Origin: an uncultured Olsenella sp.
Lineage (GTDB): Bacteria > Actinomycetota > Coriobacteriia > Coriobacteriales > Atopobiaceae
Assembly (NCBI GenBank): GCA_900314575.1
Contig: OMVS01000010.1
Coordinates: 1-39,581 of the forward strand
Direction of reading: 5' to 3'
Length of the DNA: 39,581 nt
The position numbers and the translations under genes were made by a program. Shown here in pieces: positions 1 to 39,581 of the stretch (within the stretch, counting starts at the first letter, position 1; every line of letters starts with the position of its first letter). Under the pieces are notes generated by a model. That model was not told the origin of the DNA and ran no database searches. It saw only the letters and a list, made by a program, of their open reading frames with translations.

Positions 1-302
1 CGGGCGTAGTCCGCGTCGTTGCGCTCGATGCGCCTGCGACCCTCGGTCGCGAGGTCGTAGCTCGCGATGGAGTCCTCGGCGAGCTGGGCCTGCTCGGGCG
101 AGAAGCCCTCAGGCCGGTCGCTCACGACGATGGACCTGAAGGGGGAGAACATCATCCCGAGGCTCGCGAACAGCGGGTGGGTGATGAGCTCGTGCCCCAG
201 GTAGGTGAGGTCCCTCGCCCTCACGAGGACGTCCCTGAAGCCGCCCTCCACGAACTCGACGCCCTTGGCGTTCCTGAGGAGGGGGTTGTTGGTGATCACC
301 AT
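1..302 (-). CDS. grdX: GrdX family protein (glycine reductase operon), 3' end outside window
   Basis: About 100 N-terminal residues are visible; the gene runs off the left edge. The translation starts MVITNNPLL, then VEFVEGGFRDVLVRARD and GHELITHPLF, followed by a segment like SPFRSIVVS. This layout matches my memory of GrdX, a small protein of unknown biochemical role usually encoded first in glycine/sarcosine/betaine reductase operons. The start at 302 is chosen because GGGAGGTG sits about 6 nt upstream; an in-frame ATG at 323 would place that ribosome site inside the gene. If correct, selenoprotein genes such as grdA and grdB should lie to the left, which fits the selenocysteine genes to the right. 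The family call rests on pattern recognition only. Confidence 0.75.
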   Translation of the reverse strand, partial: MVITNNPLLRNAKGVEFVEGGFRDVLVRARDLTYLGHELITHPLFASLGMMFSPFRSIVVSDRPEGFSPEQAQLAEDSIASYDLATEGRRRIERNDADYA

Positions 303-557
303 CTCGTACACCTCCCTTCGCATACCTGGACGGGCAATGCGCTAGCCGAGACCAGACGAAATAAAATAATCAGAAAGGAATTTCGTCTATTGGAAGTGTA
401 CGTGCTTCCAGATTGTTACGGAATATTGAAGGTTGCACGAACGTTATGAGGAAATTTCACAGAACGCTTGTTATTTAGCTAACCATGTGTTACAGAATTT
501 CGGCACAAGAGCCCCCGCTCCGCGTCGGCGCGGGACGTGGGCCGTCCTGCCTCAGGA
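303..557 (-). promoter_or_regulatory. AT-rich leader/promoter region upstream of grdX with two inverted repeats
   Basis: This 255-bp gap lies between the LysR gene and grdX and drops sharply in GC content around 355-480. It holds a perfect 9-bp inverted repeat, AGACGAAAT (354-362) and ATTTCGTCT (380-388), with a 17-nt AT-rich centre. Beside it is a 20-bp dyad, TGGAAG (391-396) and CTTCCA (405-410). The location just upstream of the glycine-reductase gene suggests a promoter with operator sites, possibly for the neighbouring LysR protein, or a leader hairpin. I saw no glycine-riboswitch core. No -35/-10 pair is convincing enough to name. Confidence 0.5.
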
Positions 558-1433
558 TTAGGGAAGCTGGGGAATGATCCGCTGCGCGTAGGTCACGAAG
601 CGCTCTACGGCCGGCGTGTTCTCGCTCTCGTCGGGGATGGCGATGCCCAGGTCGATCGAGCTCGCAGGCTCCACGGGGAGGAGCGCCATCCTGGTGGAGA
701 GGCCCTGGGTGATCAGGCGGTTGGTGATGACGAGGCCCAGGCCCTGCTCGACCATGCGGAAGGCCGGGTAGTTGTACAGGGTGGAGATGCTGTACTCGAC
801 CTTCACCCCGGAGCCCTCGATGAGCCTCAGCACGTCCACGTCCGCGCCGTACGCCGGGAAGATCAGGGTCTCGCCCACGAGTTGGTCGAGACGGACGGAG
901 GACTGGGCTGCCAGGGGGTGGTCCGGCGGGATGGCGACCATCATGGGGTCCTTCCGGAGGAAGACCCAGCGGTACGGGATGGTGGGGAAGTAGCTGTAGA
1001 ACCCGATGTCCGCCTGGCGGTTGGCGAGGTAGTTGGCGACCTCCTGCCACACGCCCTCGAAGAGGTGGATCTTGATTCGGGGGTAGTCCTTGTGGAAGGC
1101 GGCGATGACCTCGGGCAGCCACTCGCTCGCCACGCTTGCGTACGAGGCGATGCGCAGGGTGCCGGTCGCGAGCCCCTTGACCTCCGAGATGACCTGGGTG
1201 AGCTGCTCGTCCTTGCCGCAGGCGTCGCGGATGAGGGGGATGAGCTTGACCGCGTTGGAGGTGGGGGAGACGCCCTGCTTGCTGCGGACCAGGAGCGGGA
1301 AGCCGATCTCTCCCTCGAAGGCGTCCATCATGTGGCTCACGCCGGAGGGGGTGTAGCCGAAGTAGCGCGCGGCCTTCGAGAGACTGCCGGTGTCGACCGC
1401 CTTGAGGAAGACCTGCGCCTTCCACATGTCCAC
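558..1433 (-). CDS. LysR-family transcriptional regulator
   Basis: A 291-residue protein of standard LysR length. An N-terminal winged helix-turn-helix (about residues 1-60) contains FLKAVDTGSLSKAARYFGYT followed by SGVSHMMDAFEGEIGFPLL. The rest (about 90-291) is a periplasmic-binding-protein-like effector domain. The start used is GTG at 1433, 4 nt after GGGGGTGG; an ATG at 1427 is equally possible and removes two residues. It lies between a putative Se/S carrier gene and grdX, all on the minus strand, so it may control the glycine reductase operon downstream. That target is inferred from position; the effector is unknown. Confidence 0.85.
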   Translation of the reverse strand: MDMWKAQVFLKAVDTGSLSKAARYFGYTPSGVSHMMDAFEGEIGFPLLVRSKQGVSPTSNAVKLIPLIRDACGKDEQLTQVISEVKGLATGTLRIASYASVASEWLPEVIAAFHKDYPRIKIHLFEGVWQEVANYLANRQADIGFYSYFPTIPYRWVFLRKDPMMVAIPPDHPLAAQSSVRLDQLVGETLIFPAYGADVDVLRLIEGSGVKVEYSISTLYNYPAFRMVEQGLGLVITNRLITQGLSTRMALLPVEPASSIDLGIAIPDESENTPAVERFVTYAQRIIPQLP

Positions 1434-1524
1434 GCGACCACCCCCAGGTCCTTGTCATATTGTCCTAACAAGCCAGTATCGCCTTTGGCATAGGAGCTCG
1501 CGGGTGAATTCGACCGGCGCCCCG

Positions 1525-1554
1525 GCGGGGGCGTCAAAAGGTAATCGCCCCCGC
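1525..1554 (-). terminator. 9-bp perfect GC-rich hairpin between the DUF3343 and LysR genes
   Basis: GCGGGGGCG (1525-1533) pairs perfectly with CGCCCCCGC (1546-1554) around a 12-nt loop, TCAAAAGGTAAT on the plus strand. It lies 64 nt past the DUF3343 stop and about 90 nt before the LysR start. There is no T-run, so it could be a factor-assisted terminator, a processing hairpin or part of the LysR control region. Confidence 0.4.
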
Positions 1555-1617
1555 GAAGTGCGGGGACGATCGGCGCGCGTAACATGGGACGATGCGCGAG
1601 GGTGACGCTTGGGAGAC

Positions 1618-1860
1618 CTACAGCATGAGCTCGTGGAGCGACGAGGGCGTGAGGCCGACCTTCTCCATCTCGTCCAGGATCTGCTGCCTGTCGGCGGGGT
1701 CCGCCTTCCAGACCATGCCGCAGCCAGCCGAGATCTGGGGCGGCATGGGGATGATGCGCCCGGGCACGCCGTCGCGCTCGCAGGCGGTCTCCATGGCCAT
1801 CGCGTCAGTGGTGCGGTCGAAGGCGACGATGAGGGTGTTCTTCTTGGGTGAGAGTGGCAT
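1618..1860 (-). CDS. DUF3343 protein, putative Se/S carrier-like
   Basis: An 80-residue protein of typical DUF3343 (Se_S_carrier) length. It begins with a ferredoxin-like strand-helix segment, LIVAFDRTTDAMAMETACE, and continues with RIIPMPPQISAGCGMVW, the family hallmark with a conserved cysteine (Cys47). Members recur beside selenium and sulfur metabolism genes and are proposed, not proven, to carry Se or S. It is transcribed divergently from selD, 123 bp away, and in line with the LysR and grdX genes. GCGAGGA lies upstream of the ATG at 1860. Both neighbourhoods support a selenium role, but the reaction is unknown. Confidence 0.8.
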   Translation of the reverse strand: MPLSPKKNTLIVAFDRTTDAMAMETACERDGVPGRIIPMPPQISAGCGMVWKADPADRQQILDEMEKVGLTPSSLHELML

Positions 1861-1891
1861 GGTGGTCCTCGCTTCTCGCGGATGCCATTAG

Positions 1892-1910
1892 CATGGAAAT
1901 GATATCCATG
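1892..1910. promoter_or_regulatory. Dyad in the selD/DUF3343 divergent promoter region
   Basis: CATGGA (1892-1897) and TCCATG (1905-1910) form an inverted repeat around AATGATA, inside a short AT-rich patch between the divergent starts at 1860 and 1984. It is a candidate operator serving both directions. No clear consensus promoter hexamers were identified. Confidence 0.3.
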
Positions 1911-1983
1911 GGGTACTGTTTATAGGTACAGATTATAGAGGCCCGCCGCCAGGCGTGCGGCGGGAGGCGAGATGGGAGCACCC

Positions 1984-3027
1984 ATGAGCAAGCACGTCGC
2001 GAAGAAGCTTACGGAGATGACCGCGGCCTCGGGCTGAGCCGCCAAGATGGCGCCCGGCGCCCTCGCTCAGGTCCTGAGCGACCTCCCCAACGTCTTCAAC
2101 CCCGCCCTGCTGATCGGCTACGACACGGCGGACGACGCCTACGTCTACAAGGTGAACGACGAGACGGCCCTGATCGGCACCGTGGACTTCTTCCCTCCGA
2201 TGGTGGACGACCCCTACCTCTTTGGCCAGATCGCGGCCGCCAACGCCCTCTCGGACGTCTACGCCATGGGCGGCGAGCCCAAGATCGCGATGAACCTCCT
2301 GTGCTGGCCCAACTGCCTCGGCGTGGAGATGGCCGGCGAGGTGCTGCGCGGCGGCGCCGACAAGGCCGTGGAGGCCGGCTGCACGATCGCCGGCGGCCAC
2401 ACCATCGTGGACGACGAGCCCAAGTACGGCATGTGCGTCACCGGCTTCGCCCGGCCCGAGGACATCCTCGCCAACAGCGCGGCGCGCCCCGGCGACCTGC
2501 TCGTCGCCACGAAGAAGGTCGGCTCCGGCATCCTCAACACCGCCGTCAAGGGCGGGCTGCTCGAGCAGGCCGACATGACCGAGCTCTACCGCCAGATGAG
2601 CACCCTCAACAAGTACGCGGCCGAGGTGGGCCACCACTTCGACGTGCACGCCTGCACCGACATCACGGGCTTCGGCCTGGCCGGCCACCTCTGCGAGATG
2701 GCCGAGGGCGCGGGCCTCACGGCCGTCCTCCGCTATGAGGACGTGCCCCTGATGGACGACGTCGAGGAGTTCGCACGCATGGGCATCATCCCGGCCGGCA
2801 CCTACCGCAACCACGACTACTTCGCGGACCGCGTGAGGGTCTCCGAGGCGCTGCCCCAGGTGGCGGCCGACGTGCTGTTCGACCCGCAGTCCTCGGGTGG
2901 CCTCATGTTCGCGATCGGCCCCGACGAGGCCGACGAGTTCCAGGACGTGCTCTCCGCTGAGGGCATCGACTCCAACGTGGTCGGTGAGTTCGAGGAGAAG
3001 CGGGACTGCTTCGTCCGCATCGTCTAG
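1984..3027 (+). CDS. selD: Selenide, water dikinase, itself a selenoprotein (in-frame UGA)
   Basis: SelD makes selenophosphate from selenide and ATP for Sec-tRNA synthesis. The open frame after UGA encodes about 326 residues with SelD motifs (NALSDVYAMGG, IAGGHTIVDD, TDITGFGLAGH, DPQSSGG). Directly upstream and in frame, ATG at 1984 gives MSKHVAKKLTEMTAASG, then TGA at 2035-2037, then AAKMAPG. This equals the catalytic Cys/Sec loop of SelD: Sec18 and Lys21 correspond to Cys17 and Lys20 of the E. coli enzyme. The full product is 347 residues. An ATG at 1972, 5 nt after a GGGAGG-type site, is an alternative start; the one at 1984 has GGGAG 5 nt upstream. A SECIS-like hairpin follows the UGA. 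Calling the gene from 2047 would delete the catalytic residue. A glycosyltransferase gene follows 31 nt downstream. Confidence 0.95.
2035..2080 (+). promoter_or_regulatory. Selenocysteine UGA codon and bacterial SECIS-like hairpin in selD
   Basis: TGA at 2035-2037 is followed by CGCTCAG (2064-2070), GTC, CTGAGCG (2074-2080), a perfect 7-bp stem. Opening the top pairs gives an AGGUCCU apical loop, close to the AGGUCU loop of the E. coli fdhF SECIS that binds SelB. The loop starts about 32 nt after the UGA, within the spacing known for bacterial elements. The hairpin lies inside the coding sequence, as expected in bacteria. Confidence 0.85.
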
Positions 3028-3058
3028 GCCCGGAAGGCGGGCCAGGAAGGGGAGACCC

Positions 3059-4273
3059 ATGCGCGTCCTCAACGTCTCGGCGCAGAAGCCCGACACCACC
3101 GGCAGCGGCATCTACCTCGCCGAGACGGTGAGGAGCGAGATCGCGATGGGGCACGAGGCCGCCGTCGTCTGCGGCCTCGGGGCCGAGGACGGGACGCCGA
3201 CCCTGCCCGCCGCCGCGCGCGTCTACCCCGTGAGGTTCGACACGCCGGAGCTCCCCTTCCACGTCTGCGGGATGTCCGACGTGATGCCCTACCCGGCGAC
3301 CCGCTACCGCGACCTCACGCCGGAGATGGCCGGGCTGCTCGAGCGCGCCTTCACGGCGCGCATCCGCCAGACGCTCGAGGAGTTCGCCCCCGACGTCGTG
3401 GTCTGCCACCATCTCTACCTCGTCACGGCGCTCGTGCGCGAGTGCGCGCCCGACCTGCCGGTCGGGGCCGTATGCCACTCGACGGGCCTGCGCCAGCTCG
3501 CGCAGATCCCCTTCGAGCGCGAGCGGATCTGCCGGGACGTCCGTGCGCTCGACGCCGTCTTCGCCCTGCACGAGGCGCAGGCGGCCCGCATCTCAGACGA
3601 GCTCGACGTGGATCCGAGGCGCATCCACGTCGTGGGCGCTGGCATCAACACCCGCCTCTTCTCGCGCGGCGGTGCCGGGACGCCCGCGCGCCGGCGCGGG
3701 CGCATCTGCTACGCGGGCAAGATCTGGAGCAAGAAGGGCGTGATGAGCCTCGTCGAGGCGCTCGACCTCATCTCACCCGAGATGCTGCCGGAGGGCGTCC
3801 GCGGCCTGGAGGTCAGGATGGCGGGTGCCGCCGGCGCCGACCGCGAGGACTTCGAGGCCATCGTCTCGCGGGCCCGGGCCTGCCGCTGGCCGATTGAGTT
3901 CCTCGGCAAGCTGCCCCAGGACCGACTGGCCGACGAGTACCGCGCTGCCGAGGTCTACGTGCTGCCCTCCTTCTACGAGGGGCTGCCGCTCGTGGTGGGG
4001 GAGGCGCTCGCCTGCGGTTGCAAGGACGTGGTGAGCGACCTCCCGGGCCTGCGTCCCTGGTACGCGAGCCACGTGCCCGGCGCCCCGATAGTCTGGGTCG
4101 AGCCGCCCCGGATGGCGGGGGTCGACGAGCCGGTGGCAGCCGAGCTGCCGGCCTTCTCGGAGCGCGTCGCCCGTGCCCTCGTCGAGGCCCTGGCGATGCC
4201 TGCGCCCGACTGCGACGTGAGCGCGATGTCGTGGGACCGCATCGCCGCTGACGTAATCGAGGGCTTGCAATAG
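3059..4273 (+). CDS. GT-B glycosyltransferase (family 4-like) in the selenium locus
   Basis: A 404-residue protein with a two-domain GT-B layout. The N-terminal half (1-190) has the glycine-rich opening GSGIYLAETVRSEIAMGHE and the segment PDVVVCHHLYLV. The C-terminal half has a nucleotide-sugar-binding layout with CYAGKIWSKKG and the E-x7-E motif FYEGLPLVVGEALACG. No signal peptide or membrane segment is seen, so it is probably cytoplasmic. GGAAGGGGAG precedes the ATG at 3059; the frame is open further upstream but that part overlaps selD. It sits 31 nt after selD and 126 nt before selC, apparently co-transcribed with selD. No glycosyltransferase belongs to the classical Sec pathway. By analogy to the selenosugar synthase SenB, which pairs with a SelD homologue in selenoneine synthesis, it could use selenophosphate, but I cannot show homology to SenB. 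Donor and acceptor are unknown. Confidence 0.85.
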   Translation: MRVLNVSAQKPDTTGSGIYLAETVRSEIAMGHEAAVVCGLGAEDGTPTLPAAARVYPVRFDTPELPFHVCGMSDVMPYPATRYRDLTPEMAGLLERAFTARIRQTLEEFAPDVVVCHHLYLVTALVRECAPDLPVGAVCHSTGLRQLAQIPFERERICRDVRALDAVFALHEAQAARISDELDVDPRRIHVVGAGINTRLFSRGGAGTPARRRGRICYAGKIWSKKGVMSLVEALDLISPEMLPEGVRGLEVRMAGAAGADREDFEAIVSRARACRWPIEFLGKLPQDRLADEYRAAEVYVLPSFYEGLPLVVGEALACGCKDVVSDLPGLRPWYASHVPGAPIVWVEPPRMAGVDEPVAAELPAFSERVARALVEALAMPAPDCDVSAMSWDRIAADVIEGLQ

Positions 4274-4399
4274 TCATCGCGTTTAATATAATCGTTCTCG
4301 GATTTCAGGTGCTCCACCTCCTGGGGTAGTATAGCCAGCGTCGGTGCCGGTGTGTAAAAGCACGTCGCCGCTCTCTGGGTTCGGAGGGGGAGAGCATTT
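4265..4399 (+). promoter_or_regulatory. Promoter and leader for selC
   Basis: TTGCAA (4265-4270), a 16-nt spacer and a consensus TATAAT (4287-4292) overlap the end of the glycosyltransferase gene. This predicts a start near 4299 and a leader of about 100 nt before the tRNA. The leader holds a small perfect hairpin, AGGTG-CTC-CACCT (4307-4319), and a second -10-like TAGTAT (4327-4332). Confidence 0.6.
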
Positions 4400-4496
4400 G
4401 GGGGTAGAAGGGTAACTGGTGTGCCTCCTGGTCTTCAAAACCAGTGTGAGCAGTTGTAGCTGCTCGGGTGGGTTCGATTCCCACCTGCTCCCGCCA
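4400..4496 (+). tRNA. selC: tRNA-Sec (anticodon UCA)
   Basis: A 97-nt tRNA with CCA encoded (4494-4496) and G discriminator. The acceptor is 8 bp, GGGGGTAG (4400-4407) with CTGCTCCC (4485-4492), including two G-U wobbles. The anticodon arm is CTGGT-CTTCAAA-ACCAG with anticodon TCA at 4435-4437. The long variable arm is GAGCAG-TTGTAG-CTGCTC (4448-4465). The T arm is GTGGG-TTCGATT-CCCAC (4468-4484). The 8+5 bp acceptor/T stack and long extra arm are hallmarks of bacterial tRNA-Sec. The D arm is weak: GGGTA with TGCCT, again with two wobbles. It sits directly before selA and selB, which act on it. Confidence 0.95.
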
Positions 4497-4504
4497 AAGC
4501 CTCA

Positions 4505-4542
4505 GCGGTACCCAAATAGTATATTTGGGTACCGCTTTTTTT
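4505..4542 (+). terminator. Strong intrinsic terminator between selC and selA
   Basis: GCGGTACCCAAATA (4505-4518) pairs perfectly over 14 bp with TATTTGGGTACCGC (4522-4535) around a GTA loop, followed by seven T (4536-4542). It begins 9 nt after the tRNA CCA end and finishes 24 nt before the selA ATG. It should end the tRNA transcript. The 24-nt gap leaves little room for a selA promoter downstream, so selAB probably depends on read-through or a start within selC. Confidence 0.9.
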
Positions 4543-4566
4543 AGTTGCGCTTGTCTGGAGGTTCGG

Positions 4567-5994
4567 ATGGATCAAAGGCTTCTGATGCAAATCCCCAAGG
4601 TGGACGTCCTGCTTGCGGAGGAGCCGCTCGTGCGACTTGAGGCGGACTTCACGCACGACCAGATCAAGGATGCCGCCCGCAGCCACCTCCAGTCCCTGCG
4701 CGAGGGCGTGCTCGCCGGCGAGCTCGCAGAGATCGACCCGCCCGAGAAGGTCGCGGAGGCCGTGGCCCGTACGCTCGAGAGCCGCGGCGCCTACAGCCTG
4801 CGCCCCGTCATCAACGCGACCGGCGTGGTCCTGCACACCAACCTCGGGCGCTCGCCGCTCGGCGAGGCCGTGGCCGAGCACGTGGCCGTGGTCGCCGCCG
4901 GCTACTGCAACCTCGAGTACAACCTGGAGCGCGGCGAGCGCGGCTCGCGCTACAACCACGTCGAGCGCATCATCTGCGAGATCACGGGCGCCGAGGCGGC
5001 CATGGTCGTGAACAACAACGCCGGCGCCGTCTTCCTGATGCTCAACACGCTCTGCAAGGGCCAGGGCGTCGCGGTCTCGCGCGGCGAGCAGGTCGAGATC
5101 GGCGGCTCCTTCCGCGTGCCCGAGATCATGGTGCAGAGCGGCGCCCGCCTGATCGAGGTCGGCACCACCAACAAGACCCACGAGGCGGACTACGCCCGCG
5201 CCATCGGCGAACAGGGCGCCTCCGCCCTCCTCAAGGTCCACCCCTCCAACTTCGCGATGGTCGGCTTCACGGAGTCCGTCTCCGTGGCGCAGCTCTCCGA
5301 CCTCGCGCGCGACTCCGGGGCCCTCGTCCTGTACGACATGGGCTCGGCGCCCCTCTTCCCCAACGAGGTCGCCGGCCTCGACAACCAGGAGACCATCCGT
5401 GGCGTCCTCAGGGACGGCGCGGACGTCGTGTGCTTCTCGGGCGACAAGCTCGCGGGCTCCGCGCAGGGCGGCATCCTGGTGGGCAGGCGCGACCTCATCG
5501 AGCGCATCCGCGCCAACCAGCTCACCCGCATGCTCCGCATCGACAAGCTCTCGCTAGCCGCTCTCGAGATGACCATGCAGCTCTGCCGCGATCCCAGGCT
5601 CGCGCGCCGCGAGGTACCCGTCGTGCGGATGCTGTCCATGACCGCTGACGAGCTCAGGGGTCGCGCCGAGGCCCTCGACGAGGCCATCGCCGCCATCGGT
5701 GGCGTCGAGCACGAGGTCGTCGCCGTGAAGGACGAGCCCGGCGGCGGCTCGCTGCCCGACGTCCTTCTCGACGGCTACGCCGTGAGCGTGACCGTGGCGG
5801 GCCTTGCCCCCGCCGAGCTGGAGCGACGCCTCCGCGAGGCGTCCACGCCGATCGTCGCGCGCGTGAGCAAGGAGCAGGTGCTCCTCTCCGCCCGCACCAT
5901 CATGGACGGCGACGTCGAGCGCGTCTGCGCCGCCCTCGCCGAGATCGCGCAGGCCGGTGGCGAGGAGCAGCCCGCGGGAGGTGCTGAGCGATGA
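4567..5994 (+). CDS. selA: L-seryl-tRNA(Sec) selenium transferase
   Basis: SelA is the PLP enzyme that converts Ser-tRNA(Sec) to Sec-tRNA(Sec) with selenophosphate. The 475-residue product has the usual length. Features include an N-terminal helical segment starting MDQRLLMQIPKVDVLL, the motif INATGVVLHTNLGRSPL, NLEYNLERGERGSRY, VVNNNAGAV, and the PLP lysine in SGDKLAGSAQGG at Lys294 (Lys295 in E. coli). GGAGG lies 5 nt before the ATG at 4567; the frame stays open upstream through selC, but that stretch is tRNA. The stop overlaps the selB start by 4 nt (ATGA), indicating translational coupling. Confidence 0.97.
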   Translation: MDQRLLMQIPKVDVLLAEEPLVRLEADFTHDQIKDAARSHLQSLREGVLAGELAEIDPPEKVAEAVARTLESRGAYSLRPVINATGVVLHTNLGRSPLGEAVAEHVAVVAAGYCNLEYNLERGERGSRYNHVERIICEITGAEAAMVVNNNAGAVFLMLNTLCKGQGVAVSRGEQVEIGGSFRVPEIMVQSGARLIEVGTTNKTHEADYARAIGEQGASALLKVHPSNFAMVGFTESVSVAQLSDLARDSGALVLYDMGSAPLFPNEVAGLDNQETIRGVLRDGADVVCFSGDKLAGSAQGGILVGRRDLIERIRANQLTRMLRIDKLSLAALEMTMQLCRDPRLARREVPVVRMLSMTADELRGRAEALDEAIAAIGGVEHEVVAVKDEPGGGSLPDVLLDGYAVSVTVAGLAPAELERRLREASTPIVARVSKEQVLLSARTIMDGDVERVCAALAEIAQAGGEEQPAGGAER

Positions 5995-7895
5995 AGCACG
6001 TCGTCATCGGAACCGCAGGCCACGTAGACCACGGCAAGACCTGGCTCACGCGCGCCCTGACGGGCGTCAACACGGACCGCCTCGAGGAGGAGCAGCGCCG
6101 CGGCATCACGCTCGACCTCGGCTTCGCGCAGCTCGAGCTTCCCAACGGCCAGGACGCCAGCATCGTCGACGTGCCGGGCCACGAGAAGCTCGTGCGCAAC
6201 ATGATCGTCGGCGCCACGGGCATCGACGTGGTCCTGCTCGTCGTCGCGGCCGACGAGGGCTTCATGCCTCAGACGCAGGAGCACCTCGACATCCTCCAGC
6301 TGCTCGACGTCAAGAGCGGCATCATCGTCCTCACCAAGAAGGACCTCGTGGACGACGACTGGCTGCAGGTCGTGACCGAGGACACCCGCGAGCGCGTCAA
6401 GGGCACCTTCCTCGAGAACGCCCCCGTCATCCCCGTGTCCGCCGAGACGGGCGAGAACATCGAGCTGCTCAAGCGCGAGATCGTGAAGATCGTGGAGCAC
6501 GCGGACCTCAAGCGCACCGACAACCCCTTCCGCCTCCCGGTGGACCGCGTCTTCACCAAGAAGGGCTTCGGCACCATCGTGACCGGCACCCTCGTAGACG
6601 GGACGCTACGCATGGGCGACGTCGCCGACGTCTACCCCCAGGAGGTCACCGCCAAGGTGAGGGGGCTCCAGACCCACAACGTCGCCCAGCCGGAGGTCTA
6701 CGCCGGCATGCGCGTCGCCGTCAACCTGACGGGCGTGGACACCTCCGTTATCCGTCGCGGCTGCACCGTGGCCGCGCCGGAGTCGATGCTGCAGGCGAGC
6801 CAGGTCGCGGTCAGGCTCAACCTCCTCCCCGACAGCCCCTACGACGTGCGCAACTCCTCCCAGCTGCACTTCTACCACGGCACGCAGGAGCTCATGGCGA
6901 AGGTCCGCCTGCTCGACCGCGACGTGCTCGAGGCGGGCGACAGCTGCTTCGCCCAGCTCACCCTCAACAAGGAGCTGACGATGAGGAACCAGGACAAGTT
7001 CATCGTCCGGTTCTTCTCGCCCGTGGTGACCGTCGGCGGCGGCGAGATTCTCGAGCCGACCAGCCGCAAGCTGCGCCGCAACGACCAGCGCGTCCTCGCC
7101 CACCTCGCCCACCTCGCGTGGGCTCCGGAGGACCGCGCCCGCCAGATTGTGCTCGACGCGGGCATCCACCCGCTCTCGGTCGCGGAGGTGGCCTCGCTCG
7201 CCGGCATGTCGGAAGGCAGCGTCCAGACCACCCTCGACAAGTTCGTGGAGCAGGGCTCCATCGAGCGGATCGGTCAGGGCTACGTGAGCGAGGAGGCCCT
7301 GCAGGAGCTCTCCACCGCCACGGCCAAGCTGGTCGGCAACTACCACAGGACCCACACCCTGGACGACGGCATGAGCCTCGGCGAGCTGCGCCAGAGGATC
7401 TACCCCAAGAGCCAGTCGCTCGCCAACGCGCTCATCGACTGGCTCCAGGCCCACGGGGTCATCGAGCAGTCCGGCGGCATCGTGCGCATCCCGGGCTTCG
7501 AGCCCACCTTCACGGACGTGCAGCGCAAGATGCTCGACCAGCTTGACGAGTTCTACCTCAAGGCCGACCTCGAGCCGCCCACCAACGAGGAGGTCACCCA
7601 GGCCTTCCAGGACAGGCACGGCACCTTCAACGAGGTCATGGCCCACATGCTCAAGCGGGGAACGCTCGTGGCGCTCTCGCCCACGACCTCGGTGCACCGC
7701 AGCGCCTACGCCAAGGCCCTCTCGACCTTCATGGGCATGTTCGCCGAGTCGAGCACCGTCGCCATCGGCGACTTCCGCACCAAGCTGGGCGTCTCGCGCA
7801 AGTACGCCCAGCTCTACCTCGAGTACTTCGACGCCTGCCACATTTCCAAGATGGTCGACGGCGTCCGTGTGCTGGTCAAGCCAAACTTCAGCTAG
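5991..7895 (+). CDS. selB: Selenocysteine-specific elongation factor SelB
   Basis: SelB delivers Sec-tRNA to the ribosome at UGA codons that carry a SECIS. The 634-residue protein has an N-terminal EF-Tu-like GTPase domain with G1 GTAGHVDHGKT, G2 RGITLDLGF, G3 DVPGHEKL and G4 TKKD. Domains II/III follow (KKGFGTIVTGTL), and about 260 C-terminal residues form the winged-helix repeats that bind the mRNA hairpin. It starts inside the selA stop (ATGA). yedF follows 14 nt downstream, so selA-selB-yedF is one operon. The likely targets here are the selD UGA and the reductase genes beyond the left edge. Confidence 0.97.
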   Translation: MKHVVIGTAGHVDHGKTWLTRALTGVNTDRLEEEQRRGITLDLGFAQLELPNGQDASIVDVPGHEKLVRNMIVGATGIDVVLLVVAADEGFMPQTQEHLDILQLLDVKSGIIVLTKKDLVDDDWLQVVTEDTRERVKGTFLENAPVIPVSAETGENIELLKREIVKIVEHADLKRTDNPFRLPVDRVFTKKGFGTIVTGTLVDGTLRMGDVADVYPQEVTAKVRGLQTHNVAQPEVYAGMRVAVNLTGVDTSVIRRGCTVAAPESMLQASQVAVRLNLLPDSPYDVRNSSQLHFYHGTQELMAKVRLLDRDVLEAGDSCFAQLTLNKELTMRNQDKFIVRFFSPVVTVGGGEILEPTSRKLRRNDQRVLAHLAHLAWAPEDRARQIVLDAGIHPLSVAEVASLAGMSEGSVQTTLDKFVEQGSIERIGQGYVSEEALQELSTATAKLVGNYHRTHTLDDGMSLGELRQRIYPKSQSLANALIDWLQAHGVIEQSGGIVRIPGFEPTFTDVQRKMLDQLDEFYLKADLEPPTNEEVTQAFQDRHGTFNEVMAHMLKRGTLVALSPTTSVHRSAYAKALSTFMGMFAESSTVAIGDFRTKLGVSRKYAQLYLEYFDACHISKMVDGVRVLVKPNFS

Positions 7896-7909
7896 AAGGG
7901 AGAACGTAC

Positions 7910-8527
7910 ATGAGCGAGAAGACCGTCGAGGTGGACGCGATTGGGCTGGCGTGCCCCACGCCCGTCGTCAAGACCGTCAAGGCCATCAAGGGTCTGGAGG
8001 GTGCCGGCGTCGTGAGGACCCTCGTCGACAACGAGATCGCGGTCAAGAACCTCTCCAAGCTCGCGTCTGACAAGGGCTATGGCTTTGAGTCCAAGCAGCT
8101 CGAGGACGGCAACTTCGAGGCGACCCTGACCGTCAGCGGCTCCGAGGCCCCCGCGAGCGAGTCCGACGCCGACTTCGCCGACCCCTCCAAGAGGAAGGCC
8201 GTCGTCGTGATCTCCTCCGACATGATGGGCACGGGCGAGGAGGAGCTGGGCCACAGCCTGCTCAAGAACTTCATCTACTCCCTGACGCAGGAGGACGTCC
8301 TGCCGTCCACCATCCTGTTCTACAACAGCGGCGTCCGCATGACCTGCGAGGGCTCGCCCGCGCTCGACGACCTCAAGCAGCTCGCCGCCGCCGGGGTCGA
8401 GATCCAGTCCTGTGGCATCTGCCTCAACTACTACGGCCTGACCGAGAAGCTCGCGGTCGGCGAGGTCACCAACATGTACGCCATCGCCGGCAAGCAGCTC
8501 GAGGCCTCCGTGGTCGTCAGGCCGTAG
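7910..8527 (+). CDS. yedF: Selenium metabolism protein YedF (TusA + DsrE domains)
   Basis: A 205-residue two-domain protein. Residues 1-75 are TusA/SirA-like with the sulfur/selenium-accepting motif Cys15-Pro-Thr-Pro. An acidic Ala/Ser-rich linker follows. Residues 100-205 are DsrE/DsrF-like (VVVISSDMMGTGEEELG) and contain Cys168-Gly-Ile-Cys171. This fusion is the selenium-associated YedF family (TIGR03527), found almost only in Sec-using genomes and thought to pass persulfide- or selenide-bound atoms between proteins; its exact reaction is unproven. AGGGAG precedes the ATG. It lies 14 nt after selB and is followed by a terminator at 8599. Confidence 0.93.
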   Translation: MSEKTVEVDAIGLACPTPVVKTVKAIKGLEGAGVVRTLVDNEIAVKNLSKLASDKGYGFESKQLEDGNFEATLTVSGSEAPASESDADFADPSKRKAVVVISSDMMGTGEEELGHSLLKNFIYSLTQEDVLPSTILFYNSGVRMTCEGSPALDDLKQLAAAGVEIQSCGICLNYYGLTEKLAVGEVTNMYAIAGKQLEASVVVRP

Positions 8528-8598
8528 CGGCCGGCCCCTTGGCGGTGCGCGCCCGGGTGCGGGTGCGGCCCAGGCGGCGCGTCCGCGTGAGAACCCAC

Positions 8599-8630
8599 GG
8601 GAGGGCGAGGCCTGCTCGCCCTCCCTTTCT
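8599..8630 (+). terminator. Intrinsic terminator after yedF
   Basis: GGGAGGGCGAG (8599-8609) pairs over 11 bp with CTCGCCCTCCC (8615-8625) around GCCTG, followed by TTTCT. It closes the selAB-yedF transcript 72 nt past the yedF stop. It ends 17 nt before the next start codon, so the desulfurase is either read through or translated from its own short transcript. Confidence 0.8.
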
Positions 8631-8647
8631 CTTAGGGAGGAGAAGCG

Positions 8648-9784
8648 ATGATCTACCTAGACAACGCCGCGACGACCATGCGCAAGCCGCCCGAGGTGGC
8701 GGAGGCCGTCGCGCGGGCGCTCCAGACGATGGGCAACGCCTCGCGCGGGGCGACCAAGGCGTCGCTGGCCGCCTCCCGGGTCGACTACGTCGCCAGGGAG
8801 CAGCTCGCCCGGCTCCTCGGCTGCCCGCGCCCGGACCACGTGGCCTTCGCGAGCAACTCCACCGAGGCGCTCAACGTGGCGATCATGGGCCTCGTCGACG
8901 CGGGCGCGCGGGTGGTGGGCACCGACCTCGAGCATAACTCCGTGCTGAGGCCGCTCTACCGCCTGCGCGACGAGCGCGGGGCGGACCTCGCCTTCGCGCG
9001 CGCCGACGAGCGGGGCAACCTCGACTACGAGGACCTCGAGCGCCTCGTCACCCCGGGCACGAGGCTGGTGGCGGTGACCCACGGCTCGAACGTGACGGGC
9101 AACATGGTCGACGTCGCCCGCGTCGTCGACATCGCGCACGCCGCCGGCGCCCTCGTGGTCGTCGACGCGTCGCAGACCGCGGGCAGCCACGAGGTCAGCC
9201 TCGAGGGCACCGGCGCGGACGTCGTCTGCTTCACCGGCCACAAGGGCCTCATGGGGCCCCAGGGCACGGGCGGCCTCTGCGTCGCCGAGGGCGTGGAGAT
9301 CCGCCCGTTCAAGGTGGGTGGCACGGGTGTCCACTCCTACTCGGAGACCCAGCCCGAGGAGTATCCGACGCGCCTCGAGGCGGGCACGCTCAACAGCCAC
9401 GGCATCGCCGGGCTCTCCGCGGCGCTCGACTTCATCGAGCGAGTCGGCGTGAAGGCCATCGGGGACCACGAGGAGGGGCTCATGAGGAGCTTCTACGAGC
9501 AGGTCCGCGCCATCGACGGCGTCACGGTCTACGGCGACTTCGACGCGGCGGAGCGCTGCGCGATCGTGTCGCTCAACGTGCGTGACTACAGCTCCTCGGC
9601 GGTGGCCGACGAGCTCGGCGAGCGCTACGGCATCGCCACCAGGCCAGGTGCCCACTGCGCGCCGAGGATGCACCGCGCGCTGGGGACGGTCGAGCAGGGC
9701 GTCGTGCGCTTCAGCTTCTCCTGGTACAGCACGGAGGAGGAGGTCGACGCCGCCGTCGCCGCCGTGCGGGAGATTGCCCGCTAG
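8648..9784 (+). CDS. Class V aminotransferase: cysteine desulfurase / selenocysteine lyase
   Basis: A 378-residue PLP enzyme that would release S from cysteine or Se from selenocysteine. It starts MIYLDNAATTMRKPPEV and has the PLP lysine in FTGHKGL (Lys199). A late cysteine in GAHCAPRM (Cys337) matches the persulfide cysteine of SufS/CsdB-type enzymes. It resembles the TIGR01977 subgroup often found beside selD/selA. GGGAGG precedes the ATG. Its place after yedF suggests it supplies selenium to SelD, possibly through YedF or the DUF3343 protein. Sequence alone cannot separate Cys from Sec preference. A hairpin follows at 9812. Confidence 0.88.
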   Translation: MIYLDNAATTMRKPPEVAEAVARALQTMGNASRGATKASLAASRVDYVAREQLARLLGCPRPDHVAFASNSTEALNVAIMGLVDAGARVVGTDLEHNSVLRPLYRLRDERGADLAFARADERGNLDYEDLERLVTPGTRLVAVTHGSNVTGNMVDVARVVDIAHAAGALVVVDASQTAGSHEVSLEGTGADVVCFTGHKGLMGPQGTGGLCVAEGVEIRPFKVGGTGVHSYSETQPEEYPTRLEAGTLNSHGIAGLSAALDFIERVGVKAIGDHEEGLMRSFYEQVRAIDGVTVYGDFDAAERCAIVSLNVRDYSSSAVADELGERYGIATRPGAHCAPRMHRALGTVEQGVVRFSFSWYSTEEEVDAAVAAVREIAR

Positions 9785-9811
9785 GCGTGGGGGAGAAGGA
9801 CCTGGGAGAAG

Positions 9812-9845
9812 GGGGCCGGCCGCGGCGCTAGCCGCGGCCGGCCCC
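9812..9845. terminator. Bidirectional 15-bp GC hairpin between converging genes
   Basis: GGGGCCGGCCGCGGC (9812-9826) pairs perfectly with GCCGCGGCCGGCCCC (9831-9845) around GCTA. It lies between the desulfurase gene (plus) and the HdeD-like gene (minus). There is no T-run, but a 15-bp GC stem between converging genes suggests shared termination. Confidence 0.65.
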
Positions 9846-9931
9846 TGCCCGTACGGAGACCGGTGGCGTCGGGTGCCTTGGGCGCTCCGGCGCCGGAGCC
9901 CGCGGCCAGAGGCGCTCGTCGGGTGGCCGCG

Positions 9932-10459
9932 CTAGCGTCCGCGGAGGTCGCCCAGGGCGCCGGCCGCGCTCACCACGCCCGCGAAGACGAGGGCCACGCC
10001 GCAGATGGCCATCGAGAAGCTCGCCATCGCGCGGGGCGCGAGCATCACGAGGGCGCCGAAGACGACGGTCGCGACGGCGCCCGCGAGGCTCAGGCTCGCG
10101 CCGGGCAGTCCCAGCGCCCGCGAGGCGTTGGCGGCGAAGAGCGAGTTGAGGCCCGCCACCATCACGAAGACGCCCAGGAGCAGGAAGACCCAGGTCACGA
10201 AGAAGCCGGGCTGGGTCACGATTGCCAGGCCGAGCAGGGTGCAGGGGATGCCGACGTAGAGCTCGGCCTGGGAGAGGATCGCCTCGAGGTTCGCGAAGGC
10301 CGCGGCGAGCGAGACGACGCCGAACACGAGGACGGCCCATCCCAGCAGCTTGGTGACGGTCAGCATGGACCCGTAGGGGTTGGAGAGGACGGCCGCGCCC
10401 AGCAGGATGGCGATGACGCCGCCGACGAGGCGCACCGCCTTGGACTGCTCGAACTTCAT
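9932..10459 (-). CDS. HdeD-like DUF308 membrane protein
   Basis: A 175-residue, almost entirely hydrophobic protein with about six membrane helices in three pairs (for example VGGVIAILLGAAVL, LLGWAVLVFGVVSLAAAF, WVFLLLGVFVMVAGL). Length and pairing fit the HdeD/DUF308 family of the inner membrane, known from acid resistance in E. coli but of uncertain function elsewhere. The ATG at 10459 is preceded by AGGAGC. It is the last gene of a minus-strand series and follows another membrane protein gene by 52 nt. The family call comes from topology and repeat pattern. Confidence 0.75.
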   Translation of the reverse strand: MKFEQSKAVRLVGGVIAILLGAAVLSNPYGSMLTVTKLLGWAVLVFGVVSLAAAFANLEAILSQAELYVGIPCTLLGLAIVTQPGFFVTWVFLLLGVFVMVAGLNSLFAANASRALGLPGASLSLAGAVATVVFGALVMLAPRAMASFSMAICGVALVFAGVVSAAGALGDLRGR

Positions 10460-10511
10460 ACCAGGCTCCTAACTGGGCGCGCGGGGCGCCCCTCGAAGCG
10501 CGCGGCGACCC

Positions 10512-11231
10512 CTAGAGAAGGGGTATGCCGTAGACGACCAGGGAGAACACGAAGCTCGCGATCGCGAGCAGGGCGCAGATGCCGATGGAGCCGATCAGGA
10601 GCCCGAGCGACGTCTTGAGCGTCGCGGAGACGTCCTGGTTGGTCTTGCGGAGCGCCTCGTAGGCGCCCTGGAGCGACTCGCAGTAGAGCTGGGCGGCACG
10701 GACGTCCTCGTCCGGGGCCGCCGCGCGCCCGCCTGCGGGCCCGGACGCGGGGGCGCCGCCGAGCCCGTCGAGCCTGCGGGCGAGCATCTTGGGGTCGGGG
10801 GTGCCCGAGTCGCCGGGCCTCAGCCTGGAGGCGGCCACGAGGATGAAGCTCGCGACGAGGAGCAGCAGCGCCACGAGGTAGGCGGCGGCGAAGGGCACCA
10901 TGCCCAGGATGTAGGAGCCCGAGCCCGTGAAGAGGCGAGCCACCTCGACGGCGGCGAGCAGCGGTATGCACAGGAGCAGCGTCGTGGAGGTCCTGCCCAG
11001 GGAGGCCGCACGGTCGCGTTCGAGGTCGAGGGAGGTGTCGGCGAGGGCCGCCATGCGCCCCGCCAGGGCGGAGAAGCCCTGACGCCCCGTCACGACTTCG
11101 GCCTGCGCGCCCGCGGCGCAGGCCGCCGCGGGCGCGCCGTCCTTATCGCCCGCACCCTCTGGTGTCGCGACGGCAACGCCGTCCTTCTCGTCCGGCCGCG
11201 CGCCCGCGCGCCTCGCGTCGTCTCCTGCCAT
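10512..11231 (-). CDS. Uncharacterised membrane protein with charged N-terminus
   Basis: A 239-residue protein I do not recognise. Residues 1-85 are hydrophilic, rich in Ala, Gly and Asp and probably disordered. Two hydrophobic helices follow (LLLCIPLLAAVEVARLF and FAAAYLVALLLLVASFILVAA). Next comes a charged stretch (about 150-200) with ESLQGAYEALRKTNQDVSATLK, which looks helical. A third helix lies at the C-terminus (LLIGSIGICALLAIASFVFSLV). The start at 11231 is chosen for GGGAGAG upstream; the frame is open 20 codons earlier. It lies 52 nt before the HdeD-like gene. No function is assigned. Confidence 0.7.
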   Translation of the reverse strand: MAGDDARRAGARPDEKDGVAVATPEGAGDKDGAPAAACAAGAQAEVVTGRQGFSALAGRMAALADTSLDLERDRAASLGRTSTTLLLCIPLLAAVEVARLFTGSGSYILGMVPFAAAYLVALLLLVASFILVAASRLRPGDSGTPDPKMLARRLDGLGGAPASGPAGGRAAAPDEDVRAAQLYCESLQGAYEALRKTNQDVSATLKTSLGLLIGSIGICALLAIASFVFSLVVYGIPLL

Positions 11232-11306
11232 GGGCCGCTCTCCCTTCGACGTCCGGCCGGGGTTGTCGTCCCGGCTACCCGTAGGCCACATGATAGCGGC
11301 CGCGCG

Positions 11307-12158
11307 CTACGCGCGCATGAAGGCGGGCACGGCGTCCTCACCTGTCTCGTTGTGGCGCCGCGCGGCGTCCGCGATCTGCTCCAGGGCGACGGCGACGCCG
11401 TCCTCGGCGCTCGCACCTACGTGCCAGCGGGCCGCCGTGGAGGCGTTGGCGTTGGCGTTGGCAACGGCGCAGGAGTTGGGGAAGCGCTCGAGCATGCCGA
11501 GGTCGTTGTCGGCGTCGCCGAAGACGCAGACCTCCTCGTCGTCGAGGCCCAGCACGCGCTGGAGGATCGCGACGCCCTCGGCCTTGCCCCAGCCCTTGGG
11601 GGAGACGTCGAGCCAGTGCACGACCGTGTTGGGGAAGACGAGGTCGGGGCAGAGCGCGGAGAGGCGCTCCGCCAGGCGCGGGAGCAGGTCGTCGTCCATC
11701 ACGATGATGCCGGCCTTGATGACGGGGTAGTCGGGCAGGGTACGGTGGTGGCTGCCGCCGCAGATGAAGGCGCGCTCGTACATCTCGCCCAGGGCGTCGC
11801 GCGTGTCGCCGACCCAGTCGCCGAAGGCGTTGTCACGGTAGGTGATGAGGGCGCAGCCCCTGAGGGGCGCGACGACGCGCTCGACCTCGCGGAGCTGGTC
11901 GCGCGGGAGGGTCTTCTCGTACACGACCTCGCCGAGGTAGTAGACCTTCTGGCCGTTCACGAGGACGCCGGTGTTGAACAGGCTCTTGTCGCCGTCGAAG
12001 AAGCTCGCGATCTCGCCGCGGTCGCGGCCGCTCGCGGGGCCGAAGTCTACGCCCTGCTCCTGGCAGGCCCTGATCGCCGCGACCGTCCTCGGGGAGGCCG
12101 CCTTTCGGCCGAAGGGCACGAGGGTGTTGTCCATGTCTGAGAGGGCGAGACGGATCAT
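11307..12158 (-). CDS. Cof-type HAD-IIB phosphatase
   Basis: A 283-residue haloacid-dehalogenase phosphatase. Motif I is SDMDNTLVPFG, with nucleophile and acid/base Asp about 8 and 10 residues in. Motif II is FGPASGRDRGEI, the motif III lysine lies in SPKGWGKAEGV, and motif IV is VFGDADNDLGMLE. A type-IIB cap lies between motifs II and III (about 85-190). Family members hydrolyse sugar phosphates or flavin phosphates in the cytoplasm; the substrate cannot be told here. The segment after motif IV, VANANANAS, is an alternating repeat where relatives usually read like VAMGNA. Start at 12158 (MIRLALSD) after TGGAG. Confidence 0.88.
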   Translation of the reverse strand: MIRLALSDMDNTLVPFGRKAASPRTVAAIRACQEQGVDFGPASGRDRGEIASFFDGDKSLFNTGVLVNGQKVYYLGEVVYEKTLPRDQLREVERVVAPLRGCALITYRDNAFGDWVGDTRDALGEMYERAFICGGSHHRTLPDYPVIKAGIIVMDDDLLPRLAERLSALCPDLVFPNTVVHWLDVSPKGWGKAEGVAILQRVLGLDDEEVCVFGDADNDLGMLERFPNSCAVANANANASTAARWHVGASAEDGVAVALEQIADAARRHNETGEDAVPAFMRA

Positions 12159-12231
12159 GGGGCTCCAGACTCTCGGGTGTGGGTTGCCGGTCCGGCGGCC
12201 GCGCCGGCGGGCGCCGTCGCTCACATGGTAG

Positions 12232-12260
12232 CGCTCGCGGCCGACGCCCGGCCGCGAGCG
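12232..12260 (-). terminator. 12-bp hairpin after the phosphofructokinase gene
   Basis: CGCTCGCGGCCG (12232-12243) pairs perfectly with CGGCCGCGAGCG (12249-12260) around ACGCC. It lies just past the stop of the minus-strand phosphofructokinase gene. There is no T-run, so it may be a GC-type or factor-assisted terminator. Confidence 0.55.
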
Positions 12261-12264
12261 ACGG

Positions 12265-13497
12265 CTAGGCCAGCGGCTCCACGTGCAGCGGGAGGCCGCC
12301 CACGAACAGGGGCGCGACCTCGCCCGCGACGAGGGGGCGCACGTAGTCCGCGAAGTCGCTGGTCACGTCCATGCCGTCCTCGCGGATCCACGCCGCGGGC
12401 ACGCGGCGTTCCGCGTTGGCGACGGCGGAGACGTCCGCGAGGCCGTAGGAGACGAGGTAGGGGGAGTTCCCCTCGCGGCGGATCGCGGGCATGACGCCCG
12501 TCTCGCCCGCGGCCGCCGCGCGTACGGCGACGCCGCCCAGGGCGGCGGCCTCCGCGAGGTCGCACGCGCTCGCGAGGTGGCTCGCGCAGCGCTGCAGGGT
12601 CGAGAGCTCGACGGCGCGGGTCTTGACGCCCAGGCGCTCGCCGAGGAGCTGGGCGAGGTGGCGGCCGGTGCCGGAGAGCGCCGCCGCGTGGCCGAAGGCG
12701 TCGGTCCTCACGGCGCCCGTCGGGGGCTCGCACATGAGGGAGCCGTCCGGGCGGCGCGCGCCCTCGCTCGCGGCGATGACCACGCAGCGCTTGCGGGCGA
12801 GAAGCCCCCGCACGGCCTCGACCAGCGCGTCCTCCGAGACGGGGGCCTCGGGCAGGAGGATGAGGTCGGGGTGGCCCAGGCCGTCCTGGCGCGCGAGGCA
12901 GGAGGCGCCGGCCAGCCAGCCGGCGCCGCGGCCCATGACCTCGACCACGAGGACGTTGGGGAGGTCGTAGACGGAGGCGTCGCGGCCGAGCTCGGCCACT
13001 GAGGTCGCGACGAACTTGGCGGCCGAGCCGAAGCCCGGCGTGTGGTCGGTGCCCTCGAGGTCGTTGTCGATGGTCTTGGGCACGCCGATGAAGCGGACGG
13101 GGCTTCCTGCGCGCGCCCCCCAGGCGGAGAGCTTGGCGATCGTGTCCATGGAGTCGTTGCCGCCGATGTAGAGGACCGCGTCCACGCGGCGCGCCTCGAG
13201 GGTACGGAAGAGGCGCTCGTAGGTGGCGGGATCGGCGTCGGCGTCCGGGAGCTTGTAGCGGCAGCTCCCCAGGTAGCTCGCCGGCGTCTGGCGGAGGAGC
13301 TCGAGGCTCGCCGCGTCCGGGAGCGTCCGTGCGAGGTCGACGACGTCGTCGGCGAGGAGGCCCTGGACGCCGTGGCGCATGCCCCAGGCCTCGGCGCCGA
13401 GCGCGCGGGCGGTCTCCACCACCCCCGCGAGGCTCGCGTTGATGGCGGCGGTGGGGCCGCCCGACTGGCCGACGAGGACGCGCGCGTTCCAGCTCAT
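12265..13497 (-). CDS. 6-phosphofructokinase, probably pyrophosphate-dependent
   Basis: A 410-residue PFK that phosphorylates fructose 6-phosphate in glycolysis. It opens with VLVGQSGGPTAAINAS. At the donor site it reads GGNDS with Asp115 where ATP enzymes have Gly (GGDGS), and it has Lys141 in PKTIDND where ATP enzymes have PGTIDND. Both changes are the established signature of PPi-using PFK, which works reversibly and saves ATP in anaerobes. GGAGG precedes the ATG at 13497. A much longer open frame upstream overlaps the YqhA gene and is not used. Confidence 0.9.
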   Translation of the reverse strand: MSWNARVLVGQSGGPTAAINASLAGVVETARALGAEAWGMRHGVQGLLADDVVDLARTLPDAASLELLRQTPASYLGSCRYKLPDADADPATYERLFRTLEARRVDAVLYIGGNDSMDTIAKLSAWGARAGSPVRFIGVPKTIDNDLEGTDHTPGFGSAAKFVATSVAELGRDASVYDLPNVLVVEVMGRGAGWLAGASCLARQDGLGHPDLILLPEAPVSEDALVEAVRGLLARKRCVVIAASEGARRPDGSLMCEPPTGAVRTDAFGHAAALSGTGRHLAQLLGERLGVKTRAVELSTLQRCASHLASACDLAEAAALGGVAVRAAAAGETGVMPAIRREGNSPYLVSYGLADVSAVANAERRVPAAWIREDGMDVTSDFADYVRPLVAGEVAPLFVGGLPLHVEPLA

Positions 13498-13574
13498 GGG
13501 AACCTCCGGGGTCGTGGACGGGTGTTGCGGACGTGCCGGGTGGGCGCGGGGAGCCGGCCCGAGCCGGCGCGGGA

Positions 13575-14174
13575 CTAGCGCCTGGGCGGCACGGTGCAGC
13601 GCAGGAAGACGGACATGGCGACGATGACCAGCGAGATCGAGACGCCGAGCACGAGGAGGCTCTCCCCGGCCTTGCCGCGCAGGACCTCGCCGAAGAAGAA
13701 CACGACGAGCATGACCACGACGACGCGCGCGATCCGCTCCTTGATGTCGTCGAAGTCGTGGAAGGTGAGCCAAGGGGGCAGCGGCGTGCGGTCGGTCACG
13801 AAGAGCGAGAAGAGGCCGAGCGAGGTCATGTAGAGGACGGTCGAGAGCAGGAAGAAGTCCGTGTACTCGACGAACTCCACGGAGAGGTTGACGAGGTCGG
13901 AGTGGCCGGCGAGGATGCCCGCCAGCGTCCGGAGGAGGTCTGCGACCGTGACGAGCGAGAAGCTCACGGACATGAGGAGCAGCGCCGTGGCGGGCACGAC
14001 CGTGACGAGGCGCATCCACGACACCGCGTTGGCGAAGCGGAGGACGCCCCGCTGGCGCTTGGACCCCTCCGGCAGGAGCTGGGCGCCGTCCCTCTGGACC
14101 GCGTCCCGCCCTGTGGGGGTCGCCTCCGCGCCTCCCTCGGACGTGGTCCCCCGTGCGTCTCCCGATGCCGCCAA
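13575..14174 (-). CDS. YqhA / UPF0114 family membrane protein
   Basis: A 199-residue protein. A hydrophilic N-terminus (1-45) is followed by about four membrane helices: WMRLVTVVPATALLLMSVSF, FFLLSTVLYMTSLGLFSLFV, RVVVVMLVVFFFGEVL and LLVLGVSISLVIVAMSVFL. The segment between helices 2 and 3, PPWLTFHDFDDIKERI, is characteristic of UPF0114/YqhA, a family of unknown function. It starts with TTG at 14174, placed 6 nt after GAGGAG. It lies between the ClC channel and PFK genes on the same strand. Confidence 0.85.
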   Translation of the reverse strand: MAASGDARGTTSEGGAEATPTGRDAVQRDGAQLLPEGSKRQRGVLRFANAVSWMRLVTVVPATALLLMSVSFSLVTVADLLRTLAGILAGHSDLVNLSVEFVEYTDFFLLSTVLYMTSLGLFSLFVTDRTPLPPWLTFHDFDDIKERIARVVVVMLVVFFFGEVLRGKAGESLLVLGVSISLVIVAMSVFLRCTVPPRR

Positions 14175-14227
14175 AGTGGGCTCCTCGTCGTCGCGTGCCG
14201 CCTCGGCCCTCCGCCGATGGCAACACT

Positions 14228-15700
14228 TTAGCGCAGGCGGGACGCGCCTGGGCCGTGCGGCGGAGCGTCCTTCTCGCCCCGGGCGGCAGCGCCACTCTCG
14301 CCCTGGTCACCCGCGTCCCCCTCGCCCGCGGCAGGCGCCGCCGGCAGGGGGAGGGCGTAGGCGAGCGCGGCCGCCGCGGCGCTCCACAGGATGCCGCCCG
14401 CGGGGAAGCACAGGAGCAGGAGGCCGACGGTGAGCAGGGGCTTCTTGGTCGTGGCTGCCACGAAGGTAGAGGCCGTGACGGCGGCGGCGAAGGTGGGGTC
14501 TGCGCCGGCGATGGCGGCGAGCCCCATGCCGCAGGCAGCGCCGGCGAAGATGTCGGGGAAGAAGTGGCCGCCGCGCCAGCCCAGGGCGATGCATATCTGC
14601 GTGAGGGCGCTCTTCGCGAGGCCGCATGCGAGCATCGCCGACGGCGCCGTCACCGCCCAGTCGCGGATCAGCGCGCGCGTGGCCCCCTCGCCGGAGAAGA
14701 GCACGTCGGGAAGGAGGATCGCCGTTGCGCCCAGGACGGCGCCCGCGGCCACCGGCTTGGCGAGGAGGGCGGCCTCGCCGTCGCCGACGCGGCGGGAGAG
14801 GGCGCAGAACGCCCTCTGGGAGACGCGCGAGACGAGTGCGAGGGCGTAGCCCATGCCGGCGCAGGGGAGGAACCAGGCGAGGTCGGCGAGGTCCGCCTCT
14901 GAGGCGGCGAAGCGGGGGAGCCCGGAGGCGCCGCCGACGAGGGCGGAGAGCAGCCTGACGCCGGCGAGGGCGCCGAGCGCCGCCGTGAGGTAGAGGAGGG
15001 CCTTGACCGGACGGCGCATCTCGTAGGCGTCCACGTCCGGGGCGCCCGCGTCGCCCTCGGCCTCGGCGAGCAGCCCTGCGAAGGGCGCCCCGAAGATCGC
15101 GGAGAGCGAGGCCGAGACCGTGACGTCCGCGACGGCGCCGACCCTCAGGCCCGCGCGCTTGAGGGTGTCCCGGATCCAGCAGCAGCCGGAGGCGATCAGG
15201 CCGGTGAGTCCCGCCTCGGGGCCCACCGAGCCGCCGAAGGCGAGGGGCAGTAGGAAGCTCACGACGGATGCGCTCGGGTGCTCGAGGCGGTACGAGCCGG
15301 TCCGCCTGAGCGTGGCCATGACCGTCTCGAGCGACTCGGGCGCCACGTGCGTGCGCCTCGTCCACAGGCCGATGACGAGGCCGCCCGCGACGCAGGCGGG
15401 CAGGGGGAACCACCGGGGGGCGCAGGAGGCCCCGAGGGCGGGGTCTGCCCCCCGGCCGCCGGCGAGGCCCCAGACGAGCTCGATCAGCCGATCCGACAGC
15501 GTGAGCGCGCCCCAGGCGACGAGGCCGACGAGAAGGCCGGTGGCGAGGGAGAGGAGCGCCAGCGCGACGGGCGTCTGCGGGGCCGCGAGCGCGGCCCGCG
15601 CGCCCGGGGTCGCGTCGCGCACGTAGGGGCGCCCGGGGCGCAGGTCCTTCTCGCCCCGGGCGCCCGCATCCCTCTCGCCCCGGCGCCTAGAGCAGCGCAC
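14228..15700 (-). CDS. ClC-family chloride channel/transporter
   Basis: About 490 residues with ten or more hydrophobic helices. ClC selectivity-filter motifs are visible: GSVGPEAGLT (usual form GxEGP-like with G-PE), GWRGGHFFPDIF (the GxFxP region) and FVAATTKKPLL. It would move chloride across the membrane, either as a channel or in exchange for protons; the gating glutamate corresponds to the Glu in GPEAG. The start is uncertain. GTG at 15700, behind a GAGG site and overlapping the tpx end by 14 nt, is preferred; GTG at 15622 or a TTG at 15751 are alternatives. Two GEKD-containing segments near the termini come from a repeated 12-mer. Confidence 0.85.
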   Translation of the reverse strand: MRCSRRRGERDAGARGEKDLRPGRPYVRDATPGARAALAAPQTPVALALLSLATGLLVGLVAWGALTLSDRLIELVWGLAGGRGADPALGASCAPRWFPLPACVAGGLVIGLWTRRTHVAPESLETVMATLRRTGSYRLEHPSASVVSFLLPLAFGGSVGPEAGLTGLIASGCCWIRDTLKRAGLRVGAVADVTVSASLSAIFGAPFAGLLAEAEGDAGAPDVDAYEMRRPVKALLYLTAALGALAGVRLLSALVGGASGLPRFAASEADLADLAWFLPCAGMGYALALVSRVSQRAFCALSRRVGDGEAALLAKPVAAGAVLGATAILLPDVLFSGEGATRALIRDWAVTAPSAMLACGLAKSALTQICIALGWRGGHFFPDIFAGAACGMGLAAIAGADPTFAAAVTASTFVAATTKKPLLTVGLLLLCFPAGGILWSAAAAALAYALPLPAAPAAGEGDAGDQGESGAAARGEKDAPPHGPGASRLR

Positions 15701-16196
15701 GGGCGGCCTCGAGGGCCTTGTCGTAGTCGGGGTGCTCGGTGTTCTCGGCAACGTACTCGACGTAGCGGACCACGTCGTCCTTGTCGATGACCACGATGCC
15801 GCGGTTCAGCAGCATGAGCTCCTCGATGAGGAAGCCGTAGGCCAGGCCGAAGTGGTGGCCGTTGTAGTCGGAGACGACGACGGCGTTGTCGATGCCCTTG
15901 GCCGCGCAGAAGCGGCCCTGGGCGAACGGCAGGTCGCAGCTGATGGTGATCACCGCGGCGTCTGCTAGCTTGCCGGCCTCCTGGTTGAAGCGGACGGTCT
16001 GCAGCTCGCAGACGCCGGTGTCGACGGAGGGCACGACGCTCACGAGCTTGACCTTGCCCTCGACGTCGGCGAGCGAGAAGGGCGTGAGGTCCTGCTTGAC
16101 GCAGGTGAAGGCGGGCGCCTTGTCGCCGACCTTGACCTCGTGGCCGAGCAGGGTGACGGGCTTTCCGGCGAACGTGGTGACGGAGCGCTTCTCCAT
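15687..16196 (-). CDS. tpx: Thiol peroxidase (atypical 2-Cys peroxiredoxin)
   Basis: A 169-residue Tpx that reduces hydroperoxides with thioredoxin. The peroxidatic Cys63 lies in PSVDTGVCELQT and the resolving Cys97 in DLPFAQGRFCAAKGI. The 34-residue spacing equals that of E. coli Tpx (61 and 95). There is an additional Cys87 in SCDLPF and a Cys32. ATG at 16196 follows GAGAGAGGA. It is the first gene of the minus-strand block and diverges from the LOG gene, with its own promoter region between them. It is the window's only evident oxidative-defence gene. Confidence 0.93.
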   Translation of the reverse strand: MEKRSVTTFAGKPVTLLGHEVKVGDKAPAFTCVKQDLTPFSLADVEGKVKLVSVVPSVDTGVCELQTVRFNQEAGKLADAAVITISCDLPFAQGRFCAAKGIDNAVVVSDYNGHHFGLAYGFLIEELMLLNRGIVVIDKDDVVRYVEYVAENTEHPDYDKALEAARALL

Positions 16197-16246
16197 GCTG
16201 GTTCCTCTCTCTCGGGCCGCGGGCGCGGCCGGATCGGACAAATGCG

Positions 16247-16266
16247 ACAGAGTCTGTGCCATTGTA
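16247..16266 (-). promoter_or_regulatory. tpx -10 element with overlapping dyad
   Basis: On the minus strand TACAAT (16266-16261) resembles a -10 element. A perfect dyad, ACAGA-G-TCTGT (16247-16257 on the plus strand), sits where transcription would begin, as a repressor site would. No good -35 is seen. Confidence 0.35.
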
Positions 16267-16367
16267 GCCGCCCGCCGCGCCCGTACGCGTGCGCCCACCG
16301 AGAAACCCCGCCGCTCGTCCGTCCGCCGTGGTGTCATGCAGGACGTAGGCCGAGGAGAGGGGATGCG

Positions 16368-17186
16368 ATGAACGCAGACGAGAGGCGCGCGGACGAGCGG
16401 GACCTCGCGGAGGGGGAGGAGGGCCCGGGGGCCCTGCCCGACGCGCCGACGGAGGAGCCGGCGCGCGACGCCTACCACCGCGGCCCCGTCATCATGCGCG
16501 GGCCCATGGTCCCCAGCACCACGACGGCGAGCCACCTGCTCTCCAACGAGGGCGGCACGGACTGGCTCCACATGGACCCCTGGCGCGTCCTGCGCATCCA
16601 GGCGGAGTTCGTGGACGGCTTCGGTGCGCTCGCCGAGCTGGGGCCGGCGGTCGCGGTCTTCGGGTCGGCGCGGACCCCGAGGTCAGACCCCATGTACCAC
16701 GCGGCCTGCCGCGTGGCGAGGAGGATCGCGGGCGAGGGCGTGGCCGTGATCACCGGCGGCGGCCCCGGCATCATGGAGGCCGCCAACTTCGGCGCCTCGC
16801 AGGTCGGCGGCAAGTCCGTGGGGCTGGGCATCGAGCTGCCCGCCGAGCCTGGCGTCAACGACTACGTGAACCTGGGCATGAACTTCCGCTACTTCTTCGT
16901 GCGAAAGACCATGTTCGTCAAGTACTCGTCGGCCGCCATCGTCTTCCCGGGCGGGTTCGGCACCCTCGACGAGGCCTTCGAGCTGCTCACCCTCGTCCAG
17001 ACGCACAAGATCGCCCGCACGCCCGTGGTCTTCTTCGGCACCTCCTACTGGGGCGGGCTCATGGGCTGGCTCGAGGGGGAGGTCGTGGAGTCCGGCTGCA
17101 TCTCGCCGCTCGACCCGGAGCTCTTCGTGGTCACGGACGACGAGGACCGGGCCGTGCGGATCGCCCTGGGCGGCATCGAGCGCTGA
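16368..17186 (+). CDS. LOG family protein (TIGR00730, nucleotide phosphoribohydrolase-like)
   Basis: A 272-residue Lonely-Guy-type Rossmann protein. The hallmark motifs are GGGPGIMEAANFGA and PGGFGTLDEAFE, which hold the arginine/glutamate active site in enzymes that release bases from nucleoside 5'-monophosphates. An acidic, probably disordered N-terminus (1-45) precedes the domain, and VAVFGSARTP starts the fold. Bacterial homologues are often just called lysine decarboxylase-like; the LOG assignment is better supported. GAGGAGAGGGG lies upstream of the ATG. It diverges from tpx and converges on the Pip gene, only 12 bp away. Confidence 0.9.
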   Translation: MNADERRADERDLAEGEEGPGALPDAPTEEPARDAYHRGPVIMRGPMVPSTTTASHLLSNEGGTDWLHMDPWRVLRIQAEFVDGFGALAELGPAVAVFGSARTPRSDPMYHAACRVARRIAGEGVAVITGGGPGIMEAANFGASQVGGKSVGLGIELPAEPGVNDYVNLGMNFRYFFVRKTMFVKYSSAAIVFPGGFGTLDEAFELLTLVQTHKIARTPVVFFGTSYWGGLMGWLEGEVVESGCISPLDPELFVVTDDEDRAVRIALGGIER

Positions 17187-17198
17187 CGCCTCCGGCCC

Positions 17199-19382
17199 CT
17201 ACATGACCCGCGTGCTCTCGAGCCGCTCGGCGACCCAGCGGTTGAGGCGCACGACGGGCTTGCGCAGGGCGAGCCCGAGCACGAGCGAAGGGGCGAGGAA
17301 GCCGCAGAGCCCCGCGAGCTCCGTGGCCCAGACGTTGCCGTAGAAGCCGGCGACGCACTCGTGCATCGCGGAGATGGCGTGGACGAAGGGCAGGTAGGGG
17401 TAGGCGGCCTGGAAGGGGGCCGGCAGCATCTCCACGGGGAAGGTGCCGCCCGAGCCGGCCACCTGGATGACCAGCAGGAAGACGCAGACCGCCTTGCCCA
17501 CGTCGCCGAAGCTCACCGTGAGCGCGTACATGACGTTCACGAACACGAGGGAGGCGACGAGGCAGGTGGCGACGAAGGCGAGCGGGTGCTCGCACTGGAT
17601 TCCCAGGTAGAAGAGGTCGCCGAGGGAGACGAGCGCCGCCTGCAGGAGCCCGAGGACGCAGAAGACGCCGAGGCGCCCCAGGTAGCGGTGGCGCGGGGCC
17701 GCCCCGCCCACTGCCGCGGCCTCGCGGTCGGAGACGTCGACGCGCAGCATGGCCACCAGGACGATGGCGCCGACCCACAGCGAGAGCGTGGTGTAGAAGC
17801 CCGCCATCGCGGAGCCGTTGTTGGCGACGGGGTAGATGGCGACGCGGTCGAGCGAGACCGGCGAGGCGAGAAACTCCGCGAGGTCGCGCGGGCCGGCCGA
17901 CAGGATTTGGCGCACCTGCCCGGCGTCGCCCGAGCCGGCCGCGTCCTTGAGCGAGGCAGAGAGGCCGTCGAGGTCGTCGGCCGTCTGCGACACCTTGGCG
18001 GCGACGCCGGTGAGCGACTCCTCGAGCCCGCGCAGGTCGGAGGCCGCCCTGCCGGAGGTCTCCCGCAGGGAGGCCGTGGTGGAGGCGAGCTCGTCGGAGA
18101 TGCCCGCGGCGTCGGCCGCGGCGGCGTCGACCTTGTCTGCCAGGGCGTCCACCGAGGGCCTGAGGTCCGTGCGGTAGGACCGCCTGAGCCTGTCGACGCC
18201 CTCGCGCCCCTGCGAGACCAGCTCGTGCGCGGCGGCGTGGTCCTGGGAGACGTCCGCCACGCCGCCGTCGATGGCGTCCTTGGCGGAGAGGAGCCGGTCG
18301 CGCAGGGAGGAGAGCCTGGTGGCGATGGCGTCGGCCTGGGAGGCGGCGCCCTCGGCGAGGCGCCGCGCGGGCGGGTCGAGCTCCTTGGCGACCTCGTCCA
18401 GGGACTCGGCGAGGCCGGCGTAGGCGGCGCGCTCGGCGTCGACGCGCCCCGCGAGGGAGGAGAGCTCGTCCGAGCCGTGGGAGGCCGAGGTTGCGGCGGC
18501 GTCGAAGGCCCGGTCGATCGCGGCGTCGAGGGAGTCGAGGCTGGTCGCGCCCGAGTCGAGCGCGGACGCGATCGCGGCGGCCGAGCCGTCCAGGGCGTCG
18601 CCGGCGCCCCGGACGCCCTCCGCGCTCTCCGAGAGCGCCCTCGTGGGGGTGTCCGCCGCCTCGCCGGTGGCCCCGACGAGGTCGCTGGAGCTCTCGACGA
18701 GGTCGGCGGCGGAGGAGACGAGGCGGGCGTAGGCCGAGACGTGCCCGGAGACCGCGCGCAGCTCGGCCGCGCCGGAGTCGACCGAGCGCTCGAGGGAGGC
18801 GGCGAGGTCGAGCACCTCGTCGTCGTTGAGGTAGTTCTGGAGGTTGGCCAGCGTGCTCGCGCCGACCTCGCCCACGGTCTCGGTGAAGGTCTCGCGGATG
18901 TCGGACTGCACGGACGCCACGGCCTTGTCCGTCACGATCGGCGCGATGGCGTTGCGCTTCTCGTTCGTCTCGTAGGTGAGGGTGGCGGGGTGGACGTCTT
19001 CGGAGGCGACCGAGAGCAGGGAGGAGGTGAAGTCCTCCGGGATCAGGATCGCCGCGTAGTACCTCCCGGAGCGCACGCCCTCCTCGGCCTCCTCGCGCGA
19101 GGTGACCTCGTAGCCGATCTTGTCGCTCGTGCGCAGCTTCGCGGCGACGTCCTCGCCGAGGTTGAGGGTCATGGGCAGGTTCTTGGAGGTGTAGCCCTCG
19201 TCGTCGTTGGCCACGGCGACGCGCAGGCCCTTGGTGTTGCCGTAGGGGTCCCAGCTGCCGGCGATGTTGAACCAGGCGTAGAGGGAGGGGATGACGACCA
19301 GGCCGACGCAGACCACGAGCGCGATCACGTTGCGCGTGGCGTTGCGGGCGTCCAGGCAGAAGATGCGCCAGACCTTCCTCAT
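17199..19382 (-). CDS. YhgE/Pip domain membrane protein (shorter paralogue)
   Basis: A 727-residue protein with Pip/YhgE architecture. One N-terminal helix contains VCVGLVVIPSLYAWFNI, followed by WDPYGNTKGLRVAVANDDEGY. A long extracellular region (about 40-490) is rich in Ala, Ser, Asp and Leu and is probably coiled coil. About five C-terminal helices follow (from WVGAIVLVAMLRV). The family includes the Lactococcus phage-infection protein and is related to EsaA of type VII secretion; its role is not settled. Its ATG overlaps the stop of the upstream paralogue by ATGA, so the two are translationally coupled and may form a pair. Only 12 bp separate its end from the converging LOG gene. Confidence 0.88.
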   Translation of the reverse strand: MRKVWRIFCLDARNATRNVIALVVCVGLVVIPSLYAWFNIAGSWDPYGNTKGLRVAVANDDEGYTSKNLPMTLNLGEDVAAKLRTSDKIGYEVTSREEAEEGVRSGRYYAAILIPEDFTSSLLSVASEDVHPATLTYETNEKRNAIAPIVTDKAVASVQSDIRETFTETVGEVGASTLANLQNYLNDDEVLDLAASLERSVDSGAAELRAVSGHVSAYARLVSSAADLVESSSDLVGATGEAADTPTRALSESAEGVRGAGDALDGSAAAIASALDSGATSLDSLDAAIDRAFDAAATSASHGSDELSSLAGRVDAERAAYAGLAESLDEVAKELDPPARRLAEGAASQADAIATRLSSLRDRLLSAKDAIDGGVADVSQDHAAAHELVSQGREGVDRLRRSYRTDLRPSVDALADKVDAAAADAAGISDELASTTASLRETSGRAASDLRGLEESLTGVAAKVSQTADDLDGLSASLKDAAGSGDAGQVRQILSAGPRDLAEFLASPVSLDRVAIYPVANNGSAMAGFYTTLSLWVGAIVLVAMLRVDVSDREAAAVGGAAPRHRYLGRLGVFCVLGLLQAALVSLGDLFYLGIQCEHPLAFVATCLVASLVFVNVMYALTVSFGDVGKAVCVFLLVIQVAGSGGTFPVEMLPAPFQAAYPYLPFVHAISAMHECVAGFYGNVWATELAGLCGFLAPSLVLGLALRKPVVRLNRWVAERLESTRVM

Positions 19383-22039
19383 CGCGCGTCACCTCCCCTC
19401 CCGGCCGCGTCGTCCGCGCCGGTGTCCCCCTCGTCCTCGTAGCGGCAGGCGACCGTGGCGTCGGTCCCCGCCGCCGTGGGACCGCCCGCGAAGGCGCCCC
19501 CCTGATCGTCGAGCTCCCTGCCGAGGAGGGAGAAGACCTCGTCGGTGGTGAGGCTCGCCACGGCCATGCGCCTCTCGAGCGAGTCGTGGAGGTACTCGGT
19601 CACGATGAGCAGCGCGCACAGGGCCACGATCGTGACGATCCAGAGCACGAAGAGCGGCAGCTTGGCGGGCTGCGACGAGACGAACATCGCCACCGCGAGG
19701 CCGATCGGCAGCGCGAGGAGGCTGACGAAGCCGCGCCGCTGGATCTGGGGGTAGCGGCGTCCGAAGCGCTCGAGCGAGCGGGCGAGGCGCCGGCGGTACT
19801 CCTCGGAGTGCATGAGGGTGCGGGCGAACAGGGCGAGGCGGTAGTGCTCGACCTCGGTGCCGTAGCGCTCGCAGATCATGAGGTCGGTGTCGGCCAGGCG
19901 GCGGTCGAAGAGGACGTTCACGTTGATGAGCGGGCGCCTGAGGGCGACCCCGACGACCAGCGCCGGCACGAGGAAGAGGAGCAGCATGAGGAGGTTGGTC
20001 GCGAAGTAGGAGCCGTACGCGCCGGCGACGGCCTCGCGCATGGCGTCGATGCCGTAGGTGAAGGGCAGCCACGGGTGGATGGCCTGGAAGAAGCCGGGCA
20101 TCATCTCGATGGGGTAGGTGCCCGCCGAGCCGGGGATCTGCAGGATGACGAGGAGGACGCAGAGCGCCTTGCCCACGTGCTTGAACGCGACCGAGAAGGC
20201 GTAGATCAGGTTCACGTAGACGAAGGACTCGACGAGCCCCGCGAGCACGAAGAGCGCCGGGCTCACGCACTGGATGCCGAGGGCCAGGTCGCCCAGGCAG
20301 CAGATGAGCCCCTGCAGCTCGCCGAGGGCGACGAAGAGCAGCCAGCGGCCGAAGTAGCCCTGCCACGGCTTGAAGCGCCCCACGCCCTCGCCGTCGACCT
20401 CCACCTTGTAGATGGCGACCAGCACGAAGCCGCCCACCCACAGCGCGAGGTTGGTGTAGAAGGGCGCCACGCCGGAGCCGTAGTTGGCGACGGGGAAGAC
20501 GGGCCGCTCGTCGATCGTGACGGGGGAGGACATGAACGCGGCGACGGCGGAGGCGTCCGTCCGGCCGAGCTCGTCGATCCTCGCGAGTGCCTCGGAGGAC
20601 TGGACGGCCGCCACGTCGGTCGCGACGCCGTCGAGCGCCTCGCGGACGCTCGCGAGCTCGTCCTGGGTGAGGCCGAGCGCCTCGTCGGCGTCGGCGAGCG
20701 TGCCGTCGAGCTGCGCGAGGACCGCCTCGGCCTGCTCGATGGTGGGGCGCACGCCCCCGAGGCCGCCCGCGAGGCCGCCCGCCGCCGAGGAGAGGGAGTC
20801 GAGCGCCCCGTCGAGCGCGGGCAGGGCGGTGGAGGTCAGCGCGACCTGGGCGTCGAGCACGGAGGAGGACGTGGTGCCGACGGCGCCGTCGATGGTGGAG
20901 GAGAGGCCCGAGACCGCGGCGGCGTCCGCCTTGAGGCCGTCGGAGGCCGTCTGGAGGCTCGCCACGAGCCGCTCGTCGGCCTCCTGCCGGCCCCTGAGCT
21001 CCTCGAGCAGGGCGTCCCACCTCGGTCGCAGCGACTCGCCCACGGAGGGCGTGATCTCGTCGAGCTGGTCGAGAAGGGCCTTGTTCTCCTCGTTCAGCCC
21101 GCGCGCCTGCGCGAGGTAGCCGTCGACGGTGGACTGGGCCGCGGCCACGCGGCCGGAGACGGTGCCGATGGCGGCGTTGGTCCTGCCGGAGACCCCCGTC
21201 GCCAGCGACGACGCCTCGGCGAGGGTGGTCGAGAGGCTCCGCGCGAGCCCCGCCCTGCCGCTCCGGGCGCTCGCGAGCTCGTCGGTCGCCTCGGCGAGGG
21301 TGGTGCTGGCGCCGTCGGCGGCCCCGGCGAGGGAGTCGAGGGTTCCCGCCGCCGAGGACGCGGTGGTGCGCGCCGAGGAGATGGTCTCCCGCGCGCCCGC
21401 GATCTTCTCCTCGAGGTCGGAGAGGGTGCCTGACGCCTCGCGCAGGCGGCTCCCCGCCCCCTCCGCGGCCTCGTTCGCGCTGGCGCTGACCTGGTCGCCG
21501 GCGCCCTGCATCTTCTCGATCACGACCTTGCTCGCCGTGGCGACGAAGGTCTCGTCGATCTTGGACTCGATCGTGTTGGCGCCCGTGTCGGTGACCTTGG
21601 GGGCGATGGGGTTGAGCTTCTCGTTTACGTAGTAGGTGACCTTCGGCGAGGAGACGTCGCCCGAAAGCACGCCGGAGAGCTCCTGGGTGAAGGTCTCGGG
21701 GAGTACGATGGCGGCGAAGTAGCGGCCCGAGGTCACGCCGTCGACCGCCTCGCTCTCGTCCACGAACTGCCAGTCGAGCTGGTCGTTCTCGCCGAGCTCC
21801 TGGACGACCATGTCGCCGGCGTCCACGAAGCCCATCCCGGCGACCTCGGCGCCCCGGTCGTTGTTGGCCACGGCGACCGAGACGCCCTGGGTGTTCTTGT
21901 AGGGGTCCCAGTTGGCGAGGACGTTGAGCCAGGCGTAGAGCGACGGGATGACGCAGACGCCGAGGGTGACGACGACGGCCACCGGGTTCCTGAGGATGCG
22001 CCTGAGGTCGCGCCTGAAGATCTGGAGTGCCTTTTCCAC
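19379..22039 (-). CDS. YhgE/Pip domain membrane protein (longer paralogue)
   Basis: An 886-residue paralogue of the downstream gene. It has the same N-terminal block (LGVCVIPSLYAWLNV, WDPYKNTQGVSVAVAN), a long Ala/Ser/Asp-rich probable coiled-coil region (about 170-520), then membrane helices from WVGGFVLVAIYKV. Unlike its partner it has a C-terminal extension of about 180 residues with a charged segment and two further helices (SLLALPIGLAVAMFV, LFVLWIVTIVALCALLIV). The start is GTG at 22039, 7 nt after AGGAG; the frame remains open far upstream but overlaps the divergent AI-2E gene. Coupled to the shorter paralogue by an ATGA overlap. Function not established. Confidence 0.88.
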   Translation of the reverse strand: MEKALQIFRRDLRRILRNPVAVVVTLGVCVIPSLYAWLNVLANWDPYKNTQGVSVAVANNDRGAEVAGMGFVDAGDMVVQELGENDQLDWQFVDESEAVDGVTSGRYFAAIVLPETFTQELSGVLSGDVSSPKVTYYVNEKLNPIAPKVTDTGANTIESKIDETFVATASKVVIEKMQGAGDQVSASANEAAEGAGSRLREASGTLSDLEEKIAGARETISSARTTASSAAGTLDSLAGAADGASTTLAEATDELASARSGRAGLARSLSTTLAEASSLATGVSGRTNAAIGTVSGRVAAAQSTVDGYLAQARGLNEENKALLDQLDEITPSVGESLRPRWDALLEELRGRQEADERLVASLQTASDGLKADAAAVSGLSSTIDGAVGTTSSSVLDAQVALTSTALPALDGALDSLSSAAGGLAGGLGGVRPTIEQAEAVLAQLDGTLADADEALGLTQDELASVREALDGVATDVAAVQSSEALARIDELGRTDASAVAAFMSSPVTIDERPVFPVANYGSGVAPFYTNLALWVGGFVLVAIYKVEVDGEGVGRFKPWQGYFGRWLLFVALGELQGLICCLGDLALGIQCVSPALFVLAGLVESFVYVNLIYAFSVAFKHVGKALCVLLVILQIPGSAGTYPIEMMPGFFQAIHPWLPFTYGIDAMREAVAGAYGSYFATNLLMLLLFLVPALVVGVALRRPLINVNVLFDRRLADTDLMICERYGTEVEHYRLALFARTLMHSEEYRRRLARSLERFGRRYPQIQRRGFVSLLALPIGLAVAMFVSSQPAKLPLFVLWIVTIVALCALLIVTEYLHDSLERRMAVASLTTDEVFSLLGRELDDQGGAFAGGPTAAGTDATVACRYEDEGDTGADDAAGRGGDAR

Positions 22040-22234
22040 GGGGTTCTCCTGGGTCCGGGGATTGGGTGGGGGCGGCGTGCCCTGGCGGGCGGCGGCCGCG
22101 CCGGGGCGCGTTGCCTGGCGCCCTCGGTCCGGCGTCGCGTGACGTGAACTCCTTGTGTGCGCGCGGGACCCTCCTACTCTACCCCAGGCGCCTGTGGATA
22201 ATGCAGGGTACGAATTCGGGAGAAAGCGGTCTTC

Positions 22235-23422
22235 ATGCGAAGCCTCCGGGACGCCGTGGACCGGCGCTACCTCAAGGTCGCCGCCTACGGCGTCTGCGCG
22301 GCCCTCCTCACCCTGCTCGCCGGCCTGCTGCTCTACCACTCCGGCGCCTTCTGGAGGGTCCTGCTCGACGTCGTCGGCTCGATCATGCGGCCGCTGTGCC
22401 TCGGCCTGCTCGTCGCCTACCTCCTGAGCCCCGTGGTGGGCATGGTCGAGCGGCACCTGCCCTTCAGGAGCAGGGCGGTGAGGCGCGACCTCGCCGTGGC
22501 CCTCACCGTCGTCATGGTGCTCGCGATGGTGGTCGTGCTCATGTTCGCCACCCTGAGCGCGCTCCTGAGGCAGATCCAGGAGGTGCGCCTGGAGGACCTC
22601 AACTACGTCTACACCGAGCTGACCAGCCGCTACCGGGACTTCGCGGACATGGCGGTCGAGCAGCTCGCCAAGGCCGGCATCTCGCTGGACAGCGTCACGT
22701 CGCGCGTCGCCAGGATGCTCTCCGGCGCGCCGGAGGCCCTCTCCACCGCGCTCTTCTCGGTCATCTTCGCGGTGTACTTCCTCGTCGACGGCGAGAACAT
22801 CGGCGCCTACTGGAAGCGCGCCTTTCGCGTGCTGGTGGGCGAGAAGGGCCGGGCGGTCGCCAGGCGCATGGCGGGGGAGGCCCAGGAAGTCTTCTCCGGC
22901 TACCTGCGCGGGCAGTTCCTCGACGCCGTCCTGGTGGGCGTCGAGGCGAGCGTCGCCCTCACCGTGGCGGGCGTGCCCTACGGCGCCATGATCGGCATCC
23001 TCACCGGCCTGGGCAACCTGATCCCCTACCTCACGGGCTTCGTGGGCTACGGCACGCTGGCCGTCTCGTGCCTCGCCGCGGGCGACCTGCACGGGCTCGT
23101 GGTGGGCGGCGTGCTGCTCGCCGTCATCCTCGTCGTCGACTCCAACGTCGTGAACCCCAGGCTCCTGGGCACGACCATCAAGGTGCACCCGTTGCTGGTC
23201 ATCGCCTCCCTGATCGCGGGCGGCACGATCGGGGGCATCCTCGGCATGCTCGTGGCCGTCCCCGTCGGCGCCTTCGTGAAGCTGCAGTTCGACCACTACC
23301 TCGATGCGCGCGCCGCCCGGGCGGCGCTGGAGGGCGGCTCCGGCGAGGCCGGCGGTGCCGGGGCGGCGGGCTCCGGGACGGCCGCCGCCGGCGAGACTGC
23401 GCCCGGTTCGACGGAGGCGTAG
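22235..23422 (+). CDS. AI-2E family transporter (TqsA/PerM-like)
   Basis: A 395-residue inner-membrane protein. It has two N-terminal helices, a third and fourth around 60-105, a soluble middle segment (110-170), then the conserved core with FSVIFAVYFLVDGENI, LRGQFLDAVLVGV, GLGNLIPYLTGF and DSNVVNPRLLGTTIKVHP. These are typical of the AI-2E/PerM family, whose members export signalling molecules or sodium ions; the substrate is unclear here. The C-terminal 35 residues are a low-complexity Gly/Ala tail. Upstream, GATAAT (22197-22202) may be a -10 element in the divergent region shared with the Pip genes. Confidence 0.9.
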   Translation: MRSLRDAVDRRYLKVAAYGVCAALLTLLAGLLLYHSGAFWRVLLDVVGSIMRPLCLGLLVAYLLSPVVGMVERHLPFRSRAVRRDLAVALTVVMVLAMVVVLMFATLSALLRQIQEVRLEDLNYVYTELTSRYRDFADMAVEQLAKAGISLDSVTSRVARMLSGAPEALSTALFSVIFAVYFLVDGENIGAYWKRAFRVLVGEKGRAVARRMAGEAQEVFSGYLRGQFLDAVLVGVEASVALTVAGVPYGAMIGILTGLGNLIPYLTGFVGYGTLAVSCLAAGDLHGLVVGGVLLAVILVVDSNVVNPRLLGTTIKVHPLLVIASLIAGGTIGGILGMLVAVPVGAFVKLQFDHYLDARAARAALEGGSGEAGGAGAAGSGTAAAGETAPGSTEA

Positions 23423-23548
23423 GGCGCCTGCCGCGGACCGCGCCCCGCGCGCCCGCGCACGTTACAGCGTGTTGACGGCTTCCGCACGACGGGGCCCGAG
23501 GGCCTAAGGTTCTTCTCGACCACCCTTCCCGTCCACCCAGGAGGCCCC

Positions 23549-24736
23549 ATGACGGCCGACAAGAGCATCCGCCCGCAAGAGCCCTGCCCGGGGCGGCCCC
23601 CCTTCAGGCTCCCCGCCTACCACGAGCCCGACTTCTCGGCACCCGCGCTCGCGTCTGCGCCCGACGCGCGCCTCGCCGTGGTCGAGCAGGACGGCGTGGC
23701 TCCCGAGGGCTTCCACAGCACGTCGATGTACCCCGAGTACGTGAAGCTGCACGGGAGCTGGCACCTCGTCGCGGAGACGCGCATGGACGCCTCCGTGATC
23801 GTGCGCGAGGGCCCGGACGGGGCGCCCTCCTTCGACGTCGAGGCCAACCGCGCGCTCCGGAGGGGCGACAGGATCGTGCTCGGCCGCAGCGAGGACGGCA
23901 GCGAGGGTGTGCTCGTGCACACGCACGGCTTCGACGAGGAGGGCGGCGCGCGCGACGCCGGCGGCGGCGAGTTCGTCTTCCGCCAGGGCAGGAGCCGCGA
24001 GACCTCCTTCGCGCGCGACTACGACAGGCTGATCGAGCTCTTGCGCCATGAGCGCGAGCACGGCAACGTGCTGTGGGTGATGGGCCCCGCCTTCGCCTTC
24101 GACTACGACGCGCGCCGCTTCATGCAGGCCATGATCGAGGCCGGCTACGTGGACGGGGTGCTCGCGGGCAACGCGCTGGCCACCCACGACCTGGAGGCCG
24201 CCCACCTGCACACGGCGCTCGGCCAGGACATCTACACGCAGCGCTGCATGCCGAGCGGCCACCACAACCACCTCGACGTGATCAACCGCGTGCGCCGCTG
24301 CGGCTCGATCGCCGCGTTCATCGACGAGTACCACGTGGACAACGGCATCATGTACCAGCTGGAGAAGTCGCACGTTCCCTACGTCCTGGCCGGCTCAATC
24401 CGCGACGACGGCCCGCTGCCCGAGGTAGTGGGCAACGTGTACGAGGCGCAGGACCGCATGCGCGAGCTCGTGCGCAGCGCCACGACCGTCATCTGCCTCG
24501 CGACGATGCTGCACACCATCGCGACGGGCAACCTCACCCCTTCGTTCCGCGTGACGGAGGACGGCACCGTCCGCCCGCTCTACCTCTACGCGGTCGACGC
24601 CGCGGAGTTCGTGGTCAACAAGCTGCAGGACAGAGGGTCGCTCTCCGCGACGGCCATCGTCACCAACGTGCAGGACTTCATCACCATCGTGGCGAAGGGC
24701 CTGGGCGTCGTGCCGACGGCGGGCCCCTGGGGCTAG
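23549..24736 (+). CDS. Archaeal-type ornithine cyclodeaminase-like protein (TIGR00300/LOR-SDH conserved domain)
   Basis: A 395-residue soluble protein. Residues 55-130 form a small alpha/beta domain (STSMYPEYVKLHGSWHLV). Residues 170-395 have GPAFAFDYDARRFMQAM, LAGNALATHDLEA, QDIYTQRCMPSGHHNHLD, VLAGSIRDDGPLPEV and VVNKLQDRGS. These match, from memory, the TIGR00300 family found in archaea and as the C-terminal domain of cyanobacterial ArgZ, linked to ornithine-to-proline conversion. No N-terminal arginine dihydrolase domain is present. AGGAGG precedes the ATG. A GNAT gene starts 3 nt after its stop, so the two form an operon. Confidence 0.8.
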   Translation: MTADKSIRPQEPCPGRPPFRLPAYHEPDFSAPALASAPDARLAVVEQDGVAPEGFHSTSMYPEYVKLHGSWHLVAETRMDASVIVREGPDGAPSFDVEANRALRRGDRIVLGRSEDGSEGVLVHTHGFDEEGGARDAGGGEFVFRQGRSRETSFARDYDRLIELLRHEREHGNVLWVMGPAFAFDYDARRFMQAMIEAGYVDGVLAGNALATHDLEAAHLHTALGQDIYTQRCMPSGHHNHLDVINRVRRCGSIAAFIDEYHVDNGIMYQLEKSHVPYVLAGSIRDDGPLPEVVGNVYEAQDRMRELVRSATTVICLATMLHTIATGNLTPSFRVTEDGTVRPLYLYAVDAAEFVVNKLQDRGSLSATAIVTNVQDFITIVAKGLGVVPTAGPWG

Positions 24737-24738
24737 CC

Positions 24739-25299
24739 ATGGGGCAGGCGAAGCGAGAGGGGCTCCTGATCAGGGAGGCCACGCCCGAGGACGCGCCCGC
24801 GCTCCTCGCCATCTACGCGCCCTACGTGCGCGAGACGGCCATCTCCTTCGAGCTCGTGCCGCCCTCAGAGGAGGAGTTCCGCCGGAGGATCGCCTCGACG
24901 CTCGAGCGTTACCCCTACCTCGTGGCCGAGCGCGCGCCCGAGCCGGGGGGTGCGCCGGCGCCCGTGGGCTACGCCTACGTCGGCCCCTTCCACGAGCGCG
25001 AGGCCTACCGCACGAGCGCCGAGACCTCGATCTACGTCGCCGCGGGCGAGCGCGGCCACGGCGTGGGCCGCGCGCTCTACGACGAGCTCGAGCGCCGCTG
25101 CGCCGCGGCGGGCGTCTGCAACCTCTACGCCTGCGTCGCCTACGCGAGCGCGCCCGACGCCCACCTCACCAACGCGAGCGCGGCCTTCCACGAGGCGCTC
25201 GGCTACCGCCTCGTCGGCAGGTTCGAGAAGTGCGCGCGCAAGTTCGGCACCTGGTACGACATGGTCTACCTCGAGAAGTTCGTCTCGCCCCACGAGTAG
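24739..25299 (+). CDS. GNAT family N-acetyltransferase (Pat/bar-like)
   Basis: A 186-residue protein with the GNAT fold. It begins LLIREATPEDAPALLAIYAPYV, has ETAISFE typical of the phosphinothricin-acetyltransferase-like subgroup, the acetyl-CoA loop GERGHGVGRALYDEL, and a C-terminal NASAAFHEALGYRLVGRFEK. Such enzymes acetylate small amines such as methionine sulfoximine or amino acids; the substrate is unknown. It starts 3 nt after the ornithine cyclodeaminase-like gene, suggesting a joint role in amino acid modification. Confidence 0.88.
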   Translation: MGQAKREGLLIREATPEDAPALLAIYAPYVRETAISFELVPPSEEEFRRRIASTLERYPYLVAERAPEPGGAPAPVGYAYVGPFHEREAYRTSAETSIYVAAGERGHGVGRALYDELERRCAAAGVCNLYACVAYASAPDAHLTNASAAFHEALGYRLVGRFEKCARKFGTWYDMVYLEKFVSPHE

Positions 25300-25579
25300 G
25301 CGCGCCCGCGCCCGGGCCGCACGACCTTCTCACCTGCCGTTCGCCACGAGAAGGGCGCCGTCCGTGGTTCGGTACTTTACATATGTGATAACTGAACATT
25401 TCGTATCAGTTTCTTTCTCCATCGCATGAAAGGCGCCTGAAGTCCCAGTGACTAGGATTTCGGCCGACGCACGTGGAACGTCCGCGTGCGGCGATTGCGC
25501 GTTTGGGGGAGAGGCCCCCTGCGCATGACGCGGCGCCCGCGTGGGGGCCGTCAGAGCCCCGCAGGGGGAGGTTAGTAAC
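25300..25579 (+). promoter_or_regulatory. cstA upstream region with an inverted repeat
   Basis: A 280-bp gap with an AT-rich patch at 25370-25425. AACTGA (25390-25395) and TCAGTT (25406-25411) form a 22-bp dyad with a 10-nt centre, a plausible operator. The 170 nt between it and the cstA ribosome site (GGGGGAGG) hold no gene I can support. No consensus -35/-10 pair was certain. Confidence 0.4.
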
Positions 25580-27445
25580 ATGAATGGATTGACAGTCATC
25601 GTTATAGCGGCGGTGGTCCTGGTCATTGGCTACGTGGGCTACGGCCGCTGGCTGGCTGGCTCCTGGGGCGTCGACCGCGACGCGCTGACGCCCGCCGTGC
25701 GCATGGAGGACGGCAAGGACTTCACCCCCGCCTCGCGCTTCTCCGTCTTCGCGCACCAGTTCTCCTCCATCTGTGGCGCGGGCCCGGTGACGGGCACCAT
25801 CGTGGCCATGATGTTCGGCTGGCTGCCGGTGCTGCTGTGGGTCCTCGTCGGCGGCATCTTCTTCGGCGCCGTGCATGACTTCGGCGCGCTCTACGCCTCG
25901 GTCAAGAACAACGGCAAGTCCCTGGGCCAGCTGATCGAGAAGTACATCGGCAGGACCGGGCGCCGCCTCTTCCTACTCTTCAGCTTCCTGTTCTGCTGCG
26001 TCGTCGTCGCGGCCTTCACTTCGATGGTGGCAGGCACCTTCGGCGCCACCTACGTGGACGGCGCGCTCGACGCGGGCAAGTCCTACGCCGCCGGCTGCGC
26101 GGGCACCATCTCCATCCTCTTCACCTTCTTCGCCATCGCCTTCGGCTGGCTCGACCGCAGGTTCCAGCTGGCCGGCGTGCCCAAGTTCGTGCTCGCCGTC
26201 CTCATGATCGGCGTCATGTTCGCGCTCGGCATGAGGTTCCCGCTCTACCTCTCCACCGGCGCCTGGGTCGCCGTCGTGATGCTCTACCTCGTCTTCGCGA
26301 GCACCATGCCCATCCAGACCCTCAAGCAGCCGCGCGACTTCCTGACCGCCATCATGATGGTCGCCATGATCGCCTGCGCCGTCCTCGGCCTCGTCGTCCT
26401 CGGCGCGACCGGCCGCGCGACCATGAGCGCCCCGATGGTCGCCTCCTCCGAGCAGATGAGCGCGCTCGCCGCCAAGGGCAACTACCTCTTCCCGGTGCTG
26501 TTCGTCTCCGTCGCCTGCGGCGCCCTCTCCGGCTTCCACAGCCTGGTCTCCTCCGGCACCTCCTCCAAGCAGCTCTCCAACGAGGCTGACGCCCTGAGCG
26601 TCGGCTACGGCGCCATGGTCCTCGAGAGCTTCGTCGGCGTGCTCGCCATCGTCGTCGCCGGCATCATGTTCTCCGACATGAACACCGCCGGCACGGGCGC
26701 CCTCAACGCCGGCGTCGCCTCGACCCCGTTCCAGATCTTCGCGGCCGGCGTCGCCCGCGGCATGGAGAGCTTCGGCATCGACAACACCTTCGCCACCGTC
26801 TTCATGACCATGAACGTCTCCGCCCTGGCGCTGACCTCGCTCGACGCCGTCGCCCGTATCGGCCGCACCTCCTTCCAGGAGTTCTTCTACCGCACTAACG
26901 ACGCGGCGGAGAGCAGCGAGAAGCGCTCCGGCGCCCTGGGCGTCGTCACCAACACCTGGGTCGCGACCGCGGTCACCCTCGCCCTCGGTTGGGCCCTCTG
27001 CTACGGCGGCTACCTCAACATCTGGCCGCTCTTCGGCGCCTCCAACCAGCTGCTCGGCGGCATGACCATGATCACGCTGGCCGTCTTCTGCAAGGCCACC
27101 GGCCGCAAGGGCTGGATGCTCTACGCCCCCGTGGCCTTCCTGCTCGTGTGCACCTTCACCTCTCTGGCCATGAGCATCTGGGGCTGCGTCACCGCGCTCG
27201 CCGGCGGGCTCACCTTCGCCGTCGTCGCCACCAAGGGCCTCCAGCTCGTCTTCGCCGTGCTGCTCACGGTCCTCGGCGTCATCGTCGCCTACAACTGCCT
27301 CAAGGAGCTCGTGCGCACCGAGGCCGGCTCCATGCCCGACGAGGAGCCCGAGTGGAGCGAGATGGGCCGCGAGCACGTCTCCCAGGCGAGGGCCGACCAG
27401 GCCGAGCGCGCCGCCAAGGCCGGCAAGGCCGCGGTGGGAGCCTAG
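25580..27445 (+). CDS. cstA: CstA-family peptide/pyruvate transporter
   Basis: A 621-residue membrane protein with about 15 helices. The family signature region is PASRFSVFAHQFSSICGAGP, followed by GAVHDFGALYASVKNNGKS. Later LVSSGTSSKQLSNEADA and WPLFGASNQLLGG are visible, all typical of CstA. The family imports peptides or pyruvate, and E. coli CstA is induced by carbon starvation. The start at 25580 follows GGGGGAGGTTAG; the frame is open 13 codons earlier without a ribosome site. The C-terminal 40 residues are charged and cytoplasmic. A strong terminator follows. A promoter region with a dyad lies upstream. Confidence 0.93.
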   Translation: MNGLTVIVIAAVVLVIGYVGYGRWLAGSWGVDRDALTPAVRMEDGKDFTPASRFSVFAHQFSSICGAGPVTGTIVAMMFGWLPVLLWVLVGGIFFGAVHDFGALYASVKNNGKSLGQLIEKYIGRTGRRLFLLFSFLFCCVVVAAFTSMVAGTFGATYVDGALDAGKSYAAGCAGTISILFTFFAIAFGWLDRRFQLAGVPKFVLAVLMIGVMFALGMRFPLYLSTGAWVAVVMLYLVFASTMPIQTLKQPRDFLTAIMMVAMIACAVLGLVVLGATGRATMSAPMVASSEQMSALAAKGNYLFPVLFVSVACGALSGFHSLVSSGTSSKQLSNEADALSVGYGAMVLESFVGVLAIVVAGIMFSDMNTAGTGALNAGVASTPFQIFAAGVARGMESFGIDNTFATVFMTMNVSALALTSLDAVARIGRTSFQEFFYRTNDAAESSEKRSGALGVVTNTWVATAVTLALGWALCYGGYLNIWPLFGASNQLLGGMTMITLAVFCKATGRKGWMLYAPVAFLLVCTFTSLAMSIWGCVTALAGGLTFAVVATKGLQLVFAVLLTVLGVIVAYNCLKELVRTEAGSMPDEEPEWSEMGREHVSQARADQAERAAKAGKAAVGA

Positions 27446-27482
27446 CCTCGAGCCCTCGGCAGCACCCGCCATCGGATGGTCC

Positions 27483-27522
27483 GGGCCCGCCCGCAGCAAG
27501 CCGCTGCGGGCGGGCCCTTCCC
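27483..27522 (+). terminator. Terminator after cstA
   Basis: GGGCCCGCCCGCAGC (27483-27497) pairs over 15 bp with GCTGCGGGCGGGCCC (27503-27517) around AAGCC, followed by TTCCCTT. It lies 38 nt past the cstA stop and separates it from the two-component genes. Confidence 0.8.
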
Positions 27523-27540
27523 TTAGGGAGGCGCCCCGCC

Positions 27541-27596
27541 CCTTAAGACTTCATAAGGAAGCCGCCGGTCTCCCGCGCGGGGCGCCCGCGTAGGAT
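27541..27596 (+). promoter_or_regulatory. Candidate promoter of the two-component/acylation cassette
   Basis: A -10-like TAGGAT lies at 27591-27596. About 32 nt upstream of it is an AT-richer 18-bp element (27541-27558) with CCTTA and TAAGG ends and paired TTAAG/ATAAG half-sites. This is where an OmpR-type regulator would bind to activate a promoter with a poor -35. Autoregulation by the gene directly downstream is an inference. Confidence 0.35.
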
Positions 27597-27612
27597 GTGG
27601 TCGAAGGATTCA

Positions 27613-27641
27613 GGCAGCGCGGGGCGCCACCCCGCGCTGCC
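27613..27641 (+). promoter_or_regulatory. 12-bp hairpin in the 5' leader of the response regulator gene
   Basis: GGCAGCGCGGGG (27613-27624) pairs perfectly with CCCCGCGCTGCC (27630-27641) around CGCCA. It ends 3 nt before the ribosome site GGGAGG and 18 nt before the ATG. It has no T-run. It could stabilise the mRNA or act as an attenuator. Confidence 0.5.
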
Positions 27642-27659
27642 GGCGGGAGGTGAGAGGGC

Positions 27660-28367
27660 ATGGCGGGTTCCAAGATACTGATCATCGAGGACGACCAGGA
27701 CATCCGCGAGGGCGTCACGGTCCTTCTCGAGGGCGAGGGCTACGAGGTCTCGGGCGCCGCGGACGGCGCCGAGGGGCTGGCCCTGCTCACGGACGACTGC
27801 GACCTCGTCATCCTCGACGTGATGATGCCCGGCATGTCCGGGATAGACACCTGCAAGGAGATCCGCCGGCGCCAGTCCATGGTGCCGATCCTGTTCCTCT
27901 CCGCGAAGACCAAGGAGTCCGACAAGGCGACGGGCCTGCTCTCCGGCGGCGACGACTACCTCTGCAAGCCCTTCTCCTACACGGAGCTGCTCGCCCGCGT
28001 GAAGGCGCTCATCCGCCGCTACCACCTCTACCAGGGCAAGCCCGACGACGACTTCCGGCCCAAGGGCTGCGACGTGGTGAGCGGCGACCTCGAGGTCGGG
28101 CTCGAGTCGGGCGTGGTCAAGCTCGGTGGGACCCCCGTCAGCCTGACCGACACCGAGTTCGGGATCCTGCGCCTGCTCGCCGAGGCGCCCGGCACGACCC
28201 ACTCCGCCCGCCAGATCTACGAGACGGTGTGGGGCCTGCCCTACGAGCACTCGGCGAACGCCACGATCATGGTGCACGTCTCGCACCTGCGCAACAAGAT
28301 CGAGCGCGACCCCAAGCAGCCCGTCCACGTCAAGACGGTCTGGGGGAGGGGGTACCGCTTTGAGTAG
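27660..28367 (+). CDS. OmpR/PhoB-family response regulator
   Basis: A 235-residue protein. The receiver domain (1-120) has acidic IIEDDQD, phosphoacceptor Asp53 in ILDVMMPGMSG, a conserved Ser/Lys switch (LFLSAKT) and LCKPFSYTELLARV. The C-terminal winged helix (about 135-235) contains LTDTEFGILRLL and VWGRGYRFE. GGGAGG precedes the ATG. It overlaps the histidine kinase by 8 nt and heads a run of six genes on the same strand ending with an SGNH protein, so it probably controls that surface-modification cassette. Confidence 0.95.
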   Translation: MAGSKILIIEDDQDIREGVTVLLEGEGYEVSGAADGAEGLALLTDDCDLVILDVMMPGMSGIDTCKEIRRRQSMVPILFLSAKTKESDKATGLLSGGDDYLCKPFSYTELLARVKALIRRYHLYQGKPDDDFRPKGCDVVSGDLEVGLESGVVKLGGTPVSLTDTEFGILRLLAEAPGTTHSARQIYETVWGLPYEHSANATIMVHVSHLRNKIERDPKQPVHVKTVWGRGYRFE

Positions 28368-29787
28368 GCTGCGCCGCCTCCTCTTCGGCGGCTCGCTGCG
28401 CGTCCGTCTGGTCAAGCTGGTCGTCGCGAGCGCCCTGGTCGCCATCGGGGCCTTCTTCGCCCTCTCCTGGGCCGCGCACGTCGTGAGCAGGGACACGGGC
28501 GCGATGAGCTCCTACATCAACAGGCGCTACGACGAGAGCGCCCGCAGCCTCGGCGACTTCATGGTCGCCAACGACGTGACCGAGGCGAGCTCGGGGAGGC
28601 TCGCGACCTGGGTGCACGAGCACCGCGACGTGGAGATCGAGGTCTTCAGCGACGAGGGCTTCGTCTACGCCTCCGATTTCATGCTCGACGGCAGCCAGCT
28701 CCCCAGCCTCGACTCCGAGGAGCTTCCCGCCTACGACGGCATGCGCGTCTTCGGCCTCGAACTCGCAGACGGCACGCCCGTGACCGTCTACCTCTTCGGG
28801 TCCTTCAGCTTCGCGTTCCTCGTCGGCCTGAGGGCCGCCTGCGCCATGGCCGCCACGCTTCTCTTCTTCGTCCTCTTCCTCTGGGGGGTCACGCGCCGCG
28901 TCGCCTACGTGAGGCGCCTCGAGAGCGCCGTCATGGCCATGGGCGCGGGCGACCTCGAGACCCCCGTGGAGGTGCGGGGCGACGACGAGCTCGCGAGCCT
29001 CGCCTCCCAGATGGACCAGATGCGCGTCTCGTTCTCCGAGCAGATCGAGTCGGAGAAGCGCGCCAAGCAGGCCAACCGCGACCTCGTCACCACCATGTCG
29101 CACGACCTGCGCACGCCCCTCACGTCGCTTCTGCTCTACGTGCAGATCCTCAAGGACGGCAAGTACGCCGACGAGGCGCAGCTCGGGGAGTACCTCGACA
29201 AGATCTACGGTCGCAGCATGCAGATCAAGACCCTCTCGGACTCCCTCTTCCACCACTTCCTGGTGGAGGACGAGGTGCCGGGCGAGAAGGACGCGCGCGG
29301 ACCGCTGGGCCTCGTGATGGGCGACCTCCTCGCGGAGTTCTCGTCCTCCCTCGAGGCCGCCGGCTTCGACGTCGTCCTGGAGGGCTCGCTCGAGGACGTG
29401 GAGCGCCCCGTCGACGAGAGCGCGCTCGCGCGCGTCCTCGACAACCTGCTCTCCAACATCTACAAGTACGCGGCCCGCCACTCCGAGGTCACCATCCTCG
29501 CCTACCGCGACGCGCGCCGCTGCGAGGACGGGCGCGCGGCTGCGCTCGCGCCGGCCGACGTCTGCGGTCTCAGGATCACCAACGAGGTCGAGCCCGCCCC
29601 CGAGGTGCGCGAGAGCACCCACATCGGCCTCGAGAACGTCCGCGCCCTCATGTCCCAGATGGGCGGCAGCTACCGCGTCGAGCGGGGGGACGCCCGCGAC
29701 GGCGCACCCGGAACCTACACCTCCGTCCTCGAGTTCTCGCTTCGCGCCCCCGATGGTCGGACGTCGTCCACAGAAGGAAGGAACTGA
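28360..29787 (+). CDS. Sensor histidine kinase
   Basis: A 475-residue membrane kinase. Helix 1 is at about 17-40 and helix 2 at about 150-177, enclosing an extracytoplasmic sensor domain of roughly 110 residues. A HAMP linker follows, then the H-box TTMSHDLRTPLTSL with phospho-His248 and the N-box DNLLSNIYKY. The G1 box is degenerate: no DxGxG is seen, only a G2-like HIGLENVRALM. It starts with TTG at 28360, inside the regulator gene and behind GGGGGAGGGGG. It is coupled to the response regulator and followed after 1 nt by the adenylation gene. Confidence 0.92.
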   Translation: MSRLRRLLFGGSLRVRLVKLVVASALVAIGAFFALSWAAHVVSRDTGAMSSYINRRYDESARSLGDFMVANDVTEASSGRLATWVHEHRDVEIEVFSDEGFVYASDFMLDGSQLPSLDSEELPAYDGMRVFGLELADGTPVTVYLFGSFSFAFLVGLRAACAMAATLLFFVLFLWGVTRRVAYVRRLESAVMAMGAGDLETPVEVRGDDELASLASQMDQMRVSFSEQIESEKRAKQANRDLVTTMSHDLRTPLTSLLLYVQILKDGKYADEAQLGEYLDKIYGRSMQIKTLSDSLFHHFLVEDEVPGEKDARGPLGLVMGDLLAEFSSSLEAAGFDVVLEGSLEDVERPVDESALARVLDNLLSNIYKYAARHSEVTILAYRDARRCEDGRAAALAPADVCGLRITNEVEPAPEVRESTHIGLENVRALMSQMGGSYRVERGDARDGAPGTYTSVLEFSLRAPDGRTSSTEGRN

Positions 29788-29788
29788 C

Positions 29789-31318
29789 ATGTCAGACGAG
29801 AAGAACCAGCAGGTGGCGAACGTCCTCGAGTGGCTCGAGGCCTCGGCGGCGGCGCACCCGGACAAGGTCGCCTTCGCGGACGACGCCTCCGAGCTCACCT
29901 ACGCGAGGCTCGAGCGCGGCGCCCGCTCCGTGGCGACGGGGCTCGCCCGCGCCGGCGCGGTCCGCGAGCCGGTCGCGATCCTCCTTCCGCGCGGCGTGCT
30001 GCAGCCCCTCGCCATGTTCGGCGTCGCCTACAGCGGCGGTCCCTACGTCGTGCTCGACTCGGGCTCGCCGCGCGAGCGCCTCGCCAAGATCGTGGCCTCG
30101 ATGCGCCCGGCGCAGCTCCTCTGCTGCGACGAGACCCGCGAGCTCGGGGAGGGTCTGCTGCCGGGCCGCTGCCTGGACGTCCGCGCCGCCGCCTCGCTCG
30201 AGCCCGACGACGAGCTCCTCGCCGACGTGCGGCTCGCCTCGAGCCCCGAGGACCTGCTCTACGTGCTCTACACCTCCGGCTCCACGGGCACGCCCAAGGG
30301 CGTCATGGTGACGCACGCCAACGTCGTCTCCTACGTCTCGTGGTTCGCGGGCACCTTCGGGATCGACGAGTCCACCGTGTTCGGCAGCCAGACGCCGTTC
30401 TACTTCAGCATGTCCGTCTCGGACCTGTTCGCCTGCGTGCGCCAGGGCGCCACGATGCAGATCGTCCCGCGCGCGCTCTTCTCGTTCCCCGTGCGCCTGG
30501 TCGAGTTCCTGAACGAGCGCCGCGTGAACACCCTGTACTGGGTGCCCACGGCTCTCCAGATCTTCTCGCGCTGGGACGTGCTCTCGGTGGCGCCGCTCGA
30601 GTTCGTCCGCAAGGTCATGTTCGCCGGCGAGGTCATGCCGACGCCGACCCTCAACTACTGGATGGACCACCTGCCCGAGGCGCGCTTCGCCGACCTCTTC
30701 GGCCCCACCGAGACGACCGACATCTGCACCTACTACAAGGTTGACCGCCGCCTCGCCGACGACGAGCCGCTGCCGATCGGCAGGCCCTGCGAGGGGCTGC
30801 GCGCCTACGTCCTCACCGAGGACGGCCGGCAGGCGAAGGTGGGCGAGGAGGGCGAACTCTACGTGGGCGGCCCCTTCGTGGCCAAGGGCTACCTGGGCGA
30901 CGCCCGCCGTACGATGCAGGCCTTCGTGCCCGACCCGCTCGACCCCGCCCGCGGGGTGGTCTACCGCACGGGCGACATCGTCCGCATGGGCGAGGACGGC
31001 AACCTGCGCTACGTGAGCCGCAAGGACACGCAGATCAAGCGCAGCGGCTACCGCATAGAGCTCGGCGAGGTCGAGGCTGCCGCCGTGGCGGTGGAGGGCG
31101 TGGGCTCCTGCGCCGCCGTCTTCGAGGCCGCGCGCGACCAGATCGTGCTCTTCTGCACCGGCCGCAAGCTCGACCGGGACCGGGTGGCCAAGGCGCTGCG
31201 CGCCCGCCTGCCGCACTACATGGTGCCGGACAGGATAGAGACGGTCCGCGCCATGCCGCTCAACCGCAACGGCAAGGTCGACCGGCGCGCGCTGGCGGCG
31301 CTGGGCGCCTCGGCGTAA
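29789..31318 (+). CDS. DltA-like adenylation enzyme with altered substrate site
   Basis: A 509-residue stand-alone adenylation (AMP-binding) enzyme. Visible motifs are the P-loop-like YTSGSTGTPKGV, FGPTETTD, the adenine-site YRTGDIVR, the hinge SRKDTQIKRSGYRIELGEVE and the catalytic Lys in NRNGKVDRRAL. It should activate a carboxylic acid and load it on the carrier protein encoded next. Core motif A4, FDxS in amino-acid-activating enzymes including DltA, reads FSMS, so Ser207 replaces the Asp that holds the substrate amino group. D-alanine is therefore doubtful as substrate. Start at 29789 (MSDEKNQQ) after AAGGAAGGA, 1 nt past the kinase stop. Confidence 0.85.
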   Translation: MSDEKNQQVANVLEWLEASAAAHPDKVAFADDASELTYARLERGARSVATGLARAGAVREPVAILLPRGVLQPLAMFGVAYSGGPYVVLDSGSPRERLAKIVASMRPAQLLCCDETRELGEGLLPGRCLDVRAAASLEPDDELLADVRLASSPEDLLYVLYTSGSTGTPKGVMVTHANVVSYVSWFAGTFGIDESTVFGSQTPFYFSMSVSDLFACVRQGATMQIVPRALFSFPVRLVEFLNERRVNTLYWVPTALQIFSRWDVLSVAPLEFVRKVMFAGEVMPTPTLNYWMDHLPEARFADLFGPTETTDICTYYKVDRRLADDEPLPIGRPCEGLRAYVLTEDGRQAKVGEEGELYVGGPFVAKGYLGDARRTMQAFVPDPLDPARGVVYRTGDIVRMGEDGNLRYVSRKDTQIKRSGYRIELGEVEAAAVAVEGVGSCAAVFEAARDQIVLFCTGRKLDRDRVAKALRARLPHYMVPDRIETVRAMPLNRNGKVDRRALAALGASA

Positions 31319-31427
31319 GGGGCGGCCGCAGCCTGCCGGTGGCAAGTCAGTAGCTTCGAGTAACAGTCGCACGTCGATGGCCGCCGGGAGGCGGCGGGCC
31401 CCGCGGGGCCGAGGAGGGAGAGGCACC

Positions 31428-31664
31428 ATGGAGGACACCAAGCAGCAGGTCAAGGAGATTCTCGAGAGGCTCGTGCCGGGCGTGGACGTCGAGGGGACGC
31501 CCGACCTGGTCAAGGCCGGCGTGATCGACTCGATGGTCTCGATCATGCTGGTCAACGAGCTCGAGGACGCCTTCGACATCGAGGTGACGCCGCTCGACAT
31601 GGTCCCGGAGAACTTCTCCTCCGTGCAGGCGATCGCCGACTTCGTCGACGGCCAGCTCGCCTAG
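31428..31664 (+). CDS. DltC-like acyl/aminoacyl carrier protein
   Basis: A 78-residue acidic four-helix carrier protein. Ser35 in GVIDSMVSIM is the phosphopantetheine site (family form D-S-hydrophobic). The partner helix is LVNELEDAFDIEV, with VTPLDMVPENFSS after it. Size and sequence style match DltC. GAGGGAGAGG precedes the ATG. It lies between the adenylation enzyme that should load it and the MBOAT gene (9 nt downstream) that should take the acyl group from it. The 109-nt gap upstream contains GC-rich dyads but no gene. Confidence 0.88.
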   Translation: MEDTKQQVKEILERLVPGVDVEGTPDLVKAGVIDSMVSIMLVNELEDAFDIEVTPLDMVPENFSSVQAIADFVDGQLA

Positions 31665-31673
31665 GGGGCTCCC

Positions 31674-33269
31674 GTGTCGCTCTCCTCCTGGTCCTACCTG
31701 CTCGCCTTCCTGCCCGCGACCGTCCTCGCCTACGCGCTCTGCCCCCGGCGGGCGCGCTGGGCGGTCGTCCTGGCGGCGAGCTACTGCTTCCTGTGGCTCT
31801 CGAGCGGATGGCTCGTGCTCTACGTGGCACTCGCCACCCTCGTCACCTACGGGAGCGCGCTCTGGGTCCAGGGGGTCTTCCGCAGGGGGGAGCAGGCGGC
31901 GCCCGCGGACGAGACGCGCCGGCAGGCCCGTGAGCGCCGGCGGGCGACCAAGCGCCGCGCCAGGCGCGTCATGCTCGTCGGGGTCCTCGCCGACCTCGCG
32001 GTCCTTGTCGCCCTCAAGTACGGCGGCATGCTCGCGAGCTCCCTCGACGCCCTCCGCGGCGCCCTGGGGATGCAGCCCCTCTTCGGGGGCGCGAGCGCGG
32101 CGGCGATGCCGCTCGGCATCTCCTTCTACACCCTCATGTGCATGGGCTACGTGATCGACGTCTACCGCGGCAAGTACGAGGCCTGCCGCAACCTCGGCAC
32201 GGTCGCGACCTTCGTGGCCTTCTTCCCGCACCTGACCGAGGGCCCGATCGGCACCTTCGACGCGCTCGCGCCGCAGCTGCGCGCGGGCCGGGTCGCCCGC
32301 GGCAGGGCGCTCACCCGCGCGACCTACCTCATCCTCTGGGGCCTCTTCAAGAAGCTCGTGGTCGCCGACCGCCTGAACCCGCTCGTCGGGGAGGTCTTCG
32401 CCAACCACGCCTCCTACCAGGGGCTCGTTGTGGTGCTCGCCGCCGTACTCTACACGGTGCAGCTCTACGCGGACTTCTCGGGCGTGGTCGACGTGGCGCG
32501 GGGCTCGGCCGAGCTCATGGGCGTCTCGCTGGCGCCCAACTTCTGCCAGCCGTTCTTCTCGCACGACGTGAACGAGTTCTGGCGCCGCTGGCACATGACC
32601 CTGGGCGCCTGGCTCAAGGAGTACGTCTTCTTCCCGGTCTCGCTCTCGGGCGCGACGCGGCGCGTCACCACGTGGGCGCACGCGCACCTGAGGGGCAACG
32701 CGGCCAGGGTCGCCTCGACGCTGCTCGCCCTCCTCGCCGTGTGGAGCGCCTGTGGCATCTGGCACGGCGCCTCCTGGAAGTACCTGGTCTACGGCCTGTA
32801 CTACTTCGCCCTGGTCTTCCTCGGCATGCTGCTCGAGCCGGCCTTCGCGCGGCTCGCGTCGGCGCTCGGCCAGGACCGGAGGGCGCCCCTCTGGCGCGGG
32901 GTCGCCGTGGCGCGCACGTGCCTTCTGGTCGTCGTGGGCATGACGCTGTTCCGCGCGGACACGCTCGCGGACTTCGGGCAGATGGTGGCGTCGGTCTTCG
33001 CCGGCGCGGGGCTGGGACCCCTGGCCTCGGGCGAGCTCTTCGCCCACGGCTGCGACCTCCTCGACCTTAGGGTCGCGCTCGCCGGCGCGGCCGTCATGCT
33101 CGCCTTCGACGTGCTCCAGCGGCGGCCCGGCGGCGTGAGCGGTCTCGTGCTCGACCACGGGACCCCCCTCAGGTGGGCCGCGGGCGTGGGGCTTCTGTGC
33201 GCCGTGGTGGTCTTCGGCGCCTACGGGGTGGGCTACTCCCCGGTGGCCTCGATCTATGCAGGCTTCTAG
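31674..33269 (+). CDS. MBOAT-family O-acyltransferase (DltB/AlgI-like)
   Basis: A 531-residue polytopic membrane protein with about 11 helices. MBOAT landmarks are FFPHLTEGPIG, YADFSGVVDVARGSAEL, FWRRWHMTLGAWLKEY (His307) and CGIWHGASWKYLVYG, which holds the near-invariant catalytic His364. It would take an acyl group from the cytosolic carrier protein and pass it across the membrane. Residues 75-100 form a very basic cytoplasmic loop. It starts with GTG at 31674, 9 nt after the carrier gene (AGGGGG site). The SGNH protein gene starts 19 nt downstream. Confidence 0.92.
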   Translation: MSLSSWSYLLAFLPATVLAYALCPRRARWAVVLAASYCFLWLSSGWLVLYVALATLVTYGSALWVQGVFRRGEQAAPADETRRQARERRRATKRRARRVMLVGVLADLAVLVALKYGGMLASSLDALRGALGMQPLFGGASAAAMPLGISFYTLMCMGYVIDVYRGKYEACRNLGTVATFVAFFPHLTEGPIGTFDALAPQLRAGRVARGRALTRATYLILWGLFKKLVVADRLNPLVGEVFANHASYQGLVVVLAAVLYTVQLYADFSGVVDVARGSAELMGVSLAPNFCQPFFSHDVNEFWRRWHMTLGAWLKEYVFFPVSLSGATRRVTTWAHAHLRGNAARVASTLLALLAVWSACGIWHGASWKYLVYGLYYFALVFLGMLLEPAFARLASALGQDRRAPLWRGVAVARTCLLVVVGMTLFRADTLADFGQMVASVFAGAGLGPLASGELFAHGCDLLDLRVALAGAAVMLAFDVLQRRPGGVSGLVLDHGTPLRWAAGVGLLCAVVVFGAYGVGYSPVASIYAGF

Positions 33270-33288
33270 CGCCTTTGGAGGCGATGAC

Positions 33289-34260
33289 ATGGACGGAAAG
33301 GTGAGGCCCACAGGCGAGGCCGAGGGCGCGTCGGCGGCGCCGGGCGCTGCGGCGACGGGCGCTGCGGCGACGGGGGCGCCCGCTGCCGGAGGGGACGGAC
33401 GGCGCGGGCTCGGCCGCGGCGCGCTGCGCGTCTGCTGCGCCCTCCTCGTCGCGCTGGCGGCCCTGCTGGGGCTCGGCCGGTTGCTCCAGACGCGCGACCC
33501 GAGCGCGACCAAGGGCATGCTCTACCCCTTCGTGTACAACTACGCCAAGATGGACGAGGACTCGATCGACGCCCTCGTCGTGGGCGACTCGAGCGCCATG
33601 TACGACATATCGCCCAAGGTCATGGGCGAGCGGACGGGCATCTCCTCCTACAACGCCGGCAGCCCCAACCAGTCCATCGAGACCTCCTGGGAGCTCGTGC
33701 GCGACGTGTGGGGCCACCAGAGCCCGCGCTACGTGGTGCTCGAGGTCAACGAGCTCTTCACCGAGACCGGGACGGACAAGGCCGTGAAGAGCATGCTGCA
33801 AACGGCCCTGCCCGTCCTGCGCGACCACAGCAACTGGAAGCTGCTCGCCACGGGCGGGCTCGGGCAGGACGGCTCGGCGCTCACCGAGGACCTGGGCTAC
33901 TACCCCTCCGACGACGTGGTGGCGTGCACCAACACGGACTACATGGCGACCAACGCCCAGCCGGGGGAGATCCCGTTCTGGTCGAGGGCCTACCTCGGCT
34001 GGATCCAGCGCGTCTGCGAGGAGCACGGCGCGACCCTGGTGCTCGTCTCGACCCCCAACGCGAGGGAGTGGAGCCAGTCCAAGCACGACCTCGTCGCGGC
34101 CTGGGCCTCCGAGCACGGCCTCGCCTACCTGGACGCCAACGTCGACCCCTCGGTCGGCATCGACTGGTCCCAGGACACGCGCGACGGCGGCGAGCACCTC
34201 AACCGCTCCGGCGGCACGAAGCTCTCGACCTGGCTCGCGGACCGGCTGGCGGAGCTGTAG
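33289..34260 (+). CDS. Membrane-anchored SGNH-fold protein (DltD-like role)
   Basis: A 323-residue protein. A Gly/Ala-rich cytoplasmic N-terminus is followed by one helix (about 44-66, VCCALLVALAALLGLG) and an extracytoplasmic alpha/beta domain. SGNH features are ALVVGDSSAMYDI (Ser101 the likely nucleophile) and late DGGEHLNRSGG with His303. This type often partners MBOAT proteins and finishes O-acyl transfer to a cell-surface polymer, as DltD does. It is shorter than typical DltD (near 400) and I cannot confirm it belongs to that family. TTGGAGG precedes the ATG at 33289; an in-frame ATG at 33256 overlaps the MBOAT gene. Last gene of the cassette. Confidence 0.82.
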   Translation: MDGKVRPTGEAEGASAAPGAAATGAAATGAPAAGGDGRRGLGRGALRVCCALLVALAALLGLGRLLQTRDPSATKGMLYPFVYNYAKMDEDSIDALVVGDSSAMYDISPKVMGERTGISSYNAGSPNQSIETSWELVRDVWGHQSPRYVVLEVNELFTETGTDKAVKSMLQTALPVLRDHSNWKLLATGGLGQDGSALTEDLGYYPSDDVVACTNTDYMATNAQPGEIPFWSRAYLGWIQRVCEEHGATLVLVSTPNAREWSQSKHDLVAAWASEHGLAYLDANVDPSVGIDWSQDTRDGGEHLNRSGGTKLSTWLADRLAEL

Positions 34261-34382
34261 CGGCCCCACGTCCTTCTCCGTGGCGCTGGCGGACGCAGAG
34301 GGCGGCGCTGGTCACGCGTGGGCTACACTCGGGTGGACTGACACGCCGGGCCCGCCTGCGGGCCACAAGAAGGGGAGGCACC

Positions 34383-35675
34383 ATGTCCACGCCCGAATCC
34401 TTGGGACTGGGAACCAAATGCGTCCAGGCGGGCTACGAGCCCGAGAACGGCGGCCCGCGCCAGGTCCCGATCGTCCAGTCCACGACCTTCAAGTACGACA
34501 CGAGCGAGGACATGGGCAGGCTCTTCGACCTCGAGGCGGAGGGCTACTTCTACTCGCGGCTGCAGAACCCCACCTGCGACCACGTGGCCGCCAAGATCTG
34601 CGCCCTGGAGGGCGGCACGGCCGGCATGCTGACCAGCTCCGGACAGGCGGCCAACTTCTTCGCCCTCTTCAACGTCTGCCAGGCGGGCGACCACGTCGTG
34701 GCGTCGAGCTCCATCTACGGCGGCACCTACAACCTGATCAAGGTGACCATGGCCAAGATGGGCATCGAGTCCACGTTCGTCTCGCCCGACGCCACCGACG
34801 ACGAGCTCGACGCGGCCTTCAGGCCCAACACCAAGGTCATGTTCGGCGAGTCGATCGCCAACCCCGCGCTCACGGTGCTCGACATCGAGCGCTTCGCCCG
34901 CGCCGCCCACGCGCACGGCGTCCCGCTGGTCGTGGACAACACCTTCCCAACGCCGATCAACCTGCGCCCCTTCGAGTGGGGCGCCGACATCGTGACGCAC
35001 TCCACGACCAAGTACATGGACGGCCATGCCTCGGCGATTGGCGGTGCGATCGTGGACTCCGGCAACTTCGACTGGATGGCGCACGCGGACAGGTTCCCCG
35101 GGCTGACCACGCCGGACGAGAGCTACCACGGCATCGTCTACGCCGAGAGGTTCGGGCAGGGCGGCGCCTTCATCACCAAGGCGACCTCACAGCTCATGCG
35201 CGACTTCGGCTCCACGCAGTCGCCGCAGAGCGCCTACCTGCTCAACCTCGGGCTCGAGTCGCTCCACGTGCGCATGGCGCGCCACGTGGAGAACGGCCAG
35301 GCGGTCGCGGAGTTCCTCGAGGCGCACCCCAAGGTGGAGAAGGTCGCCTACCCCGGGCTTGCGAGCAGCCCCTACCACGAGCTCGCGCGTAGGCTCATGC
35401 CCAAGGGCGGCTGCGGCGTGGTCTCCTGCGAGCTCACCGGCGGGCGCGAGACGGCCTCGCGGTTCATGCGCGCGCTCAGGCTCGCCTCGATCGAGACGCA
35501 CGTGGCGGACTCGCGCACCTGCTGCCTCAACCCGGCGAGCAGCACGCACCGGCAGATGAGCGACGAGGAGCTGGCGGCCGCGGGCGTGCCTGCCGGCCTG
35601 GTCAGGATCTCCTGCGGGCTCGAGGACAAGGAAGACATCATCGCCGACCTCGCGCAGGCGCTCGATGCCTGCTAG
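34383..35675 (+). CDS. metY: O-acetylhomoserine sulfhydrylase (aminocarboxypropyltransferase)
   Basis: A 430-residue PLP enzyme of the Cys/Met metabolism family. It forms homocysteine from O-acetylhomoserine and sulfide in methionine synthesis. Motifs include GLGTKCVQAGYEP, SRLQNPTCDHVAAKICALEGG, LTSSGQAANFFALFN and the PLP lysine in HSTTKYMDGH (Lys210). Length fits MetY rather than the shorter MetB/MetC group. GGGGAGG precedes the ATG. A -10-like TACACT lies at 34324-34329, and a GGCCCGCCTGCGGGCC dyad follows in the leader. Its stop overlaps the next gene by 11 nt. Confidence 0.92.
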   Translation: MSTPESLGLGTKCVQAGYEPENGGPRQVPIVQSTTFKYDTSEDMGRLFDLEAEGYFYSRLQNPTCDHVAAKICALEGGTAGMLTSSGQAANFFALFNVCQAGDHVVASSSIYGGTYNLIKVTMAKMGIESTFVSPDATDDELDAAFRPNTKVMFGESIANPALTVLDIERFARAAHAHGVPLVVDNTFPTPINLRPFEWGADIVTHSTTKYMDGHASAIGGAIVDSGNFDWMAHADRFPGLTTPDESYHGIVYAERFGQGGAFITKATSQLMRDFGSTQSPQSAYLLNLGLESLHVRMARHVENGQAVAEFLEAHPKVEKVAYPGLASSPYHELARRLMPKGGCGVVSCELTGGRETASRFMRALRLASIETHVADSRTCCLNPASSTHRQMSDEELAAAGVPAGLVRISCGLEDKEDIIADLAQALDAC

Positions 35676-36096
35676 CGCCGCGGGCGGGGTCGCGGGGTCC
35701 GGCGGCGCCGCGGACCCGCGCGCAGACCTCGTGCGTGCCCGCGCCGACCTCGAGCGCGCCGTGGTCGGCCTGGGGCTGCCCGCGGAGTTCGCCGGGGTCC
35801 TCGCCCGCGAGCTGCGCGGCGAGGGGTCCCTGCGCCGCATGAGCGCCTACCTGTGCGAGGTCCGTCCGACCCGGATGGAGGACATCGCCGACGAGCTGCT
35901 CGCCATCACCTTCGAGCGCGACGTCTGGAGCGAGCGGAAGGCGAGCGAGGAGTCCAATCACCGCTTCTACGAGATGCAGCGCGCGGGGATCCGCTCGGCC
36001 GACGTGGACGACGAGCTCGAGGACGAGATGGACGCGCTCGAGCGGGACGACGCCGGCGACGCCGGCGACGGGCCTGCGGAGGGCCTCGGGTACTGA
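35665..36096 (+). CDS. Unknown small protein overlapping metY
   Basis: A 143-residue protein I do not recognise. An Ala/Gly-rich start (1-20) is followed by a helical, charged segment (DLVRARADLERAVVGLGLP). A better-ordered core lies around 58-105, containing MSAYLCEVRPTRMEDIADEL and SNHRFYEMQRAGIRS. The C-terminus is very acidic (DDELEDEMDALERDD). No membrane segment or known motif is seen. It starts within the last codons of metY (11-nt overlap), which argues for translational coupling and a real gene. A start at the later Met before SAYLCEV is possible. Confidence 0.6.
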   Translation: MPASAAGGVAGSGGAADPRADLVRARADLERAVVGLGLPAEFAGVLARELRGEGSLRRMSAYLCEVRPTRMEDIADELLAITFERDVWSERKASEESNHRFYEMQRAGIRSADVDDELEDEMDALERDDAGDAGDGPAEGLGY

Positions 36097-36159
36097 GCGC
36101 GGGCGCGCGTCCGGCTGGCGCGCGTCCTCGGGCCGCGCGTCCTTCTCGCCTGCCGGCGC

Positions 36160-37119
36160 CTAGGCGCCCGCCTCTCGCCTCGGCAGGGCGCGGGCGAGCA
36201 CGCGGTCGTAGGTCGCGGCCAGGACCTGCTGGAACAGCGTGCCGATGACGACGGGGAACATGACCTCGGGCGGGAAGTAGTTGGCCGCGATGACGGCGCC
36301 CGCCGAGATGTTGCGCATGCCCGCGCCGAAGGTCATGGAGACGGTGACGTCGCGCGGCTGTCGCAGGAGGCACGCTGCGACGAGGCCCCACAGGTACGCG
36401 GTCGCCGAGAAGAGCGCGATGAAGGCCATGACCGCAACGAGGACGGGCGTGAGTCCGCGCAGGTAGGGAGCGATGCCCGACGCGTTCGTCGTGATGATGG
36501 CGACCATGGCGATGCGGGCGGCCGGGGCGAGCGGGGGCGCGAGGCGGCGCTTGGCGCTGCCGTGCGAGAGGTCGTTCGCGAGCGTGCCCACGACGACCGG
36601 GATGGCGACGGTCAGGAGCAGGTTCAGCATCATCGACGTCAGGTCCACCTGGATCGTCTGGCCCATCAGGAGCTTCAGGGTGAGCGGCAGCGTGACGGGC
36701 GAGAGCAGCGAGCTCGCGAGGAGGATCACCAGGCTCAGGGCCTGGTTGCCGCCGCCGATGCCGCACCACATGACCGTCAGCGCGGCGACGGGGACGGAGT
36801 ACTCGAGCAAGATCCCGCAGACGATCTGCTGGTCGAACCCGAACAGCAGGCTTGCGAGGGCGAAGGCGAGCGCGGGTAGGGCGGCGATGGAGAGCGCGAG
36901 CGTCACCAGGATGGGCAGCGGGCGGGCGAGCGCGTCCCTCGAACTCCCGAGGGTGTTGGAGAGTGCGCCCTGGAAGGAGACGAACGCGAAGAGCGGCGTC
37001 ACGGCCGGGTGCAGGAGCGAGACCTGGTCGGGGAAGAGGCAGGCCACCAGCACGCAGGCGGGCGAGATCCACATCATGTGGTGCCCGATGTAGTCCCCGA
37101 TCGCACGCCAGGCCCCCAA
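36160..37119 (-). CDS. Bile acid:sodium symporter (BASS) family transporter
   Basis: A 319-residue protein with about ten helices. It contains DQVSLLHPAVTPLFAFVSFQGAL, EYSVPVAALTVMWCGIGGGN and late SMTFGAGMRNISAGAVIAANYFP, which match the BASS fold's two sodium-site crossover regions. It would import organic anions with sodium; the substrate is unknown. The start is TTG at 37119, 5 nt after GGAGGAGG. The frame is open far upstream, but that part covers the repeat region and the divergent rsmJ gene. It converges on the unknown gene downstream of metY. Confidence 0.82.
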   Translation of the reverse strand: MGAWRAIGDYIGHHMMWISPACVLVACLFPDQVSLLHPAVTPLFAFVSFQGALSNTLGSSRDALARPLPILVTLALSIAALPALAFALASLLFGFDQQIVCGILLEYSVPVAALTVMWCGIGGGNQALSLVILLASSLLSPVTLPLTLKLLMGQTIQVDLTSMMLNLLLTVAIPVVVGTLANDLSHGSAKRRLAPPLAPAARIAMVAIITTNASGIAPYLRGLTPVLVAVMAFIALFSATAYLWGLVAACLLRQPRDVTVSMTFGAGMRNISAGAVIAANYFPPEVMFPVVIGTLFQQVLAATYDRVLARALPRREAGA

Positions 37120-37253
37120 GGCCGCCTCCTCCAGGTTGATTGTGCCGCCATGGGTCCGGCGGGGCCGCTTCCACGATGCCACCTTAGTGCGGGGGCCGCG
37201 GTGCGCGGCTGTCGCGCTCGCATCGGACCACCCGTTGCAATAAACCTCTGATC

Positions 37254-37355
37254 GCGGGATTCTCGGGACACAGTGTGGGGCTGCGGGTCGCAGTGCGCGG
37301 GGTTCTCGGGACGCAGTGCGTGGTCGCGGGACGCGGCGCGGGGCCGCGGGGCCCG
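37254..37355 (+). repeat. Degenerate tandem repeats of about 21 nt
   Basis: Four consecutive units of 20-22 nt share the core CGGGACRCAGTGYG: TCGGGACACAGTGTGGGGCTG, then CGGGTCGCAGTGCGCGGGG, TCGGGACGCAGTGCGTGG and CGGGACGCGGCGCGGGG. Partial units flank them at 37254 and 37347. They lie between divergent genes and encode nothing apparent. Confidence 0.7.
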
Positions 37356-37358
37356 TAA

Positions 37359-37438
37359 TTACGCACGGGTGAGAAAATACATAAAAATAAAAACAAATGA
37401 GCTGGGCTTTTGTGGAAGCGCGTTTCAGCCGTGCGTAA
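37359..37438. repeat. Inverted repeat flanking an AT-rich island
   Basis: TTACGCACGG (37359-37368) and CCGTGCGTAA (37429-37438) are perfect 10-bp inverted copies 60 nt apart. The enclosed DNA is strongly A-rich on its left half (ATACATAAAAATAAAAAC), unlike the surroundings. GC-rich stretches outside both arms (GGGGCCGCGGGGCCCG and CCCGCGGCGGGCCCC) extend the symmetry imperfectly. Confidence 0.7.
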
Positions 37439-37603
37439 CTCGTGTCCCGCGGCGGGCCCCTGCGGTCCCCCCGCGGCTCCGTCGCAGCGCCCAGCGCGAG
37501 GATTTCCCGGTCGCGGACGCCTTCCCTTCCGACGTGCAATAGACTTGGTCGCAGGACGAGGGCGGCGCGGCGCCGTCCCGCCATGCGTGAGGAGGGGAGG
37601 GCG

Positions 37604-38329
37604 ATGTCGGAGAGGTACCAGCCCGCCGCGGCGGGGGAGTGCGTGGGCGAGGGCCTCTGGCTCGTGCGACGCGAGTCCGGCCTCGCCCTCGTGAGCGACG
37701 ACGGCCTCGAGCTCACGGGTGACTTCTCCGCCATGCGCAGGCGCCTGCGTCCCCAGAACCTGGCCCACGAGCTTCTCGTCCGCGCGGCGAGGGTCAAGGG
37801 CGTCGCGCACCCGACCGTCTTCGACGCCACGGCCGGCCTGGGGGAGGACTCCTTCCTGCTGGCCTCCGCGGGCTTCTCGGTCACCCTCTGCGAGCGCGAC
37901 CCCGTGATTGCCGCGCTCCTGGCAGACGCGCTCGAGCGCGCCGCCGCGGACCCGGGCCTCGCGCAGGCCGCCTCGCGCATGCGCCTCGTCCGCGCCGACA
38001 GCGTGGCCGAGCTCGCGTCGCTCGAGCAGGCGCCTGACGTGGTCTTTCTCGATCCGATGTTCCCCGGCAGGCAGAAGAGCGCGCTCGTGAAGAAGAAGCT
38101 GCAGCTCCTGCAGCGCCTGGAGCGGCCGTGCTCCGACGAGGCCGGGCTCATGGGCGCCGCGCTGGCCGCGCGCCCGCGCAAGGTCGTGGTGAAGCGGCCG
38201 GTCAAGGGCCCGTGGCTCGCGGGCGTGAGGCCGAGCTACTCGCTGGCCGGAAAGGCCGTGCGCTACGACTGCGTCGTGCCGGCGTCTTGCGGCGACCTCG
38301 CGCAGGCGGAGAAGGACCCGCGCTCGTAG
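37604..38329 (+). CDS. rsmJ: 16S rRNA m2G1516 methyltransferase RsmJ
   Basis: A 241-residue SAM-dependent methyltransferase. Family landmarks are FDATAGLGEDSFLLASAG (SAM-binding motif I), LCERDPVIAALLADALERA, DVVFLDPMFPGRQKSALVKK (motif IV; the DPM-P and KSALVKK blocks are RsmJ-typical) and KVVVKRPVKGPWL. It would methylate G1516 of 16S rRNA in the small subunit. GGAGGGGAGGG precedes the ATG at 37604; ATG at 37583 is an alternative adding seven residues. It diverges from the BASS transporter. The C-terminal AEKDPRS comes from a variant of a recurring 12-mer. Confidence 0.9.
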   Translation: MSERYQPAAAGECVGEGLWLVRRESGLALVSDDGLELTGDFSAMRRRLRPQNLAHELLVRAARVKGVAHPTVFDATAGLGEDSFLLASAGFSVTLCERDPVIAALLADALERAAADPGLAQAASRMRLVRADSVAELASLEQAPDVVFLDPMFPGRQKSALVKKKLQLLQRLERPCSDEAGLMGAALAARPRKVVVKRPVKGPWLAGVRPSYSLAGKAVRYDCVVPASCGDLAQAEKDPRS

Positions 38330-38378
38330 CGGCGTCCGTGCGGTCACCGCGAATCCCTCGCAGGACGCTGGCCGCCCA

Positions 38379-38440
38379 TTGACAGCGGGCTTGCAGGTCC
38401 TTATCCTTTATCGCAACTTATGAACAGATGCTCATAAGTT
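38379..38440 (+). promoter_or_regulatory. Consensus promoter with ArsR/SmtB-like operator for the P-type ATPase
   Basis: TTGACA (38379-38384), a 17-nt spacer and TATCCT (38402-38407) form a near-consensus promoter. Over the expected start lies a perfect 9-bp inverted repeat, AACTTATGA (38415-38423) and TCATAAGTT (38432-38440). The central ATGAACAGATGCTCAT resembles the 12-2-12 operators of ArsR/SmtB metal sensors, which block transcription until metal binds. The cognate repressor gene is not in the window. Confidence 0.75.
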
Positions 38441-38515
38441 CACCAATGAGACCAGGAGGCCGCCCGGATCGCCCGGACCCGCGGAGACCGTCCGCAAGCC
38501 AGAAGGAGAGGCGCC

Positions 38516-39581
38516 ATGGAAGAGGAAGAGAACCGGACGAAGCTCGCACGCATCGTCGCGTCGGCCGTGCTGCTCGTGATCGCCGTCGTCGTCCAGCGCA
38601 CGGTCGAGCTGCCCATGTGGGGCTACCTGCTCGCCTACCTCGTGCCCTACCTCGTCGCCGGCTACGACGTGCTCGCCGAGGCGTGGGAGGGCGTCCGCGA
38701 GGGCGACCCGTTCGACGAGGACTTCCTGATGGCGATCGCCACCATCGGCGCCCTCGCGATCGGCTTTCTGCCTGGCTCCGACCCGGAGTTCGCCGAGGCT
38801 GTCTTCGTGATGCTCTTCTTCCAGGTCGGCGAGCTCTTCGAGGACATCGCCGAGGACCGGAGTGAGCGCTCCATCTCGCACCTCATGGACATCCGCCCCG
38901 ACGTCGCGACCGTCGTGCGTGACGGGGCGGAGAAGGTCGTCAGCCCCGCGGACGTCCGGGTGGGCGAGACCATCGTCGTCAGGCCCGGCGAGCGCGTGCC
39001 GCTCGACGGCGTGGTGCTCGAGGGCGAGACGAGCCTCGACACCGTGGCGCTCACGGGCGAGTCCGTGCCGCGCTCGGCCGGCGTCGGCGACGAGCTGCTC
39101 TCCGGCTGCGTCAACGTCTCCGGCGTGGTCCGCGCGCGCGTGACCAAGTCGTTCGGCGAATCGACCGCCTCCAAGGTGCTCGACCTCGTGGAGAACGCCA
39201 GCGAGAGCAAGTCGCGCTCCGAGGCCTTCATCACGCGCTTCGCCCGCGTCTACACGCCGGTGGTCGTCTTCGCCGCCGTGGCCACGGCGCTCGTCCCGCC
39301 CCTGGTCACGGGCGACTTCGCGGCGAGCTTCCCCACGTGGCTCGGTCGCGCGCTGACCTTCCTCGTGGTCTCGTGCCCCTGCGCGCTCGTGATCAGCGTG
39401 CCCCTCACGTTCTTCGGCGGCCTCGGCGGCGCCTCCCGCCGCGGCATCCTGGTCAAGGGCTCCAACTACCTCGAGGCCCTCGCGAAGGCCGGCGTGGTCG
39501 TGTTCGACAAGACCGGCACGCTCACCAAGGGCGAGTTCAAGGTCGTCTCCGTCGTGGGCGCCGCGCAGGCGGGCGAGAAGG
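38516..39581 (+). CDS. P1B-type heavy-metal-exporting ATPase, 3' end outside window
   Basis: The first 355 residues are visible. There is no N-terminal HMA metal-binding domain: the protein starts with a short acidic tail and helices (residues about 10-60). Next come the soluble actuator domain with TGE (VALTGESVPRSAG), the metal-site Cys287-Pro-Cys289 in VVSCPCALVISVP, and the phosphorylation motif DKTGTLTKG with Asp331. CPC with this layout fits the Zn/Cd/Pb-exporting ZntA/CadA group; copper is less likely. GAAGGAGAGG precedes the ATG at 38516. The ArsR/SmtB-like operator upstream supports metal-induced expression. Confidence 0.93.
   Translation, partial: MEEEENRTKLARIVASAVLLVIAVVVQRTVELPMWGYLLAYLVPYLVAGYDVLAEAWEGVREGDPFDEDFLMAIATIGALAIGFLPGSDPEFAEAVFVMLFFQVGELFEDIAEDRSERSISHLMDIRPDVATVVRDGAEKVVSPADVRVGETIVVRPGERVPLDGVVLEGETSLDTVALTGESVPRSAGVGDELLSGCVNVSGVVRARVTKSFGESTASKVLDLVENASESKSRSEAFITRFARVYTPVVVFAAVATALVPPLVTGDFAASFPTWLGRALTFLVVSCPCALVISVPLTFFGGLGGASRRGILVKGSNYLEALAKAGVVVFDKTGTLTKGEFKVVSVVGAAQAGEK

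Follow-up and report, generated by a model that had tools for sequence, protein, structure and literature searches.

A glycosyltransferase family tracking selD in Coriobacteriia and Clostridia, with a possible role in selenosugar formation

The window, that is the whole stretch of 39,581 nt that was analysed, carries a glycosyltransferase (GT) gene between selD and selC, which raises the question of what a sugar-transferring enzyme does among genes for selenium use. To our knowledge, the dedicated uses of selenophosphate are few, namely selenocysteine, selenouridine, the Se-Mo cofactor, and selenoneine/ovoselenol metabolites. The GT gene belongs to a broader selenium island with SeScar-like, selD, GT, selC, selA, selB, yedF, and selenocysteine-lyase-like genes, the features of which are as follows:

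558..1433, minus strand, divergent LysR-family regulator; the best NCBIfam match was the selenium-metabolism LysR model NF040786, below its cut-off
1618..1860, minus strand, Se_S_carrier-like (PF11823/DUF3343) small protein, clustering with the PF11823 matches of related loci
1984..3027, plus strand, selD, selenophosphate synthetase, with Sec (TGA) at residue 18 (TIGR00476, 378 bits, cut-off 125)
3059..4273, plus strand, GT4-family glycosyltransferase gene (404 aa), with E-x7-E at E307/E315 and the signature CGMSDxMPYxxTRYxDLT at 70-87
4265..4292, plus strand, sigma-70-like promoter TTGCAA-16-TATAAT, overlapping the GT stop codon and upstream of selC
4400..4496, plus strand, selC, tRNA-Sec (anticodon TCA)
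4504..4536, plus strand, strong intrinsic-terminator-like hairpin 3' of selC
4567..5994, plus strand, selA, L-seryl-tRNA(Sec) selenium transferase
5991..7895, plus strand, selB, Sec-specific elongation factor
7910..8527, plus strand, yedF, selenium-metabolism sulfurtransferase-like protein (TIGR03527)
8648..9784, plus strand, cysteine desulfurase / selenocysteine lyase-like protein (TIGR01977 over its cut-off, the SclA model below its own)

A sequence-only reading of this DNA had placed the GT gene 31 nt behind selD and its end at the selC promoter, and both points were borne out. The frame, with an ATG at 3059 and a stop at 4273, had zero internal stops, while the gap at 3028-3058 contained the ribosome-binding-like stretch GGAAGGGGAG and no terminator-like site was found on its plus strand. 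The promoter-like site at the end of the GT gene was the best in the scanned region, matching 10/12 positions (2 sites versus 0.2 expected). The spacing suggests that the GT is expressed in an operon with selD, the product of which is itself a selenoprotein with the in-frame TGA at codon 18 lying inside the full SelD match.

The encoded protein passed the Pfam cut-offs for Glyco_trans_1_4, Glycos_transf_1, and Glyco_transf_4, covering the N- and C-terminal GT4 domains, and zero NCBIfam models scored over their cut-offs. In an alignment of 78 family members, residues G15-S16-G17, K221/K226, E307, and E315 were invariant or nearly so, as was the family-specific stretch GMSxxMPY. The AF2 model (pLDDT 89) gave structure matches to GlgM, MshA, BshA, and PimA, with the CGMSDxMPY loop (73-79) being of low confidence. 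Frame and alignment show the window GT to be an intact gene with the canonical GT4 catalytic motif, and its product is probably active as an enzyme.

A GTDB contig scan with an alignment of 12 orthologues as the query yielded 80 loci at 37-61% identity from Coriobacteriia and Clostridia (37-62% over the orthologues as a whole), including Atopobiaceae, Eggerthellaceae, Collinsella, Lachnospiraceae, Oscillospiraceae, and Peptostreptococcaceae. A selenium gene lay at most 600 bp from the GT in 30/45 Coriobacteriial loci, in nine arrangements of gene, strand, and side for which the GT tree requires at least 17 changes among the Coriobacteriial loci; since these arrangements are spread over the tree, a single inherited gene order does not explain the linkage. 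No selenium gene was present in the available stretch at 11/45 Coriobacteriial loci and at 34/35 non-Coriobacteriial loci, selD not being near the GT in the latter. On the question raised in the sequence-only reading, whether homologues stay next to selD, most Coriobacteriial loci had a selenium gene close by, and in Clostridia the GT was unlinked. In Coriobacteriia, the interval separating the GT from the selenium genes repeatedly contained genes for double-cubane-cluster reductases (NF040772) and their activase (TIGR00241), as in L108:6467-9988, L095:11324-13954, L117, L131, and others, which suggests that an ATP-dependent reductase is linked to selenium metabolism.

Genome-wide co-occurrence extended the association beyond physical linkage. 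All 13 intact GT carriers among 101 sampled genomes of the window's taxonomic family were selD+, against a background of 48/101 (hypergeometric 2e-5, phylogeny ignored), as were all 16 carriers among 341 Clostridia genomes, drawn evenly, against 79/341 (2e-11, or 8e-11 without the centre genome, likewise ignoring phylogeny). A further carrier set found on contigs, mostly Clostridial, had selD in 30/32 genomes, and the two carriers without detected selD were MAGs, in which genes called missing are affected by incompleteness. The homologues therefore track selD, as opposed to lying mostly in exopolysaccharide clusters without it, which was the outcome named as adverse in the sequence-only reading. 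That the GT is an ordinary surface-glycan or exopolysaccharide enzyme placed beside selD by chance would agree with the abundance of GT4 enzymes and with the NCBIfam matches to exopolysaccharide and other GT4 families, all of them sub-threshold. This explanation was rejected as very improbable because of the strict selD co-occurrence in two phyla and the gene context, including the nine linked arrangements, the importer linkage described below, and the lack of any glycan cluster recognised at GT loci.

A GT serving the selenocysteine trait, in a selenoprotein-dependent pathway or by modifying a component of the Sec machinery, would account for its position between selD and selC in the window, for its presence in 7/8 selA+ genomes of the window's family, and for selA in 45/47 non-Coriobacteriial (Clostridial) carriers. 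However, selA was absent from 6/13 intact carriers of the window's family, which weakens the Sec trait as the sole link, and one genome without selA, G045, still had the order GT-permease-ATPase-SBP-selD-yedF-SeScar-SclA, leaving this explanation unlikely. A different tie, possibly to Se-Mo enzymes, was observed in genomes G021 and G023, where the GT was the last gene after modB-modC-moaA-moaC-moeA-mogA with xdhC nearby (L089:2142-8656; L090:5711-13413). Such a context, together with yqeB in 12/13 carriers of the window's family, would suit a GT that assists the assembly or loading of the selenium-molybdenum cofactor in Se-dependent Mo hydroxylases, but no yqeB match was obtained in the window's own genome or in about half of the Clostridial carriers, and yqeB+ non-carriers in the sample do without the GT. 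The yqeB-less carriers weaken the Se-Mo trait as the sole link, and we consider this role quite improbable. As carriers without selA and without yqeB exist, neither the Sec nor the Se-Mo trait alone is what the carriers have in common; the factor they share is selD.

Gene loss backed the same link. Genome G023 had selD, the importer, and the GT, whereas its congener G047 was without selD and an importer orthologue and retained only the last 176 GT residues (C-terminal; 92% identical) in a flank 95.6% identical to that of G023, a genus-level co-loss that supports the tie between GT and selD. In G016 (L092:7058-7927, minus strand), an in-frame fusion joined the first part of the GT to the terminal part of the SBP beside yedF-SeScar-SclA, which is apparently a deletion scar through a GT-permease-ATPase-SBP cassette, and selD was kept elsewhere in the genome. 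The nine linked arrangements, the strict selD co-occurrence where the genes are unlinked, and the co-loss in one genus strongly support a role of the GT in SelD-dependent selenium metabolism, as had been proposed from its position.

The most informative partner of the GT is an AfuA-like ABC importer that was absent from the sequence-only reading. Seven genomes of the window's family had the order GT-permease-ATPase-SBP with the GT first (an MFS gene intervening in G002) and Clostridial loci with the order SBP-permease-ATPase-GT occurred, such that a GT-importer operon was found in both phyla. SBP orthologues (>550 bits) were identified in 11 genomes of the window's family, of which 11/11 were selD+ and 10/11 had the GT, while the eight Clostridia genomes with the best SBPs were 8/8 selD+ and 6/8 with the GT. 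The association between GT and SBP persisted inside selD+ genomes alone (4e-7 in the window's family and 6e-4 in Clostridia, hypergeometric values that ignore phylogeny). Linkage and co-occurrence connect the GT with selD and with the importer, the placement of which varied: in G021 and G023 the importer adjoined selD with the GT about 45 kb away, and in the window's own genome the permease-ATPase-SBP genes were on contig C96 (L216:7578-11282), away from the selenium island. Genome G017, one of the 11 with an SBP orthologue but without the GT, had only a partial SBP (L219:12270-13124; profile residues 82-370) beside DCCP-activase-selD-yedF-SeScar-SclA, apparently left over from a cassette that was lost. 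A second importer type, more iron-SBP-like, adjoined the GT in L105, L125, and L153.

The nearest solved relatives of the SBP were VcA0625 and AfuA, which bind glucose-6-phosphate, and the pyridoxal phosphate protein P5PA (E 1e-49 to 4e-43); the AF2 model of the SBP was weak (pLDDT 65) and its fold matches merely agree with the sequence search. The phosphate-coordinating AfuA residues S37, G38, S148, G149, T150, and G185 were conserved, with S85, G86, S191, G192, and T193 of the SBP, equivalent to AfuA S37/G38/S148/G149/T150, invariant in alignment A3. In contrast, the sugar-coordinating residues differed, H205 being replaced by D248, D206 by a variable position, and E229 by the hydrophobic I/M272. 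Because the phosphate pocket is kept and the sugar triad of AfuA is replaced, a phosphorylated ligand is likely, consistent with phosphate-ester import; sugar-phosphate import of the AfuA type is not claimed since the sugar-binding triad is missing from the SBP. At nine loci (L141:11285-11956, L163:11152-11835, and others from Clostridia), the GT was followed by a PHP-domain phosphoesterase-like gene, which may encode a later pathway step.

These partners also bear on the main rival explanation, in which a thiol or carrier is made from an imported phosphorylated precursor. The mycothiol and bacillithiol routes involve a GT4 first step, a phosphorylated precursor, and a phosphatase. In the same style, the GT could build a sugar-based small molecule, such as a low-molecular-weight thiol or carrier, that reduces or carries selenide with selenium itself untouched by the enzyme. 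The occurrence of MshA and BshA among the closest folds to the GT, the phosphate-ester-type importer in its operon, and the phosphoesterase-like gene following it at nine loci are consistent with this route, but the neighbours examined included no recognisable deacetylase or Cys-ligase of the MshB/BshB or MshC/BshC type, and matches to GT4 folds are too generic to identify the acceptor. On balance, we regard this explanation as somewhat unlikely. Selenium dependence is predicted both by it and by a selenosugar product, and should the importer supply a phosphorylated acceptor, this compound, rather than selenium, may be what the GT acts on.

The best explanation overall, which we favour tentatively, is a selenosugar-forming GT acting with the importer in a SelD-dependent pathway. 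The GT would be an active NDP-sugar-dependent GT4 enzyme (GT-B fold, MshA/BshA/GlgM-like) of an unnamed family. Its acceptor would be the selenophosphate made by SelD or a selenol formed from it, and its donor a nucleotide sugar. The product would be a Se-glycoside, a selenium metabolite for use or storage, and the AfuA-like ABC importer would bring a phosphorylated small molecule into the same pathway. This selenosugar reading fits SelD dependence whatever the downstream trait and has a precedent in SenB. It supposes an acceptor containing selenium, and direct placement of the sugar on selenium by the GT is plausible, if far from assured. A possible but doubtful extension is that the family represents a second, independently evolved selenosugar synthase and that gut and rumen anaerobes among the Coriobacteriia and Clostridia have a new SelD-dependent trait, selenium small-molecule synthesis, served by a dedicated importer of phosphate esters. 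The confinement of this GT family to selD+ genomes, those of common gut bacteria such as Collinsella, Gordonibacter, Slackia, and Romboutsia among them, suggests that anaerobes contain a selenium-related metabolite or a compound for handling selenium that is so far undescribed, and the GT and importer are concrete handles for finding it.

The same detection logic, selD co-occurrence and linkage, had been applied to the selenium-associated YedE, YedF, DUF3343, and LysR_Se genes (Lin et al., 2015; PMC5322559). In Table 1 of that study, YedE of Slackia has the glycosyltransferase Shel_25140, a candidate member of the GT family, among its STRING partners; in the available part of its text, Shel_25140 is uncommented and the AfuA-like importer unmentioned (PMC5322559). 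Beyond SenB and the Slackia table, no literature tying a glycosyltransferase to selD was found in a partial coverage of the key literature.

Comparison with known systems sets the family apart at the level of orthology. SenB is a GT-B enzyme that transfers a sugar to selenophosphate and, according to a 2024 description, was the sole Se-glycosyltransferase identified until then (PMC10891094). The window GT scored 23.2 bits against the SenB model TIGR04348 (cut-off 300) and aligned with SenB at 21% identity over 222 columns, on which grounds SenB orthology was rejected; it is also longer (404 aa versus about 310 aa), has EGLPLV in place of the SenB donor motif EGGAHV (PMC10891094), and comes from a different lineage, with SenA/SenC neighbours absent at GT loci. 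The structural comparison with SenB advanced in the sequence-only reading gave no SenB entry among the top 50 PDB matches of the GT model, and of the suggested kinship a distant GT4-superfamily relation stood while no signature was shared beyond the fold. In the profile alignment, at this 21% identity, the SenB SeP-pocket residues H58 and T85 corresponded to the invariant H118 and to T142, whereas R61 and T83 were not conserved in the GT family and N20 fell beyond the aligned range. SenB K158 aligned with K226 and was dropped as evidence because it is a general GT4 lysine and hence not diagnostic. MshA and BshA, which ranked with the top matches by structure and by profile, share the retaining GT4 fold and E-x7-E, although the scores were below cut-off (39.2 bits against 462.5 for TIGR03449 and 18.4 against 273.7 for TIGR03999, respectively) and no later thiol-pathway genes were seen near the GT. 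By the tests run, the GT is best classed as a GT4 member that is neither SenB, MshA, nor BshA. Its likeness to SenB lies in the GT-B fold, a GT4-like donor domain with conserved Lys and Glu, a SelD-type partner gene (SenC in the SenABC selenoneine pathway), and a genomic tie to selenium.
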